A stretch of 64,000 nucleotides of DNA from Bacteroidota bacterium (lineage in GTDB: Bacteria; Bacteroidota; Ignavibacteria; Palsa-1295), in assembly GCA_021324685.1 (NCBI GenBank), contig JAJPIQ010000085.1:1-64000 (forward strand). Reading direction: 5' to 3'. Positions 1-64,000 of this stretch are shown here, one piece after another. The notes under the pieces are model-generated. The model did no database searches and was not told the origin of the DNA. It saw only the letters and a program-made list of their open reading frames with translations. The stretch's first letter is position 1; every line of letters starts with the position of its first letter. Position numbers and translations under genes: made by a program.

Positions 1-648
1 ACGGTCGACTTGGGACTCGGTCTTACGGGTAATGGCTCAAATGTCATTGCGATCACGAATCCGAACCCATCGCTAAATGCCTGTGTGAACGATACGATCG
101 TGTTCACGAATACGACGAATTCGACGATGACGATTTCGAACGTCCTGATCCCAACGAATTCGAACATCACTCTGATTAACACGAGCATGGCGACTCCGAT
201 CACGCTGGCGGCCGGGCAGTCGTTCAATGCGGTCGTTCAATTCTGTGGCAACCAAACAACAGGTCAGGTCTTCGATGAACCGCTATTTGTTGCAACGAAT
301 CAATCGATCCAACCGCAAACATTCCAAATCCAGGCGGTCGATGCTCCGTCAGCGGCAGGCGTAACGGATGCCGCACCGGCCCCAACGGTCGATCTCGGAA
401 TTTCGCCGAACCCTTCGTCTGGCGATGTCGAGATCAGCATCACCAATGCGCTCAATTCGAAAGTGGAAGTCTATGACATTCTTGGCAATTTGATCGCTTC
501 CTTTAACGGCAGCGAGAATATGAGCTGGAATGGTACGGACGGCACAGGCAGTTCGCTTCCGAGCGGCGTTTATATTGTTCGAGTATCGGGCAGGGATTTA
601 ATCGGACAGCAGTTCCGAGTTTCAAAACAATTGGTCATTCAACGCTAA
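1..648 (+). CDS. C-terminal part of a T9SS-secreted protein (5' end outside window)
   Basis: The frame is open from the first base and ends with TAA at 646-648, so the start lies upstream of the window. The visible part is rich in Asn, Thr and Ser, with a beta-sandwich-like repetitive texture. It ends in a type A sorting domain: the NPSSGDVEISI strand, then VEVYDILGNLIASF, then LPSGVYIVRVSG and a final KQLVIQR. In the T9SS family this domain directs export across the outer membrane and is then cleaved. The upstream domains are missing, so the function of the mature protein is unknown. A strong terminator follows 18 bp downstream. Confidence 0.85.
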   Translation, partial: TVDLGLGLTGNGSNVIAITNPNPSLNACVNDTIVFTNTTNSTMTISNVLIPTNSNITLINTSMATPITLAAGQSFNAVVQFCGNQTTGQVFDEPLFVATNQSIQPQTFQIQAVDAPSAAGVTDAAPAPTVDLGISPNPSSGDVEISITNALNSKVEVYDILGNLIASFNGSENMSWNGTDGTGSSLPSGVYIVRVSGRDLIGQQFRVSKQLVIQR

Positions 649-666
649 TTGCTGCCATTTTAGCTG

Positions 667-700
667 AAAAGACCCCGTCAGGAATGGCGGGGTCTTTTTT
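667..700 (+). terminator. Rho-independent terminator of the first gene
   Basis: The 11-base arms aaaagaccccg (667-677) and cggggtctttt (688-698) are perfectly complementary around a 10-base loop, and the 3' arm runs into a T tract. It lies just after the stop codon at 648. The A-rich 5' side means it could also act weakly on the minus strand. Confidence 0.9.
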
Positions 701-827
701 ACGCGAGCCTCGATTGGAAACGGGAAAGGCTGCATTCGAAACAATCTCGTGGATAACCTAAATGTCCATAAGATACATTATGTAAAGTCACGAATTCCAA
801 AAGACATGTTGATAGGCTCTTCTCTAT

Positions 828-1958
828 TCACTTAGAATTAGTTTGGCGTTTGGTTTCGCGGATCACGTTAAGCGATCGCATGTTCTTCTCGGCGTACTCA
901 AATATATCGCCGACATCCCCCTGCGAGTGCAGCCAGTCCACATATGCGGTCACGCTTTCCTCGACGCTGTGCTCCGGACTCCAGCCGAGATTTTGTAACT
1001 TCGAAATATCGGAACAAGAATTCCGCGTATCGCCAAATCGAAATACCCCTGGTATGTTCGGTTCAAGGTCCGCACACCCGGAAATCTTTGCCACGATCCG
1101 ATCGAACTCCTGGACCGAATACGGTTTCCCGCCGCCAACATTGAATTGATTGCCGACCATCCTGTCCTCGTCCAGCGCCCGTAAATTGGCCTTTACAACG
1201 TCCCGGTAATTGACGAAATCGCGGCGCATCTGGCCATCTTCATAGATCGTCGGCGCCTTTTTGAAATAATAATGCAGTGCAAAGATCCGGCAGGCCCCGG
1301 AATAAGCGTTATAAAAGGATTGACGGGGCCCCTGAACGATCGAATAGCGCATGGCAACGCTCGGAATATCGTATTTCCGGCCGAACGAAAGAGCCATCTT
1401 TTCCTGGGATTCTTTCGAAAGAGCGTATTGATTTTCGGGATGAGAAAAGCTCTCGGGCGTCCATTGCCACGTAACATTTTTGCCGCATTCCGGGCATTTC
1501 ATTTCCCAATCGCCCCGCTCGAGCTGCTCGACAGGACGTGAGTTGGGCGCCGTAAGTCCATGCGTATCACAGAGATAAAGTCCTTCACCATTAACTGCCT
1601 GTGAACTTGCTACTACGACTCGTTTGATCGGCAACTTATTCGCAACGATCAATTCATAAAGCAATGCCGTCCCGACAGAATTGACTGAAAAGAACGTACT
1701 AAAATCGGGCAGATAGTCCTGGTACGCCGCCAAATGAACGACTGCATCGACACCCTTCAGTGCATCCAGAAAAACCTTAGGATCGCGAACATCTCCAACG
1801 ATCAATTTAGCCTTCGGATGAAGGTACGACGGTATCCCTTTCAAATGAACCGGCTTCGAGAGATTATCGAGGAGAACGACGTCGTCACCTCGCTCGACAA
1901 GGGCGTCTGCGGTGTGAGAGCCAATAAATCCTGCTCCGCCGGTAATTAATACCTTCAT
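828..1958 (-). CDS. NAD-dependent nucleotide-sugar epimerase/dehydratase (extended SDR)
   Basis: This is a 376-residue extended short-chain dehydrogenase/reductase. The NAD-binding motif GGAGFIG is at residues 7-13 and the catalytic Y178xxxK182 is in QYALSK. An insert before the active site carries C130xxH133 and C155PEC158, a possible metal site. Such Cys inserts are, as far as I recall, seen in dTDP-L-rhamnose 4-epimerase-like proteins, so that is the best specific guess. The substrate is presumably a nucleotide-activated hexose for the adjacent polysaccharide locus. The start ATG overlaps the stop of the upstream acetyltransferase (ATGA), which indicates translational coupling. Confidence 0.85.
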   Translation of the reverse strand: MKVLITGGAGFIGSHTADALVERGDDVVLLDNLSKPVHLKGIPSYLHPKAKLIVGDVRDPKVFLDALKGVDAVVHLAAYQDYLPDFSTFFSVNSVGTALLYELIVANKLPIKRVVVASSQAVNGEGLYLCDTHGLTAPNSRPVEQLERGDWEMKCPECGKNVTWQWTPESFSHPENQYALSKESQEKMALSFGRKYDIPSVAMRYSIVQGPRQSFYNAYSGACRIFALHYYFKKAPTIYEDGQMRRDFVNYRDVVKANLRALDEDRMVGNQFNVGGGKPYSVQEFDRIVAKISGCADLEPNIPGVFRFGDTRNSCSDISKLQNLGWSPEHSVEESVTAYVDWLHSQGDVGDIFEYAEKNMRSLNVIRETKRQTNSK

Positions 1959-2419
1959 AAAGCCCCCTCCTTTTCAGCGGACTGGTTAGCAGGCGCTTTG
2001 TCTGTTTTTTCCCCTGCTTTATTGACCCATCCGGCATGTCGTGCCGGCGAACCGATAACGAGTTCGAAATCCTTCACATCCTTCGTTACGACCGCGCCGG
2101 CACCCACCATCGCATACTTCCCTATTGTTATTCCGGCGAGGATCGTCGCATTCGCGCCGATCGAAGCGCCTTCCAGAATCCTCGTACGGACCGGCTCCGA
2201 ATGATACACTTTACTGCGAGGGTACGTGTCGTTCGTGAATGCGGCGTTTGGGCCGATAAATACCGAATTCCCAATTTCGACACCATCCCAGATGCTCACG
2301 CCATTCTTGATCGTTACGTCGTTGCCGACGGTCACGCCGGACTCGATGAACGAGTGATCGCCGATATTGCAGCCCGTCCCAACGGCCGCGCCATTCATCA
2401 CATGCGCGAATGCCCACAC
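1955..2419 (-). CDS. Hexapeptide-repeat N-acetyltransferase, WbpD/FdtC-like
   Basis: Left-handed beta-helix repeats fill most of the protein (VGTGCNIGDHSFIESGVTVG, then IGPNAAFTNDTYPRS and IGANATILAGITIG), ending in the family's VVTKDVKDFELVIGSPAR. This is the pattern of acetyl-CoA-dependent acyltransferases that N-acetylate amino-sugar nucleotides, such as WbpD and FdtC. The first canonical start is GTG at 2419, but family-like sequence (IHPHALVESDNIGAGTR) continues upstream in frame to about 2470 without an ATG, GTG or TTG. The true N-terminus is therefore uncertain. The gene overlaps the epimerase by 4 bp. Confidence 0.85.
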   Translation of the reverse strand: MWAFAHVMNGAAVGTGCNIGDHSFIESGVTVGNDVTIKNGVSIWDGVEIGNSVFIGPNAAFTNDTYPRSKVYHSEPVRTRILEGASIGANATILAGITIGKYAMVGAGAVVTKDVKDFELVIGSPARHAGWVNKAGEKTDKAPANQSAEKEGAL

Positions 2420-2576
2420 GCGAGTTCCGGCACCGATGTTATCGGACTCAACGAGCGCATGCGGATGAATAAAAATATCAGAACTGTGATTGATAGGTCT
2501 ATGAGTTTATGTAATGAATGTTCCGGCAACAGAAGTCCGAAACCAGCGAGTCCTGAAATAAACGTGATGAATGACT

Positions 2577-3497
2577 TCAGGGTTCGAGCATGATTGGCAA
2601 GCTCCGCACCCGCCCATTCGCCCGGACGATACATTCGTACATTCCGGGTGCCACGCCGTCCGGTTCCCAAACGAAGGAATGAGTCCCGTTCATAACCTCA
2701 CCGGAATAAAGATGGGAAATTTCATCTCCAAGGGAATTCAAAATGGAGACGTCCGTAAACCCCGCTTCAGAAGCAAATGAAACCGTGGTAAATCGAGAAA
2801 AAGGATTAGGAAACGAGGAAAGGCTTAGTGGAAAGCATGCAACCTGCGACGAAACTCCTGCCCATGCTCGCAGGATCGTCGGTCGGAATATTCCTCCCAG
2901 CGAAATCGAAGTCACGCTTGTAGAACGCTCGTGATATTGGATCCTCGTATTTGGGCCGGCATCATATCCAGCGTCATACGAATAGGAAAATGTTGCAAAG
3001 TTTAGCGACGAATCCGGATATATTAAGGATACTGAGTCGAACTTCAGTCGATTAAACGAAAAACCGTATTGTTTCTGATATCCCGCGTGACCGGCATTAT
3101 AAATCTGGTTATATCCGCAAGAAACGGAAAGGATGCTATCGAATGTAGAATCGAATGTAATGGTGAATCCCTGACCACCGCTGTACTCACCGCCATCAGG
3201 AAACGTCGGACTATTGAATGTAATACTATTGCCATCGCGGGAATAGTCGCTATCCGTGCTTAAAAAAAGGCTTTCTGATCCGGTAGAGGTCGCGAACGAT
3301 GAACGATAAACTCCATTTACGATCGTATCGTACTCTATGTTTTCATTGAAACCGGCTCCCAGGGAGATCGAGAACGGAGTTGCCCATGGTAATTTGAGTG
3401 AATCTGCTGCCGGTTGCGCTGTTGCCGGCAGCACTGAAACGATCAGAATACACCCCAAAATAATTGCCTTCATGGCTTTGAAAAACACGGGATTCAT
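2577..3497 (-). CDS. Secreted protein with T9SS type A sorting domain, unknown function
   Basis: The chosen start gives a 306-residue protein with a signal peptide (MKAIILGCILIVSVLPATAQ begins at 3473; the ATG at 3497 adds a short n-region). The central 200 residues are rich in Ser, Tyr and Asp and look beta-rich (FTITFDSTFDSILSVSCGYN), without a recognised domain. The C-terminus is a type A sorting domain: FPNPFSRFTTVSF, then VSILNSLGDEISHLYSG, VAPGMYECIVR and LPIMLEP. It sits inside the polysaccharide locus on the same strand but its role there is unclear. Confidence 0.75.
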   Translation of the reverse strand: MNPVFFKAMKAIILGCILIVSVLPATAQPAADSLKLPWATPFSISLGAGFNENIEYDTIVNGVYRSSFATSTGSESLFLSTDSDYSRDGNSITFNSPTFPDGGEYSGGQGFTITFDSTFDSILSVSCGYNQIYNAGHAGYQKQYGFSFNRLKFDSVSLIYPDSSLNFATFSYSYDAGYDAGPNTRIQYHERSTSVTSISLGGIFRPTILRAWAGVSSQVACFPLSLSSFPNPFSRFTTVSFASEAGFTDVSILNSLGDEISHLYSGEVMNGTHSFVWEPDGVAPGMYECIVRANGRVRSLPIMLEP

Positions 3498-3560
3498 TTT
3501 AATATTCCGGCAAGGAAGGTCAAATTTCAATCCCCGTTAAACGTGAGCAAAATGTGTTCT

Positions 3561-3622
3561 CTTCCTTGATTAAGGAAGTGTTAACGAGAAGGAACTTTGC
3601 ATTTGCATGAAGATTAACACTT
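3561..3622 (-). terminator. Overlapping inverted repeats after the dehydrogenase gene
   Basis: Two hairpins can form. One has perfect 7-base arms at 3561-3567 and 3572-3578 around gatt. The other pairs 3576-3584 (aagtgttaa) with 3614-3622 (ttaacactt), the latter overlapping the dehydrogenase stop codon. The two share bases 3576-3578 and would compete. The position fits termination or 3'-end protection on the minus strand, but there is no strong U tract. Confidence 0.35.
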
Positions 3623-4612
3623 CCCTTCCGTGATCATCTCCAGGAGCCTTACCACCTCCGCCCCAATTTTTCCGCCGTTGATTGGTTCCTTTTTATTTTC
3701 AATGCAATCGATGAAATGCCGGCATTCGGCCGCGAGGGGTTCATGGCGCGGGAGCGTAGGAATGAAAATATCCCCAGGGCGATAGGTCAATTCCGCCGAC
3801 CCGGATTCGTCCGCTCCGATGCGAGTATCGACCGCCTGCGAAAAAATCTTGATCTTCTCGGCCGGCTGCATATCGTCGAATACCACCGTTCCGTGTTCGG
3901 CAGAAATTTGCATGAGGCGTACTTTGTTCGACGTGACCCAACTGACGTGCACGTGCGCGGTGACTCCACACTCGAATTCGATGAAGATATGCGTGAGATC
4001 GGCCAGTTTATTCTTGACAAAACTGCCGGACATCACTCGGATCGATCGAACGTTCGTCGAAAGTCCGGCTTGCCAGAGAATATAGACGAGAATCGATAGG
4101 TCGTGCGGAGCTAAGTCCCAGACCACGTCGACTTCCGATTGGGGCGGTCCGAGATTGATCCGAATGGAATCGATGTGAAACAGTTTTCCTAAGTTCCCAC
4201 TCCCGATGCGCGCGGCAAGCCATTCGACGGCCGGGGAAAATTGATAGACATGCCCGACCGTAAGTACGGCGCCAAGTTTATCGGCCAGTTCTTTCAGGCG
4301 TTCGGCTTCGGAGTACGAATACGCGAGCGGCTTTTCGACCATCGCATGCTTTCCTGCTTCGAGCACCTGGCGGCCAACATCGTAATGTGTAGGAACCGGG
4401 GTCGCGATCGCAATGGCATCGATCTCCGGATCCCGAAGTAACGTATCCATGTCATCTTCAACGCGAATATGAGGATATCGCTTGGAGACGAATTGCAGGC
4501 GGCCCTGCCTTTTATCGGCCACGGCGACGATCGCCGCGCCCTCTGTGTCGTTAAACGTTCGGACCAGATTCGATCCCCAATATCCGGCGCCGATGATTCC
4601 GATTTTTACCAT
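3614..4612 (-). CDS. Gfo/Idh/MocA-family sugar dehydrogenase
   Basis: This 332-residue protein has a Rossmann dinucleotide site GAGYWG (residues 8-13) and the family signature EKP (93-95) in MVEKPLAYSY, followed by the alpha/beta substrate domain with VWDLAPHDLSILVYI. These enzymes oxidise or reduce sugar carbons with NAD(P). With a DegT aminotransferase and a hexapeptide acetyltransferase in the same locus, it may supply a 3-keto sugar for amination, as WbpB/WlbA do. That assignment rests on context, since its sequence does not look close to WbpB itself. Confidence 0.88.
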   Translation of the reverse strand: MVKIGIIGAGYWGSNLVRTFNDTEGAAIVAVADKRQGRLQFVSKRYPHIRVEDDMDTLLRDPEIDAIAIATPVPTHYDVGRQVLEAGKHAMVEKPLAYSYSEAERLKELADKLGAVLTVGHVYQFSPAVEWLAARIGSGNLGKLFHIDSIRINLGPPQSEVDVVWDLAPHDLSILVYILWQAGLSTNVRSIRVMSGSFVKNKLADLTHIFIEFECGVTAHVHVSWVTSNKVRLMQISAEHGTVVFDDMQPAEKIKIFSQAVDTRIGADESGSAELTYRPGDIFIPTLPRHEPLAAECRHFIDCIENKKEPINGGKIGAEVVRLLEMITEGKC

Positions 4613-4642
4613 GATGAACGTGCTTGCTGCTAAGGGGTACTA

Positions 4643-6097
4643 TTATCCGCCACCTTTTCCCGTTAAGACGACGCCGATAGTCCGCAACGCGATCGCCCAG
4701 TCGAGCCAGGGAGAGATATTGTGAATGTAATAAAGGTCGAGAATGACCATGTCATTAAAACTGACGCTCGAGCGGCCGCTCACCTGCCAGAGGCCGGTCA
4801 TGCCGGGCCGCACCATAAATCGTTCCTTGTGCCAGGAGGCGTATTGTTCGTATTCATAGGGCAGGCAGGGGCGTGGACCGACCAGCGACATATCGCCCGT
4901 GAGCACATTCCAAAGTTGCGGCAATTCGTCGAGCGAATGTTTACGCAGCCAGCGGCCAATGGCCGTAACGCGAGGGTCGTTTTCCAATTTTCCGGTTGGC
5001 CGGCTGCCGATCCGAATATGTTCGCTGACGTGTTCGCGATGAATTTCATCCTTGATCCCCATCCGCATCGTTCGGAACTTGTACCAGCGGAATATTTTCC
5101 CTCCCTGGCCAATGACCTCCGTCTGGAAAAAGAGGGGTCCTTTGCTGCCAAAGATAATGGCGCATCCGATAGTGAGGAGCAGGGGCGAGAGCAGTAGGAT
5201 ACAAATCGCGGCACCCAGAATGTCGATCACTCGCTTCAAATAACTGGCATAAAAACCATGGAGACCGTGTGAAATCGAGGCGGCGGTTACGTTCAGGAAC
5301 TCCGACGTGCTCTTCGTTACGCGTTCCTGCACGACCTTAAAATGATCGCTTAAAAGATGGATCGGGATTCCGCCTTCGCGGGCTTCTGCAATAAGCCGGA
5401 TGACGTCTTCATACGGCAGGTCGTTCTCGGCAACGACGATCTCATGAATATTATGCTCTGGAACGAACTCCTTGAGCAGTGGCATCGCCGAGATTACCAT
5501 TGCTCCGGAATCGTTCAGCGAAGAATTTCCATTGCGATCGACAACCGCCACGACTTCATACGGGCGGGTCCTTCCGCTCATCGATTCTGCGAGCAATTCC
5601 CTGGCTTCTTCGCTCGTCCCGACGAGCAGGATGCGGCGAACTTCTATACCGGTAATCGCCGGAAGCAGTAATTTCCGGAATAGGACAATGCGAAAAAAAG
5701 ATAGAAATAAAAGCGCCGAAAAAATAAACAAGAATAAATTCGTGCGACTGTGCTGAATGATATCCTCGCGAATGAAGAAAAGGACGGCAATGAGAATGAG
5801 CGCATTGATGAGCAGTGCGCGCGAAAGTTGCGCAAATTGCATTACGCCCGTGGAGTAGACCTTGAATTTATAGAGCAGGTGTTGACGAAAAATCAGAATC
5901 AGCAACGGGAACGAAGCGTAGAGCGTCGCAATCCGAAGGACGTATTCACCGAGGGAGTGTTCGACGTCGTAGGTATCGCCAGTGAAATAATGCAGGACGA
6001 GCGCCGCGATCGCGGCAAGCGTGATCGCGACCCAGTCCAGAAGGACCAGCGTCACCTTTGGCCAACCATGGCGCCGGATCGTCGATGCAAAAATCAC
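4643..6097 (-). CDS. Polyprenyl-phosphate sugar-1-phosphate transferase (WbaP/WcaJ type)
   Basis: This 484-residue membrane protein has four hydrophobic N-terminal helices, a central Rossmann-like CoA-binding-fold segment (VRRILLVGTSEEARELLAES), and a C-terminal bacterial sugar transferase domain. The last contains ILLLSPLLLTIGCAI, IFRWYKFRTM, HSLDELPQLWNVLTGDMSLV, GPRPCLP and RPGMTGLWQVSGRS. The family moves a sugar-1-phosphate from a nucleotide sugar to undecaprenyl phosphate, the priming step of exopolysaccharide or O-antigen synthesis at the inner membrane. It overlaps the upstream aminotransferase by 4 bp, so the two are probably co-translated. Confidence 0.93.
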   Translation of the reverse strand: MIFASTIRRHGWPKVTLVLLDWVAITLAAIAALVLHYFTGDTYDVEHSLGEYVLRIATLYASFPLLILIFRQHLLYKFKVYSTGVMQFAQLSRALLINALILIAVLFFIREDIIQHSRTNLFLFIFSALLFLSFFRIVLFRKLLLPAITGIEVRRILLVGTSEEARELLAESMSGRTRPYEVVAVVDRNGNSSLNDSGAMVISAMPLLKEFVPEHNIHEIVVAENDLPYEDVIRLIAEAREGGIPIHLLSDHFKVVQERVTKSTSEFLNVTAASISHGLHGFYASYLKRVIDILGAAICILLLSPLLLTIGCAIIFGSKGPLFFQTEVIGQGGKIFRWYKFRTMRMGIKDEIHREHVSEHIRIGSRPTGKLENDPRVTAIGRWLRKHSLDELPQLWNVLTGDMSLVGPRPCLPYEYEQYASWHKERFMVRPGMTGLWQVSGRSSVSFNDMVILDLYYIHNISPWLDWAIALRTIGVVLTGKGGG

Positions 6098-7209
6098 GCT
6101 CCCCCGCCGCCTCCATAAAATTCCCGGATGGCTCCGGCCGTGTACTCGATCTGATCGTCCTTTAGTTCCGGGAACATGGGGAGCGAGAGAATCCGCTTCG
6201 CAGAGCGCTCGGCGCGTGGAAACGCGCCTTCTTTATATCCAAGCTCCGCAAAACAGGGTTGAAGGTGCAGCGGAATGGGATAATGGAGACCCGTCGATAT
6301 CTCGCGTTGTTCCAGAAAATTTCGAAGCGAATCTCGCCGGTCGGCTTCGATCACAAAAAGATGATAGACGTGCCGTGCTCCATCGCGGACGGAAGGCAAT
6401 TTTATTTCCGCAACGTCCTGCAATAATTCGCAATATTTTTTAGCGTGTCGTTCTCGTGCTTGGGTCCACGCTTCAAGATACTGAAGTTTTATTCGAAGGA
6501 CCGCCGCCTGTAAGGCTTCCATTCGGTAATTATGGCCCGCAATGATATGTCGGTATTTTTGTTCCGAACCGTGATCGCGAAGCTTGCGCATGGTTTCGGC
6601 AAGCGTACTATCGGTCGTAACGACAGCTCCCGCCTCTCCATACGCTCCTAAGTTTTTTCCAGGATAAAAACTAAAGCCTGCCGCAACGCCCCAGGCGCCT
6701 GCCAGTTTTTCATCGAGGGAAGCAAGATGAGCCTGGGCCGCATCTTCAATGAGCGTAAGGCCATATCGCTCCACGAAGGGAGCGATCGAACGCATATCCG
6801 CGATCTGGCCGTAGAGATGAACAGGAACCGCAGCGCGCGTACGGCGCGTCATGCGCCGCTCCAGTTCTTCCCCATTGAGCACGAAACACTCATCGTGATC
6901 GGCGAAGATCGGCCGAGCGCCGGCGAGCAGCACAGCTTCTGCGGTAGCGATGAACGTATTGACCGGCACAATAACCTCGTCGCCACGCTTGATTCCTACC
7001 GCCCAGAGTGCAAGATGCAGTGCGGACGTGCCGTTGTTTGTTGCAATGCAATGCCGGGTGTGCTGTGCATGGGCAAAGGCTTCTTCGAAGGCGGTGACTT
7101 CCGGCCCCAGAATAAACTGGGTTGAGTTTAGTACGCGATCGATCGCCTCGGCGATCTCGCTTCGAATAGAGTCATATTGTTGTTTCAGGTCGAGGAACAG
7201 TACGCGCAT
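6094..7209 (-). CDS. DegT/DnrJ/EryC1/StrS-family PLP sugar aminotransferase
   Basis: This 371-residue type I-fold aminotransferase carries the PLP-binding lysine at about K185 in FSFYPGKNLGAYGEAG. Family motifs include TNNGTSALHLALWA, GDEVIVPVNTFIATAEA, LIEDAAQAH, and NYRMEALQAAVLRIKL with LHYPIPLHLQP near the C-terminus. It transfers an amino group from glutamate to a keto sugar nucleotide. With the dehydrogenase at 3614-4612 and the acetyltransferase at 1955-2419 it forms a plausible keto, amino, acetamido sequence. The Gly-rich tail GGGGGA overlaps the start of the next gene. Confidence 0.93.
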   Translation of the reverse strand: MRVLFLDLKQQYDSIRSEIAEAIDRVLNSTQFILGPEVTAFEEAFAHAQHTRHCIATNNGTSALHLALWAVGIKRGDEVIVPVNTFIATAEAVLLAGARPIFADHDECFVLNGEELERRMTRRTRAAVPVHLYGQIADMRSIAPFVERYGLTLIEDAAQAHLASLDEKLAGAWGVAAGFSFYPGKNLGAYGEAGAVVTTDSTLAETMRKLRDHGSEQKYRHIIAGHNYRMEALQAAVLRIKLQYLEAWTQARERHAKKYCELLQDVAEIKLPSVRDGARHVYHLFVIEADRRDSLRNFLEQREISTGLHYPIPLHLQPCFAELGYKEGAFPRAERSAKRILSLPMFPELKDDQIEYTAGAIREFYGGGGGA

Positions 7210-8528
7210 TATGTTGCAGGAAGTAATTTCATTTGTTCTTTGATGGTGTTGATCTCATCGGGAGCAAGGACCAAACCTTCGCGGCCCACATTGACCCGCT
7301 CTTCATAGCAGAGCCTCGCCCCAAAGCCCATAAAGACGAAGAGATATTGTGTAAAGACATAAAAGTAGAAAAACGTATTGTCGCTGGTACAACTGAGAGC
7401 GAACATCACGGGGGTCATGATAAGAATGGCCTTGAATGGGAAATATTCGTTCATCCCTTTCCCAAGCAGGAGCCCGCGAATGAACATGTCGATAAGACCC
7501 AAATAAAACAGGAACAACCCGATGCGGCCACCATCGAAACGGATACGAAGATATTCGTCGTGCGGGGCACCGACCATCGTAATATGATCGGTGATCCACT
7601 TGGCGTAGACTTCCGTTCCTCCGGCGCCATATCCCCAGAGAGGCCCGGCATCGGCTTTTTCCTCGAAGTAATGCTGGAAAAAGCTCCGACCGCTGTCGCG
7701 CATATTGAGCGAATCGTCCGTATTGAAAAATTTATTTCGCGAAGGAAGGAGAAAAATAATTCCTATCAGCGCTCCCATCGCAATCGTCCCAATCGCCGTA
7801 TATCGAAGGTTCCTGCGGTAAAACATCGCGATCATGGAGCCGGCCATAAAGACGAATGTTGGCGTTCGGCTGGCGGCCAGCAGCAACAAGACCAGATTGA
7901 CCAGGTAGACGACCAGCAGCTTCCACTCGAATTTTTCCATCATGCGCATCGTCAGGATCGTCGCCATCGTGCCATAAAAATAGGCGGTGACCGTCCGGTA
8001 CCCGATTACGCCTTCCGTCATCGCACCGGCTCCGCGGATTGCCGCCCAGCCCGTGAAGGCGTTGTAAAGATCGCAGATGGCGACGACGATGTTGATAATG
8101 AGCATCCATTTATAGTACTTCTGAATGTGCGTATCGTTCTGGATGACATTGAACGCGACGAGGTACAAAATAGACGGGAACGCAATTTCAAGGACCGTTC
8201 GAATGCCGGTCGCAATATTTTCAGACCAGGCAAGCGAAATAAAATAATACCCTAAGAACACCCACCAGAACTTGGGCGAATACTTCCACGCCCGGCGCCG
8301 CTCGGTACGCGTTAACTTTTGCCACGTCATGAAACACACCACCATCGGTAAGACGCCGCTAAACAGTTCGACCTCTGTAATACCGAGATTGATATAGAGA
8401 CTCTTAAATCCAAAAAGAATATAAAAGACGGGCGTCGCAAAAGACCACAGGATCGTGTAGGGCCGCTCGGTCTTCGAGATGAGCCCGACGAGGACTAACA
8501 AGATCGCTATGGCAATAATATCATTCAT
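7209..8528 (-). CDS. O-antigen ligase/polymerase-like multi-spanning membrane protein
   Basis: Starting at MNDIIAIAILLVLVG (ATG at 8528, overlapping the upstream stop as ATGA), the protein has 439 residues and about ten hydrophobic segments. A large periplasmic-type loop contains GYGAGGTEVYAKWITDH and GAPHDEYLRIRFDGGRIG, the kind of loop and conserved H/R pattern seen in the Wzy/WaaL family (O-antigen ligase, PF04932). Such proteins polymerise polysaccharide repeat units or ligate them to an acceptor at the periplasmic face. Ligase and polymerase cannot be told apart by sequence inspection. Confidence 0.8.
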   Translation of the reverse strand: MNDIIAIAILLVLVGLISKTERPYTILWSFATPVFYILFGFKSLYINLGITEVELFSGVLPMVVCFMTWQKLTRTERRRAWKYSPKFWWVFLGYYFISLAWSENIATGIRTVLEIAFPSILYLVAFNVIQNDTHIQKYYKWMLIINIVVAICDLYNAFTGWAAIRGAGAMTEGVIGYRTVTAYFYGTMATILTMRMMEKFEWKLLVVYLVNLVLLLLAASRTPTFVFMAGSMIAMFYRRNLRYTAIGTIAMGALIGIIFLLPSRNKFFNTDDSLNMRDSGRSFFQHYFEEKADAGPLWGYGAGGTEVYAKWITDHITMVGAPHDEYLRIRFDGGRIGLFLFYLGLIDMFIRGLLLGKGMNEYFPFKAILIMTPVMFALSCTSDNTFFYFYVFTQYLFVFMGFGARLCYEERVNVGREGLVLAPDEINTIKEQMKLLPAT

Positions 8529-9718
8529 CGAATACCTGGAACGGGGGTTGCCATGTCCTGTGAGCATCCGGCCGAGCGATTATTCCTGCCAACGGGCAAG
8601 CCTTCGCGCAGCATCCATTCATAAATTCGGAATTGGGTTTGAGCGATCGTTTCGTGAGTAAACTGCTTTCGAATACGTTCGACTCCGCGGTCCGCAAGTG
8701 CCGTTCGCTCCTCTTCGTTCTCGAAAATCCGATCGAGGACCTGCGCCAATGCCTCGGCGTTCCCTTCCTCGAAAATGATTCCGGCATTCCCAATGACATT
8801 CGGGATCTCCCCGGAGTTCGACCCGACCACCGGAATTCCGGCCGCCATTGCTTCCAATAAGATATGACCGAACTGTTCGACCCAGCGAGGAGTCGTTCGA
8901 CTGGGAAGTACGAGGACATCCATTTTCTCGAGGTGTGCGGGTAATTCATCGTTACGAACCGGTGGGTGCCATTCGAAATCGATCCCGTGATACGCGGCCT
9001 CGCGCTTCGCACGGTCGAGCGCCTCGCCGGCACCCACACAATAGAGTTTGCTCGAGCCCACGTGCTGCATTCGGCTTACCGCTCGAACGAGGTCGAATAC
9101 TCCTTTTTCTTCCGTGATCCGGCCGGCATATCCGACACAAAACGGCGCATTCGAATGCTGCTGTTCTGTGCGCAATGGCAATGGCTCGACCCCGAGTTGG
9201 GGTAAGACATGGACGGGCTTCATAAAGCCATGCTCTCGAAGGACATCTCGGGCCCGTGCATTTCCGGCGATCGCACAAGTGGAGTGCGACAGGTTGAAAC
9301 GTTCTGCGATTTTCTTAATCCCCTTCGGCTGATATGGAAGGTTCCACCACGTAAAAAAAATCGAGCGAGATTGTCTCGAAAATAATTTGAGGGCAAGCAG
9401 TACCTGGAGGTAAACGAGCGCGTATGCGCCTTGCTCAACGTGAACAATATCGGGCTGCAGCCGAGCGATAAGCGGGAAGATGGAAGGTGAAAAAAGATAC
9501 GCGCCTTCTTTTCCGATCCCCCACGCCTTGAGAATACGATGATGGACGTTGGGTGCGAGCGCCGAGTCGAATCGGTCGGTCTCATTCCGGTAGAGCGGCC
9601 CCTTCCATGCCTGCGGCGTCACAAGCACGATCTCGACGCCCGGCTGCTTCGCCAGTGCCGCAATCTTGGCATGGTTCGCGCGAACGGTATAGGTATGGCC
9701 GATATATAAGATCTTCAT
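8525..9718 (-). CDS. GT4-family glycosyltransferase
   Basis: This is a GT-B-fold glycosyltransferase of 397 residues. The N-terminal lobe starts KILYIGHTYTVRANHAKIAA. The C-terminal nucleotide-sugar lobe has GYAGRITEEKGVFDLVRAVS, VLVLPSRTTPRWVEQFGHIL and the acidic EAMAAGIPVVGSNSGEIPNV segment typical of GT4 retaining enzymes. A GTG three codons upstream overlaps the preceding stop, while the ATG at 9718 gives the conserved N-terminus and was chosen. It probably adds one sugar to the lipid-linked oligosaccharide; donor and acceptor are unknown. Confidence 0.9.
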   Translation of the reverse strand: MKILYIGHTYTVRANHAKIAALAKQPGVEIVLVTPQAWKGPLYRNETDRFDSALAPNVHHRILKAWGIGKEGAYLFSPSIFPLIARLQPDIVHVEQGAYALVYLQVLLALKLFSRQSRSIFFTWWNLPYQPKGIKKIAERFNLSHSTCAIAGNARARDVLREHGFMKPVHVLPQLGVEPLPLRTEQQHSNAPFCVGYAGRITEEKGVFDLVRAVSRMQHVGSSKLYCVGAGEALDRAKREAAYHGIDFEWHPPVRNDELPAHLEKMDVLVLPSRTTPRWVEQFGHILLEAMAAGIPVVGSNSGEIPNVIGNAGIIFEEGNAEALAQVLDRIFENEEERTALADRGVERIRKQFTHETIAQTQFRIYEWMLREGLPVGRNNRSAGCSQDMATPVPGIR

Positions 9719-9720
9719 CG

Positions 9721-10722
9721 TCACGTGGCCAGTCCTACGGTGTTGATCATGGTCTGCGCTCGTTTCGCATACGTCTCTTCACGAACGCGTTCGTAACCAT
9801 TTTTTGATAATGCAGCGCGATGGGCCGGATCGTTTGCAAGCCGCCGTATCTTTTCCGACAATTCCCGGGCATCCTCGAAGTATTCTGCCTCGTCGCTTTC
9901 ACGGAACCAAGTTTCGTGTTCTTCCGATCGCGAGGCGATCATGGGAGCGGCCGAAGCGGGAATTTCAAAGGTACGCATATTATGGCTTCCCGCATTTTGC
10001 GGCCGGAGAATATTGATCGCCGTCGTTCCCCGATGCAAAAAACGAATGGCCTGTTCCCCATAAAGTGCTTTCGATCGCACCCATTCTCGAGGAATATGGC
10101 GCGCACGTTCCCACCCATTCCCTGCGATGGCAATCTTCACCCGATCGACCGTTCCTAACACCCGATCTCGTTCCGGGGAATACGTCCCTACGAAGACCGC
10201 GTCATAATCGGCGGTGCAGGCGCTACTCTCGACTGGGAAGTGAAGTTCTGGGTCGTATGCGAACGGAAGATAATGCGCTTCTTTGGCACCGGCATCGAGA
10301 AAGCGCGCTACAAGTTGCTTATTCCATGTAAAATGTGCATGGTAAAGTGGAATCGTTTCCAACAAACGTTGGGAGCGGTTTGAGGCATCCCATGGGCTGT
10401 CGGGATTAAAATTGACAACCGGCCGGTCTTTCACGACCCTGAGGATTTCCAAAAGCGCATCGGCGCTCAGCGTGCGCCCCTTAACGATAAGGACGAGGTC
10501 AGGCTGTTCCTGCTTCAACGATGCAATTAATTCCTTAGCGACCCGATCTGCAATAAAAAGACGGGCGACTTTTTCGACAAATGAAATTTTGGAAAGCGCA
10601 AACTCGCCAGCACGCCGCTCCCAATCGAACCGAACGACACGCCATCCGATCGTCTCGAATGCCCGTGCATAGCTCTCTTCCAGTGAGCCATGCCAAAAGC
10701 TTCCGCAAAGAAGAACGGTCAT
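9721..10722 (-). CDS. CgeB-like glycosyltransferase
   Basis: Beginning at MTVLLCGSFWHGSLEESYAR (ATG at 10722, ATGA overlap with the upstream gene), the 333-residue product matches the pattern of CgeB/DUF3880-type GT-B glycosyltransferases. Examples are ADAVLVGTYSPERD-like motif DAVFVGTYSPERDRVL, INILRPQNAGSHNMRTFEIP, and SAAPMIASRSEEHETWF with a C-terminal helix NDPAHRAALSKNGYERVREE. Members modify surface polysaccharide or spore/maltose-related glycans; the substrate here is unknown. It sits mid-operon between two other glycosyltransferases. Confidence 0.83.
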   Translation of the reverse strand: MTVLLCGSFWHGSLEESYARAFETIGWRVVRFDWERRAGEFALSKISFVEKVARLFIADRVAKELIASLKQEQPDLVLIVKGRTLSADALLEILRVVKDRPVVNFNPDSPWDASNRSQRLLETIPLYHAHFTWNKQLVARFLDAGAKEAHYLPFAYDPELHFPVESSACTADYDAVFVGTYSPERDRVLGTVDRVKIAIAGNGWERARHIPREWVRSKALYGEQAIRFLHRGTTAINILRPQNAGSHNMRTFEIPASAAPMIASRSEEHETWFRESDEAEYFEDARELSEKIRRLANDPAHRAALSKNGYERVREETYAKRAQTMINTVGLAT

Positions 10723-12710
10723 TCTACCTCCTCCTTTGGCTTCCGCGCCCACAGGATAATATGTGGCGCGAACATAGCTGGCCAGATCGATTCCAGGAAT
10801 GCAAGCCGAAACAGGCGTGGCAGTTTCCGGCGCAGCATCGAAGAGAGATGCTGCGCAGCATAGCCACCAAAGGCATCGAGCCCATCGAAGATCGATGCGT
10901 CGGCATTCGATCGAACGGACTCGATCTGAAAGCCACAGACCTCCATCAGTCTTCGGAACGAATGCAAATTATAAAATCGAATGTGCGCACCGTTCCATTC
11001 GTTCGAAAAATCGGATATCGATGTCGATAGCTCCGCTTTGGTCAGGGACCGAAGCCGCTCTCGGAAATAGCCATTATTTGGAACGCTCGCGATGAATAAG
11101 CCTCCCGGTTTCAGCACACGGAACGTCTCCTTGACGGCAAATTTCGGATCGTATAAATGTTCCAGCACTTCGAGGCACACGGCACCCTCGAACGAGTTCG
11201 AAGAAAATGGGAATGGCTTCGAGAGGTCGTGTTCGCGCGCATCGATTCCCATTCGCCGCGCGGCAGCGATGCCGCTGGGGCTGATATCGATCGCCTTAAG
11301 GTCCCGGACTTGCTTCACGAGCCACGCTTGATAATTCGTCGCATCTCCGCAGCCAACATCGAGGACCGAATCGTTCGGATGGAACGCGCCTTTAAAATGA
11401 AGATCGAGTTGAGGCTGGGTAAAGGAATGCGTGGGAGTCCAGCCCGAAGAACGATCCCAATAGGTATCGTAGAAGGACGCAACCTCGCCGGAATCTGTTT
11501 TTTCAAAACCCTTCTCGTCCAGGATATCACGATAGGCACGTTCGATATTCGTTCCGTAACTCTCCCATCCAAAACGTTGGGCCGACTGAGCCGCGCGCGC
11601 TCCGAGCGATCGTGCAAAATTGTGATCGCCGAGGACTCGTTCGATTTGCTCGGCGAGAGAATCGGTATCGGCGGGTGGGACGATGATCCCATTGGTACCG
11701 TCTTCGATAAATTCTCTCGCTCCGGTGTATTCCGAAGCAATGACGGGTAGGCCACTCGCCATCGCCTCGGCAACGACAAGAGCGAGTCCCTCCTGGACGG
11801 AGGGAAGCACAAACAGATCCGCCGCATGCATATGGCGAACCAGTTCGCGATTTGCGACGAACGGAAGGTGTTCGTCGATTTCAGAGCGCAGGGAATTCGT
11901 TTTCAGCCATTGTTCAAAATCCGTTTCAAAACGCCCGATCAGCTTGAGCCGAAACTTCGATCCTTTTTGCCGCAGCCGACGCGCCGCTTCCAACAGGTAT
12001 GGTACCCCTTTCTGGAACCCTATGGCACCCACAAACAGCACCGTTGGAACTTCGCGCGGTCCGTTCTCCGGACTCGGATAAAATTGTTCCAGATCGACGC
12101 CATACCGGATTTTTACGATCTTTTTTGGATCGAATCCGCGGCGAAGAAAACTTTCGCGGGCAAATTCACTGGGTACCACGATCCGATCGGCCTCATGGTA
12201 TTCTTTAAGCTGTTTTTCTTCGAGGAGCCGATCCCAGCGGGAATGCGCCATGGGTGGGATGCCGAACTTTTTTCGTTCCGTATCGATCAAATGGTATTGC
12301 TCGGAGATATGCGTGGAACCTCGCTCGACGATCGTTTTCGCACCCCGCGTTTTTGCTTCACGTAACTGAAAGAGCGATTGGCTCGCCCACCCTACGAAAA
12401 GATCGCCGCCAGCAATGAATTTTACGGCGGACCGATCGTATAAATTATCCTTTACGAAGTAGGAAAACGGCTGGTTATTTCTCATCGGAAGCTGCCGAAT
12501 TCCATAGGAGAGATACTCGGGCAGCGGGACCCGGCGTATGCGCGATAAAAACGCAGGATCGTTTGCGACGGAAGCAGGAAGTGTTCGATTGGGCAGTAAG
12601 GTATCGTTCAGCGTGGTCGTAATAAAGCGCTGCAAAAGGCCGCGCTTAGCCAGTTGCTCCACTAAATGATAGGCATGAAAGCGTCCGGCGACGCTTACGG
12701 TTACACGCAT
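10719..12710 (-). CDS. Fusion: GT4 glycosyltransferase + SAM-dependent methyltransferase
   Basis: This 663-residue protein joins two enzymes. Residues 1 to about 398 are a GT4 glycosyltransferase: VLFVGAIGFQKGVPYLLEAA, DLFVLPSVQEGLALVVAEAM and GLPVIASEYTGAREFIEDGT. Residues about 408-663 are a class I methyltransferase with the SAM motif VLDVGCGDATN (449-459), AVCLEVLEHLYDP and VLKPGGLFIASVPN. The frame runs unbroken through the linker, so it appears to be a true fusion. It would be the first gene of the run reaching 7209 and beyond. A plausible role is to add and then O-methylate a sugar, for instance as a chain-terminating cap; this is inference. Confidence 0.9.
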   Translation of the reverse strand: MRVTVSVAGRFHAYHLVEQLAKRGLLQRFITTTLNDTLLPNRTLPASVANDPAFLSRIRRVPLPEYLSYGIRQLPMRNNQPFSYFVKDNLYDRSAVKFIAGGDLFVGWASQSLFQLREAKTRGAKTIVERGSTHISEQYHLIDTERKKFGIPPMAHSRWDRLLEEKQLKEYHEADRIVVPSEFARESFLRRGFDPKKIVKIRYGVDLEQFYPSPENGPREVPTVLFVGAIGFQKGVPYLLEAARRLRQKGSKFRLKLIGRFETDFEQWLKTNSLRSEIDEHLPFVANRELVRHMHAADLFVLPSVQEGLALVVAEAMASGLPVIASEYTGAREFIEDGTNGIIVPPADTDSLAEQIERVLGDHNFARSLGARAAQSAQRFGWESYGTNIERAYRDILDEKGFEKTDSGEVASFYDTYWDRSSGWTPTHSFTQPQLDLHFKGAFHPNDSVLDVGCGDATNYQAWLVKQVRDLKAIDISPSGIAAARRMGIDAREHDLSKPFPFSSNSFEGAVCLEVLEHLYDPKFAVKETFRVLKPGGLFIASVPNNGYFRERLRSLTKAELSTSISDFSNEWNGAHIRFYNLHSFRRLMEVCGFQIESVRSNADASIFDGLDAFGGYAAQHLSSMLRRKLPRLFRLAFLESIWPAMFAPHIILWARKPKEEVE

Positions 12711-12765
12711 AATAATTACTCGCAGCTTTTGGCAAACCGCTGCGATCGTTTTACAGGATCATCTT

Positions 12766-13263
12766 TCAGGCTAATTCGATCTCAATAAGCGGGGCATTCT
12801 TTTCGACCGAACTTCCCTCTTCGACAAAAATTGCTTTAACGTGGCCCTTTCCATTTGCCACAATGTTATTTTCCATTTTCATCGCTTCCAGCACGACGAG
12901 TATCGAGGCACGGTCAACGAGGTCGCCGACCTCGACACGGACGACTCGAACGAGCCCGGGCATTGGCGCCTTCACTACAAGGGTTCCAGTGCGAAGGGTT
13001 CCCGTGTCCGAACGTCCCTGAAAACGGTCTCGAACGATCTTTTCACGCTCCGTCTCGATCTTAAGCTGGACGCCGTCCAGGGCCTCGCCATCGCTTAACG
13101 ATCCGTCCGGAAGCTGGAAGACCTCCTGAAAAGCGCTGCCGTTGGTTATGAGGAAATGTCCCGGGGCAACCTCTCGGATCTCCTCGATCGAAGCGGTCAC
13201 CTCTTGCCAGGTGCCATTCCACTCGATTCTAAGCGTTTTTGAGTCGGCAGAGTCGTTCGGCAA
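12766..13263 (-). CDS. Biotin carboxyl carrier protein (biotin/lipoyl attachment domain)
   Basis: This 165-residue protein ends in a barrel-sandwich domain with the biotinylation motif LEAMKMENNI, in which K129 is the expected biotinyl lysine, preceded by VKAPMPGLVRVVRVEVGD and followed by GSSVEKNAPLIEIELA. The N-terminal 90 residues are a small beta domain (LRIEWNGTWQEVTASIEEI) seen in carrier subunits of acyl-CoA carboxylases and decarboxylases. The partner carboxylase and carboxyltransferase genes are not in the window. It lies 6 bp upstream of the stop of the barrel gene below, on the same strand. Confidence 0.88.
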   Translation of the reverse strand: MPNDSADSKTLRIEWNGTWQEVTASIEEIREVAPGHFLITNGSAFQEVFQLPDGSLSDGEALDGVQLKIETEREKIVRDRFQGRSDTGTLRTGTLVVKAPMPGLVRVVRVEVGDLVDRASILVVLEAMKMENNIVANGKGHVKAIFVEEGSSVEKNAPLIEIELA

Positions 13264-13269
13264 AGCTCG

Positions 13270-14604
13270 CTAAAAGAAAATATGCGTCTGTATAAGGGCG
13301 GTCGTTTCGGTATGGTCTTCGGATTGGTGGGGATCTTCAGGAGCCGGCGCTGTCCCGCGGGCCACGCGAAATTCGGGGCGAAATTCCAGAAACCGAACCG
13401 GAAACCACTGTAATCCAACGGTAATTCGGCTTTTAATGTTCGTTTCCGTGCCATTCGCGTTGCCATCCCGATAATTATCGAAGCGCAGGATACCCGTAAG
13501 GCCTTTCGTAAGATCGACGGATGTCTCGATGGCAAGGGCATGGACAGTATCGGAGTATCCGCCCGAAATAACATGGTAAATGTAGTGCCCGAAATCGACT
13601 TCGGCAAGAATACTTACGATACCGACATGGAGGCCGCCATGAATCGCGCCCAGCATTGTATGCGCCATGGAATCTGGAAGTCCCGATGCACCGGTAATAT
13701 TCTCGATCGTATGGTAATAAAGCGAACCCCCAATTTCCGCTGAAACAAGCCGTTCCAGCAACGGACCGGTATTAACAACCCCACGAAGTGAAAATGCGTA
13801 TGGCTCAAGCGGATTATCCTTGAAAATTTGCATTTGACCGGACGAACCGAACCCGGATCCTTCGTTGCCATTGAGGATATCGGCCGTAACGAACGCATGA
13901 TCGAATAGCTCTGCGCCAAACTCCACGCCTTCGTCCTTATAATCCGGCTGCCAGAAGAGACCCGCTGGTCCGAACCCCGATAAATTCGCATTGCCTCCTC
14001 GTGTATAGATGGAGTGATCGTCGAACCGGATCCCGAACGCAGGATAAAACGCACCGATCTTGACATAGGCATCGCCGACGACGTCGCCGGACTCTAAGAA
14101 TTCGCCCGAAGAATGAACGAAATGGACGATCCCATATCCTTCCCAGGAGTTCGATGTTACCCCGGCCGCGACAATGGGATCGATTTTAATATAGGCCTGG
14201 ACCGCTTCGGAAAGCTGGGCGCTGAAATAGATCGGCAATGCCATTTCGAGTCCCCCGCTCGCCTTTGTGGTCGTATCCCGATGCAGGGTACCCGATGGGA
14301 GCGAAAGCGTGGACGTGACATGGTCCGAAAAATAAAGGAATTGGCTTCGCATATCGACTCCGATCCGGATCCCCTGCCCAATATTACCGCTGAAATCTGT
14401 TTTCGTTGGCCACATCGCGAGTCGGTTCATCGCGAATTTGTCGCCGCCTTCGGTCCGAATGCGCCCCCCGGTGGGATCCAAATGACATCCGCGGCAGTCC
14501 GCATCGCCGCCGCGAAGGGCAAATCGCGGAAGGGCAAATGCTCGAGAACTAAAACTTAAAAGGATTAAAACGATGGCACTCGACAGGATGGGATTTCTTT
14601 TCAT
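13270..14604 (-). CDS. Outer-membrane beta-barrel with N-terminal c-type heme motif
   Basis: This 444-residue protein starts with a signal peptide (KRNPILSSAIVLILLSFSSR). It is followed at once by C37RGC40H41 in DADCRGCHLDPTGGRIRTEG, a c-type heme attachment motif. The remaining 400 residues show alternating amphipathic strands and end in ALIQTHIFF, with the terminal Phe usual for outer-membrane barrels. I infer a porin-like protein with a single heme at its periplasmic N-terminus. I know of similar CxxCHxxPTGG openings in other bacteria but no assigned role. It has its own -7 box at 14645-14652. Confidence 0.7.
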   Translation of the reverse strand: MKRNPILSSAIVLILLSFSSRAFALPRFALRGGDADCRGCHLDPTGGRIRTEGGDKFAMNRLAMWPTKTDFSGNIGQGIRIGVDMRSQFLYFSDHVTSTLSLPSGTLHRDTTTKASGGLEMALPIYFSAQLSEAVQAYIKIDPIVAAGVTSNSWEGYGIVHFVHSSGEFLESGDVVGDAYVKIGAFYPAFGIRFDDHSIYTRGGNANLSGFGPAGLFWQPDYKDEGVEFGAELFDHAFVTADILNGNEGSGFGSSGQMQIFKDNPLEPYAFSLRGVVNTGPLLERLVSAEIGGSLYYHTIENITGASGLPDSMAHTMLGAIHGGLHVGIVSILAEVDFGHYIYHVISGGYSDTVHALAIETSVDLTKGLTGILRFDNYRDGNANGTETNIKSRITVGLQWFPVRFLEFRPEFRVARGTAPAPEDPHQSEDHTETTALIQTHIFF

Positions 14605-14644
14605 GGTAAGATTTGCAGAAGTGAAATAAGGACACTTCTCGCTG

Positions 14645-14652
14645 CAAAATTA
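14645..14652 (-). promoter_or_regulatory. Bacteroidota-type -7 promoter box for the heme-barrel gene
   Basis: On the minus strand the sequence reads TAATTTTG, a match to TAnnTTTG, 40 bp upstream of the ATG at 14604. No convincing -33 TTTG was found, so this is a moderate call. Confidence 0.4.
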
Positions 14653-14679
14653 AGACACGATCGGTTGCGAGATATAAGC

Positions 14680-15606
14680 TCAGCCGTTTCCGCGCATACC
14701 CGCGACGTCGTTCGCAATCGCTTGCCGAAGTTCTTCGAGCGAGCCGAATTTTTCCTGCGGCCGAATATACCGTAGCAATTCGACAGTGAGTATTTTATCG
14801 TAAAGATCGCCTTTGAACTCCAGGATCAACGCTTCAATGGCCCGCACGCCGTTTTCGTGCGTTGTCGGTTTCGTACCGATGCTCACGGCCGATCGCCAAC
14901 GCTTGCCGTCAAGGATCACCCGGGCTTCATAAATACCATCGGCAGGAATCAATTTCACCGGATCGACTTCAAGATTAGCGGTTGGGAATCCGAGCGTACG
15001 TCCCAGAGCATCTCCATGGACTACTCGTCCTGAAAATGTATAGGGACGTCCGAGCCAGATGTTGGCATTGGTAATATCTCTTTCTTTAAGTGCCGACCGT
15101 ATCTTGCTGGAACTTAACGAGATGCCATCGACGGTTACAGGTCCCACTTCTTCAATAGCAATGCCCATTCCCGGTGCGATCTTCTTAAGGTGCTCGGCAT
15201 CTCCTTCGCGGTTTTTCCCAAATGCATGATTGAATCCAACGACCATTGCTTTACTTCCAAGCGCTCGCACGATCGTCTGATGAAAAAAGTCGAGATACGA
15301 GGTCTGGGAAAACTCCTTTGTAAACTCGATCACCAGCGTTTCGTCGATCCCCGTTTCCGCAATGAGTTCCAGGCGTTCGTCGATGGTCGTCAGAAGTTCC
15401 ACCGAGGTGTTATTTCGACGAAGGACCTCCTGGGGATGCGGATGGAACGTGAGAAGAAGCGAACGGTCGAGGCCGAGTTCTGCTTTGCGTTCGAGAAGGC
15501 GGTCAAGAATATGTCGATGCCCCCGATGGACGCCATCGTAGGCACCAAGCGTGGTTATGGTCTTCGGATCGAAACGAGCGTTTTCTAATCCCCAGGTAGT
15601 GTGCAA
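14680..15606 (-). CDS. ribF: Bifunctional riboflavin kinase / FAD synthetase
   Basis: This 308-residue enzyme makes FMN and FAD from riboflavin. The N-terminal adenylyltransferase domain has LGAYDGVHRGHRHIL with the HxGH signature, LTFHPHPQEVLRR, and SSSKIRSALKERDI (the ISSTxIR-like motif). The C-terminal kinase domain has GRPYTFSGRVVHGDALGRTL, GFPTANLEVDP with the PTAN motif, and VELLRYIRPQEKFGSLEEL. The size is normal. It lies 15 bp downstream of truB, in the usual rbfA-truB-ribF order. Confidence 0.97.
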   Translation of the reverse strand: MHTTWGLENARFDPKTITTLGAYDGVHRGHRHILDRLLERKAELGLDRSLLLTFHPHPQEVLRRNNTSVELLTTIDERLELIAETGIDETLVIEFTKEFSQTSYLDFFHQTIVRALGSKAMVVGFNHAFGKNREGDAEHLKKIAPGMGIAIEEVGPVTVDGISLSSSKIRSALKERDITNANIWLGRPYTFSGRVVHGDALGRTLGFPTANLEVDPVKLIPADGIYEARVILDGKRWRSAVSIGTKPTTHENGVRAIEALILEFKGDLYDKILTVELLRYIRPQEKFGSLEELRQAIANDVAGMRGNG

Positions 15607-15620
15607 GGATAATCGACGAA

Positions 15621-16442
15621 TTATGGATGAGTTGCAACTGGAGTTTCCGATGGAGCAAGCAGCCTGATTGCGTCTGTAAGCGTGAGCGCATCTTCGTTCT
15701 TGTACGGTCCGATCGATTCGCGCACGAGATCGGTGAGAATGCCACCGGTTCCGAGCGACGCTGCCAGGTCACGTACGATACTGCGAATATACGTTCCCTT
15801 CGAAACACAAACGCGAAATGCTGCCTCGGGCCACTGGGTAGAGAGTATTTCCACCTCGTGGACGAGAATAGCACGCGGCTGTAGCGTTACCTCCTCTCCC
15901 GCGCGGGCGCGGCGATAGACCGGCTTCCCTTTCTGCTTGATCGCACTAAAGGCCGGTGGTTCCTGATTGTGCTCGCCCTGGAGTGCCAGAATGGCATGGC
16001 GAAGCTCCGCATCGTTGAGATCCCGAGGTGCATCGCAGATCTCGATCGGCCGTTCGAGATCGAAACTTGGAGAAGTAACGCCAAAACGCATACGGACGCG
16101 GTATGTCTTTCCCAGACCCATGAGCATGGGAATTTTCTTTGTCGATCGCCGAGTGGCAAGCAGCAGCAGACCGGTGGCCAGTGGATCGAGCGTTCCGGCA
16201 TGGCCGCATTTGATGCGACGGATCCCGGTGGCACGACTGATCGCCCCGCGAATGCGGTTCACGACAAAAAACGATGTTTCGCCGTACGGCTTGTCGATCG
16301 CAAGAAGTCCGCCCTCTTCGCTTAGCAGTTCTTCGCGGGCAGCATCGGACGCGACCGCATCTTCGCTGCGTCCCAGGATCCGGAAGTCAGGCGTTTCCGT
16401 CAGCACCCGGAACGATCCTTTCAGATTGGCCCCGTTCTTCAC
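15621..16442 (-). CDS. truB: tRNA pseudouridine-55 synthase
   Basis: The catalytic Asp is in CGHAGTLDPLATGLLLLATR, the TruB signature, preceded by LLAIDKPYGETSFFVVNRIR and followed by YRVRMRFGV and the KGTYIRSIVRDLAASLGTGG motif. It converts U55 in the T-loop of tRNAs. The ATG at 16442 makes a 56-bp overlap with rbfA and leaves a 45-residue N-terminal extension before the conserved core; a GTG at 16406 would shorten both. The choice of start is therefore uncertain, the identity is not. Confidence 0.96.
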   Translation of the reverse strand: MKNGANLKGSFRVLTETPDFRILGRSEDAVASDAAREELLSEEGGLLAIDKPYGETSFFVVNRIRGAISRATGIRRIKCGHAGTLDPLATGLLLLATRRSTKKIPMLMGLGKTYRVRMRFGVTSPSFDLERPIEICDAPRDLNDAELRHAILALQGEHNQEPPAFSAIKQKGKPVYRRARAGEEVTLQPRAILVHEVEILSTQWPEAAFRVCVSKGTYIRSIVRDLAASLGTGGILTDLVRESIGPYKNEDALTLTDAIRLLAPSETPVATHP

Positions 16443-16773
16443 CGATCTGTTTTAAGAGTTGTTCGACCCGTGCGACTTCCTGCTGCGTATCGTCGAGATA
16501 AAAGTAAAGTTCCGGTACGAACCGCAGCCGTACGGAATGCGCGACCGCCGAGCGCAGGTGCGGGGTCTCGGCTCGGATCCGTTCCAGCGTACGGGCCGGG
16601 GCCTGAGTACCGCCCATGAGGCTGATATAGACACGGCCGCTGCGAAGATCGGGCGACATCCGCACTTTCGTCACGGTGACCAGCCCGTCGGAAACGTCGG
16701 AAAAATCCTGTTGTAAGGCACGCGCCAACGCCTGCTGCACTTCCCCGGCCACGCGTTCGGTTCGGATCGACAT
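16387..16773 (-). CDS. rbfA: 30S ribosome-binding factor A
   Basis: This 128-residue protein has the single KH-like fold of RbfA: RTERVAGEVQQALARALQQD at the N-terminus, TVTKVRMSPDLRSGRVYISL, and VRLRFVPELYFYLDDTQQEV. RbfA assists maturation of the 16S rRNA 5' end and cold-shock adaptation. It lies 17 bp downstream of infB in the standard operon order and overlaps truB. Confidence 0.95.
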   Translation of the reverse strand: MSIRTERVAGEVQQALARALQQDFSDVSDGLVTVTKVRMSPDLRSGRVYISLMGGTQAPARTLERIRAETPHLRSAVAHSVRLRFVPELYFYLDDTQQEVARVEQLLKQIGEERGQSERIVPGADGNA

Positions 16774-16790
16774 GATGTTGAAATTGGAAT

Positions 16791-19577
16791 TTATCGCGCG
16801 GGCACGGCGGTCGTTAGCTTGCGTTTCACTTCTACGATCTTGTAGGCTTCCACTACGTCGCCCACTTTCACGTCATTGTAATTCTCGAGCCCGATCCCGC
16901 ATTCGTACCCGGCATCGACTTCACGGACATCGTCCTTGAAACGGCGCAGCGAAGCCAAACCGCCCGAAAAGACTTCGATGCCATCTCGTAGGAGCCGGAC
17001 TTTGTTGTTTCGAACGATCTTCCCGTCCGTGACGTAGCATCCGGCGATGGTCCCGACCTTCGGAACTTTAAAGATCTCGCGAACTTCGACGGTCGCGGTC
17101 ACTTCCTCTTTCTCTTCCGGCGAAAGCAACCCTTCGAGGGCATCGCGGACGTCATTGATACAATCGTAAATAACGCTGTAAAGGCGAATTTCGACATGCT
17201 CGAGCGCCGCGAGTTTCCGGGCGTCCAGGTTCGGGCGGACATGGAACCCGAGTATGATCGCACCGGAGGCGGCCGCAAGCGTAACGTCGTTTTCCGTGAT
17301 CGCGCCGACCGCGCGGTGGACCATTTCCACCTTTACTTCCGGCGTCGAAAGACGCTGAAGCGAGTCGGCAAGTGCTTCGACCGAACCATCGACATCTCCC
17401 TTCAAGACCAACCGCAGGTGCTGTACGCCACCCTGCTTGATCTGCGCGCTGATATCATCGAGCGTAATAAACCGGACTTGCTTGAAGTCCTGCTCGCGCT
17501 TGAGCTGCTGGCGACGCCCGGATATCTCTTTTGCCTGCGAATCGGATTCGAGGACGATAAACTGATCGCCGGCCTGCGGGATGCCGTCGAAGCCAAGCAA
17601 CTGCACGGGCGCCGAAGGACCGGCCACTTCCACTTTATTGCCACGTTCATCGAACATCGCGCGTACACGGCCCGAGTAGACGCCGGCAAGAAACGGATCG
17701 CCAAGTTTGAGCGTCCCTTTTTGGACGAGCACCGTCGCCTGAATACCACGGCCCCGGTCGACCTCGGCCTCGATAATGACACCACGCGCCGCTCGTTTCG
17801 GGTTCGCTTTCAAATCTAAAATCTCCGCTTCGAGCGCAATGCGATCGAGCAGCGCTTCGACGTTAAGTCCGGTCTTTGCCGATACTTCGACGCAGCCGAA
17901 CTTGCCACCCCATGCTTCGACCAGGATGTTCCGGTCCGCAAGCTGCTGACGAATGCGGTCCGGATTTGCTTCCGGGCGGTCGATCTTATTGAGCGCAATG
18001 ATAATGGGAACGCTTGCAGCCTGTGCGTGGGCAATGGCTTCCCAGGTCTGGGGCATGACACTATCGTCGGCCGCAATAACGACGACAACAATATCGGTGA
18101 TCTGCGCGCCACGGGCCCGCATGGCCGTGAACGCTTCGTGGCCGGGCGTATCGAGGAACGTAATGGGGCGCCGTCCGGGAGCCGACACTTCGTACGCACC
18201 GATATGCTGCGTAATTCCACCGGACTCTCCGGCGACGACATTCGTTTTGCGAATGTGGTCCAGGAGCGACGTTTTGCCGTGATCGACGTGTCCCATAATC
18301 GTTACCACGGGGGCACGGGGCTCGAGCGTTTCCGGCGCGTCCGGAGCATCCTCGAGGACATCCGTCGTAAATTCTTCCTGGAACTCGACCGTATAACCGA
18401 ACTCGTCGGAGACGAGCTGGATCGTGTCTTTGTCCAGTCGCTGGTTGATCGAGACCATCAGGCCAAGTCCGATGCACTTCGAAATAATGTCCCCGACGCT
18501 GACGTTCATCAGGTTGGCGAGCTCGTTCGCGGTCAGGAACTCGGTTGCCTGAATGACCGCCTGGTCGCGCTGCGTCTCTTCCTCGGCGCGGCGTTCCGCC
18601 TCCTCGGCACGTTCGGAGCGGCGCAACCGCCGGGCCTTCGCGCGGCGGGCCATCGTCGTCCCTTCGTCCATCCCGGCTAACGTCCGGCGGACCGCATCTT
18701 TTACATCGCGTGCATCGACCGATTTTTCTTTCGACCGGCGGCGGCGAAGTTCCGGAGTTCCCGGAGCGGCCGGTTTTTCAGAGGTCCGTTCGTGCTTGGT
18801 CACCAGTCCCTGGATACGGGAACGAAGTTTTCCATCCCGCGACTCGCTCGGGGTGCTCGGCTGTTTATTCGAGAGCGGTTCGAGATCGATCTTCCCTTTG
18901 ATCTTGAGGCCGGGAAGCGGCACGCGGAGATCCACCGGTTCCCCGGTCGCAATGACCGTTTTTCTGCGATGGCGGCGTTTCAGGCCATGTTTCGGTTCCA
19001 GGTCCGATTCCGCGGTCGCAGAGGAAGGCGCTTCGCCGACCGGAGGTGCCGCCGTGGGCGCGACCGGAACTTCGGGAGCCACCGCTTCGACCGGCTCTTC
19101 GGGAACGGGAATTTCTTCAACGTCCGGGGCCGCCGGTGCGGAAACCGCTTCGACTTCCTGCGGTGCGACGGCGACGCCGATAAAATCAGGTTCGGAAACA
19201 GCCGGGGCTACTTCGGGCGCGACCGGAATAGGAGTGGGAGCCGGAGGCACAACTTCTGCCGGTTTCGCTTCGGCCGGGCGATGTTCGGGATGCTCGTCGA
19301 GAAAATCTTCGCGGGTCTTCGCCCGTTTCTCTTTAAAGGCGGCAACTTTTTTCTGGCGCTTTTCGGCGACGTCCTTCTCTTTGCCGAATTGCTTCATGAC
19401 GATCTCGAGCGCGTCCGGCTCGATCTTCGACATGATCGACTTGATAGAGGTGAACCCCTTCTTTTGAAGGAATTCGATCAGCGTTTCGTGAGAAACGTTG
19501 ATCTCGGTCGCGAGGGTACGGACCGTAATTTTTTTCGCTCCTGACGAAGCGGAAGTCAGCGTATCGGTTTCTGTCAT
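16791..19577 (-). CDS. infB: Translation initiation factor IF-2
   Basis: This 928-residue protein has an IF2-N domain ([20 protein letters not shown]), a long Pro/Ala/Glu-rich linker at about 90-210, a basic segment, and a second IF2-N-like domain ([20 protein letters not shown]). The GTPase domain starts near residue 425 with [17 protein letters not shown], then [17 protein letters not shown] and [11 protein letters not shown]. Domains II-IV and the fMet-tRNA-binding C-terminus follow. It positions initiator tRNA on the 30S subunit. The low-complexity linker is normal for the family in this group. Confidence 0.98.
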
Positions 19578-19812
19578 TGCTCTCCTTTTTCGAGCGGACG
19601 TGAATAGAATCCGCTCTTGCGATGAATGGCCGAAACCGTTAGCTCATTCATCGCCCTGCGTGAGCGATCAGCTACGACCGCTCATTCGGATGAGCTAACG
19701 CGGAGGAACCATTATTCCCCGCTCGACAGCGGCTTTTCTTCGTCGCAACCGGGCGACCCCAAAAAAGCCTATCCAGACCGGCTCGACCATGCCGGATCAT
19801 CAGAGTACCGTC
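19578..19812 (-). promoter_or_regulatory. Structured nusA-infB spacer / infB leader with competing hairpins
   Basis: The 235 bp between nusA and infB hold no gene but several exact inverted repeats: 19592-19598 with 19610-19616 (7 bp), 19619-19628 with 19645-19654 (gcgatgaatg, 10 bp), and 19638-19647 with 19690-19699 (gttagctcat, 10 bp). The last two share 19645-19647 and so exclude each other. The arrangement could act as an mRNA leader switch or processing site for infB; no ligand or known riboswitch is recognised. Confidence 0.4.
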
Positions 19813-21240
19813 TTATCCATTGTTGCCACTTTCTTGGTGCGAGGCTTCGGCAGCCGGGGCCGCCTCACCATCGGCTTGTTCTTCGACCGGATGCAGCACG
19901 CCGTCCTGATCGGCAGCGATTTCGCCGAGATCGGCCGTTTGGCCGGGCCGGAGCGTCACCAGCGAGACGCCCGCTTTTTCGGCGGTGCTTTCGAGGAGCT
20001 CGTCGGCCTGGGCAAATTCGCGTTCGATCGAAAGCCGAATATGCTCCAGCCGTTCCGGCGTCATCCCGGGAATACGCAGCAGCGTTTCGCGCGGCGTCGC
20101 CAGGAATTCCTTGGCCGTATCGATGCGGGAGCGGATCAGCTCGCCGTAAAGTTCCGCGCCGATCTCGTCGCGGAAGTCGATCAGCTCGATGTCCTCTTCG
20201 TCGCGCGCTTCCTTGACCAGGTTGATCTGGTACCCCGTCAGCCGCGAAGCAAGCCGGACGTTCTGCCCCTGCTTGCCGATCGCCAGCGAGACCTGGTCGT
20301 CGCTCACGAGTACGGTCGCCGTCTTCGAATCCTCATTGAGTTCGACCTCGATGAGCTTGGCGGGCGATAACGCACGCCCCAAAAATTGCACCGGGTCCGG
20401 AGACCACGGAATGATATCGATATTCTCGTTGGCCAGTTCGCGGACGATCGAATGAATCCGGACGCCTTTCATTCCGACGCAGGCACCGACCGGATCGACG
20501 CGGTCGTCCGTCGTTTCGACGGCCACCTTGGCGCGTTCGCCGGGTTCCCGCGCGACGGCCTTGATAAGAATAATTCCGTCGTAAATTTCCGGAATTTCGA
20601 TCTCCATCAGGCGCTCGAGGAAGCGCGGGTCGCTGCGCGAAAGCAAAACGACCGGGGCCGAACTCGGCCCGCCGCGGCGCACGTCCTTGACGATCGCGCG
20701 GATCGTATCGCCTTTGCGCCACCGTTCCCGCTGGATCTGCTCCTGCTTCGGCAGCAGGAGTTCCCGGCGGTTGTGGATCACGAAGAGGTCGCCATGGCGG
20801 ATCTGGTACACCTCGCCGACGATAATTTCGCCGATGAGCTGATTATACTCGTTGAACACATTATCTTTCTCGATCTCGCGAATACGCTGGTTCAGGTTCT
20901 GCTTGGCCGTCACGATCAGCCGGCGGCCAAAGTCCTTCCCCATATTGATGATCTCGACGTATTCATCGCCGGGTTCCAGTTCCTCACCCGATTTTTCGAG
21001 CGCTTCTTTCGGCGTGATCTCGGTCGCCGCGTTTTCGACCTTCTCGACCACCGTTTTTTCGAGATAAATTTCGATATCGCCCTTGTCCATATTCATCACA
21101 AGGTCGAACTTCGCGTCCATGCCGTATTTTTTACGGATCATCATGGCGAAGGTCTCCTCGATCACGGACATCAGGATGTCCCGATCGATCCCCTTCTCGC
21201 GGACCATGTCCGCAAACGATTCTACGATAATTGGATTCAA
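19813..21240 (-). CDS. nusA: Transcription termination/antitermination factor NusA
   Basis: This 475-residue protein starts with the NusA N-terminal domain (DRDILMSVIEETFAMMIRKK), followed by an S1 domain around residues 135-200 (GEVYQIRHGDLFVIHNRREL). The KH domains include GACVGMKGVRIHSIVRELAN and VSLAIGKQGQNVRLASRLTG. A short acidic C-terminal tail (EEQADGEAAPAAEAS) replaces the extra repeats found in Escherichia coli. It binds RNA polymerase and modulates pausing, termination and rRNA antitermination. The usual upstream neighbour rimP is absent here. Confidence 0.97.
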   Translation of the reverse strand: MNPIIVESFADMVREKGIDRDILMSVIEETFAMMIRKKYGMDAKFDLVMNMDKGDIEIYLEKTVVEKVENAATEITPKEALEKSGEELEPGDEYVEIINMGKDFGRRLIVTAKQNLNQRIREIEKDNVFNEYNQLIGEIIVGEVYQIRHGDLFVIHNRRELLLPKQEQIQRERWRKGDTIRAIVKDVRRGGPSSAPVVLLSRSDPRFLERLMEIEIPEIYDGIILIKAVAREPGERAKVAVETTDDRVDPVGACVGMKGVRIHSIVRELANENIDIIPWSPDPVQFLGRALSPAKLIEVELNEDSKTATVLVSDDQVSLAIGKQGQNVRLASRLTGYQINLVKEARDEEDIELIDFRDEIGAELYGELIRSRIDTAKEFLATPRETLLRIPGMTPERLEHIRLSIEREFAQADELLESTAEKAGVSLVTLRPGQTADLGEIAADQDGVLHPVEEQADGEAAPAAEASHQESGNNG

Positions 21241-21466
21241 AGAAGTACTCTGCTAAATCAATGAAGTGAATATGGAAGAAAACGATCCATTCCCGGAATG
21301 TGCCGCCCGTGCAATTTAAGCGCGATGGGCCGCCCTGCAATTCAAGCGCGCGCTTCATATCCGTCAGCGCGCCACTTGAATCGGCCCGCTTCGTAACACC
21401 CGGCACGCGCACAAATTCCAAAAACAGCCGGTTCCGTGCCTGATTCCGGATGATTTCTTCATCATC

Positions 21467-21502
21467 AAGGGCTTTCCCAAGGGCTTCCCTGAGGGCTTCC
21501 CC
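21467..21502. repeat. 12-bp tandem repeat, three degenerate units
   Basis: Three consecutive 12-base units of the form aagggcttyccy can be read (aagggctttccc, aagggcttccct, gagggcttcccc). They are flanked by two copies of cttcatcatc. The function is unknown; it may be slippage-derived. Confidence 0.5.
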
Positions 21503-21889
21503 AAAGCATCCGGGCTTTCTTCATCATCCAGGATTGCCACGCCAGCGTTCCTTGCTGCCAGGACGCTCCTGAATGAAAAAGCCCGGCTCCCCAGGATGCC
21601 GATCACGATCGCTCATCCGTTCCAGAAGCGGGCACGTTTCCGAGAAGTGCTAAGCAACAGCACCTATTTAAAAATGATTCAAATTGAGGAAACAGCTTAA
21701 ATTGTGCCTTTTTTATTTACCCTCGCAAGCAAATCATAGCCACCTCCACCAGCAACTCAGCGTCGCAGCTTCCTGCCCGTCCCTGGCGCGACTGCTCCCA
21801 TCCATGCATTTTACGAGCGTAAGAATATGCAACACCAATAAATATTTCAGGTCGTTCCTACGGGTAATATCATGGGATATTCCAAAAAA

Positions 21890-21917
21890 GCCAGAATTTG
21901 ATGCTTTCTATTCTGGC
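21890..21917. repeat. Inverted repeat, 8-bp arms
   Basis: Perfect arms gccagaat (21890-21897) and attctggc (21910-21917) surround a 12-base loop. It is 22 bp from the operator-like palindrome at 21940. No T tract follows on either strand. Confidence 0.45.
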
Positions 21918-21939
21918 ACATTTGGATGGGGATTGTTTT

Positions 21940-21967
21940 TCATGAACTAACGGTCGTTAGTTCATGA
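21940..21967. promoter_or_regulatory. 28-bp perfect palindrome resembling a TetR-family operator
   Basis: Arms tcatgaactaacg (21940-21952) and cgttagttcatga (21955-21967) are exactly complementary around a central gt. TetR-family repressors commonly bind palindromes of this shape, with an AACTAACGnnCGTTAGTT-like core. No TetR gene and no clear target gene lie nearby, so the site is either orphan, for an unrecognised transcript, or a remnant. Confidence 0.45.
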
Positions 21968-22032
21968 CAGCGGGAGACTGAGTTCCCGATTTCCGAGAAT
22001 TTTACTATTATTTTGCAATATCAATGATGGCC

Positions 22033-22098
22033 CGTAGGTCGAGCGTCCCCGCTCGACTCACCGGAGAATCGATGTCGAGCGAGGACGCTCGACCTACG
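22033..22098. repeat. Long hairpin-forming inverted repeat (25-bp arms)
   Basis: Arms at 22033-22057 and 22074-22098 pair over 25 bp with one mismatch; the outer 16 bp (cgtaggtcgagcgtcc) are perfect. The loop is 16 bases. Partial copies of the arm occur at 22605-22618 and 24787-24796, so it may belong to a dispersed REP- or MITE-like family. It also sits just beyond the stop of the hypothetical gene at 22112 and could end its transcript. Confidence 0.65.
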
Positions 22099-22111
22099 CG
22101 CTGCGAAATTC

Positions 22112-22576
22112 CTAATTAAAAGGCCCCGGAGAAAGATTACGCGTTGGTATCTTAATATATGCGCCAATCATGTTGCTTCGGATAGTATCGCCGAAAGGCA
22201 CATTAAACTGGTAAAAAGGATAGATGAATATTCCGAGGAACGGAATTATACTGAAACCACTGTAAACATGATTATCCAAAAAAGTTACAGTGGGGCCAAC
22301 GTCGAGTCCGAAAAAAAGCATACCTTCCACGCCGATATGGAGTCTCTGAAAGCGATGACCGAAATCGACATCTGCGGTAATCCCGTAAAATGGGCCAAGG
22401 GACTCCGATTGGCGAGGAAGGTACGTGGCCTCAAATCCACCTACCAACCCGGACCCAAATTCATAGCCAATTTTAGGGCCGATGCTCCACCATGATGCCT
22501 TTTGTGCTAAGCAATAATATGGGAATAAAGTAAGCATTGAATAGACATACATGATTCGAAAAACTTTATTTCTCAT
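22112..22576 (-). CDS. Hypothetical secreted/outer-membrane protein
   Basis: The 154 residues begin with a hydrophobic segment (MYVYSMLTLFPYYCLAQ) compatible with a signal peptide. Gly- and aromatic-rich alternating strands follow (GYEFGSGLVGGFEATYLP, HIGVEGMLFFGLDVGPTVTF, IIPFLGIFIYPFYQFNVP), as in small outer-membrane beta-barrels. No family is recognised. It ends without a sorting domain. The local region is AT-rich relative to its surroundings. Confidence 0.55.
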   Translation of the reverse strand: MRNKVFRIMYVYSMLTLFPYYCLAQKASWWSIGPKIGYEFGSGLVGGFEATYLPRQSESLGPFYGITADVDFGHRFQRLHIGVEGMLFFGLDVGPTVTFLDNHVYSGFSIIPFLGIFIYPFYQFNVPFGDTIRSNMIGAYIKIPTRNLSPGPFN

Positions 22577-22604
22577 AATGTTATCATAAAACGTAATTTA
22601 TTAC

Positions 22605-22618
22605 GCGTAGGTCGAGCG
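22605..22618. repeat. Partial copy of the gcgtaggtcgagcg repeat
   Basis: This 14-base match to one arm of the inverted repeat at 22033-22098 lies between the hypothetical gene and the propeller gene. It lacks the second arm. Confidence 0.4.
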
Positions 22619-22623
22619 ATCGA

Positions 22624-24720
22624 TCAGAATAGTGAAACCTTCGTAAATTCCCTTTCTCCTTGCCCGTGTTTTAACACAATAAAATAATCGCCCGCTGGCA
22701 AGACGCCGGTCGTTATGGATTCTTCAATGCCAGACAGTTGCTCCCAAAAACAGCACGTCCCGAGCTCATCATAAATAAAGACCTCACCCGGTTCCCGTAA
22801 CTCTGGTTCCCGGACTACGATGCGGCTGTGAGAGGCGTAGACGGAAAGCGAAGAAAATCCCGATTGAGAATAATCCTTCACCGCATCGGTTTCAGGTCCC
22901 CGATAAACGATAAGGTCCTGACTGCCTATGGAGACGTCGCCTGTTTGCGGACTAACGGCCATACAAAAAATAGTGCTGCTGTCAAGGGCTTTTTCTTTCT
23001 TTAGAATTTTGTTCGTTGCTAAATCGAACCATTCAATCGTATCATTCCACGTATTGTAATTATTGAAGTGCCCAAGCGCAAAACCTCCCACATATTTGCC
23101 ATCGGGAAGTCTTATAACCGTCCCCATGGTACCGTCGTGGGGAATTTGTTCTGTTGCACTATTAAAAATATTACGAATTTCATAACCGTTAGTGCCATTC
23201 ACTAAAAGAGCAGAGTCTCCCGGCATAAAAGCGATCAGACCGATTCCGCCCCACCCTGCATCGCTCCGATTGAGGGTAGCTAAACGCTTCCCGGTATGAG
23301 AATCCCACACGTAAAAATTATTTGGGTCGCTTGCCGCCAAAAAACTTCCACTGTTCGAAAAAACGAGGGCGAAAATTGGGTTAAGCGGATTATCTAGCGT
23401 TGCGACTAACCGGCGCTGTGGCCCATTCCAAATTTGGGCAGCATTTCTTTCGTCCTGAGACCATCCGCTTTCGGAATAAATCTGTGTGGCCACAGCAAAT
23501 TCGGAATCGTCCGGAGAAACGGCGACAACAGTTGGAGCAGATGTATCGCAAATGCCGGATCGCAACTGCACTCCGGTGTCTGACAGGTCCGACCAAAAAT
23601 AAATTTCTCCGTTCGGGCCTCCTCCGGTAACGGCATGGTAACCGGTTGCGGTCGAAGAGCGCCCGCCAACAATGGATAACGAACGTACCGCTCCGTTTTT
23701 AGCATCGAAGATGCTTCCGGCAACGAGACTTTTGCCATCTGCGGAGAACGCCCCATAGAATGTGGGGGTACATCCAAGGTCTTGCACAACCTCGTGGCGA
23801 GAAATAGAATAGAGGGTGGGTCCCGGAACGATAAGAGTATCTTCGTTGAAAAACGATGCGGAAGGGAATGGCAACGGAGTAACTGCGTGAGATTTAAGAT
23901 CGATAATATCGGCCGTTTGCGCACCATTCAAAATATTGAACTGCTCCGACGTTATGCTTGAACCGGAAGGACTGAAAGTGATTGCTCCTCCGGCATTTTC
24001 ACTTCCCCATTCTGCCAGAATCGCTCCCGAAGTATCCATTTCCTTTAAATCGTTATCCCAGACAATGAACGTTCCGGCACGCTTCGGATTGAAGGCGAGG
24101 ACCTGCGGCGTATTAAAAATATTGCCAAAGCGACGCACTTCTTTTTTCGACGGTATATCTATCAGTGACAAAATACTATTTGCCGTTGCCGCAAGCAGCA
24201 TCGTGCCGTCGGAACTTATACTAACACGGCCTCGATCTTTTGCTTTCACGGTTAAGTACAGGCTGTCGCCGATTCGATCGAACAGATACTCCATCGAATC
24301 CTCATAGCTCACACATATAAAGTTACCATCGGGCGTTGCATCGATAGAGAGTGGAATACCCTCCGAAGGCAAGCTTACAAGGAGCGTAAACTTGTTCGAA
24401 TCTGGATTCCAGGCTATGATCCGTTCTCCACATGCAGAGATGATTTCATGTCCGCCCTTCGTTGAAACAGAGGTCCACGCGACGTCACGGCTCAAGTGGT
24501 CGGTGTCTGCAAACGAGCTGCCGCGTTCCGGAATTACGGCATTACTGAGAGGCCACGCTTCCCACCCCTCCAGGGTCGTGAATAAAAGCATGTCCTGTCT
24601 CGTCGACGGCACGAGCGTTCCCGCTGTTCCGCCTCTTGCCCACAAAATGTCCGGCGTCTGCGCGAAGGCGTCCGGCGCAAACACAAGAATGCTTATCGAA
24701 AGAATGGCCCGTTGTAACAT
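22624..24720 (-). CDS. T9SS-secreted beta-propeller (WD40-like) protein
   Basis: The 698 residues start with a signal peptide (MLQRAILSISILVFAPDAFA). The body shows repeated propeller blades of the WD40/YVTN type, for example SIDATPDGNFICVSYEDSME, VSISSDGTMLLAATANSILS, GAFSADGKSLVAGSIFDAKN and VAVSPDDSEFAVATQIYSES. The C-terminus is a diverged type A sorting domain (VFIYDELGTCCFWEQLSG, then LPAGDYFIVLKHG and FTKVSLF). It is probably a cell-surface or secreted protein; the ligand is unknown. Confidence 0.75.
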   Translation of the reverse strand: MLQRAILSISILVFAPDAFAQTPDILWARGGTAGTLVPSTRQDMLLFTTLEGWEAWPLSNAVIPERGSSFADTDHLSRDVAWTSVSTKGGHEIISACGERIIAWNPDSNKFTLLVSLPSEGIPLSIDATPDGNFICVSYEDSMEYLFDRIGDSLYLTVKAKDRGRVSISSDGTMLLAATANSILSLIDIPSKKEVRRFGNIFNTPQVLAFNPKRAGTFIVWDNDLKEMDTSGAILAEWGSENAGGAITFSPSGSSITSEQFNILNGAQTADIIDLKSHAVTPLPFPSASFFNEDTLIVPGPTLYSISRHEVVQDLGCTPTFYGAFSADGKSLVAGSIFDAKNGAVRSLSIVGGRSSTATGYHAVTGGGPNGEIYFWSDLSDTGVQLRSGICDTSAPTVVAVSPDDSEFAVATQIYSESGWSQDERNAAQIWNGPQRRLVATLDNPLNPIFALVFSNSGSFLAASDPNNFYVWDSHTGKRLATLNRSDAGWGGIGLIAFMPGDSALLVNGTNGYEIRNIFNSATEQIPHDGTMGTVIRLPDGKYVGGFALGHFNNYNTWNDTIEWFDLATNKILKKEKALDSSTIFCMAVSPQTGDVSIGSQDLIVYRGPETDAVKDYSQSGFSSLSVYASHSRIVVREPELREPGEVFIYDELGTCCFWEQLSGIEESITTGVLPAGDYFIVLKHGQGEREFTKVSLF

Positions 24721-24786
24721 TCTACCTGATTTCCATCTTCATGTCAGCTCTAAAATTCCCGTTATCGAGGCTTTCGATGGAGCAGC

Positions 24787-24796
24787 GCGTAGGTCG
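24787..24796. repeat. Short partial copy of the gcgtaggtcg repeat
   Basis: These ten bases match the outer arm of the 22033-22098 inverted repeat. They lie between the propeller gene's start and the first tandem paralogue. On length alone it could be chance, but its neighbourhood and intergenic setting support the link. Confidence 0.25.
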
Positions 24797-24892
24797 CTCT
24801 AGAAAAATTTAAAGCTCAAATGAGAGCCCAAGAATAACTCTGAGATCGGTAGTCTTGACATTCGAGCCGGCCAATGGAGTTGACGCTTCAAT

Positions 24893-25690
24893 TTAATGGT
24901 CGAGAAAGATTCGAAAGCATTGCGTGCCCGACTGAATAAAATAAAGCCCGCGCGTCGCATTCGAAAAATCGAAGTCGTAACATGTGCTGGATATTGATTG
25001 CGGCGCAATATTATTTATTGCCCGGCCGAGTTCATCGTACACTTTGAATTCGCGCGGGCTACAATTCCGCGCCCAAAGATAGGCGTGGCGATTACGGAAA
25101 TAACATTCCAGGGAGTCGTCACTCGTGCCCTCCCTAACGCCGGCCCCGCCAGGCATCACAGGCGTCGCCAATTGAAAACTGATATTGGGAATGTTATATA
25201 AGAATTTATAAACGGAATCGGCGGGTGTAAAAGAAAAAAAGTGAAATTCGAACCAACACGCGTAATCAATGGTATCGTCTGGAAAAAGGCGTCGAACTAC
25301 AAAAGGTCCGATGCTATCGTAAATGTTTTTAAAAACGAAACGCCATTGAGGGTAATTTGTATCGATTGCCGTCCACGGTAGCTCCATGATCGTATCGGCC
25401 GGCGCCCAGGGGACCCATATAGGAATCTCTAAATGAATACCGCGATGTATCCAAATTGGCCCGTCGGATAAGTTTGACAAACACGTGTCGAGCATCACGG
25501 AATCGGGGTTGTAGAGTGAATCGTCGTGGTAAAAGTCATTTCCATGATACAAAGCATGAAAATACAACTCGAGACAGGTGGTATCGATATTCCACCGATT
25601 TTGCGCCGAGGCATGCTCCGCCGTCCATGGTGCAGCCGCAACCAGGATTAGCACGACGGCAAACAAAACCGATTTTCGTGTGCGATTCAT
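24893..25690 (-). CDS. Tandem secreted paralogue 1 (one copy of a ~140-residue module + sorting domain)
   Basis: This 265-residue protein has a signal peptide (RKSVLFAVVLILVAAAPWTA) and one module: TTCLELYFHALYHGNDFYHD, NPDSVMLDTC, DTIMELPWTAIDTNYPQWRF, DSIGPFVVRRLFPDDTIDYA, ADSVYKFLYNIPNISFQLAT. It closes with a short T9SS-like sorting domain (EFKVYDELGRAINNI, ATRGLYFIQSG). The module is shared with the next two genes. The DSVxxxLxxIPN end faintly recalls subtilase propeptide-like domains; that is speculative. Confidence 0.7.
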   Translation of the reverse strand: MNRTRKSVLFAVVLILVAAAPWTAEHASAQNRWNIDTTCLELYFHALYHGNDFYHDDSLYNPDSVMLDTCLSNLSDGPIWIHRGIHLEIPIWVPWAPADTIMELPWTAIDTNYPQWRFVFKNIYDSIGPFVVRRLFPDDTIDYACWFEFHFFSFTPADSVYKFLYNIPNISFQLATPVMPGGAGVREGTSDDSLECYFRNRHAYLWARNCSPREFKVYDELGRAINNIAPQSISSTCYDFDFSNATRGLYFIQSGTQCFRIFLDH

Positions 25691-25729
25691 GGGATTTGAT
25701 AGGAATTTAAGCTGTATTCGATGGGATGA

Positions 25730-26989
25730 TTAATTTTGAAAACAAAAAGGTCCCATAAACTCGGATTGAATCTGAAGAAAGTACGGGCCGCGTGCAAGTC
25801 CTTCTATGTCCAACGGACCAAGTGGATTAACTCTTCCCCTTCGAACGACTCTGCCGCAGATATCGAATATAGAATAATCCGCGGCCGCGAGAAGACCTTC
25901 AACAAAATATTTTCCATCCGATTGAACCGACATTCGCAATTTCGTCGCTGCGGCCGCATTGCTTCTCACGCTTTCATTTGCATGAACGATTATCGGCTGT
26001 CCTGCCCACCATACCTTTGAAATCAGGGGGATGCTCGAAAGAATATTGAAGATAGAATCGCGGGACTGATAATCGTTGAAAACGACCTCAAACGTTTTAT
26101 AGTCCGAGCTTGTCGAGTCCCCATTAGCCGGGTAAACTTTTCTAAGCCAAAGTCCTCCAAAGGTAGAATCAAGATGCGCAAAGGCTGTGCGCGTAAGAGG
26201 GTACGCATCCTGAATATACTTCCAGGGGACTTCGAGGACCGTATCGGTCAGGATGGGTGGAAGCGTAATCGCTGCATACTGGAATTGAATATACCAGGAG
26301 CGCTTCGAATAGACCGAGGTGAAACTATCGGAGTTCTGGCAGGTATCGATCATCGTACTATCCGGATTTAGGATCGTACTATCCATCAATTCCGGATCCT
26401 GATGCCTCATCACATTTTCAGCAAGTTCAAGGCATGAGTCCCTGCCATTTCCCGATAGCGCCCCTGCAACAGGATACCCGAAGAAATATGCATTAGCGAC
26501 GTTTGGAATCGACTTTAAATAATTGACAAAAGAATCGACCGGCACGAAACGGCCCAGAGTTAATGTATAAATTTTAGATCCCAGCCAATTAGTGTCAAGG
26601 GTCATTAGCGTCAGTTTTATACGGATACCTCCATAAATCGAATCCATGAAACGAAATATAGTGCGTGTTTCCGCATAGGTCGTATCAATGGCATGCCATC
26701 CACCAGGAACGATGCTGTCGGCTGGGAGGGAATCGAGTGGAATGACTGCGTACTGGAACTGAATAGCGTACGCCTGGTCGCAGTATATAGAATCGAACGT
26801 AACGGACTGCTCGCACGTATCGACCATGACGCTATCGGTATTTCCCCATCCAAGGTATTGGGGAGTTCGCTGCGCAAGTTGAAGGCACGCATCCACACTT
26901 TGCGCCGCAACTCGTTCCGCCGTCCAGGGTGCTGCCCCGGCCAGGAGCAGGACGACTGAAAACAAAATCGGTTTTCGCGTGCGATTCAT
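25730..26989 (-). CDS. Tandem secreted paralogue 2 (two copies of the module + sorting domain)
   Basis: This 419-residue protein has a signal peptide (RKPILFSVVLLLAGAAPWTA) and two in-tandem copies of the module. The first runs from about VDACLQLAQRT to IPNVANAYFFGYPVAG, the second from RDSCLELAENV to IPLISKVWWAGQPIIV. Each has the xDSVMVDTC/NPDSTMIDTC turn and the DSxxxxLxxIP end. The C-terminal sorting domain has YSIFDICGRVVRRGRV and LARGPYFLQIQ. It is oriented and spaced as an operon with its neighbours. Confidence 0.7.
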   Translation of the reverse strand: MNRTRKPILFSVVLLLAGAAPWTAERVAAQSVDACLQLAQRTPQYLGWGNTDSVMVDTCEQSVTFDSIYCDQAYAIQFQYAVIPLDSLPADSIVPGGWHAIDTTYAETRTIFRFMDSIYGGIRIKLTLMTLDTNWLGSKIYTLTLGRFVPVDSFVNYLKSIPNVANAYFFGYPVAGALSGNGRDSCLELAENVMRHQDPELMDSTILNPDSTMIDTCQNSDSFTSVYSKRSWYIQFQYAAITLPPILTDTVLEVPWKYIQDAYPLTRTAFAHLDSTFGGLWLRKVYPANGDSTSSDYKTFEVVFNDYQSRDSIFNILSSIPLISKVWWAGQPIIVHANESVRSNAAAATKLRMSVQSDGKYFVEGLLAAADYSIFDICGRVVRRGRVNPLGPLDIEGLARGPYFLQIQSEFMGPFCFQN

Positions 26990-27045
26990 GGAAAATACAA
27001 TCTAAGCTTTGGTTCTGCGATTGGAGTGAAGTAATGGATATAGCT

Positions 27046-27861
27046 TTATTCTTCAATTACTACTTTAGAAACATACGGTCCATATCGAACAAAATAAAGG
27101 CCTGTCGAAATTGTTGAAAAATCGAGGGAACATTCATCGTTAGAACTCCATCTTGACGGTATCGTTGAAATGATTCGACCGACGGCATCGCAAGCCACAA
27201 ATTTAGAATCATTCCCTAACGATGGCACGCGCGCTGTCGCTATTCCGTGGGTGATATTGGGACAAATCATGAATTGCTTGACCGTTGCATCCAATCCTTC
27301 GCTTACTCCTGCTCCTCCCGGGATCAACGGCTTTGCAAATGTAAAAACAAGATTGGGTATTTCCAATAAATAATGATAAACAGAATCAGCGGGACTGAAT
27401 GAGAAAAAATTGAATTCAAAGCCGAAGCCATCGGCGTCGGAAGTATCATCAGGCTCATCTTTTCGCATTACATAGGGCCCAATACTATCATAAATTTTTT
27501 GAAAAACCGTTCGAAATAATGGGTACGATGTGTCGATCTTTGTCCAGGGCGCCTCTAGAATCGTGTCCGGCGGCCCCCACGGTAAGCGGATTGGAACGAT
27601 TAAATGGATTGCACGGTGTATCCAAATAGGCGCGTCATCTACAACTGGTAAACACGTATCGAGCATCACGGAATCGGGGTTGTAAAGTGAATCGTCGTGG
27701 TAATAGTCGTTTCCATTATACAAAGCATGAAAATACAACTGGAGGCAGGTGGTGTCGATATTCCACCGATTCTGTGCCGAGGCACGCTGCGCTGTCCAGG
27801 GTGCAGCGACACTGAGCAACATGGCAACTGCGAAGGAAATCGATCTAATTGTGCAGTTCAT
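27046..27861 (-). CDS. Tandem secreted paralogue 3 (one module + sorting domain)
   Basis: The start was placed at MNCTIRSISFAVAMLLSVAA, which gives a signal peptide; an upstream ATG at 27912 adds 17 residues that do not look coding. The module closely matches paralogue 1 (NRWNIDTTCLQLYFHALYNG, NPDSVMLDTCL, DTILEAPWTKIDTSYPLFRT, DSVYHYLLEIPNLVFTFAKP). At the DNA level the 5' region (about 27655-27805) is nearly the same as 25485-25635. The sorting domain is FVACDAVGRIISTI then STGLYFVRYG. The function is unknown. Confidence 0.7.
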   Translation of the reverse strand: MNCTIRSISFAVAMLLSVAAPWTAQRASAQNRWNIDTTCLQLYFHALYNGNDYYHDDSLYNPDSVMLDTCLPVVDDAPIWIHRAIHLIVPIRLPWGPPDTILEAPWTKIDTSYPLFRTVFQKIYDSIGPYVMRKDEPDDTSDADGFGFEFNFFSFSPADSVYHYLLEIPNLVFTFAKPLIPGGAGVSEGLDATVKQFMICPNITHGIATARVPSLGNDSKFVACDAVGRIISTIPSRWSSNDECSLDFSTISTGLYFVRYGPYVSKVVIEE

Positions 27862-28018
27862 CGGATTTTGAGCTAAATTTTCTTTTGAGCTAAATTTAAG
27901 ACACTCGGTCACATCTCGAACCGTGGGATGTCGGGCCGTGGAGATAGTAACCCTTTAGAACGAAAATCGTTACACGCGATTTTTTGAAATGTTTGGAAAA
28001 ACAGGTTGCTCGAGCGTC

Positions 28019-29377
28019 CTACACCGTTTCCATCTTCACTCGCTTAGCGGCTTCTTTTCGTTCTATTCTTTTGGCTTCTTCGTCCTCGACTTTCATCACG
28101 GTAAACGAAAGGCCGGCCTGCGACAGGCGATAGCTATGGTGCAGGCCGAAGGTGCGGGCACTCGTAATAATGCTCGCGCCGAATTTATCGCGAATGTTTC
28201 CCAGCGTGCGCGAAAGGATCTCCTTCCGGACGTCATCGCTGACGAAGAGTTCCTCCTGCTCCCGCACGGGCTCGAAATCGAAGAGCCGCACGCCGAGAAA
28301 ATCGATCTTTGGGTTCGGGTGCTCGCGCCAGATATCCTGTACCATTTCGGAGACACGCGGCAGGACGATCTGCTCGGACTGGATCCCCTCTTTTAAATGC
28401 ACGACGCGGGTGGCATAACCGTCCTGCGACAGTCGTACGCCAAACGATCCTCCATCGGGATAGGCGCGGCCGTTCGAAGCGAAACGGACAAAAACAGAAA
28501 CGCCGCGGGTACGCTGGTGCGCCGCGCGCAAGCGCCAGAGGCAGCGCTCGGCGATATAGAGCAGGATCGATTCGACGTAGTCCTTGTCGGAGGTTGTCTT
28601 CTGGAGCGTGCTCTGGTGGGAGATCGACTTTGCCGCGCCGCGCTTCTGGAGCGGACGTTCGTCGATGCCGCGAACGAGGTTCCATAAGAAATTCCCATGG
28701 ACATTCCCGAATAAGGTAAGGAGCACGCCGTGGCCGATCTTACAAAGATCGCCACAGGTCACAACGCCGAGTTCGCTGAGCTTTCGGTGGGTCGCGTGGC
28801 CCACGCCGGGAACGGCTTCGATGGGCAAGGGATCGATCCAGTCGATCTCATATCCGAACGGGACGACGGTAATACCGTGCGGCTTTTTAAAATCGCTCGC
28901 CATTTTTGCGAGCGCCTTGCCGGACGAGATTCCGATCGAAGCGCCGAGATCGAGTTCGTCGTCGATCGTTTTTTGAATGGCCCTGGCAACCTCCAGCGCA
29001 ACGCTCGCGCGGTCGTCCGCTTCGGGCCATCGGTGCTGCACGCGCGTGAGTTCGAAAAAGGCTTCGTCCAGGCTCAGCGGTTCGACGTCGGGCGTGAAAC
29101 GATAGATGATCCTGAGGATCTGCTCGGAGGCCTCCTGATAGCGGTCGTAATTGGCCCGCACGACGACCGCGCCCGGGAAATCGCGCAGGGCGACCGACGT
29201 CGCCATGCCGGTCTTGATCCCCATGCGCCGCGCCACATAATTGCAGGAGGCGACGGCTCCGCGCCCCACGGGGCCGGCCGCCACGAGGACCGGTTTGCCG
29301 CGAAGGCTCGGGTCGTGCTTTTCTTCGACCGACGCGAAGAACGCGTCCATATCCAAATGACAGACAATGCGCTGCAT
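28019..29377 (-). CDS. dinB: DNA polymerase IV (Y-family translesion polymerase)
   Basis: This is a Y-family polymerase starting at MQRIVCHLDMDAFFASVEEK (ATG at 29377; an in-frame ATG at 29422 adds 15 non-conserved residues). Catalytic carboxylates are in CHLDMDAFFA and in EPLSLDEAFFELT. Other marks are GISSGKALAKMASDFKKPHG and the helix-hairpin-helix VPGVGHATHRKLSELGV. The little-finger domain follows. It copies past DNA lesions with low fidelity. The C-terminal tail after the little finger is Lys/Glu-rich. A palindrome and a TATATTG box lie upstream. Confidence 0.95.
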   Translation of the reverse strand: MQRIVCHLDMDAFFASVEEKHDPSLRGKPVLVAAGPVGRGAVASCNYVARRMGIKTGMATSVALRDFPGAVVVRANYDRYQEASEQILRIIYRFTPDVEPLSLDEAFFELTRVQHRWPEADDRASVALEVARAIQKTIDDELDLGASIGISSGKALAKMASDFKKPHGITVVPFGYEIDWIDPLPIEAVPGVGHATHRKLSELGVVTCGDLCKIGHGVLLTLFGNVHGNFLWNLVRGIDERPLQKRGAAKSISHQSTLQKTTSDKDYVESILLYIAERCLWRLRAAHQRTRGVSVFVRFASNGRAYPDGGSFGVRLSQDGYATRVVHLKEGIQSEQIVLPRVSEMVQDIWREHPNPKIDFLGVRLFDFEPVREQEELFVSDDVRKEILSRTLGNIRDKFGASIITSARTFGLHHSYRLSQAGLSFTVMKVEDEEAKRIERKEAAKRVKMETV

Positions 29378-29420
29378 GAGATTGCCGGCAGGCGGTCGAT
29401 CATGGTCTCTACGGTTGCCC

Positions 29421-29467
29421 ATAGGTGCCTATATCGGCCAGGTGCCCATAATTGATCACACAATATA
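29421..29467 (-). promoter_or_regulatory. Possible dinB promoter and palindrome
   Basis: A 12-base palindrome ataggtgcctat is at 29421-29432, and TATATTG (minus strand, 29461-29467), one base short of TAnnTTTG, lies upstream of it. The palindrome would fall just downstream of transcription start, a position that would suit a repressor. The link to SOS control is a guess. Confidence 0.25.
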
Positions 29468-29509
29468 GCACCATTTCCGTTCCAGTTATCGTTTTCTCTC
29501 TTTCCAGCG

Positions 29510-30271
29510 ATGACTTTCAACCGGATTCGTGATAATATCGGAGATATTCCGCTCATGAGCGCGGAGGACGGAAAGATCCTCTATGAATTTATTCTGGCGA
29601 CGCGCCGCAGGCGGATTCTCGAACTGGGATTTGCGCACGGCACCTCGACCTGCTACATGGCGGCGGCGCTCGAGGAACAAGGCGACGGCAGCATTGTCAC
29701 CGTCGATAACACGTCGGCGCGCGAACGCGAACCGAATATTTTTTCGCTCCTGGAACGGACCGGACTGAGCCCTTTTGTGACGCCGCTTTTCTCCGAACCC
29801 TCCTACACGTGGGAGCTGAAAAATATGATCGAGCGCCAAACGAGTGGCAACGTAACGGTCCCCTGCTTCGACTTCTGCTTTATCGACGGAGCCCATGCCT
29901 GGGAGCCGGACGGACTCGCGTTCTTTCTCGTCGAGAAATTGCTGGTGCCCGGCGGATGGGTACTCTTCGACGATCTCGACTGGACGTACGACCGCTCGAG
30001 CATTCGAAATGACGATTGGGTGAAGGCGATGCCGGACGATTACAAGGCCACTCCTCAGATTGATCGCGTTTTTTCCCTGCTCGTTCTGCAACACCCCTCC
30101 TTCGAGCATTTTCGCCGCGAGGGCCGCTGGGGCTGGGCACAAAAGAAGAGCGACCTTCCGGGCCATTCGGACGCCCAGCTCGACTCGATCTATCTCGACC
30201 AAAGTATTTCGGGCGATAGCAAACGGCTCCTGAAAAAAATAGCGAAGCGGCTCCTGCGTAGAAGCGCCTGA
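29510..30271 (+). CDS. SAM-dependent methyltransferase-like protein (Methyltransf_24 type)
   Basis: The 253 residues show a class I methyltransferase core: the glycine-rich SAM loop ILELGFAHGTSTCYMAAAL, the acidic strand end GSIVTVDNTSARE, and DFCFIDGAHAWEPDGLAFFL followed by VPGGWVLFDDLDWTYDRSS. This is the layout of Methyltransf_24 proteins, often found with cephalosporin-hydroxylase-like or rhamnosyl methyltransferases. The substrate is unknown. It is divergent from dinB and 38 bp upstream of the DUF72 gene. Confidence 0.8.
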   Translation: MTFNRIRDNIGDIPLMSAEDGKILYEFILATRRRRILELGFAHGTSTCYMAAALEEQGDGSIVTVDNTSAREREPNIFSLLERTGLSPFVTPLFSEPSYTWELKNMIERQTSGNVTVPCFDFCFIDGAHAWEPDGLAFFLVEKLLVPGGWVLFDDLDWTYDRSSIRNDDWVKAMPDDYKATPQIDRVFSLLVLQHPSFEHFRREGRWGWAQKKSDLPGHSDAQLDSIYLDQSISGDSKRLLKKIAKRLLRRSA

Positions 30272-30309
30272 GCGCACCCTTCTGTCGGCATTCGGCGTTT
30301 TGATCTCTT

Positions 30310-31227
30310 ATGAAATTTGGTCATCTGAACGACGTTCGGGGCATCGACTTTACCTTGCCCGAAGATCACCCGATCGTTGAAAACGTACTTTCGGGTACGG
30401 CCTCGAAACATCCAACGGTTTATTCCGGTCTTGCGGAATGGGGTAACGAAGGGTTCCCGGGCAAGATCTATCCGCTGAAGACGAAGTCGAAAGACTTTTT
30501 GAAACTCTACGGGCAGCTATTTCGATGTGTCGAACTTAACGCGACGGGCTATCGCGTGCCGACCGTAAAGACGGTCGAGGGCTGGGTCGCGGCGGTCCCA
30601 AAAGATTTTGTGTTCTGCCCCAAGGTCTCGCAGCCGATCAGTATCACCAGCCCGCTTGGAAAAAATGAAGCAGCATTAAAAGATTTCCAGGAAGCGATGG
30701 ACGCGTTCGGCGATCGTATGGGAACGGTCTTCCTGCAACTGCGGCCGAACTTCGCTCCGAAGCGGATGGACGACCTGCTGCAATTCATCGATCGATGGAA
30801 TGCCGGTCGTCCCAACGGTCGGCGCCTTCCGCTCCACGTGGAACTGCGGCACAAAGGATGGTTCACCGATCCGGAACTGCTCGACAAACTCCTCCGTGAA
30901 CTAAAGGAGCGAAAGACGGGCCTCGTCCTTACCGACACGCCCGGCGAGCGCGAGATCGTCCACATGGCGCTCACGATCCCGGAAGTATTTATTCGGTTCG
31001 AGGGAAACGAACTCGATCCCTCGGACTTCATACGGCTCGACGCGTGGGCAAAGCGGTTAACGGCGTGGTTCGAACGCGGGCTGAAGACCGCCTATTTCTT
31101 CCATCACACGACCACCAAGGCGCTCACGCCGGAGATGTCGAACTACTTTATCGGAAAGATGAACATGCTGATGGGACTCGGCCTCAAAGCGGCGACCATC
31201 CTCGAGGAACCGAGGCTGGAACTATAG
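30310..31227 (+). CDS. DUF72 (YecE-like) protein
   Basis: This is a 305-residue TIM-barrel-like DUF72 protein. Recognisable parts are PTVYSGLAEWGNEGFPGKIY, the CVELNATGYRVPTVKTVEGW strand, FVFCPKVSQPISITSPLG, LPLHVELRHKGWF and TAYFFHHTTTKALTPEM. The biochemical role of the family is not established. The stop overlaps the convergent metallo-hydrolase gene by 6 bp. Confidence 0.88.
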   Translation: MKFGHLNDVRGIDFTLPEDHPIVENVLSGTASKHPTVYSGLAEWGNEGFPGKIYPLKTKSKDFLKLYGQLFRCVELNATGYRVPTVKTVEGWVAAVPKDFVFCPKVSQPISITSPLGKNEAALKDFQEAMDAFGDRMGTVFLQLRPNFAPKRMDDLLQFIDRWNAGRPNGRRLPLHVELRHKGWFTDPELLDKLLRELKERKTGLVLTDTPGEREIVHMALTIPEVFIRFEGNELDPSDFIRLDAWAKRLTAWFERGLKTAYFFHHTTTKALTPEMSNYFIGKMNMLMGLGLKAATILEEPRLEL

Positions 31228-32598
31228 CGGCACGCTCGAACCCTCGGGGACCGGCGGCCGGATCTTTGAAAAGCCTCCGTGGAGATTCAGGACGTCTTCA
31301 AATCCCTTTTTTCGGAGCAGGCTCGCGGCGATCATCGAACGGTATCCTCCGGCACAATGAATGAGGTACGGCTCGCGCGGATCGAGCTCGCCCAGGCGCG
31401 CTTCGAGTTCGGCCAGCGGGATGTGCTGTGCGCCATCGACATGGGCCGTCTCGAATTCACCCAATTTTCGAACGTCAAGCACGGTCCTCGTGCTTGCGCT
31501 GTCGTGAAATGCTTCGGGTTCGACGGAAGAAATTCGTTCCACCGGTCGTCCGCCTGCCTGCCAGGTATCGAAGCCTCCGTTTAAGAACCCTACAACCTGT
31601 TCATAGCCAACGCGCGCGAGCCGGCGAATGGCTTCTTCTTCACGCCCGGGCGGAGCGACGATCGCGAGCGGTGACCGGCTATCGATCAACGTTCCAACCC
31701 ACAAAGCATACTGGCCGTCCAGCCCGATATTGATCGAGCCGGGAATAAATCCCAATTCGAACTCCTCCGGACCACGAACATCGAGCACGAGGGCGCCCTT
31801 CGAGCGTGCGCCCTCGAACGCTTCGAGGTCCAGGGCATGAACGTTCCTGGCGAGCACTTCCTCGAGCGGCGTATAACCCTTTTTATTGATCGTCGCATCG
31901 AAAAAGTAGTATGCCGGCGGAGCCGTCAGCCCCTCCGTGACCGCATGGATGAACGCCTCGCGGGACATCTCGCGGAGCGCGTAATTCCGTCGCTTCTGCT
32001 CGCCGAGCGTGGACCATGTTTCCTTACCGATATTCTTGCCGCACGAAGAGCCGGGGCCATGCCCGGGATACAGCACGATATCGTCGGCCAGCGGTAGGAT
32101 CTTATTTCGGAGCGAGTCGTACATGCGAGAGGCGAGCGACTCCTTCGTCACGCGGCCGTCGAGGAGATCCGGACGCCCGACGTCGCCGACAAAGAGCGTA
32201 TCGCCGGTGAAGATCGCCGATGGCCTGCCGGTTTCGTCCGATAGCAAATAGCAGGTCGATTCCGGCGTGTGTCCGGGGGTATGCAGCGTTTCGATCGCGA
32301 GGTCGCCGAGCTGGAACCGTTCCCCGTCCCGCGCGGCATGGACATCGTAGGCGGTCGTCGCTTCCGGCCCGAACACGATCGTGGCCCCGGTCGCCCGGGC
32401 AAGATCGAGATGGCCGGAGACAAAATCGGCATGAACGTGCGTTTCGAAGATATATCGAATTCGCGCTCCGCGCCGCGCCGCAAGCTCCACGTACGGTTCC
32501 CACTCGCGAATGGGATCGACAATGGCGGCTTCGCCATTCGACTCGATATAATAGGCGGCCTGCGCGAGGCAGTTGGTATAAAGTTGCTCGATATACAT
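31222..32598 (-). CDS. Metallo-beta-lactamase-fold hydrolase with two rhodanese domains (persulfide dioxygenase-like)
   Basis: The N-terminal 250 residues are a metallo-beta-lactamase-fold domain with T-H54-V-H56-A-D58, H63, LHTPGHTPESTCYL and IFTGDTLFVGDVGRPD, the pattern of ETHE1-type persulfide dioxygenases, which need iron. Two rhodanese domains follow. The first (VLDVRGPEEFELGFIPGS) has APPGRE where the active Cys loop should be, so it is probably inactive. The second has the loop HCAGGYRS with C415. The likely role is oxidation of glutathione- or protein-bound persulfide during sulfide detoxification. Confidence 0.88.
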   Translation of the reverse strand: MYIEQLYTNCLAQAAYYIESNGEAAIVDPIREWEPYVELAARRGARIRYIFETHVHADFVSGHLDLARATGATIVFGPEATTAYDVHAARDGERFQLGDLAIETLHTPGHTPESTCYLLSDETGRPSAIFTGDTLFVGDVGRPDLLDGRVTKESLASRMYDSLRNKILPLADDIVLYPGHGPGSSCGKNIGKETWSTLGEQKRRNYALREMSREAFIHAVTEGLTAPPAYYFFDATINKKGYTPLEEVLARNVHALDLEAFEGARSKGALVLDVRGPEEFELGFIPGSINIGLDGQYALWVGTLIDSRSPLAIVAPPGREEEAIRRLARVGYEQVVGFLNGGFDTWQAGGRPVERISSVEPEAFHDSASTRTVLDVRKLGEFETAHVDGAQHIPLAELEARLGELDPREPYLIHCAGGYRSMIAASLLRKKGFEDVLNLHGGFSKIRPPVPEGSSVPL

Positions 32599-32672
32599 GG
32601 AACCAGCGATCGTAGAACGAACCTTAGGAATGCTCGATCTTCACACATAATTCCGTTGCGACGCCGACCCCG

Positions 32673-33227
32673 ATGATCTCCGAACTTCATGCCGCCCGCG
32701 CCCGAATGCTGGCGGGTAACGCCCAGGACGCGCTCGAACAGCTCGCTCGATTCGAAGGCGAGTTTGCCTCGCTCGCGCTGGTGCGGGGCGAATGCCAGTA
32801 CGTGCTCGGCCATTGGCGGGAGGCCGTCCGAGAGTTCGAACGCACGCTTCGGCTCGCACCGAATTCCCCGCGTGCCGCGATCCTGCTCGAACTCGCCGGC
32901 GAGATGCTGGAACTTTCTAACCTGATGCGCCCCGCCGCATCCCCGGAAACCTTACTTCCGGCAACGTTACTTCCTCCAACGCAGCTTCCGGCAAGCGAAC
33001 CTGCGCCGCCCTTACGACTGAACAATTCCATCGAACAAACGGAAGCGGCTCCAGCCGAACCGCTGGACGAAATCGGCCTCGTGAGCGAAACGCTCGCCGA
33101 ACTCATGACACGGCAGGGAAAAATAGAGGAAGCTCGCAAAGTCTATATTCAACTCTCGCGGCTCAATCCCGACCGCTACGACTATTTCAAGGAACGAATC
33201 GAAGCGTTACGTCCGAGATCGGTATGA
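32673..33227 (+). CDS. TPR-repeat protein
   Basis: This 184-residue protein has two N-terminal tetratricopeptide-like repeats (RARMLAGNAQDALEQLARFE; YVLGHWREAVREFERTLRLA) and a Pro/Ala/Glu-rich linker at about 85-130. A third repeat is near the C-terminus (MTRQGKIEEARKVYIQLSRL). TPRs mediate protein-protein contacts; the partner is unknown. It overlaps cyaY by 4 bp and is the first gene of a three-gene operon. Confidence 0.75.
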   Translation: MISELHAARARMLAGNAQDALEQLARFEGEFASLALVRGECQYVLGHWREAVREFERTLRLAPNSPRAAILLELAGEMLELSNLMRPAASPETLLPATLLPPTQLPASEPAPPLRLNNSIEQTEAAPAEPLDEIGLVSETLAELMTRQGKIEEARKVYIQLSRLNPDRYDYFKERIEALRPRSV

Positions 33228-33535
33228 ATTTTACACAGCGATATGACACCACGGTCCGGGACCTCGAGCAAAAGCTCGCCTCCCTGATCGATACCGGTCA
33301 GGAACTCGATTTCACCCGGTCCGGCGACGTGCTTTCGATCGAATTCGATGACGGCAAAAAGATCGTCATTACGCCGCAGTCCCCGCTCGAGCAGCTATGG
33401 ATCTCGGCAAACTACGCCGGCCACCGCTTCGACTGGAAGTCGGAAGCGTGGCGAAATGAAAAGACCGGCGAAACGCTCGAAGAATTTCTCGAACGGGCGT
33501 TATCGGAGCAATTAGGAATTCCTGTCGCCTTATGA
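33224..33535 (+). CDS. cyaY: Frataxin homologue, iron-sulfur cluster assembly protein CyaY
   Basis: This 103-residue protein has the frataxin pattern: an acidic N-terminal helix (YDTTVRDLEQKLASLIDTGQ), the strand DVLSIEFDDGKKIVITPQSP, then LEQLWISANYAGHRFDWKSE and the C-terminal TGETLEEFLERALSEQL. CyaY donates iron to, or regulates, cysteine desulfurase-based cluster assembly. Overlaps of 4 bp on both sides show tight coupling with the TPR and acetyltransferase genes. Confidence 0.85.
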   Translation: MNFTQRYDTTVRDLEQKLASLIDTGQELDFTRSGDVLSIEFDDGKKIVITPQSPLEQLWISANYAGHRFDWKSEAWRNEKTGETLEEFLERALSEQLGIPVAL

Positions 33536-34461
33536 TCGCGCCCGATCTTCGGCGTGCTTTTCTTGACTACGAATTAAAACGCGCTCCGAGCTATGCGATC
33601 GATACGCTCGGCACAGACGCCGTCCTCGAAAACCTGAGCAGGAAGCTGGACCGGGCAACGATCGCTCAGATGGAAGACTATGCAGCCGTTCAAAAGTACG
33701 CGGAACTTTGTCCGGTCGCCGGTGCGGACCCCGTAGATTATTTTAACAAAATTATCGAGTTAGACGGCGATCGCGCCATTTGCCTCGTCCCCTCGTTCGA
33801 GAATTTGGACGTCGAGCGCCCCTTTGTCCTGGTCAATTTCAGCACGTTCGATGTCGTGGACCGCCTGGAGGAGATCTGGGAACGCGCGGCGTTCGAATAC
33901 CGGACGTTTCGGCCGGTCCGCTTGAGTTTTAATGGACCGCCCGGACTTCCCGATTTCGATGCGGACATTCATACCTACGCCTCGACGTTTGGCGAACTTC
34001 GAGCGCGACCGTATCCATCCGGTTACGATCGCATCGCGCTCGGAGCCGAAACGAATTTGGATTTCTACGATCGATATGCCGAACTTTATCTGCGCCTAAA
34101 GGAGAAAAGTCCGGGCCATCCCTCGTTCCAGGAATCGCGCGAATCGCTTACGCGAGTGATGAACGACCAGGGGCTGTTTTCGATCTTCGTCGATGGGAAC
34201 TGGGCGGGGATCTTCGGGGCACGGAACGAATACGAACGTTACCTTCACGGCTTTTGCGTGATCGAAGAAATTCTCGCCGAAGAATATCGCGGACAGCATT
34301 TAGGGGCGGCGTTGCAGCGGCGGGCCATCGAAGCTATTCCGGCGGACGACCGTACCGTGCTCTTTGGCACGATCGACGGGAAGAATATTGCTTCCCAACG
34401 GACCGCCGAGCGGGTCGGAAGAAGACCGATCTATACCGCCTACTGGTATCCGCGCGTGTGA
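33532..34461 (+). CDS. GNAT-family N-acetyltransferase-like protein
   Basis: The 309 residues split into an N-terminal domain of unknown type and a C-terminal GNAT fold. The acetyl-CoA site is suggested by EEILAEEYRGQHLGAALQRR and AIEAIPADDRTVLFGTI, then NIASQRTAERVGRRPIYTAY, the usual end of the fold. The substrate is unknown. It is the last gene of the TPR-cyaY operon and converges with the dehydrogenase gene 14 bp away. Confidence 0.72.
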   Translation: MIAPDLRRAFLDYELKRAPSYAIDTLGTDAVLENLSRKLDRATIAQMEDYAAVQKYAELCPVAGADPVDYFNKIIELDGDRAICLVPSFENLDVERPFVLVNFSTFDVVDRLEEIWERAAFEYRTFRPVRLSFNGPPGLPDFDADIHTYASTFGELRARPYPSGYDRIALGAETNLDFYDRYAELYLRLKEKSPGHPSFQESRESLTRVMNDQGLFSIFVDGNWAGIFGARNEYERYLHGFCVIEEILAEEYRGQHLGAALQRRAIEAIPADDRTVLFGTIDGKNIASQRTAERVGRRPIYTAYWYPRV

Positions 34462-34475
34462 GCGCGCGGATTCTT

Positions 34476-36080
34476 TTAGCGTTTCGACTTTCCTTTTTGC
34501 GCTTTTCGGGCCGGCTTTTTTGCTTCGATCTTCTCGGCAATGCTCTTGGCCTGCATAAAGAGCAGCAAATAATCGTGCCCGCCGGCTTTGGAATCGGTCC
34601 CCGACATATTGAAGCCGCCGAAGGGATGCGCGCCGACCATGGCGCCGGTGCACTTGCGATTGATATAGAGGTTCCCGACGAAAAATTCCCGTTCGGCTTT
34701 TTCGATGTTCTTCCGACTCTTCGAATAGACCGCGCCCGTGAGCCCATATTCGGTGTTATTCGCGACCTCGATCGCCTCGTCGAAATTCTTCACCGGGATC
34801 ACCGCGAGCACCGGGCCGAAGATCTCTTCCTGAGCAAGCCGCGCCGTGGGAGCGATATCCGCCACGACGGTCGGCTTGATATAATATCCTTCCATGCCGG
34901 CCGGCTCGCCTCCGGCCACGACCCGGCCCTCCTTGCGGCCGATATCGATATAACTCAGGATCGATTTATACGCCCGCTCGTTCACGACCGGACCGACCCG
35001 CTTGTTTTCCAGGGGATCGCCGACTTCAATGGCGTTCACACGCTCGACGATCTTCTGGAGCATTTTGGGATAGACGGCTTCCTCGATGATCGCGCGCGAG
35101 CAAGCCGAGCATTTCTGTCCCTGAAATCCATAGGCGCTGGTAACGATTCCATCGGCGGCCGCATCGAGATCGGCGTCCCGGGCGACAACGATGGCGTCCT
35201 TGCCACCCATTTCGGCGACGACGCGCTTGATCCACTTCTGCCCTTCGCGCGGGGCGGCCGCATTATGCGCGACGCGCAGGCCCACCTGCTTGGAACCCGT
35301 GAACGACACAAAGCGCGTGATCGGGCTATCGACTAAGTAATCCCCTACTTCGCCGCCCGGAGCGGTAAGTAGATTGAGCACTCCGGCGGGAAGCCCGGCC
35401 TCTTCCATGATCTCGTGATAGAGCCAGCCCATCATCGGCGAGTCGCTCGACGGCTTGAGCACAACCGTATTACCGGTCACGATCGCGGCGCTCGACATGC
35501 CGACTAAGATCGCGAACGGAAAATTCCACGGTGGAACGATAACGCCGACTCCGAGCGGAAGGTATTCTAACCAGTCTTTTTCACCTTTGAGCTGGTGCAA
35601 GGGCTGCGGCCCGCCCAGCCGGAGCATCTCGCGGGCATAGAACTCGAGGAAGTCGATCGCTTCGGCCGTATCGGCATCGGCTTCCGCCCAGTTCTTTCCG
35701 ACTTCACGGACCATCCACGCGTTGATCTCATAGCGCCGGCGGCGAGCGATCTTTGCCGCTTTAAAAAGTAAGTTTGCCCGTTTTTCGAACGGGACGCGGC
35801 TCCAGGTCTCAAATGCTTTTGCGGCCGACTGCAGCGCCTGTTCCGCATGTTTCACGGTCCCCTTTGCAAAATTGCCGACGATCTCGCTCGGGCGCGCCGG
35901 GTTGCGGGATGCGATCGTTTCGGAGGTTGCAAGGTGTTCGCCGCCGATAACGAGAGGATAGATCTCGCCTACCTGAGAGGCCGTCTTTTTGAGCGCGGCT
36001 TCCATCGCCTTTCGCTCGCGGGGCTGCGTGTAATCTTTATAGGTCTCGTTCTGGAATGGAGGAATCTTGGTCGTTGGCAT
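34476..36080 (-). CDS. pruA: L-glutamate gamma-semialdehyde (delta-1-pyrroline-5-carboxylate) dehydrogenase
   Basis: This 534-residue aldehyde dehydrogenase has the catalytic C324 in GFQGQKCSACSRAI and the general-base Glu in RVVAEMGGKDAIVVA. Other marks are VLKPSSDSPMMGWLYHEIME, FVSFTGSKQVGLRVAHNAAA and the C-terminal NLYINRKCTGAMVGAHPFGG. The QKCSACSR signature and the GGKDAI motif are those of the P5C dehydrogenases, the second step of proline degradation (NAD-dependent, giving glutamate). The proline dehydrogenase partner is not in the window. Confidence 0.93.
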   Translation of the reverse strand: MPTTKIPPFQNETYKDYTQPRERKAMEAALKKTASQVGEIYPLVIGGEHLATSETIASRNPARPSEIVGNFAKGTVKHAEQALQSAAKAFETWSRVPFEKRANLLFKAAKIARRRRYEINAWMVREVGKNWAEADADTAEAIDFLEFYAREMLRLGGPQPLHQLKGEKDWLEYLPLGVGVIVPPWNFPFAILVGMSSAAIVTGNTVVLKPSSDSPMMGWLYHEIMEEAGLPAGVLNLLTAPGGEVGDYLVDSPITRFVSFTGSKQVGLRVAHNAAAPREGQKWIKRVVAEMGGKDAIVVARDADLDAAADGIVTSAYGFQGQKCSACSRAIIEEAVYPKMLQKIVERVNAIEVGDPLENKRVGPVVNERAYKSILSYIDIGRKEGRVVAGGEPAGMEGYYIKPTVVADIAPTARLAQEEIFGPVLAVIPVKNFDEAIEVANNTEYGLTGAVYSKSRKNIEKAEREFFVGNLYINRKCTGAMVGAHPFGGFNMSGTDSKAGGHDYLLLFMQAKSIAEKIEAKKPARKAQKGKSKR

Positions 36081-36290
36081 GGGCCGCTAAACACAGGCAT
36101 CGAAGATTATGCTCCAAAAAAAGTTGTGCGTGCTTCAACACATTGTCAACGCACTATTCCGGACTGTGGAAACTCAGGAACGCTCCCGCCGTCTCGTGCC
36201 TGCTTCATTTGCTGAATAACACTCGGTTGGGAACCGGATGCCGCGCCGGCCTCCGAGAGCTTTACAAGCCGCGTGCTCGCAGAATCGTTC

Positions 36291-36320
36291 GCCGCCTCTC
36301 TCGCCCGGAAGAGAGGCGGC
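36291..36320. terminator. Perfect 10-bp hairpin downstream of the large T9SS gene
   Basis: Arms gccgcctctc (36291-36300) and gagaggcggc (36311-36320) enclose a 10-base loop, 10 bp past the minus-strand stop at 36330. There is no T tract, so it may be a factor-dependent terminator or RNA-stabilising end. Confidence 0.5.
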
Positions 36321-36329
36321 ATTAATCGC

Positions 36330-37673
36330 TCAATGCTCGATCGTAAACTGCACGGCTTTATGCTGACCCTGCGTTTGAAGATCGGCATAATAAATCCCAC
36401 TCGGAAGCTGCGAGCAATCGAGCTGGAGGCAGAGGCCCAGTTCCGCTTCCGGCGTTGCGTTATAAAGCATGGCAACTTGCGTTCCCATTTCGTTTACCAC
36501 ATCGACCGTCACCGGAATACCGCCCGGAATATCTTCGACGCAGACCTTCACGCTCGTCCGCGCTGGGTTCGGATGCACCGTGACAGTCAACTCCGGTTGT
36601 GGGGTACCTAAAGCCTGGGGATGAGGGTCGGCTATCTTGAAGCCGCCGACGCTACTGTCGGGAGGAGGAAGGACATCCTGGATGGGATCATCGAAACTCT
36701 CGATATGCGCAAGCGTCAGATTGTCGGTTGAATCGCCGCGAGCAACATCCAGCGTTAGAAAGAATGAATCCGCGATTGGAATTATTGCATGACCATAACC
36801 GCTATCCGCCACGTTAGTGCTCGAAATAAAGGTAGAGCGAGTGAGTCGCGCCGTATCGAGCACCAGTACAATAGCACTATCGGCAGCACGACGAAGATTA
36901 ATCGACGCTCGAAAATAGTCACCGCCGGTGGAATCGAGTCCAGCTTGAATGACGGCCGTATCACCTACAGTGAAGGTTCCCATACGGAAAAAACGTGTAT
37001 AGCTGAGTGAATCGCCAGCGCTGGCTATAAATGTACTTGTCCGAACACTCGGCGAGGTCCAACCAATGTGTGGCGGAGGTTCAGTGCTGTCGAATCGGTT
37101 AGGGGCAATCGGAAGCCATGATGCAGTGGTTGGTATTCCGCCTCCCGAAGGAAAAGCCATAGGAGGGTGACCGCCACCTGAGCGAATTGCGAATACAATA
37201 CACCCAAAGTTGTCGGAAGCAGTAATCGTCTGCATCATTAATTTATCTTGCTGAACGGGTGTAACCGGAAAATCGAAGCGAGTAATTTTTGCATCATACG
37301 TGCTATCGGAATGCAACGAGGTACCTCGAAACATGACAGCCTCTGGCAAATTATTCTGGTTTAGCTCCCAAACGGCTGACGAAGGAGCTATAGATGATTC
37401 CACGAAGTGAAGTCTATTCCAGCCGTTGGAATATGAAGGATATCCATAGCGTGCCATCGTGACATGCCCCAAAAGAGAATCGCTCCAAACAATGCGTTTC
37501 CAATCGCGATAATACAACGAGGGTCCCGTAGTCGAATAAGTCGTAGCGTCCTGGGGAAGCGATAAAAGGTCGCGGAGTCCTTCGATTGTAGCATGAATAA
37601 CATTCGGGGTATACCATGCAATGCAATCGAACCACGTTGGGGGAAATGCTGGATTCTTTTCTCGCATCATCAC
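36330..37673 (-). CDS. C-terminal segment of a very large T9SS protein (frameshifted)
   Basis: This segment ends in a type A sorting domain (HPNPARTSVKVCVEDIPG, VDVVNEMGTQVAMLYN, LPSGIYYADLQTQ, AVQFTIEH) but has no signal peptide. Its frame continues upstream of the apparent ATG through YVTVTWEWQKIYSPYTDLIA to the region of 37746-37748. There it would join the preceding segment's SIDGKG if one base were added to a run of three Gs. It is therefore probably not an independent gene. The body has fibronectin-like beta sequence of no recognised family. Confidence 0.7.
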   Translation of the reverse strand: MMMREKNPAFPPTWFDCIAWYTPNVIHATIEGLRDLLSLPQDATTYSTTGPSLYYRDWKRIVWSDSLLGHVTMARYGYPSYSNGWNRLHFVESSIAPSSAVWELNQNNLPEAVMFRGTSLHSDSTYDAKITRFDFPVTPVQQDKLMMQTITASDNFGCIVFAIRSGGGHPPMAFPSGGGIPTTASWLPIAPNRFDSTEPPPHIGWTSPSVRTSTFIASAGDSLSYTRFFRMGTFTVGDTAVIQAGLDSTGGDYFRASINLRRAADSAIVLVLDTARLTRSTFISSTNVADSGYGHAIIPIADSFFLTLDVARGDSTDNLTLAHIESFDDPIQDVLPPPDSSVGGFKIADPHPQALGTPQPELTVTVHPNPARTSVKVCVEDIPGGIPVTVDVVNEMGTQVAMLYNATPEAELGLCLQLDCSQLPSGIYYADLQTQGQHKAVQFTIEH

Positions 37674-37687
37674 CCATTTATCCCAGG

Positions 37688-39997
37688 CTATGAGGTCGGT
37701 ATATGGCGAGTATATTTTCTGCCATTCCCACGTAACAGTAACATACCCTTTCCATCAATCGAAATACATGGTGTACGATGTAAGCAAGACCCGTATCCAT
37801 TAGATATTTTTGTAAGCCTTCCAGTATCGATGATTCCAGGGTTCACGGTATCTGGCCATGCTTCAAGGTAATAGATATTTCCGTAGTCCGGGACTTGCGG
37901 TGGAATCGAGGGATAGGATACAGACTCCTGAAAAGCAATATAACAGCGTTTATGTCCGGGCCAAAAAGCAGGCTGAGCATAAGAAGAGCGCGATGCAAGC
38001 GAAATAAATTTCGTATTCGAAGGATCGCCCGCGGAAAAATAGCGAATGCTGGATCGATACCCCGGACCGACAAGCGCGATCGCTCCGCCTTTCGTTGGAT
38101 TTCGCCAGCCAACCCAGAACGAAGCGCTTGCAGTATTCCACAACGTTACTGAAATAGCAGGTGCAGCAACATAATATGAATCTGTGACTGGAAAAGCTTC
38201 GAGTGTGTCCTTTTCAAAATAAATGCGGTCAGTTGTAGACGTTGCGAAGCGGAAAATAATGAACGTCGAATCGCCCGTTGTGCCCGCATGGTCAACACTA
38301 TAGACGATCCCATAACCCCTCCCCACGTCGGGATTGATTGCAATAGCGGGGTTATGAGCCTTGCCACAGGGTTCAAGTAGCAACTCAGGGTTTATCGTGT
38401 CGGTCTCGCGCTTCGAAAGACTTGTGGGAGTTTCAAGGGGAGAATTGACATAAATGTTCCCCTTTCGTTCATAGACCATCCAATAAGAGTGCGATGTATC
38501 ATACCCTGTCTCATTGTAGGCCATGTGACGAGCGTTATTCCATACATTAGTGGTGAGTTTGCCAATAGTTTCGCTTGTCGAGGGAGCGATACGCAGCAGC
38601 GCTCCGCGGCCTGCACCAAGTGTGATCGAGAAGTTGCTGTCCAGTCCCACGATAGTATCCCATCCGGTTCCCTCGTTCGTAATTTCCCACACGGACCAAT
38701 TAATATAAAATGGATTGAACGCGCTATCGCGGACCTGCATTGTGATCGTGCGGGTGTCGGTTTGGTCAGTGCCGGTAGAGTCGGTCCATAGAAGACGGTT
38801 TAAGACCGAAAGATAGCGGGCGAGACTATCCGAAGGAAGCTGATGAATGCCAAAGTCCAAATAAGAAATTGCATCGGTTGTTCCAGAAAGATTTTTCGTG
38901 CTAATACTTTGCACTGGCAATCGGCTAAGATACGTCGGTGTAGAATCTTTTTTATTCCAGCACACCGATCCCAGCCAATTAAGTTCCTGCAACAGGCTCG
39001 ATTTGACGAGCGGTGATAGGTCATCCCGCATTTCACGTTGCACTTCGTTGAAGAGGTGGGCGTAGTTGTTTGGAGGAGGGAGCAATTTGATAATGTGAGA
39101 GTTCCCTGCCGAATCAACATATGGATATTGATGAAAATCTTCGAATATTGTATAAGGTTGACCATTCCCGTCGAGTATGTTATAAAATTGGGCAACTCGC
39201 GTGTCTAACCCTGCGCCACCATACCTAAGATATATATCTGGAATCCCAACGACACTCTGAGTCTTTGTCAAATCGGGCTGAACAATTCCGTGCTGTTGTA
39301 ATCCATCATCGCTACCATAGTTCAAAAGATAGCCCTTTAGGCCGTGCGTAATGCCCCACCAAAGTTGAAAACTCGCTTCTGTCGTGGTAGGCATTCTACC
39401 TCCCCACCAAAACCAATCGAGCAACGAATCGAGCTTTACTACGGTATCATAGGGGTGCCTTGCGCGGTATGGATTAAAAATTAAAGAAGCCGTGAGCTCA
39501 TTTTCAATATAATGTGACCACCAGTCTTGTCGGTAAGCAACAGTGCCATTAGATGTCGAAAATGCCTGATTGATCCAATTATTGATATCTGCTGTGTCTC
39601 CGGAACCCAACTGACTACTTAGAACCCCACGAAAAAACGATGTATCATTATTCCCAATAGCCCAAAGGAGTACCATCTGGATCGAATCCATTTTCCACTT
39701 CGGCCTCTCCCAGTGCCCTCCTAACAGTTGAGGGCTCATTCTCATGGGGACAATGGGCCCTGTAGGATCGTCGTAGCAGGAACTCGCGAATTCCTTCATG
39801 CCTTGCTCCCATCCCAAACCACCTCCTGGTGTTTCAGAAGCGTACCCAATAATGGAGTCCTGATAATTCCGCTTGAACGTTGAAGCACCAAGAACGTGAA
39901 TTCCGTGTCGGAACGCAGTAAAGGAGTCCGGCATCATCGCCGAAGGCACAGGCGTCCAATAGTTATCGTTATATATACCGTAAGCAGATTCGCTCAC
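37688..39997 (-). CDS. Middle segment of a very large T9SS protein (frameshifted at both ends)
   Basis: This 769-codon frame has neither a signal peptide nor a sorting domain. It starts with a GTG that overlaps the upstream stop (GTGA) and ends in a short out-of-frame tail after SIDGKG. The sequence looks beta-rich with WYG-type motifs (WMVYERKGNIYVNSPLETPT, GYGIVYSVDHAGTTGDSTFI), resembling propeller or sialidase-like folds in its second half. In-frame family-like sequence QHFNARVSESAYGIYND runs upstream of the GTG, which supports a lost base near 40000-40002. Confidence 0.65.
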   Translation of the reverse strand: MSESAYGIYNDNYWTPVPSAMMPDSFTAFRHGIHVLGASTFKRNYQDSIIGYASETPGGGLGWEQGMKEFASSCYDDPTGPIVPMRMSPQLLGGHWERPKWKMDSIQMVLLWAIGNNDTSFFRGVLSSQLGSGDTADINNWINQAFSTSNGTVAYRQDWWSHYIENELTASLIFNPYRARHPYDTVVKLDSLLDWFWWGGRMPTTTEASFQLWWGITHGLKGYLLNYGSDDGLQQHGIVQPDLTKTQSVVGIPDIYLRYGGAGLDTRVAQFYNILDGNGQPYTIFEDFHQYPYVDSAGNSHIIKLLPPPNNYAHLFNEVQREMRDDLSPLVKSSLLQELNWLGSVCWNKKDSTPTYLSRLPVQSISTKNLSGTTDAISYLDFGIHQLPSDSLARYLSVLNRLLWTDSTGTDQTDTRTITMQVRDSAFNPFYINWSVWEITNEGTGWDTIVGLDSNFSITLGAGRGALLRIAPSTSETIGKLTTNVWNNARHMAYNETGYDTSHSYWMVYERKGNIYVNSPLETPTSLSKRETDTINPELLLEPCGKAHNPAIAINPDVGRGYGIVYSVDHAGTTGDSTFIIFRFATSTTDRIYFEKDTLEAFPVTDSYYVAAPAISVTLWNTASASFWVGWRNPTKGGAIALVGPGYRSSIRYFSAGDPSNTKFISLASRSSYAQPAFWPGHKRCYIAFQESVSYPSIPPQVPDYGNIYYLEAWPDTVNPGIIDTGRLTKISNGYGSCLHRTPCISIDGKGMLLLRGNGRKYTRHIPTS

Positions 39998-41406
39998 ACG
40001 GGCGTTGAAGTGCTGATATCGTCATGTAAACGGTAACCAACTCCACCGAACAGACCCGCTTCATACCATAGCTGCCCCTTTGCGACATTGACATTTTCGC
40101 ACTGGTCGCGCCAGATGCGCGCCAACAGGTCCATTGGCCCACCCTGCAATAAATTAAGCGCCGGAAGACCGTTATCGCAAAAAAGATTGTGAATGTAGGC
40201 CAAGCACCGATAGCCGAGCGGCGACATTTCGCGAGTGAATTTCCAGCTCTTATCTGCGCTGTTATGCGGAGAGACATTCGCTAAAATTTTTCCCGCGGCG
40301 ACGAGAAGGCTATCGCACTTACCGGACAAAACTTGCTCTGCGATCCAATTTCGAATGCGAATCAAACGCGGATAGATCGGCCACACACCATAGGAGAATA
40401 ACCGAACATCGATCGGAGCGCCGTGAAGAGCCCGAGTTACGCTTGCGGGTATGGTAATTCGAAGCCGTTTGTACGGAATAGGTTGGTTCGGGAAGCTTAC
40501 ATTTGGAGACTTCCAAGTCGCGAGTGAGTCACCACGAACGCCACGGCCGTTAATTAGTTCGTTTGCGATCGGAAGGGTCGCGTACGAAGCCGCGGTTATA
40601 ATTGTGCTGCTAAGAATCTGCGTATCGCCGACCGAAATATCGAGCCGGAATAAATTACCGGCTGGTATTGCTACCGTATCCATTCTGAATACAAAATCGT
40701 ACGTGTATGCGCCAACGTGATTCGTGTCGAGCCCGAAAATCGTCGGGTCTGTAGTGTGATATGGGTCCGTACCCGCCGGATTGATATTCGTGCTATCGCT
40801 GAGCTTAAGCACATAGCCGCCACTGCTACTCACGGCTGTATCAGGAATAAACCATTCGTTTGAATTCCTTGTCCCGAATGGAGGAGCAAGATGATAAATG
40901 GAGTCATTCCCACCAAGCGCGAAGTTCCACTTGTAATCATACTGTTTCGTCCATCCGGCAGTGCCTGGCAGGAACACGCGCACCTCGGGCGTCTCCACAG
41001 CTTCAGTAAAGAGATTCACGATCGAGGAATCGTTATGGCCGGGATATGCCACGGTGTGGACGTAATGGGTATTTACGGATGTATCCCAATAATACGGGTC
41101 CCGGATGCTCACTGTGAATGTATCGAATGGCTGCCCCTCTCGTGCGAATTGTCCACCGTCACCCACGGAGTGAAGTTCGAAGTAGGAATTGATGCCGAGC
41201 ATTTTGACTAGCGAATCTAATCGTTTGACAGAATCTTCCCCTTCGCCGGTCAGGAGCACCCCGATCGGGAACTGATCGTGGGTTGCTGGCGCACTTAAGG
41301 TATCGGGCGTTTGTGCCCGCGCCACTACCGAGTTCAAAAGGAACAAAAAAATCACAGGGACATACCTTGCACGTCCGCGGATCGAGGGAACAAATCGTCT
41401 CTTCAT
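39994..41406 (-). CDS. N-terminal segment of a very large T9SS protein (signal peptide)
   Basis: The start at 41406 gives a signal peptide (MKRRFVPSIRGRARYVPVIF, then LFLLNSVVARAQ), preferred over an upstream ATG at 41589 inside the neighbouring gene. The 470 codons show a beta-sandwich-rich secreted protein (VEVRVFLPGT-like strands, FRLDISVGDTQILSSTIITA) with no recognised domain. There is no sorting domain, as expected if the chain continues into 37688-39997. Joining the three segments with two single-base additions gives exactly 1693 codons. Confidence 0.7.
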   Translation of the reverse strand: MKRRFVPSIRGRARYVPVIFLFLLNSVVARAQTPDTLSAPATHDQFPIGVLLTGEGEDSVKRLDSLVKMLGINSYFELHSVGDGGQFAREGQPFDTFTVSIRDPYYWDTSVNTHYVHTVAYPGHNDSSIVNLFTEAVETPEVRVFLPGTAGWTKQYDYKWNFALGGNDSIYHLAPPFGTRNSNEWFIPDTAVSSSGGYVLKLSDSTNINPAGTDPYHTTDPTIFGLDTNHVGAYTYDFVFRMDTVAIPAGNLFRLDISVGDTQILSSTIITAASYATLPIANELINGRGVRGDSLATWKSPNVSFPNQPIPYKRLRITIPASVTRALHGAPIDVRLFSYGVWPIYPRLIRIRNWIAEQVLSGKCDSLLVAAGKILANVSPHNSADKSWKFTREMSPLGYRCLAYIHNLFCDNGLPALNLLQGGPMDLLARIWRDQCENVNVAKGQLWYEAGLFGGVGYRLHDDISTSTPV

Positions 41407-41422
41407 GGTCGTAAAAGAATGG

Positions 41423-43066
41423 TTAGTGTTGCACGATAAATCGTGTGGTGGAAACTTTCGCAGATGATTGGTCATCCATACTGCCTGCGCTGAGACGAGC
41501 GATATAAGTTCCGCCTGGCCACGCCGAGGTCTCGAAATACTCTGTGTTGCCGCCGGCATCGATCTCGACTCTCCGGGAAGCAATGGCATTGCCCAATAGA
41601 TCGAAGATCGTTAAATTCCCAGAGACGGATGTTGGCGTTTCAGTGTAAATCTTGACGTAGCGGTTGGCAATTGCCGGAAAAGCCGACATCGCAATGGTTG
41701 GCGTTTCTTCTGACGATTTCACTTTTAGCCACAGCGGATTTGTCCGGTGCGGCATTTTATCGCCATTGCGATAGAGCAGGAGGTCGAGATTCTCTACGGA
41801 AACAAGTACCGCGGAGCGCCCTGAATTATCAATACTATGGAGGGTATCGAGAGCATCGTATTCGTCATCGAAACTTGCGTTTTTTTGCAACAATCCATCG
41901 AAGAGAGAGTCCAAAGCTTTTCCGCCACAATAGAAAAAAACGGCATCGTAATCCCCCGAAGTGGAAGACCGCCCGATCACGCCGAGCACCGGAACTCCGG
42001 ATCCCGTCATATCGCCGCAGTTGAACATCGAAACGGCCCACCCGTCAATATATGACCAATCGCTGCTGAGTCCTTCGAGCAATGCCGGATGTGGAATGCG
42101 GTAATACGCGCGGTCCTTCGTCAGCGGGTAGTATCCGAGGGAGTCCGAGCCTTTGAAAATATAGATATAGACGCCATCGGTCACGAGTAAGTCGGGGATG
42201 CCGTCGCCCGTAATGTCCATCGTGTACAGTCCCGTCGCGGCAATCATACTGTCGGTGCCCGGGTGATAGATGTGAACTGCCTCCGTCGTGTGAGAGAGAT
42301 AAACGACCGTGTCGTGAGCAAGATCGTTGAGATACCGAATGACTCCAATCTTATAGGTTACAGTATGAGGAGTATCCGGTGATGTCGCGCTGCCGGCTAT
42401 GAACATCATTGGTTTTGCGTTTTTGCCATAGGTTCCTAGTGTTCCAGAATTCCATGCCACTTCTGGGAGGACGAGCATGGAATCAGAGGCTGTAATAACA
42501 GAGTCCTTAAAATGTGAGCCGCCGTAATATGCGAAGAGTGCGAGAACGCCACTACCACCATCGGCGCCGAACACATCAGGGATACCATCGGCATTTACAT
42601 CAACTGCACCGATTATTCCTGGAGCGTCAGCATAGGCTCTATGATAGCGATCAGTAAAGAAGCCCGTGGCTGAATCAAGATAAGGATAGTCTTTTTTGCC
42701 TTTAAAAAAAAGAGGCCCATTCGATAACGTAAAACCATGAGAAATCAAATCTTGAATTCCATCGCCATTGAAATCACCATGAAGAATCGGCAGCGTAAAT
42801 GGAGCTACCAGGCCCAGGCTATCAAAAAGTAACGGACCACCGTACTGATATGTACTTGGATTGTTGTAATCGTACAAGGATAAGTCATCGAACGAGTCAT
42901 CGTTTAATAGCCCCATGTTAAAATCGGTTACGAAAACGCGCCTGAGCGTATCCATCTTCGCCGAGAAGTCCACGTAGTTCGGGTCGTAGGCATGGGAGAA
43001 TTGCGCCTCGATGGGAGAGGCGGCAAAAAGAAGCATTACCGTTGCGATCAGTCGTTTCACGTTCAT
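41423..43066 (-). CDS. T9SS-secreted FG-GAP/VCBS-repeat protein
   Basis: This 547-residue protein has a signal peptide (MNVKRLIATVMLLFAASPIE). FG-GAP/VCBS-type repeats follow, as in integrin-like propellers: ILHGDFNGDGIQDLISHGFT, GAVDVNADGIPDVFGADGGS, MDITGDGIPDLLVTDGVYIY, SMFNCGDMTGSGVPVLGVIG. Each has the D-x-D/N-G-D calcium-type loop. The type A sorting domain closes it (YVKIYTETPTSVSGNLTIFD, GGTYIARLSAG, TTRFIVQH). It lies 16 bp upstream of the large protein's start. Confidence 0.82.
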   Translation of the reverse strand: MNVKRLIATVMLLFAASPIEAQFSHAYDPNYVDFSAKMDTLRRVFVTDFNMGLLNDDSFDDLSLYDYNNPSTYQYGGPLLFDSLGLVAPFTLPILHGDFNGDGIQDLISHGFTLSNGPLFFKGKKDYPYLDSATGFFTDRYHRAYADAPGIIGAVDVNADGIPDVFGADGGSGVLALFAYYGGSHFKDSVITASDSMLVLPEVAWNSGTLGTYGKNAKPMMFIAGSATSPDTPHTVTYKIGVIRYLNDLAHDTVVYLSHTTEAVHIYHPGTDSMIAATGLYTMDITGDGIPDLLVTDGVYIYIFKGSDSLGYYPLTKDRAYYRIPHPALLEGLSSDWSYIDGWAVSMFNCGDMTGSGVPVLGVIGRSSTSGDYDAVFFYCGGKALDSLFDGLLQKNASFDDEYDALDTLHSIDNSGRSAVLVSVENLDLLLYRNGDKMPHRTNPLWLKVKSSEETPTIAMSAFPAIANRYVKIYTETPTSVSGNLTIFDLLGNAIASRRVEIDAGGNTEYFETSAWPGGTYIARLSAGSMDDQSSAKVSTTRFIVQH

Positions 43067-43104
43067 TTCAATCGTTACAAACATACAAAGAAAAATTCTA
43101 CTTC

Positions 43105-43133
43105 CACCGAATCCGGTGTAGATTTATCCGGTG
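43105..43133. promoter_or_regulatory. Possible operator for the XRE regulator
   Basis: A short inverted repeat, caccg (43105-43109) with cggtg (43114-43118), is followed by a second atccggtg (43126-43133), a direct repeat of 43111-43118 with 15-bp spacing. The site lies between the divergent FG-GAP gene and the small HTH gene, as autoregulatory XRE operators often do. Confidence 0.3.
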
Positions 43134-43146
43134 CAACCCGATAAGT

Positions 43147-43374
43147 TTGCACCCATTGAAAAATCCGAAACACATCCTTAAAGTAGCTGCCGGCAACATT
43201 CGCCAAATCAGGTTGAAAAATAATCTTTCTCAGGAGAAGCTTGCCGAGTTTGCTGATGTGCATCGGAATTATATCGGTCGTGTTGAACGCTGCGAAATAA
43301 ATCTGTCGTTGGTCCAACTGGCCCGCATTGCTATGGGTCTTAAAGTCCACCCTTCCGAACTCCTCCGGGAATAA
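43147..43374 (+). CDS. Small XRE-family helix-turn-helix regulator
   Basis: The core NIRQIRLKNNLSQEKLAEFA, DVHRNYIGRVERCEINLSLV and QLARIAMGLKVHPSELL is a Cro/C1-type HTH, of the compact type seen in restriction-modification controllers and plasmid regulators. No ATG is near; TTG at 43147 or 43156 gives a protein of about 75 residues, while a distant ATG at 43042 adds non-conserved residues inside the neighbour's promoter. No restriction-modification gene is nearby. Confidence 0.7.
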   Translation: MHPLKNPKHILKVAAGNIRQIRLKNNLSQEKLAEFADVHRNYIGRVERCEINLSLVQLARIAMGLKVHPSELLRE

Positions 43375-43564
43375 TATTCAACGTGTATCCGATCCAAGTT
43401 TGATTGTGGGCCAATTACTGATTTTCCGTTCTTTCATAGCCTTGAATGGGCAATGCGGCGGCAAGAGCGGTTGCACCGCCCCAAACGAGTAAAACGCCAA
43501 AAACCGAAATGACTTCACATCACGAAGACCCATAAGAGCGCGGAAGGTTACAAAGCTTGGAGCA

Positions 43565-43572
43565 CAAAAGTA
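43565..43572 (-). promoter_or_regulatory. TACTTTTG promoter-like box
   Basis: On the minus strand TACTTTTG matches the Bacteroidota -7 consensus TAnnTTTG. No clear -33 element or downstream gene is seen. Confidence 0.3.
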
Positions 43573-43799
43573 AAGTAAAAATTTGGGACTGTTATGAAGT
43601 TCGAATCGAGCACGGTTCATTGGCGCTCCCGCCAGGAACGTCGCATTCAGGCTTTTAAGTGTGAGTCCGATTCAAAGACGTTATCTCAGACTTCATAGAG
43701 AAGGTCGGCAGGTGACCTGAGCGGAATCTTTACCGAGTCCCACAACCTTGCTTTCGATCATTATTCATTGGTAACGGCGGAACAGCACCAAAGCTAACA

Positions 43800-43807
43800 C
43801 AAAAGTA
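43800..43807 (-). promoter_or_regulatory. TACTTTTG promoter-like box, second copy
   Basis: This is a second exact TACTTTTG on the minus strand, in sequence similar to that around 43565-43572. Nothing clearly coding lies downstream. Confidence 0.3.
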
Positions 43808-43893
43808 AGGTATAAATTTTCACTCTTCGAAAAACGGGACTCGTGCGATCCTCAGGGGAAAATAATTCATGGAAGAGAACGAACGAGAAATCG

Positions 43894-43901
43894 TATTTTT
43901 G
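43894..43901 (+). promoter_or_regulatory. -7 box upstream of the membrane-protein gene
   Basis: TATTTTTG fits TAnnTTTG and lies 50 bp before the ATG at 43952. It is followed by a direct repeat of agttctttcg (about 43905-43930) that may be a regulatory site. Confidence 0.45.
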
Positions 43902-43951
43902 TAAAAGTTCTTTCGAAAGTTCTTTCGCATGAATAGACGGATTGCCACGTA

Positions 43952-44701
43952 ATGAACTCTACGCTCCTCGTTTCCCTGCTGGCGGAGGTGATGCCGCGCT
44001 CGCCGCAGAATGGCTACTTCGGTGTGCTGCTCTATGCGTTCGGCCTGTTGCTCGTGCTTTTTTTGCTCATCAATCTCGACCGCCGGTTCCGGGAATACAT
44101 CGTGCGCTCGCTTGTGCGACCGTTCAATTTTTTTGCAGATGTGCGGGACCGGCGGATCCTTCCAAACGGGCAAACGACCTTGCTCGCCCTCATTTGCTCT
44201 GGGGCATTTGGAATTTCAGTGGCCACACTCGTCCATGGGTATGCCGCCGATCCTGCGGCCGCACCCTATTTTTACACGATGTTTCCACGTGCTGTGTACG
44301 ATCCCATAAAAGGATTTTTATGGGACTATGCCGCGCTGCTGATAGCCACAACGGCGATGTCCTTCATCGCTATTTTTTTCGTGGCCCTTCTTCTCCGGCT
44401 CTGGGCGATGTTCGTTCGCGGACGATTTTATTTTGCGGATACTTATAACGTCGCGGCATGGTCCGTCCTGCCGATCGCTCTTTTACTTGCATACGATCTA
44501 ATCCTGCCGCGGCTCGATATGGACCAGCCGACGGCGATGCTTTCGCTCGCGGTCATTGGCGCTCTCTTCATCTGGTCCTACTTTCGCGTGCTCAAAGGCA
44601 CCGGCGTGCTCTTCGATATTTATCCGACGAAGATCTATGGCTACGGAGTGCTCGCGCTCGCACTCTTCGCTTTTCTCGTATTTCTATTTCTTCAGAAATA
44701 A
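43952..44701 (+). CDS. Yip1-like multi-spanning membrane protein
   Basis: This 249-residue protein has six hydrophobic helices: VLLYAFGLLLVLFLLINL near residue 26, ALICSGAFGISVATLVHG, YAALLIATTAMSFIAIFFVA, WSVLPIALLLAYDLILP, MLSLAVIGALFIWSYFRVLK and YGVLALALFAFLVFLFL. The layout resembles Yip1-domain proteins of bacteria. There is no known enzymatic motif. It precedes smc by 100 bp on the same strand. Confidence 0.6.
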   Translation: MNSTLLVSLLAEVMPRSPQNGYFGVLLYAFGLLLVLFLLINLDRRFREYIVRSLVRPFNFFADVRDRRILPNGQTTLLALICSGAFGISVATLVHGYAADPAAAPYFYTMFPRAVYDPIKGFLWDYAALLIATTAMSFIAIFFVALLLRLWAMFVRGRFYFADTYNVAAWSVLPIALLLAYDLILPRLDMDQPTAMLSLAVIGALFIWSYFRVLKGTGVLFDIYPTKIYGYGVLALALFAFLVFLFLQK

Positions 44702-44801
44702 GGAACGGCGTGCTTTTTTTCGGGTTTTGAAAGTCCGTATTGCTCGCTGCCGTTAAAAAATACGCAGCGACTTCTGTTCATCGGCGAGGTTTCGTCCTAC
44801 C

Positions 44802-47800
44802 ATGTATTTATCGAAATTAGAGATCATCGGTTTTAAGTCGTTTCCACAAAAAACGATGCTGAAGTTCGACTCGGGCATGACTGCGATCGTGGGCCCGAAC
44901 GGGTGTGGAAAGTCCAACGTCGTCGATGCGATCCGTTGGGGCCTGGGCGAGCAGCGCGCGGGCACGCTCCGATCGGACGTGATGGAAAACGTGATCTTCA
45001 ACGGTACGCGCACGCGCAAGCCGCTCGGCATGTCCGAAGTTTCGATCACGATCGAAAACACGAAAGGCATTCTGCCGACGGAATACCAGGAAGTGACGAT
45101 CACGCGCCGGCTCTTTCGCTCGGGTGAGTCCGAATACCTCCTCAATAAAGCACAGTGCCGCCTCCGCGATATCGTGGAGCTATTCATGGATACCGGTATG
45201 GGTGCCAATGCCTATTCGGTGATCGAACTGAAGATGATCGAAACGATCCTCTCGGACCGGACCGAAGAACGCCGCAAGCTGTTCGAGGAAGCAGCCGGCG
45301 TAACGAAATATAAAGCACGGCGCAAAGAAGCACTTCGCCGGCTGGACGAAGTGGCCGCCGATCTCGCCCGTGTCGACGATATCGTAAAAGAAGTTACAAA
45401 ATCGGTCAATTCGCTCGAGCGCCAGGCCGAAAAAGCGAAGCGCCATGCGGAGCTTTCTCTGGACTTGCGGACTCAGGAGATCGACCTGCTCGAACGTGAA
45501 TACGCGCAGACCTCCGAACGGATCGCCCCGCTCGTCAACGAACTCCACGATGCCGAAAGCCAGCGCGATCGCATTACCAGCGAGCTTTCGAAATACGAGG
45601 CGTTGCTCGATGTCCTGGAACGCGAAGAAAACGAGATCGAAACCCAGCTCATTTCTTCGGAACGCTCGGTTAAAGAGAAATCCGAGATCATCCAGCGTAC
45701 GCGTGAGACGATCGTTGCAACGGACGAGCGCATTAAAGCACTACATGAACAGAAAGCCCGCGCGGTCGCTGAATACGAGCGCCTGGAATCGGAAAAGATC
45801 GAGCTGGCACAGCGTATCGAAACGCTCCGCGAAGCCCATGCCCGTGCCGGCGAAGACCGCGAAAAATTAGGCGAAGAAAAACGAGAGAAGGAGCAGGTCC
45901 ATGCCGAAGCAGAAACCGTGGTCCGGACCCGACGCGCCGATCTCGGCCGCGCTCGAGACGAGGTCTATGCCCTGCTCGACAAACGGAACGACCGCTCGAA
46001 CGAACTTGGCCTTCGCCGTGCGCGCATCGAGGAATTAGAACGCCGCCTTGGAAAATTCGGGAGCGAATATGCAACGCTCGACTCGAAACACGCTTCGCTC
46101 CAGGAGGAAGCCCAGCGGCTTACCGGTCAGCTTGCAGAAGCGGCGCAGCGGATCGAACAGGCCGAGACTGCACACCAGGCCGCACTCGATCGGCAGCAGA
46201 CGTTAAAGGCAAAATTAGACGAACTGCAGAACGCTTCGTTCACGGTCCAGAACGAGATCGGAAAAAAGATCTCGAAGATCGAATTCTTTACCGGTCTGGT
46301 CGAGCAAGGGATCGGGGCCGGTGAAGGAACGCAATATCTCCTTTCGGCTTCCGGATGGGCAAGTTCCGATCCCATTAGCGTCGCCGATGCGTTCGATTGC
46401 GATTCGGAATACCGCGTCGCATTCGAAAGCGCGTTAGGCGAGATCGCCTATTATCTTATCGTCGAGTCGAGCAGCGATGCCTTCGGAGCGGTCGAAGCAC
46501 TGCGGCATGCGCAAAAAGGCAAAGCGACGCTCATCGCGCTCGATCGTGTCCCGAAACTCCCGGACTCCGCTCCTTCGGTGCATAACGGCAGGACGGCGCT
46601 ATCGCTCGCGCGCTTTTCGGAGCGGTATCGCGATCTTTTTACGATGCTCCTTTCGAACATCGCGATTGTCGATTCGATCGACGTCGGATTTTCTTTGCTC
46701 GACGCCTCGTCCTCCATCGAACGCTGTGTCACGAAGGACGGCGAAGTCATTACGCGCACGGGCTTTGTCCGCGGCGGCTCGAAAAAGAGCACGGAAGGAA
46801 TTTTAATCGGCAAGCGCGAGCAGATCCGCGAGCTCGAAGTCGATGTCGCCAATCTCAAGGCGGAACTGGCGCGCTACGAGCAGGAGATCGCCGAAACGAA
46901 CCGTAGCTTCGAAGCGATCGACGTCCGTTCCCTCCTCTCGAAACTTCGGGAATCGGAAGAAGCCCGCCGCACGGTACAACTCCGCGCCGGACAAGTGCAA
47001 TACGAGCTTACGCGCAGCGCGGAACAGCGCGAGAACCTTTCGCAGGAAGAAGCACGGCTCAAGGCCGACGTTGCTCCGATGCTCGAATCGTTACCGCCGC
47101 TCGAACGAGAGGTAACCGAGTTCGAACGCCAGCACGGCGAGGCGCTGGAACGCGCGGCCAAGCTCCAGGTCTCGGTCGAAGAGGCCGAGCGGCTGCTGGC
47201 CGAAGAAGCCCAGCGCTCGACCGAAGTCCAGGTCCGCTTTGCAAGCCTTGTTTCGGAGGTCTCTCGACTGGAAAGCGAAACGCGGCAGACCGAGCGCGCC
47301 ATCCAGAATGCGGGCCAGCTTGCCGAACAGCGCCTGCGCGAACGCGAGCGGGCCGAAAGCGATCTTATCGAGCTCTCCGGAAAGCTCGATGAATTTCGTT
47401 CCATGCTCACGGGGCTCGACGAACAGCTTGCGGAAGCTTCCGGCTGGCATCAGGAGATCGCCGAACTCCGCAAGGCCAAACAAACCGAAGCCCATAAGTA
47501 CCGGGAAGCCCTCCGCGAAGAACGTCAGGCGCACGATAAGACGATCAATATCACGCATGAACTCCAGATGAAGATCCAGGAGTTCGAAGGTAAGCTACGG
47601 CAGATCGAAGACCGCGCACGCGAAGAGTTCGAGATCCCGCACATGGAGTGTAAGAGCTTCGAGGACGAATTTAATTTCGAAACGGCCCGGGAGTCCGTCC
47701 GTGAATTAAAGCAAAAGATCAGGAATCTGGGCGCGGTCAATCTGCTCGCCTACGATGAATTCCAGAAAGAGTCCGAGCGGCTGCAATTCCTCACGACGCA

Positions 47801-48404
47801 GCGGCGTGACCTTGCCGAAGCGCAGAAGAACCTGACCGATATGATCGAAGAGATCAATCAAACGGCCACAACGCAGTTCCTCACGACCTTCGAACAGATT
47901 CGCACTCATTTCCAGGATATTTTCCGTTCCCTTTTCGCCGAGGGCGACAATTGCGATCTTAAGCTCGAAGAAGACAAGGACCCGCTCGAAGCGCAGGTCG
48001 AAATTCTCGCCCAGCCGCGCGGCAAAAAACCGCACTCGATCGAACTCCTCTCGAGCGGCGAAAAAACACTCACCGCCATCGCGCTGCTGTTCGCGATCTA
48101 TCTCGTGAAGCCAAGCCCGTTCTGCATCCTGGACGAAGTCGATGCTCCGCTCGACGATAACGCGATCGACCGCTTCCTATCGATCATTCGTCGTTTTGCG
48201 GTAAACACGCAGTTCATCGTCGTGACGCACAATAAGCGGACGATGGCCGCGGCCGATGCACTCTATGGCGTGACACAGGAAGAGGACGGCGTTTCGAAGA
48301 TCGTCAGTGTACGGCTAAAGAAAGAAGGTGTGGTCGTCCGCTCGAAAGATAAACGCGAGAACGCGATAGACAAACCTGAAGAAGAGATGCTCGAAGCAGC
48401 GTAG
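44802..48404 (+). CDS. smc: Chromosome segregation/condensation protein SMC
   Basis: This 1200-residue protein has the Walker A motif IVGPNGCGKSNVVDAI at about residues 30-45, two long coiled coils, and a hinge around 510-670 (including GTQYLLSASGWASSDPISV). The C-terminal ABC half has the signature LLSSGEKTLTAIALLFAI near 1082 and Walker B PFCILDEVDAPLDDNAIDRF near 1105. It forms the MukBEF/SMC-ScpAB-type loop-extruding complex. No scpA or scpB is nearby. The length is normal. Confidence 0.97.
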   Translation: MYLSKLEIIGFKSFPQKTMLKFDSGMTAIVGPNGCGKSNVVDAIRWGLGEQRAGTLRSDVMENVIFNGTRTRKPLGMSEVSITIENTKGILPTEYQEVTITRRLFRSGESEYLLNKAQCRLRDIVELFMDTGMGANAYSVIELKMIETILSDRTEERRKLFEEAAGVTKYKARRKEALRRLDEVAADLARVDDIVKEVTKSVNSLERQAEKAKRHAELSLDLRTQEIDLLEREYAQTSERIAPLVNELHDAESQRDRITSELSKYEALLDVLEREENEIETQLISSERSVKEKSEIIQRTRETIVATDERIKALHEQKARAVAEYERLESEKIELAQRIETLREAHARAGEDREKLGEEKREKEQVHAEAETVVRTRRADLGRARDEVYALLDKRNDRSNELGLRRARIEELERRLGKFGSEYATLDSKHASLQEEAQRLTGQLAEAAQRIEQAETAHQAALDRQQTLKAKLDELQNASFTVQNEIGKKISKIEFFTGLVEQGIGAGEGTQYLLSASGWASSDPISVADAFDCDSEYRVAFESALGEIAYYLIVESSSDAFGAVEALRHAQKGKATLIALDRVPKLPDSAPSVHNGRTALSLARFSERYRDLFTMLLSNIAIVDSIDVGFSLLDASSSIERCVTKDGEVITRTGFVRGGSKKSTEGILIGKREQIRELEVDVANLKAELARYEQEIAETNRSFEAIDVRSLLSKLRESEEARRTVQLRAGQVQYELTRSAEQRENLSQEEARLKADVAPMLESLPPLEREVTEFERQHGEALERAAKLQVSVEEAERLLAEEAQRSTEVQVRFASLVSEVSRLESETRQTERAIQNAGQLAEQRLRERERAESDLIELSGKLDEFRSMLTGLDEQLAEASGWHQEIAELRKAKQTEAHKYREALREERQAHDKTINITHELQMKIQEFEGKLRQIEDRAREEFEIPHMECKSFEDEFNFETARESVRELKQKIRNLGAVNLLAYDEFQKESERLQFLTTQRRDLAEAQKNLTDMIEEINQTATTQFLTTFEQIRTHFQDIFRSLFAEGDNCDLKLEEDKDPLEAQVEILAQPRGKKPHSIELLSSGEKTLTAIALLFAIYLVKPSPFCILDEVDAPLDDNAIDRFLSIIRRFAVNTQFIVVTHNKRTMAAADALYGVTQEEDGVSKIVSVRLKKEGVVVRSKDKRENAIDKPEEEMLEAA

Positions 48405-48433
48405 CCCGCTTCTCTATCTGCATCCTCTGCGCT

Positions 48434-48465
48434 TGCAAGCTTACGCTTGTACGTTTAAGCTTGCA
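48434..48465. terminator. Hairpin between convergent smc and DUF5916 genes
   Basis: Perfect 10-base arms tgcaagctta (48434-48443) and taagcttgca (48456-48465) enclose a 12-base loop. The right arm overlaps the stop codon of the minus-strand gene. It is likely a bidirectional terminator, although a T tract is lacking. Confidence 0.5.
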
Positions 48466-50749
48466 TGAGATATTGCACTTTTACGAAGAACTGCCGCTCA
48501 TGGGGCTGGACCGGAGAAACGAGATCGGCCGCAGTGAAATCGTGAGTGGAACCGGCATAAAAGCAGGTGAAGGGATTTAGTTTGTAAGCCAGCAGCGGGT
48601 CGATATCGAGCGTTCGGGTGAACCCATCGTATTGCACAATGGCCCGAAGATTCAGTTCCTTCGTAAACTGGTAGGTGATCCGTGCGAAGTAAATCGATCC
48701 GGAATAAAAATATCCGCCGCTATCGTTGCCGAGCTGCGAGAACGTATAATTCGGTTCGATCGTCAGCTCGTCGAACGGCCGAATGCGCGCATACAAATTG
48801 AGATCGGTCTGTTTTCCGGCTTCGGGAATATCGAGCAAGTGAGCAATTTCCCTTCCCACGGTAATTTCCCCGCCGAGCGTGACGATCTGATCGAACCGTG
48901 TGCTGCCGCTGACGTCGAACTGGTGAAGCCCCGTAAAGGTCACGTGGTGGAACTCTTCGTTATAGGGCCGGTAATAGACGTGGAGCTGGGTCTCCCCCAC
49001 CATGGAAAGGTCTATTTCGGGCCGCAGGGCGACGTACTTGGTCTCGTTCTCGTAATTCCAGGTCCGGGAGGCGCTCAGGCTGCCATCGATCTCGACAAGC
49101 CATTTCAGCCAGGCGGGCGGGTCGTGCTGTGGGAATTTATACCCTGTGAACTCCTCGGCCGCATGATAATCGCTTGTCGTGATAAAACCGTCCGCCGCCC
49201 GAAAGGTCGGGCTGTAGTCGATATACGAAAGCTTTACGTCGAGACCCGGAGTAAACCGTTGAATGGCGGCATAGTCCGAATTTCCCCAGAAGTGTTCTCC
49301 ATCGAGTTCCAGCGTATGGGCTCCGCCATCGAAGCGTTCCGCTGTTCCAAGGTAGGTCGGCGCGAGCGAATCGAAGGACTGTTCCCGAGTTTGGCTGAAC
49401 AACGTCTGTCCCAGTATTTCAATATTTTCCCATAATCGGACATGCCCATCGAAGCCGAAGACCGTATTCGTTCCATTCATCGTGTATCGCCGATCCGTGA
49501 CGAGGATGCCCAGGTAATCGCTGCTTCCGAAATTATGAGTCGCGCGAAAGATCGTGGCAAGGCTTTTACCGACGTCCGGCAGAATGACGCTGCGTTCCTC
49601 GAGCGGAATGATCATCGGAGTATTATCGTCGTAGCCGCTTAAGAAGGCGACGCTATTATGCTCGTCGCGATGCAATGTCTTTACGATCGCAAAGGGGCTG
49701 TTAATGGAACGTGTATAGACCGCACTGATATACGTGTTCAACAAATCGCTCCCGTCCTGAAAAAACGGACGGTGCTCCGGATAAAAGAGCGCAAAGGGTG
49801 TATTGACTTGTACCTGCGCCTGATCGGCCTCGACCTGGCTGAAATCCGGCTTGATCGCGGCTTCCAGGTCCGTCGCCGGCCCGAGTGCGTACGCGATCCC
49901 GAGCGATGGCGAAATCACCGGGGAGCTATTGACGAGCGGCGCACTCGGCGTGGAAAGGTTTGACTCGGCATCCTGCGAGACCACAAGCGCCGGCAGCAGG
50001 TCGAGCTTGCCGGCGGGATGGATATTTTCGATCCCGGTCAGCGTGCCGAACTGACAAAAAAAGCACGGGATCGTGAAGTCCATGGGCGCCCAGCTCATTT
50101 TGTAATCGACCTCACGAGGCCAGTTACGCCAGAACGTCATATGAAAGTCCTGCACGGTACGGTTCGGGAAACGGAGGCTTTTGAATGGGATGCGCATCTC
50201 GGTCTGCCAGCCCGTCGCGGTGATCTTGGACTCTGCATCGTAGACAAGATCGTACGTGTCGTCTTCATTCGTCGTCGTCCAGAAGAGGTCCCCTTGAATG
50301 CCTTTGGGCGAAGCGTAGATTTCGAAGGCGCGGGTCGCATCGCCGTAGGGATCAAGAATAATTCCCATGAAATCGTCGTCCCAGATCTTATCGCGCGCGA
50401 CCATGCCCGCCCGGATCCGCTCGGGATGATTGTCATACCCGATCATGGCGATATAGAGATAATTCTCATCGTAGGTGATAAAAGCTTCCGTCCGAACTTT
50501 CGGCTTCGTGTCGGGAATAGGGAGCGCGCAGGTAAAGACATCCGTGTGCGCGGCATGCTTCCACCCTTCGTCGTTCAGATCGCCATCGATCGCGATCTCA
50601 CCTTCGCGCGGCGTAACGTGGAGCGTCGGTTTTTTTATGGGGCGATATGCCGTGTCGGCGGCTTCCTGAGCGAAGGCAGTTGGGGCCGTACACAGTGTTG
50701 CAACGCATAGCGCCACCACACACAGCAAAGCAGTGAACGATCGGGGCAT
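48455..50749 (-). CDS. DUF5916-type outer-membrane protein with CBM9-like N-terminal domain
   Basis: This 764-residue protein starts at MPRSFTALLCVVALCVATLC (ATG at 50749; the ATG at 50794 precedes a region unlike a signal peptide). Residues about 45-250 are a carbohydrate-binding-module-9-like domain (IAIDGDLNDEGWKHAAHTDV, EAFITYDENYLYIAMIGYDN, GWQTEMRIPFKSLRFP). The remainder is an outer-membrane barrel-like region ending YLMQA, as in DUF5916 proteins. It may bind or transport polysaccharide at the outer membrane; the substrate is unknown. Confidence 0.8.
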   Translation of the reverse strand: MPRSFTALLCVVALCVATLCTAPTAFAQEAADTAYRPIKKPTLHVTPREGEIAIDGDLNDEGWKHAAHTDVFTCALPIPDTKPKVRTEAFITYDENYLYIAMIGYDNHPERIRAGMVARDKIWDDDFMGIILDPYGDATRAFEIYASPKGIQGDLFWTTTNEDDTYDLVYDAESKITATGWQTEMRIPFKSLRFPNRTVQDFHMTFWRNWPREVDYKMSWAPMDFTIPCFFCQFGTLTGIENIHPAGKLDLLPALVVSQDAESNLSTPSAPLVNSSPVISPSLGIAYALGPATDLEAAIKPDFSQVEADQAQVQVNTPFALFYPEHRPFFQDGSDLLNTYISAVYTRSINSPFAIVKTLHRDEHNSVAFLSGYDDNTPMIIPLEERSVILPDVGKSLATIFRATHNFGSSDYLGILVTDRRYTMNGTNTVFGFDGHVRLWENIEILGQTLFSQTREQSFDSLAPTYLGTAERFDGGAHTLELDGEHFWGNSDYAAIQRFTPGLDVKLSYIDYSPTFRAADGFITTSDYHAAEEFTGYKFPQHDPPAWLKWLVEIDGSLSASRTWNYENETKYVALRPEIDLSMVGETQLHVYYRPYNEEFHHVTFTGLHQFDVSGSTRFDQIVTLGGEITVGREIAHLLDIPEAGKQTDLNLYARIRPFDELTIEPNYTFSQLGNDSGGYFYSGSIYFARITYQFTKELNLRAIVQYDGFTRTLDIDPLLAYKLNPFTCFYAGSTHDFTAADLVSPVQPHERQFFVKVQYLMQA

Positions 50750-50846
50750 CGGGGTATCAAGAAAAAGTGACCGCAAGTATGAATTGGTATTCATCCCTAC
50801 GGTACGCTCCCCTCCCGTGTTACACTCTTTTGGCCGGCGAGACGCC

Positions 50847-51023
50847 CTACTCTCGAACGATCTTCATAGCCGCGCTTTCGCCCTTGTCCGCAACGACCTT
50901 GTAAAAATAGGTACCCTCCGAAAGGTCGCCTTCATCCAGCAAGAGATCGCTGAAGGCACTCGTGACGCGATAGCGCTTCACCTCCGTTCCGTCTTCGCGA
51001 AATAGCACGATGTCACCGGCCAC
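50847..51023 (-). CDS. Orphan fragment of a T9SS sorting domain
   Basis: A short minus-strand frame (58 residues from GTG at 51023) reads VLFREDGTEVKRYRVTS, then LLLDEGDLSEGTYFYKVVAD and AAMKIVRE at the stop. This is the last two-thirds of a type A sorting domain (strand, L-SEGTYFYKV, closing K-V-R-E). An in-frame TAA lies just upstream, so no large protein precedes it. It is most simply the remnant of a decayed T9SS gene, and less likely a tiny protein. Confidence 0.6.
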   Translation of the reverse strand: MAGDIVLFREDGTEVKRYRVTSAFSDLLLDEGDLSEGTYFYKVVADKGESAAMKIVRE

Positions 51024-51106
51024 CGACGATTTGTTACAGCTTTAATTTCGCGAACGTTGCCCTGTTTTCGCTTGTTTTTGGCCCGGTTCTCCGCATTGAA
51101 TTATTT

Positions 51107-52891
51107 ATGAAGCCGACCGATACTCAAAACCCCGATTATTTTCATAAAGTCGTCGATTGCCAATGGGCATGCCCGGCGCATACGAACGTGCCGGAATACA
51201 TCCGGCTCATCGCGCAGGGGCGATATGACGATGCCTACATGGTCAACCGCGAGTCGAACGTGTTTCCGGGGATTCTCGGGCGGACGTGCGACCGACCCTG
51301 CGAGCCCGCCTGCCGGCGCGACCGGGTCGACGGAAAGCCGGTCGCCATCTGCCGTTTAAAGCGCGTCGCTGCCGATATGCGCGACGATATTTCGGATCGC
51401 CTGCCAAGCATCCCCATTGAGAAGAATGGCAAGCGCATCGCCTGTATTGGTGCCGGCCCTGCCTCGCTGACGGTCGCGAACGACCTGATGCCGCTCGGTT
51501 ACAATGTAACTATTTTTGAAGCGATGGACCAGCCGGGCGGGCTCATGCGCTCGAACATTCCCTCCTTTCGCCTTCCGGCCCATGTGCTCGATGAAGAGAT
51601 CGCGATGATCGTCGATATGGGAGTCGATGTCCGCTACAACTCCCCGATCGCGAGCATGAAATCGCTGCTGGACGAGAATTACGATGCGGTTTTCGTCGGC
51701 TCCGGCGCGCCCCGCGGAAAAGATCTGAATATTCCGGGCCGTAAAGAAGCGGCCGCCAATATTCATATCGGGATCGACTGGCTTTTCTCGCTCGCCTTCG
51801 GGCATATCGATAAGATCGGCGAGCGTGTGCTGATCATCGGTGTGGGAAATACGGCGATGGACTGCTGCCGCTCGTCCCGTCGATTGGGTGGGAAGGATAT
51901 TAAAGTCATGGCGCGCCGCCCCCGCAAATATTTCAAAGCATCACCATGGGAATTGGAAGATGCGGAGGAAGAAGGGATCGAGATCGTGATCAACCACGCG
52001 CCGAAACGGTTCGTGATCGAAAACGGCAAGCTCGTCGGAATGGAATTCGAGCGGCTCGAATGGAACGAAGGCGCCACCGAATCCCGCACCGTCGATACCG
52101 TCGTTATTCCGTGCGACGATGTGATCCTTGCGATCGGCCAGGACAACGCCTTCCCATGGATCGAAAAAGATCTCGGAATGGAATTCGGTAAATGGGACAT
52201 GCCGAAGGTCGACGAAACCACGCACATGTCCACGCTGCCCGGCGTCTTTTTCGGGGGCGATGCCGCATGGGGACCGAAGAATATCATCTGGGCGGTCGAG
52301 CACGGACATCAGGCGGCCATTTCGATCCACAATTATGCGAGCGGGGTCCCGGTCACCGAGCGTCCGCCGCGTGGAATGAATTTGGTGAGCCAGAAAATGG
52401 GACTGAGCGAGTGGTCGTACCACAATAATTACGATCCCATCATGCGGCAGAAAATGAAGCACGTCGATCTCGTCGAGCGCTTCAAGAACCTGTCGACCGA
52501 AGTGGAACTCGGCTTCACGCCCGAGCAGACCGCGCACGAAGTCCAGCGCTGCCTCAACTGCGACATGGAAACGGTCTTCTTCGCGCCGAAGTGTATCGAG
52601 TGCGACGCCTGCATCGATATTTGCCCGGTGCAGTGCCTCACGATCACCAAGGATGCGCCCGACGAAATGGAACTTCGCAGCCGGCTTTCGGCTCCAGCGA
52701 TAAATCTTAGTCAGGCGCTTTTTGTCTCGGAACCATTAAAGCAGACCGGCCGCATTATGGCGAAGGACGAAGATATTTGCGTACACTGCGGCCTCTGCGC
52801 CGAACGCTGCCCGACCTTTGCATGGGATATGCAGAAGTTCGATGCGATCATTCCGAAAGCGATCGATATGCGGGAACTGGCGATGGCATAA
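51107..52891 (+). CDS. GltD-like FAD/NAD(P) oxidoreductase with C-terminal ferredoxin domain
   Basis: The 594 residues start with a Cys-rich domain (CQWACPAHTNVPEYIRLIAQ; RTCDRPCEPACRRDR). FAD and NAD(P) dinucleotide folds follow (IACIGAGPASLTVANDLMPL and VLIIGVGNTAMDCCRSSRRL, with FFGGDAAWGPKNIIWAVEHG near the FAD). The end holds two 4Fe-4S sites, CIECDACIDICPVQCL and CVHCGLCAERCPT. It resembles the small subunit of glutamate synthase, but here fused to a bacterial ferredoxin domain. Such proteins pair with various large subunits; none is adjacent, so its substrate is unknown. Confidence 0.88.
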   Translation: MKPTDTQNPDYFHKVVDCQWACPAHTNVPEYIRLIAQGRYDDAYMVNRESNVFPGILGRTCDRPCEPACRRDRVDGKPVAICRLKRVAADMRDDISDRLPSIPIEKNGKRIACIGAGPASLTVANDLMPLGYNVTIFEAMDQPGGLMRSNIPSFRLPAHVLDEEIAMIVDMGVDVRYNSPIASMKSLLDENYDAVFVGSGAPRGKDLNIPGRKEAAANIHIGIDWLFSLAFGHIDKIGERVLIIGVGNTAMDCCRSSRRLGGKDIKVMARRPRKYFKASPWELEDAEEEGIEIVINHAPKRFVIENGKLVGMEFERLEWNEGATESRTVDTVVIPCDDVILAIGQDNAFPWIEKDLGMEFGKWDMPKVDETTHMSTLPGVFFGGDAAWGPKNIIWAVEHGHQAAISIHNYASGVPVTERPPRGMNLVSQKMGLSEWSYHNNYDPIMRQKMKHVDLVERFKNLSTEVELGFTPEQTAHEVQRCLNCDMETVFFAPKCIECDACIDICPVQCLTITKDAPDEMELRSRLSAPAINLSQALFVSEPLKQTGRIMAKDEDICVHCGLCAERCPTFAWDMQKFDAIIPKAIDMRELAMA

Positions 52892-52926
52892 TTTCTTCTG
52901 AATCTCTAAGCTTTCCTACGTTCTCC

Positions 52927-53664
52927 ATGTCCCTGAAGCTTCTTCTCACCGGCGCGACCGGCATGGTCGGTGAAGGCGTGCTGCACGAAGCATTGCAGTT
53001 CCCGACTGTCGAACGCGTTACACTGCTGGGGCGCCGTGCAAGCGGCGTGGTACATCCGAAAATCCGTGAAATAGTCCACGAAGATCTTTTCGATCTATCT
53101 TCGATCGAAGACCGGCTTTCGGGCTTCGATGCCTGCCTCTTTTGCCTGGGAACGACCTCCATCGGCAAGGACGAATCCGAGTACCGCCGCACCACGCACG
53201 ATCTCACCATGTCCCTTGCCGAAACGCTCGTGAAGAAGAATCCCTCAATGACCTTTTGCTACATTTCTGCAATGGGAGCAGATAATTCACTGCGCGGAGG
53301 CGGTTCCAAAAGCAGATGGAAAGGAGATGAAGCAAAAGGCCTGTGCCTTCCCTCGAACAGGCCTGCTCGTACCATGTGGGCGCAGGTGAAAGGTGAAACC
53401 GAAAACGATCTGATGAAACTGCCGTTCAAAGCGGTCTACTCATTTCGTCCGGGATTTCTCTATCCGACTCCGGGCATGAAGCATACTCAGAAATATTACA
53501 AGTATATTCTGTGGATGTATCCCTTTCTTCGCATTTTCGTCTCCTCTCGTGTTTCCACCCTTGCCGAACTTGGCCGCGCGATGCTCCGCGTTGCGGAGAA
53601 TGGATATCCGAAAACTATTCTGGAGGTGACGGATATAAAAGCAGCTGCTGTGCTACGGCGCTGA
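52927..53664 (+). CDS. NAD(P)-binding short-chain-type epimerase-like protein with a small insert
   Basis: This 245-residue protein starts at MSLKLLLTGATGMVGEGVLH (ATG at 52927; the frame is open further upstream inside the flavoprotein gene). It has a GATGMVG nucleotide loop, DACLFCLGTTSIGKDESEYR, CYISAMGADNS, and the usual MWAQVKGETENDLMKLPFKA then YSFRPGFLYPT. Between the last two parts lies a segment of about 22 residues (GGGSKSRWKGDEAKGLCLPS onward) that appears to be an insertion. It converges with and overlaps the beta-lactamase-like gene by 12 bp. Confidence 0.8.
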   Translation: MSLKLLLTGATGMVGEGVLHEALQFPTVERVTLLGRRASGVVHPKIREIVHEDLFDLSSIEDRLSGFDACLFCLGTTSIGKDESEYRRTTHDLTMSLAETLVKKNPSMTFCYISAMGADNSLRGGGSKSRWKGDEAKGLCLPSNRPARTMWAQVKGETENDLMKLPFKAVYSFRPGFLYPTPGMKHTQKYYKYILWMYPFLRIFVSSRVSTLAELGRAMLRVAENGYPKTILEVTDIKAAAVLRR

Positions 53665-54540
53665 ATACTCATCCCACAGTGCTTTCGCTATTCTGGCAAT
53701 GACCGATTCCCTTACCTCCATCTCGGCATATGAATCTCCGACGAACACCGCGATGGCAAGATGATGGTGATTCGGAAGTGTGATGATACCAACATCGTTT
53801 GTCGCCGGAGAAAGATGTTCGGCGTTCGTGTTCGAGGTACCAGTCTTGTGTGCGAAGATGGTTCCGGGCGGAAGCAGTGCTTTTATGCGAGCTTGGCCGG
53901 TTGTTGTCTCCCTCATTGTTTGAAGTAAGTAATCGTTACTCGATTTGGAAAGTGCGCTTCCCGCACTCACTATTGCGAGAAGATCGATCATGGTTTGAGG
54001 AGTACACCAATTCCGATATTGTGCCGGCCACTGAGCCGCCATTTGACGCTCCGAAACCTGGATCGAGATCGCTTTTAGTCCCAGGGTATGCATGTATTGA
54101 TCGACTGCCTTTGGACCTCCGATGAGTTTCAAAAGTCGATCGCATGCACAATTATCGCTAAACGATACCATCGATTGGATTACTTCTCGGGCAGGAATAC
54201 TGACGTTGCCTTTCGGATATTTATCACGAAGTGGGCTATTAAACGTCTTAAACATATCGTCCCGAGTAAAATGAATAGAATCGCTAAGCGAGAACTTCCC
54301 TTCATCGACAAGATGTAAATAGGTCATAGCGATCGGCAGCTTAAAGACACTATGCAACACGAAGGGTCGCGAACCATTAAAAAAGATGGTATCGCCTGTT
54401 TCGAGTTCCTTTACGCCAAGCCCAACAACTCCTTTAGATTCCAATGCAATGTTTGCAATCTGGGCACGAAGTAATGGATGATTCGACTTCGTGTCCTGTC
54501 CGGTAAGTACAAGAAGCGAAAGTAAGAAAAGTGACTTCAT
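53653..54540 (-). CDS. Class A beta-lactamase-like serine hydrolase
   Basis: The 295 residues start with a signal peptide (MKSLFLLSLLVLTG). Class A motifs are present: S64VFK67 (SxxK), S128DN130 (SDN), E164 in VSERQMAAQW (the omega-loop Glu position) and K232TG234 in HKTGTSNTN. The text from E164 to YRNWCTPQTM resembles the subclass A2 enzymes of Bacteroidota such as PER- and CfxA-like proteins. Activity against a given drug cannot be judged from sequence. It is divergent from the ArsR operon. Confidence 0.85.
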   Translation of the reverse strand: MKSLFLLSLLVLTGQDTKSNHPLLRAQIANIALESKGVVGLGVKELETGDTIFFNGSRPFVLHSVFKLPIAMTYLHLVDEGKFSLSDSIHFTRDDMFKTFNSPLRDKYPKGNVSIPAREVIQSMVSFSDNCACDRLLKLIGGPKAVDQYMHTLGLKAISIQVSERQMAAQWPAQYRNWCTPQTMIDLLAIVSAGSALSKSSNDYLLQTMRETTTGQARIKALLPPGTIFAHKTGTSNTNAEHLSPATNDVGIITLPNHHHLAIAVFVGDSYAEMEVRESVIARIAKALWDEYSAP

Positions 54541-54631
54541 TAAGCTGCGAACCGGACCCCCTTTAAGAAAAATCCAATCGGGGCATAAACCGTCTGATAT
54601 CGTTTTTGAAACTCTTCTCCAAAAACTTTCG

Positions 54632-54639
54632 TATATTTG
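54632..54639 (+). promoter_or_regulatory. -7 promoter box of the ArsR/SRPBCC operon
   Basis: TATATTTG exactly fits TAnnTTTG. A TTTTG at about 54603-54607 could be the -33 element, though the spacing is a little long. Transcription would begin about 7 bases downstream, at or just before the GTG at 54647, so the mRNA may be leaderless. Confidence 0.5.
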
Positions 54640-54654
54640 TAACCAAGTGGTTAC
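54639..54654. promoter_or_regulatory. Palindromic operator overlapping the promoter and start codon
   Basis: The perfect palindrome gtaacc-aagt-ggttac spans the last base of the -7 box and the GTG start. ArsR-family repressors bind such short dyads, so autorepression by the first gene is likely. The binding itself is inference. Confidence 0.5.
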
Positions 54655-55012
54655 GCATTCAGCACGGAGGGACGTTTTTCAGGCTATCGCCGATCCGAAT
54701 CGGCGGGCGATCATCAGTTTGTTAGCGCAGAAAAAGCTGACCATGAACGACGTCGCGAACCACTTTACCGTCAGTCGTCCGGCCATATCGAAGCATGTAA
54801 AAGTACTGACCGAGTGTGGACTTGTGAAGATCGAAAAGCAGGGACGCGAGCGCTATTGCACCATCCAACCAGATAAACTTTCCGAAGTCTCCGACTGGGT
54901 CGAGCAATACCGCCAGTTGTGGGAAGAGCGCTTCGACCGGCTCGAAAAATATCTGGAGGAAATTCAATCGAAAGATAAAAAACATGGCAACAAAAAATCA
55001 GATGACCGTTGA
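54647..55012 (+). CDS. ArsR-family transcriptional regulator (SRPBCC-associated type)
   Basis: This 121-residue protein is read from GTG at 54647; an ATG at 54491 lies upstream of the promoter and gives unconserved residues. The winged-helix domain is clear: ADPNRRAIISLLAQKKLTMN, DVANHFTVSRPAISKHVKVL, TECGLVKIEKQGRERYCTIQ. There is no metal-binding Cys pair, which suits the non-metal class found upstream of SRPBCC genes. The C-terminal helix (WEERFDRLEKYLEEIQSKDK) is charged. It overlaps the next gene by 29 bp. Confidence 0.85.
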   Translation: MVTHSARRDVFQAIADPNRRAIISLLAQKKLTMNDVANHFTVSRPAISKHVKVLTECGLVKIEKQGRERYCTIQPDKLSEVSDWVEQYRQLWEERFDRLEKYLEEIQSKDKKHGNKKSDDR

Positions 55013-55532
55013 GGTCGTCGACAATGAAGTCATTTTGCGACGCATGATCAATGCGCCGAGGGAACTCGTGTTCGATGCATTCACGCAGGCGGAACACATA
55101 TCGGAATGGTTTGGACCGCACGGGATGGAAACCACGGCCGAAACCGATCCACGCGAAGGTGGGTCATTTCGCATCGTCATGCATGCGACCGATGCCCTTC
55201 CACTCGAGTTCCAGGGCGATTATCCGATGTTCGGAACGTATCTCGAGTTCAAGCGGCCGGAAAAACTTGTCTGGACGAGCGATCTTTCGGAGCATTCCGA
55301 ATCCTGGAAATCCCGGATGCGGGAGCGATGCAAAAGCTCGATGGACAGCGAGGTGTTTCGAGCGATCGCCACTCTCACGCTCGATGATGTGAATGGAAAA
55401 ACATTCGTTACGCTTCGTTCCACATTCGTTTCGAATCCTATTCGCGATGGATATGTCGAAACGGGCATGAACCAGGGATGGAGCGAAAGTTTCGATCGTC
55501 TTGAGCGATATTTGGAAAGGGTCCCGGCATGA
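54984..55532 (+). CDS. SRPBCC/AHSA1-domain protein 1
   Basis: This 182-residue protein has a single START-like lipid/hydrophobe-binding fold. Its recognisable parts are INAPRELVFDAFTQAEHISE, WFGPHGMETTAETDPREGGS, PLEFQGDYPMFGTYLEFKRP and GMNQGWSESFDRLERYLERV. The AHSA1-like group is named after an Hsp90 ATPase activator, but the bacterial ligands are unknown. The region near ESWKSRMRERCKSSMDSEVF is longer than usual. It overlaps its neighbours on both sides. Confidence 0.8.
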   Translation: MATKNQMTVEVVDNEVILRRMINAPRELVFDAFTQAEHISEWFGPHGMETTAETDPREGGSFRIVMHATDALPLEFQGDYPMFGTYLEFKRPEKLVWTSDLSEHSESWKSRMRERCKSSMDSEVFRAIATLTLDDVNGKTFVTLRSTFVSNPIRDGYVETGMNQGWSESFDRLERYLERVPA

Positions 55533-56416
55533 CAGGCCCGAGTACACCTGTCGTTGTGGAACGCACATTCCATGCACCGATCGCAGCGGTGTGGGATGCG
55601 ATCACCAACAACGATGCAATGAAACAATGGTACTTCAAACTACCCGAATTCCGGCCCGAGGTGGGGTTCGAGTTTGAATTCGAGGGCGGGCCGCCGGACA
55701 AGGAACCCTATCTCCATAAATGTAAAATCATCGAGGTGATCCCGATGAAAAAATTAGCGCACACCTGGCGTTATGAAGGATGGAAAGGCCATACGGTCGT
55801 GACGTGGGAATTGTTCGAGGATGGAGCGAACACACGGCTTCGACTTACACATTCGGGGCTCGAAAGCTTCGTGCAGAATAACAATCCCGATCTCGATGCA
55901 AAGAATTTCGAAGCCGGATGGACGGATATCATCGGACGGTCGCTGAAAGAATTTGTCGAGACGCGAAGTTCATCCATTGATCGCAGCATGGATGCAACCC
56001 GCATCCTCGATGCTCCCCGCGATCTCGTTTGGAGCGTCCTGACCGATCCCGAACATATTAAGCACTGGTGGGGACCGAACGGCTTTTCGCTGACGACGCA
56101 CGAACACGAGTTGCGCAAGGGCGGCCAGTGGAACTTTACGATGCACGGTCCGGACGGCACCGATTTTCTGAACAAGATGGTCATCGAAGAACTCGTTCCA
56201 ATGGACCGGATCGTCCTTACCCATGGCTCGGCTCCAAAATTCCAGATGTTCATATCGCTTTTCGATCTTCAAGACAAAACGGAACTTCACTGGCGCAATG
56301 TCTTTGAATCAGCAGAAGATTATAAGCGCGCGGTGGAAGTATTCCATGCGATCGAAGGCCTGCATCAAAACGTCGATAGACTAAAAACGTACATTTCCAA
56401 CAACAATAACATTTAG
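55529..56416 (+). CDS. Tandem two-domain SRPBCC/AHSA1 protein
   Basis: This 295-residue protein has two complete SRPBCC folds. The first runs about 1-145 (RTFHAPIAAVWDAITNNDAM, KLAHTWRYEGWKGHTVVTWE, FEAGWTDIIGRSLKEFVETR). The second runs about 153-292 (ATRILDAPRDLVWSVLTDPE, HIKHWWGPNGFSLTTHEHEL, SLFDLQDKTELHWRNVFESA). The fusion of two domains in one chain is less usual. It overlaps the previous gene by 4 bp. Confidence 0.82.
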   Translation: MTGPSTPVVVERTFHAPIAAVWDAITNNDAMKQWYFKLPEFRPEVGFEFEFEGGPPDKEPYLHKCKIIEVIPMKKLAHTWRYEGWKGHTVVTWELFEDGANTRLRLTHSGLESFVQNNNPDLDAKNFEAGWTDIIGRSLKEFVETRSSSIDRSMDATRILDAPRDLVWSVLTDPEHIKHWWGPNGFSLTTHEHELRKGGQWNFTMHGPDGTDFLNKMVIEELVPMDRIVLTHGSAPKFQMFISLFDLQDKTELHWRNVFESAEDYKRAVEVFHAIEGLHQNVDRLKTYISNNNNI

Positions 56417-56433
56417 AATCCTAAAAAGACAAG

Positions 56434-57090
56434 ATGTCAAAAGTACGAGTTCAAGGATTTTCGTTATCGATCGATGGTTACGGAGCAGGACCGAATCAGG
56501 ACCTGAAGAATCCCCTTGGGGTCGGCGGCTTCGGTCTGCACACATGGTTGGTCGAGACCCAAACATTTCATAAGATGCTTGGGAAAGAGGGCGGTGCAAC
56601 AGGAATCGACGACGACTTTGCCCGGCGCGGCTTCGAGAATATCGGAGCCGAGATCCTGGGGCGCAATATGTTCGGACCGATCCGAGGTCCGTGGCCTGAC
56701 GATGAATGGAAAGGCTGGTGGGGCCACAACCCACCGTTCCATTGCGACGTGTTCGTGCTGACGCACCACGCTCGCCCGTCCATAAAGATGGAAGGCGGCA
56801 CCACGTTCCATTTCGTTACCGACGGGATCCATTCCGCGCTCGAGCAAGCAAAAGCGGCAGCCAACGATAAAGATATCCGGATCGGTGGCGGCGTGGAGAC
56901 CATCCGGCAATATTTGCAGGAAGGTCTCATCGACGAGATGCATCTTGCCATTTCGCCGGTGCTTCTCGGCTCGGGCGAACATCTCTTGTCTGGGATCGAC
57001 CTGGTCGCGCTCGGGTATGAGCGCATAGAGCATGTCCCCACCAGTCAGGCTACGCATGTCGTCATCAGCAAACATCCATCAGCACCTTAA
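56434..57090 (+). CDS. DHFR-family (RibD C-terminal-like) reductase
   Basis: This 218-residue protein shows the dihydrofolate-reductase-like fold of RibD C-terminal domains. The parts are VRVQGFSLSIDGYGAGPNQD, GAEILGRNMFGPIRGPWPDD, VFVLTHHARPSIKMEGGTTF, KDIRIGGGVETIRQYLQEGL and IDEMHLAISPVLLGSGEHLL. NADPH binding is likely and the substrate unknown. It sits inside the SRPBCC operon, so it is probably regulated with those genes. Confidence 0.85.
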   Translation: MSKVRVQGFSLSIDGYGAGPNQDLKNPLGVGGFGLHTWLVETQTFHKMLGKEGGATGIDDDFARRGFENIGAEILGRNMFGPIRGPWPDDEWKGWWGHNPPFHCDVFVLTHHARPSIKMEGGTTFHFVTDGIHSALEQAKAAANDKDIRIGGGVETIRQYLQEGLIDEMHLAISPVLLGSGEHLLSGIDLVALGYERIEHVPTSQATHVVISKHPSAP

Positions 57091-57149
57091 TTGCCGTGAT
57101 CGATTCGTTCCTTAACAGCTAAGTTTCATTTTCTTAATTCTATACCCTC

Positions 57150-57614
57150 ATGTCAGAAAAAAACAAACTAACCGTTACTGCCGAAGCAGGCAAGCACGAA
57201 GCACTCATGACGCGAGAGTTCGATGCGCCGCGCGACCTCGTTTTCAAGACCATGTTCAGTGGCGAAGCCATTCCCGAATGGTGGGGCATGGGAACCGTTG
57301 TCGAAAAATTCGATGCGAAGCCCGGCGGATCCTGGTCCGTGAAAGCTCAGGGCAATGGCTATGAGTACCGAATGCACGGCGTATTTCACGATGTGCAGTC
57401 GCCGGAAAAAGTTATTCGTACCTTCGAATACATGCCCGGCAAAGTGGCGCTCGAAACTACAACGTACGAAGACCTCGGCGGCCGCACCGCCATGCGCCTA
57501 TCGACCGTCTATCCATCCGTCGAAGACCGCGACTGGGTCGTCAAGAACGGAATGGAAAAAGGCGCGAACTGGACGTACGACCGGCTGGAGCAGTATCTTC
57601 AATCCAAAAAATGA
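57150..57614 (+). CDS. SRPBCC/AHSA1-domain protein 3
   Basis: The 154 residues carry one SRPBCC fold: ALMTREFDAPRDLVFKTMFS, EAIPEWWGMGTVVEKFDAKP, MHGVFHDVQSPEKVIRTFEY, and the C-terminal WVVKNGMEKGANWTYDRLEQ. It overlaps the kinase gene by 4 bp. It is the third separate SRPBCC gene (fourth domain) of the operon. Confidence 0.82.
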   Translation: MSEKNKLTVTAEAGKHEALMTREFDAPRDLVFKTMFSGEAIPEWWGMGTVVEKFDAKPGGSWSVKAQGNGYEYRMHGVFHDVQSPEKVIRTFEYMPGKVALETTTYEDLGGRTAMRLSTVYPSVEDRDWVVKNGMEKGANWTYDRLEQYLQSKK

Positions 57615-58159
57615 ATTCCTACAATTCGATCGTATCGAGGCTCCGGGAACTGCTCGCGCAAAAGAATCCCGTCCTCGCTGCGATCGATGGATATGGAGGG
57701 GCTGGGAAAACGACGCTTGCAACGCAGATCCAAGCCGAATTCCCGACTTCTCCCATTATCACGCTCGACGCGTTTGCAACCGACACGACGACCGGTGCAG
57801 ATCGCATACGCTTTCGTACTCACGTCCTGGAACCGCTGGCCTCACGCCGGACCGCACGATACCAGCCCTTTAACTGGAAAAAACGAAGCCTGGACGATTG
57901 TTGGGTCGAAGTAAAAGCGGATGGCCTCGTTCTTATCGAAGGCGTGTCGGTGCTCGGCGAGGATTTCCAGCATTATTACGATCTTCGGATCTGGATGGAT
58001 TGCCCGTTCGAACGTGCCCAGGAGCGGATGAAGGAACGCGAACGCAAGGCCGGCCGCGAATTTTCGCTTTCGAATTATTTCAATGTCTGGGAAAAGGAAG
58101 ACCGCGACTATGGACTTACAAAGCCATGGGAACGAGCGGATATTATAATCCCCGCTTGA
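57611..58159 (+). CDS. P-loop kinase of the uridine kinase-like type
   Basis: The 182 residues have a Walker A loop G27YGGAGKT34 (in IDGYGGAGKTTLATQI), a following TLDAFATD strand and LVLIEGVSVLGEDFQHYYDL. The end has the basic ERAQERMKERERKAGREFSL, a lid-like segment. The fold is that of uridine/cytidine kinase-like enzymes; the true substrate is unknown. It is the last gene of the ArsR-led run and converges with purA. Confidence 0.8.
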   Translation: MNSYNSIVSRLRELLAQKNPVLAAIDGYGGAGKTTLATQIQAEFPTSPIITLDAFATDTTTGADRIRFRTHVLEPLASRRTARYQPFNWKKRSLDDCWVEVKADGLVLIEGVSVLGEDFQHYYDLRIWMDCPFERAQERMKERERKAGREFSLSNYFNVWEKEDRDYGLTKPWERADIIIPA

Positions 58160-58202
58160 ATTTACATTTCCGTCTATCGACCAACGCGTTGCATGCCGAT
58201 CC

Positions 58203-59852
<1,650 letters not shown>

Positions 59853-59858
59853 GGTTTC

Positions 59859-60314
59859 TTACATCATTCCCTTTCGGTTTGACGTCGGTCCGATCCGATA
59901 GATGATTTTTCGGATCGTGTCGATCTGCAAATAAGGATAGACTTCCTGCAGGCGTTCGAGCGCTTCCGAGCTTTTTAATTCGTGCTGCTCCCGCATCGCC
60001 TTGAACGCTTTACGAATAATATAGTCTCGAATTCCCTTCTCATTAATGAGGTCATTCGAGCGGAGCACGAAATACAATTCATCCGGGATCAACTCCGGAA
60101 CCGGATTCTGATCCGACACGGCATCGCTCGCCGGGTATGGGCTTACCCGCAGATCGATAAAGGTCGAAAAATCCGAAGCGGTGGTTTCCGAGTGACTGGA
60201 ACGAGTAGAAGGAAGCGAAGAGAGGTGCCGTCCGCCAAAGCTTCGATTAGCTCCTCCATTGGTCGGAGGGATCGGACTGACGCTCGTGGAAGTGTGAATC
60301 GTTGTCGCTGACAT
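59859..60314 (-). CDS. Conserved-looking hypothetical protein with a helical C-terminus
   Basis: This 151-residue protein has a Ser/Thr-rich, low-complexity N-terminal half (about 1-70) and a compact charged C-terminal half. The latter reads LIPDELYFVLRSNDLINEKG, then RDYIIRKAFKAMREQHELKS and EALERLQEVYPYLQIDTIRK, suggesting three or four helices and perhaps a DNA- or RNA-binding role. No family is recognised and no membrane or signal segment is present. It precedes purA on the same strand. Confidence 0.6.
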   Translation of the reverse strand: MSATTIHTSTSVSPIPPTNGGANRSFGGRHLSSLPSTRSSHSETTASDFSTFIDLRVSPYPASDAVSDQNPVPELIPDELYFVLRSNDLINEKGIRDYIIRKAFKAMREQHELKSSEALERLQEVYPYLQIDTIRKIIYRIGPTSNRKGMM

Positions 60315-60977
60315 AGTCTTTCAGAAGTTAATGTTACGCGACTCTGCAAAGAAAGAGCTTTCGAACTCGCTTTGGAATTCCTCGCGATCCGAAAAATTGG
60401 TGACGTGCCGCTTTGAGCTTCTTTCGCCTTAAGTTATTTCTAACTCGCAGCTGAGTTTGTGGCTGGCCGATCCGAGTCTGGAGCCAGTTACTAATCCCGT
60501 CAGAGCGGGAGCAATCGCTTCCTCTCTCTTCCGGGCCGCTCAAAGCGGCATATCACCCGCCCCTTCCACAACGCATGATAGCACGTGGTCGGAACGTTTA
60601 GCCCTTCTGAAGCCGGAGCCTCAGACAGAGTACCGTATCAATGTTCTACTGAAAGTTATGTTTTGCTACTGATTGTAAGATTCATCGAAATGTAATCTCG
60701 ATGACGTTTCCAACATAAAGACCAACGAATTGCGAAAAGGTTACAATGGCCAGAAGGTCATTTTTTCGTGACCTGCTGGTTTGGGCACGTTGGCGGCCCT
60801 GTCACTTAGTAGCAAAAATCAGATAGGCGGTTCGAATGGGTTGACTTTAAGCATAGCAAATATACGAACGATTCGCGAACATCCCTCAAAAATGAAAAAT
60901 GAACGCCTCTTTCCCCTAATCAATCTGATTTTGGCATTTCAAGTCTAATTTTGGCATTTTTGTATTATATTGCAAGC
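60315..60977. other. Intergenic region of about 660 bp
   Basis: No convincing gene is present; a plus-strand frame at 60457-60672 lacks protein-like features. The right end has two direct copies of attttggcattt (60928-60939 and 60948-60959) ahead of a TATATTG box, which likely form the promoter of the next gene. Confidence 0.5.
60966..60972 (+). promoter_or_regulatory. Promoter-like box of the propeller T9SS gene
   Basis: TATATTG is one base short of TAnnTTTG and lies 5 bp before the ATG at 60978. The second attttggcattt copy supplies a TTTTGG near -33. If used, the transcript would be leaderless or nearly so. Confidence 0.35.
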
Positions 60978-63038
60978 ATGAATATGAACCTTCGTCCTTT
61001 CCTCGTGACTTCCCTGTTATTCCTGGTCCCTGCGGTGACATGCCTGGCTCAGCCGGACACGATCCCACGAGAGCTTGAAGTAACGCCATTCTGGATGACT
61101 CAAAATCTGAGTGCTGTTTTTCGAAGTCCGGATACGGTCCTCGCATGCCAGCAGAATTCTGGCTGGCTGGCCGTCTCTTCCGACATGGGTCGAAGCTTCG
61201 ATTTCCGCGATACGGCGTCACCGTCCGGCGGTCACGTGATTTTAACGAAGTCCGGACCCCTCTGGCGGAGTTCGGCTCAAAGAACCGTTCAATGGAGCCG
61301 TGACCTGGGCGTTTCATGGACCTCCGTGAACGAACAACAGAGCGGAATTTTAGGAGCGACGAGCGATGGGCGTCGGTTTTGGTGCGGCAGTTCCGATGGA
61401 AAAAAAATAGTTACTACCGGAGATTTTGGTTTGACATGGGATACGCTTCCTTTTTCCGCATCTGTGTTGATGTCCTGGCTGGACGTTTTGCATGGAGCGG
61501 TCCTTATTGGCGATCAGGCGTTACTGTTAACAACGGACGGTGGATTGTCCTGGGACACGTTGGTCAATGCAGCCAGTTCTCAGAAAGGAATCCTACATGA
61601 GGCCGCGGCGATCGCGTATGTGAAAATTGGAACGTTAGCAACAGAGAGTACCACCGGCCGCATCAATTTAAGTACGGATACCGGTCACACCTGGAAAAGC
61701 GAAGTTGGGACACCCTATTGGAATATTATCCCTCTGCGCGACAGCATGTGGTATGCGACTGCTACATCGGGCGGAGGCATCGTGCGCTCAACCGATGGCG
61801 GTCACACGTGGAATGATATCCATTATACTTGTCCCAACGGCCCGGGTCCCTTGGCTTTTTGGGACTCGACGCATGGCACGACACTTCAAACGGCCGAAAC
61901 AACGGATGGAGGACTGTCGTGGGACTGCCTCGATACCACGATCTACGTCAACCAACCGTTCTATCCGAGCGGGTACGATGCCTCGACCTATTATGGAGAA
62001 GCGACTCGATCGGGAGCGACCTGGCTTTGCGTTACAACCGATCGCGGCGACCATTGGTCGGAACTGTTCCCAATGGCCTCCTCCACGTTTATCCCGTCGG
62101 GCCATCGCCTCTTCTTCGGTTTCCCCGATAAGGTCACGTGGACCGATGACGTTGGACAAACGTTCTCAGAATTCGATTACGGGTATTACGGGAATAGCCT
62201 CCAGCTTCTCAATGCCCCGGACGGAGAAATTTGGGCCGGTAATGAACTCAAACTGTTTACATCGAACGATAATGGCAACACCTGGACGGACCGCTCCTCG
62301 GCGCTTCCGTACCGCATCGATTCGCCGCAACTCTATTATACATTCCTTCCAGTCGATGGTCGATCCGGCTTTGTAAAGGTCTCGAACGGCAATATTTTTC
62401 GCACCATGGATACCGGATTGACGTGGCTGCGTGACTCGATCTTTCCGACCACGGTGATCGATTCAAGGCACTGGATCTCCGGTACAAAAATAACGATGAA
62501 TGCCGGAGACACATGGATCGCTCTGCCAGCCCCGTCGAAAGGGACCGGGAATTTCCTTGCGATCGATTCTGAGCGATGGATCGACAAGGGAAACTATACG
62601 ACCGATGCGGGTACCACCTGGACTCCTATCGCCGGTTGGAATGCAGAACCGACGGTCCACTTTACAGCGATCGATTCTTTGACTGCATTTGGAGGCCTTC
62701 TCTGGAGACTCGATATGCCATGGTACCAAAAAGAGATAAAAAACAGTGTAACTCGAGCCCCGAACGAGTCGTCGCAAATCAGTATGGTCTCGGTCAATCC
62801 GAATCCTGTCCGGCAGGAAGCAAATATTTCTTTCGATCTCTCACAAGCTGCATTCACGACCATTGAAATCTTCGATGTTCTCGGTCATTCCGTCAGCCAG
62901 GCGAATCTAAAGTCCGAGATGGCCGCTGGGCATCATATGGTTTCTCTTCCGATCGGAATGGTCGGCGCAGGGACGTACTATGTACGTTTGGGAACGGCCG
63001 ATGGATCTCTTCAAACATTGAAAATAGTAAAAGAATAG
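60978..63038 (+). CDS. T9SS-secreted beta-propeller protein (BNR/YCF48-like)
   Basis: This 686-residue protein has a signal peptide (NLRPFLVTSLLFLVPAVTCL). Its body holds propeller repeats with the D-G-G-x-x-W or D-x-G-x-T-W signature of BNR/Asp-box and YCF48-type folds: LLTTDGGLSWDTLV, LSTDTGHTWKSE, RSTDGGHTWNDI, VTTDRGDHWSEL, TSNDNGNTWTDR, RTMDTGLTWLRD, TTDAGTTWTP. The type A sorting domain closes it (VNPNPVRQEANISFDLSQ, IEIFDVLGHSVSQ, GAGTYYVRLGT, LQTLKIVKE). It is probably an extracellular or cell-surface protein of unknown ligand. Confidence 0.88.
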   Translation: MNMNLRPFLVTSLLFLVPAVTCLAQPDTIPRELEVTPFWMTQNLSAVFRSPDTVLACQQNSGWLAVSSDMGRSFDFRDTASPSGGHVILTKSGPLWRSSAQRTVQWSRDLGVSWTSVNEQQSGILGATSDGRRFWCGSSDGKKIVTTGDFGLTWDTLPFSASVLMSWLDVLHGAVLIGDQALLLTTDGGLSWDTLVNAASSQKGILHEAAAIAYVKIGTLATESTTGRINLSTDTGHTWKSEVGTPYWNIIPLRDSMWYATATSGGGIVRSTDGGHTWNDIHYTCPNGPGPLAFWDSTHGTTLQTAETTDGGLSWDCLDTTIYVNQPFYPSGYDASTYYGEATRSGATWLCVTTDRGDHWSELFPMASSTFIPSGHRLFFGFPDKVTWTDDVGQTFSEFDYGYYGNSLQLLNAPDGEIWAGNELKLFTSNDNGNTWTDRSSALPYRIDSPQLYYTFLPVDGRSGFVKVSNGNIFRTMDTGLTWLRDSIFPTTVIDSRHWISGTKITMNAGDTWIALPAPSKGTGNFLAIDSERWIDKGNYTTDAGTTWTPIAGWNAEPTVHFTAIDSLTAFGGLLWRLDMPWYQKEIKNSVTRAPNESSQISMVSVNPNPVRQEANISFDLSQAAFTTIEIFDVLGHSVSQANLKSEMAAGHHMVSLPIGMVGAGTYYVRLGTADGSLQTLKIVKE

Positions 63039-63060
63039 ATAAAGAAAAGTCTAATATAAA

Positions 63061-63096
63061 AGCCCGGCATCGATCCTAAATGATCAATGCCAGGCT
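63061..63096. terminator. Terminator between convergent propeller and repeat-protein genes
   Basis: The 15-base arms at 63061-63075 and 63082-63096 (agcccggcatcgatc and gatcaatgccaggct) pair at 13 of 15 positions. On the minus strand the hairpin is followed by TTTATATT, so it most likely serves the minus-strand gene ending at 63115, and it could also work on plus. Confidence 0.6.
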
Positions 63097-63114
63097 TGCT
63101 CTTAAAGTAAAGAT

Positions 63115-64000
63115 TTAACGATTCCCGATCGTATCGTCATCTAACGGACGACGAGGACGCCGAGGCATTTCGTTGCCCTCGTATCCGCTCGTACGTGGCT
63201 GCGGATTATAACCTCCTGGCCGCGACGGACGAACGTTGGTCGAATAAACAACTTGTCCTCGCTGTTGCCGTATACCGCCGCCCTGCTGAGGTCCTCCCGG
63301 TCCCGGGGGCTGAGGACGATACCCGCCCTGCTGAGGGCGAGGCCGTTGCTGCGGCCGTCCCTGTCCATAAGGTCGGTTCTGTGGTTGTTGACCGTAACCA
63401 CCGCCCTGCTGACCATATCCACGGCCTTGTCCCTGTCCGCCACCCCACTGGCGTCCCTGGTTCGGGCGTTGCGGGCGTCCCTGGCCTTGCTGCTGTCCAT
63501 AGGATCGGCCCTGCTGTTGTTGGCCATAAGGTCTGCCTTGCTGAGGTTGCCCGTATGGTCTCGCCGGGCGTTGACCGCCATACGGCCGGCCCTGTCCCTG
63601 GCCTCCGCCATACGGTCGGCCCTGTCCCTGACCGCCACCATATTGTCGGCCTTGTCCCTGACCTCCACCAAATGGGCGGCCTTGTCCCGGTCCGCCGCCG
63701 AATTGTCTACCGGAAGGCTGGCCATAGGGTCTTCCCGGACCTTGCTGCCGTGGGCGACCTTTGGGTTGCTGCTGCCAGCCACCGCGTTGAGGACCACGTT
63801 CGGGACGCTTTGCACCCGTGCGAGGACCTTTTCCGAACTGTTTCTTCGGTCTTTTGTCTGCGGCAACGAAGACTCGTTTGCCTTTTTCAGCGTCATACTT
63901 TTTCTGGGCGTGTTTGCGCTGCGGCTTTTGTGTTTTCCTTGGGGCGCGAGCAGGCGGAACGACTGCTTTCCATTCTTCCTCTGCAAGCTGGGATTGCGCT
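63115..64000 (-). CDS. Gly/Gln/Arg/Pro-rich repeat protein, C-terminal part (start outside window)
   Basis: Reading the minus strand from 64000 in the frame ending at TAA 63115-63117 gives an open, biased protein of 295 residues without an in-window start. It begins with a Lys/Arg-rich part (KTQKPQRKHAQKKYDAEKGK, RVFVAADKRPKKQFGKGPRT). Imperfect repeats follow, such as GGGQGQGRPYGGGQGQGRPY and QQQGRPYGQQQQ-like units (about 63300-63740). It ends TSGYEGNEMPRRPRRPLDDD TIGNR (last residues split here). Overlapping frames are alternative readings of the repeats. It may be RNA-binding or outer-surface; the function is unknown. Confidence 0.7.
   Translation of the reverse strand, partial: AQSQLAEEEWKAVVPPARAPRKTQKPQRKHAQKKYDAEKGKRVFVAADKRPKKQFGKGPRTGAKRPERGPQRGGWQQQPKGRPRQQGPGRPYGQPSGRQFGGGPGQGRPFGGGQGQGRQYGGGQGQGRPYGGGQGQGRPYGGQRPARPYGQPQQGRPYGQQQQGRSYGQQQGQGRPQRPNQGRQWGGGQGQGRGYGQQGGGYGQQPQNRPYGQGRPQQRPRPQQGGYRPQPPGPGGPQQGGGIRQQRGQVVYSTNVRPSRPGGYNPQPRTSGYEGNEMPRRPRRPLDDDTIGNR

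Follow-up and report, generated by a model that had tools for sequence, protein, structure and literature searches.

Three tandem secreted proteins of a Bacteroidota bacterium appear to carry free-standing subtilase prodomains and are putative subtilase inhibitors acting in trans

What is the ~145-residue module that recurs in three adjacent secreted-type proteins, each of which lacks a catalytic domain, and what might it do there? The three genes lie on the minus strand of a 64,000-nucleotide stretch of a Bacteroidota genome (hereafter the window) and are read in the order 27861 to 27046, 26989 to 25730 and 25690 to 24893, with intergenic gaps of 56 and 39 bases. Gene 3 (27046–27861, 271 residues), the first in the reading direction, encodes a signal peptide, one module (27310–27759, residues 35–184) and a tail resembling the type A sorting signal of the type IX secretion system (T9SS; 27049–27300). 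Gene 2 (25730–26989, 419 residues) encodes a signal peptide, a first module (26456–26893, residues 33–178), a second module (25982–26443, residues 183–336) and a similar tail (25733–25969). Gene 1 (24893–25690, 265 residues) again has a signal peptide, a single module (25142–25588, residues 35–183), which includes the conserved pair Cys39 and Cys70, and a tail (24896–25132). The signal peptides are of the ordinary type and end in ASAQ or VAAQ. A sequence-only reading of this DNA had described three tandem secreted paralogues sharing one module in one, two and one copies; the open reading frames, the signal peptides and the module copies were all found, and the four copies are the total for the whole genome.

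All three tails fall below the curated cut-offs of the T9SS type A models. They score 13.7–16.6 bits with Por_Secre_tail (PF18962; cut-off 27) and at most 17.9 bits with TIGR04183 (cut-off 23). An iterated profile ties them to the tail of another window protein, encoded at about 36333–37754, which exceeds the Por_Secre_tail cut-off at 28.3 bits. The genome has 144 PF18962 matches and possesses a T9SS, as seen from SprA (SprA_N match at 3.5e-24). In the documented T9SS process PorU cleaves the tail off and possibly anchors the cargo as well (PMC11285876).

The four module copies, whose alignment had been proposed as a check, proved homologous and far above chance in similarity, with blastp E values from 1e-15 to 1e-102. 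The modules of genes 1 and 3 share 68.5% amino acid identity and every other pair 27–33%. The near-identity at the DNA level that had been noticed between copies 1 and 3 is real, in that 137 of 151 bases are identical between 25485–25635 and 27656–27806 (spacing 2171), but the register first given was one base off, and at a spacing of 2170 just 34 of the 151 bases match. The similarity is limited to a tract of codons 31–81, located on the minus strand at 25448–25600 in gene 1 and 27619–27771 in gene 3 (permutation p = 0.0002). Within codons 31–72 dS is 0.30, whereas synonymous sites are near saturation elsewhere, which argues for local gene conversion between old paralogues. Thus, of the two origins that the sequence-only reading had offered, recent duplication or gene conversion, the second stands as a local event. 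A recent duplication of the whole of genes 1 and 3 is ruled out by the saturated dS beyond the tract. The overall omega of 0.21 between the two genes indicates that they are under purifying selection. For the signal region, a test of conversion between gene 1 and gene 2 gave no significant result (p = 0.31).

The module has no match in Pfam, NCBIfam or the sequences of the PDB, and the window proteins gave just the weak T9SS tails. Pfam propeptide families, including Inhibitor_I9 (PF05922), gave no match when 12 modules were scanned at E values up to 10. The module was then sought in 100 and subsequently 391 genomes of the same class, and was found in 34 of the 391; in a phylum-wide draw of 395 genomes the matches were confined to members of this class, and a collection scan with a narrower alignment gave four module loci. 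The module occurs in two settings, in free-standing proteins of ~250–290 residues (409 where there are two modules) and at the N-terminus of proteins of ~1600–1780 residues. In genome G005, of the same genus, a 1626-residue protein carries the module at residues ~40–180, followed by a Peptidase_S8 domain (4e-15) and then a Por_Secre_tail. Peptidase_S8 was detected in eight further module proteins at 2e-13 to 4e-4; of the long proteins in the subfamily alignment, two have no Pfam match by themselves. The catalytic Asp, His and Ser are kept in all 10 proteins of the catalytic-domain alignment. The module stops at the junction PNDxGL...W.L....PMAWEIT.G, through which the chain enters the catalytic domain, an arrangement shared with ordinary subtilases of this lineage. 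Its position N-terminal to Peptidase_S8 and its end at this junction mark it as a subtilase prodomain.

The window modules belong with these prodomains by descent. Gene 1 matches the G005 prodomain at 5e-30 with phmmer and at 6e-53 with the module HMM. A tree built from 41 modules places genes 1 and 3 as sister group to the pair formed by the prodomain of the G005 protease and its free-standing neighbour, with support of 100/99. In it, free-standing modules are mixed with attached ones, and its well-supported branches force at least six changes of state. Judged from sequence, we identify the module as the prodomain of a divergent subfamily of T9SS-type family S8 subtilases, with which the window modules share ancestry; this identification rests mainly on domain position and homology. 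The possibility that the proteins form an undescribed surface-protein family therefore held only in part: no library names the module, but its identity as a subtilase prodomain is recoverable through relatives, and a protease propeptide had been named beforehand as one possible outcome. The prodomain-attached subtilases are very long (about 1600–1780 residues; locus L043, 6473–11350), and the stretch of ~900 residues that separates the catalytic domain from the sorting tail contains no Pfam domain above the cut-off in the one protein scanned whole.

The fold was predicted by AlphaFold2 run with 12 related sequences. The model of the second module of gene 2, spanning residues 183–338, has the order strand-helix-strand-strand-helix-strand (pTM 0.73). 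The core of a relative, L109, gave the same order, with strands at 9–14, 58–62, 77–82 and 101–106 and helices at 42–55 and 88–95 (pTM 0.75, pLDDT 83). A core fold of this kind is very common. Subtilisin propeptides and stand-alone propeptide mimics have been described with this topology (PMC6993865). A Foldseek search against the PDB yielded no significant match, the best E value being 0.15 and the matches mostly other ferredoxin-like folds. The top query TM-score among the matches listed, 0.48, belongs to 8uwc, the subtilase site-one protease (E 0.86, matched region not given); 8gkq, a 93-residue Aspergillus alkaline protease chain, has a query TM-score of 0.38 at E ~0.8. In profile comparison with hhalign, the protease-attached module plus junction aligned with ordinary S8 prodomains of the lineage at 74% probability, in a register running from strand 3 and helix 2 through to the PNDP junction. 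The module without the junction aligned weakly, at 7.8% probability. Because this comparison is weak, the case for a general kinship to I9 is built on topology and position, and we regard that kinship as likely. In common with Inhibitor_I9 and Peptidase_S8_N (PF16361), the module precedes Peptidase_S8 and shows weak profile similarity over strand 3, helix 2 and the junction; it differs from them in being longer than I9 and in having no Pfam match.

The free-standing and attached forms can be compared directly where they are neighbours. G005 and G224 each have a free-standing gene immediately upstream of the module-protease gene, separated from it by a gap of ~15–30 nucleotides. The modules of each pair are 89–91% identical in protein sequence, and their flanks (signal and tail) are 21–65% identical. 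The G005 pair carries a conversion tract at silent sites (0 of 20000 shuffles). In the G224 pair the silent sites have diverged and the protein has not (dS 0.86, dN 0.058, omega 0.07). The two forms are thus held alike, since protein identity is ~90% despite the silent-site divergence in G224, which would fit binding of both to one catalytic surface. The Cys pair would bridge an N-terminal extension of ~45 residues, and its second Cys is kept in 28 of 28 free-standing modules and lost from 5 of 13 attached ones (Fisher p = 0.002, kinship ignored). Such a pattern would be expected if the free form persists and the attached form is transient.

This gene order could also suit a helper of folding. 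Subtilase prodomains are known folding chaperones (PMC6993865), and a free-standing prodomain encoded directly upstream of the protease might be an intramolecular chaperone supplied separately, in trans. We consider this very unlikely, as the proteases of G005 and G224 have prodomains of their own and the window genome contains no subfamily protease to fold.

That absence rests on the scoring of all 18 candidates in the window genome, an assembly of 89 contigs that is 98% complete and may still have missed a 5-kb gene. The genome has six ordinary S8 proteases, and the module is found in none of them. Within the genus, the protease is intact in G005 and cut by a contig end in G006; in G001 (G001:C11) and G004 (G004:C44) broken protease pieces lie near module genes. 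These pieces, together with the missing protease of the window genome, are what one would see if the free modules were leftovers of decayed prodomain-protease genes, kept by chance. Such an origin is nonetheless highly improbable. The window genes are complete from signal peptide to tail, and the omega between genes 1 and 3 is that of constrained genes (0.21); the tail of the free-standing G005 protein differs from the protease tail, with a match of 16 residues only; and free-standing forms also adjoin intact proteases.

Across the class, with the best four candidates per genome scored, 15 of the 20 other genomes with free-standing modules have no detectable subfamily protease. On the same scoring, the protease is present in 5 of 21 genomes with free-standing modules versus 11 of 370 others (p = 0.0008, phylogeny ignored). 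So free modules and protease are associated, yet the free modules often outlive the enzyme. One way to account for modules without an enzyme is that the prodomain fold has been re-used for surface binding: displayed by the T9SS, it would bind a polymer or other cells, and its diversity would come from copy number and recombination. The protease is absent from the window genome and, with the best four candidates scored in each, from the majority of genomes that have free-standing modules, which agrees with such re-use, as do the divergence of modules to about 30% identity within one locus and the recurrence of two-module proteins in G224 and G284. We judge it a minority possibility, however, since a free-standing module beside a protease tracks its prodomain at ~90% identity and the two forms interleave in the tree with at least six forced changes of state. 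Two-module free-standing proteins of 409 residues, like gene 2, are encoded in two other genomes at L091 (7618–8844) and L099 (9149–10375).

The reading that we favour, and hold to be reasonably probable, is that the window proteins are T9SS-secreted, stand-alone subtilase prodomains, putative inhibitors of subtilases in trans at the cell surface. They would cross the inner membrane by their signal peptides and be brought to the surface by the T9SS. The module would fold alone, helped by a disulfide across its N-terminal extension, and could dock on the catalytic domain of a subfamily subtilase as a prodomain does, blocking the active site in trans. Where a genome retains the protease, free modules may restrain it at the surface of the producing cell. 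A cognate target is not evident in the window genome, since it has no subfamily protease; having lost it, the cell might direct its modules at related subtilases of neighbouring strains or at another subtilase of its own. One structural point counts against inhibition. The tail of a propeptide normally lies in the active site, and the free-standing module precedes a sorting tail rather than ending in a free C-terminus. If PorU removed the tail, the module would come to lie close to a new C-terminus at the cell surface, and a propeptide-like tail could still reach an active site. An extension of the inhibitor reading, which we put forward as speculative and rather unlikely, is an enzyme-immunity arrangement built from a single domain, in which T9SS subtilases are accompanied by free prodomain copies matched to them by conversion, and lineages that lose the protease, the window genome among them, keep their free prodomains and multiply them, so that the cell surface is protected from the protease of relatives.

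Stand-alone propeptide-like inhibitors of subtilisins have been described as MEROPS I9 or I9-like proteins, namely Pleurotus POIA1, yeast Pbi2/IB2, Arabidopsis SPI-1, Toxoplasma MIC5 and Plasmodium SUB1-ProM; they come from a small number of eukaryotes, in which they lack sequence similarity to the enzyme's own propeptide (PMC6993865). The window family has in common with them a predicted propeptide fold of two helices on a four-stranded sheet made as its own gene product, and neighbourhood to a subtilase gene (SUB1-ProM; here G005 and G224). It differs from the described examples, which are eukaryotic and have no T9SS sorting tail: it is bacterial, the module has the N-terminal Cys-pair extension of ~45 residues, each protein holds one or two modules together with a T9SS-like tail, and a cognate protease is often missing from the genome. 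The potempins of Tannerella forsythia are inhibitors encoded directly upstream of the T9SS KLIKK proteases (PMC7296668). Inhibitor-protease gene order, a protease that is T9SS cargo, and enzyme and inhibitor that vary together are shared features. In the window the genes are not directly upstream of a T9SS protease gene, as they are in G005 and G224. Potempins are small lipoproteins, whereas the window proteins lack a lipobox cysteine, their signal peptides having been judged by eye, and bear a T9SS-like tail. Unlike potempins, the window modules would derive from the protease's own prodomain, which makes potempins an analogue in working and not a relative. A third comparison is Bergeyella SpBcA, a T9SS subtilase of KP-43 type. 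Its N-terminal inhibitory propeptide resembles the present module in not being recognised as I9. It differs in that it is reported to lack the I9 structure, and free-standing copies were not found described in the available text of that report (PMC11982257). The closest working analogues would therefore be the eukaryotic stand-alone propeptide inhibitors and, for gene order, the Tannerella potempins.

A module covered by no library thereby gains a name. In this bacterial family one prodomain exists both by itself and attached to the protease; the two forms occur together, exchange sequence and go separate ways in close relatives, so that the origin of an inhibitor and its co-adaptation with the enzyme should be traceable and testable directly.

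At L044 (G004:C44, 10470–17995) a recombining cluster contains intact and truncated modules, one of them fused to another sorting tail, as well as a module joined to a protease start before a frame break and a protein whose tail resembles the one on the G005 protease. In many relatives the module loci are found at the ends of contigs or on contigs that are short (L044–L049, L088 and L090, in G001, G004, G011, G015, G213 and G224), which suggests that assemblies break at near-identical tandem copies and that the copy numbers seen are too low.

A comparison of five window neighbours of the three genes with ten module loci of relatives revealed no synteny. After the three genes, on the same strand and following a gap of 172 bases, lies a gene for a WD40-like β-propeller protein of 698 residues (22624–24720, minus strand). 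At E ≤ 1e-20, G001, G004 and G005 have no homologue of this gene. A paralogue is encoded on contig C45, and homologues were found in G002 and G006 (31–33% identity). In G005 a different propeller protein, BNR/sortilin-like, comes after the module-protease gene.
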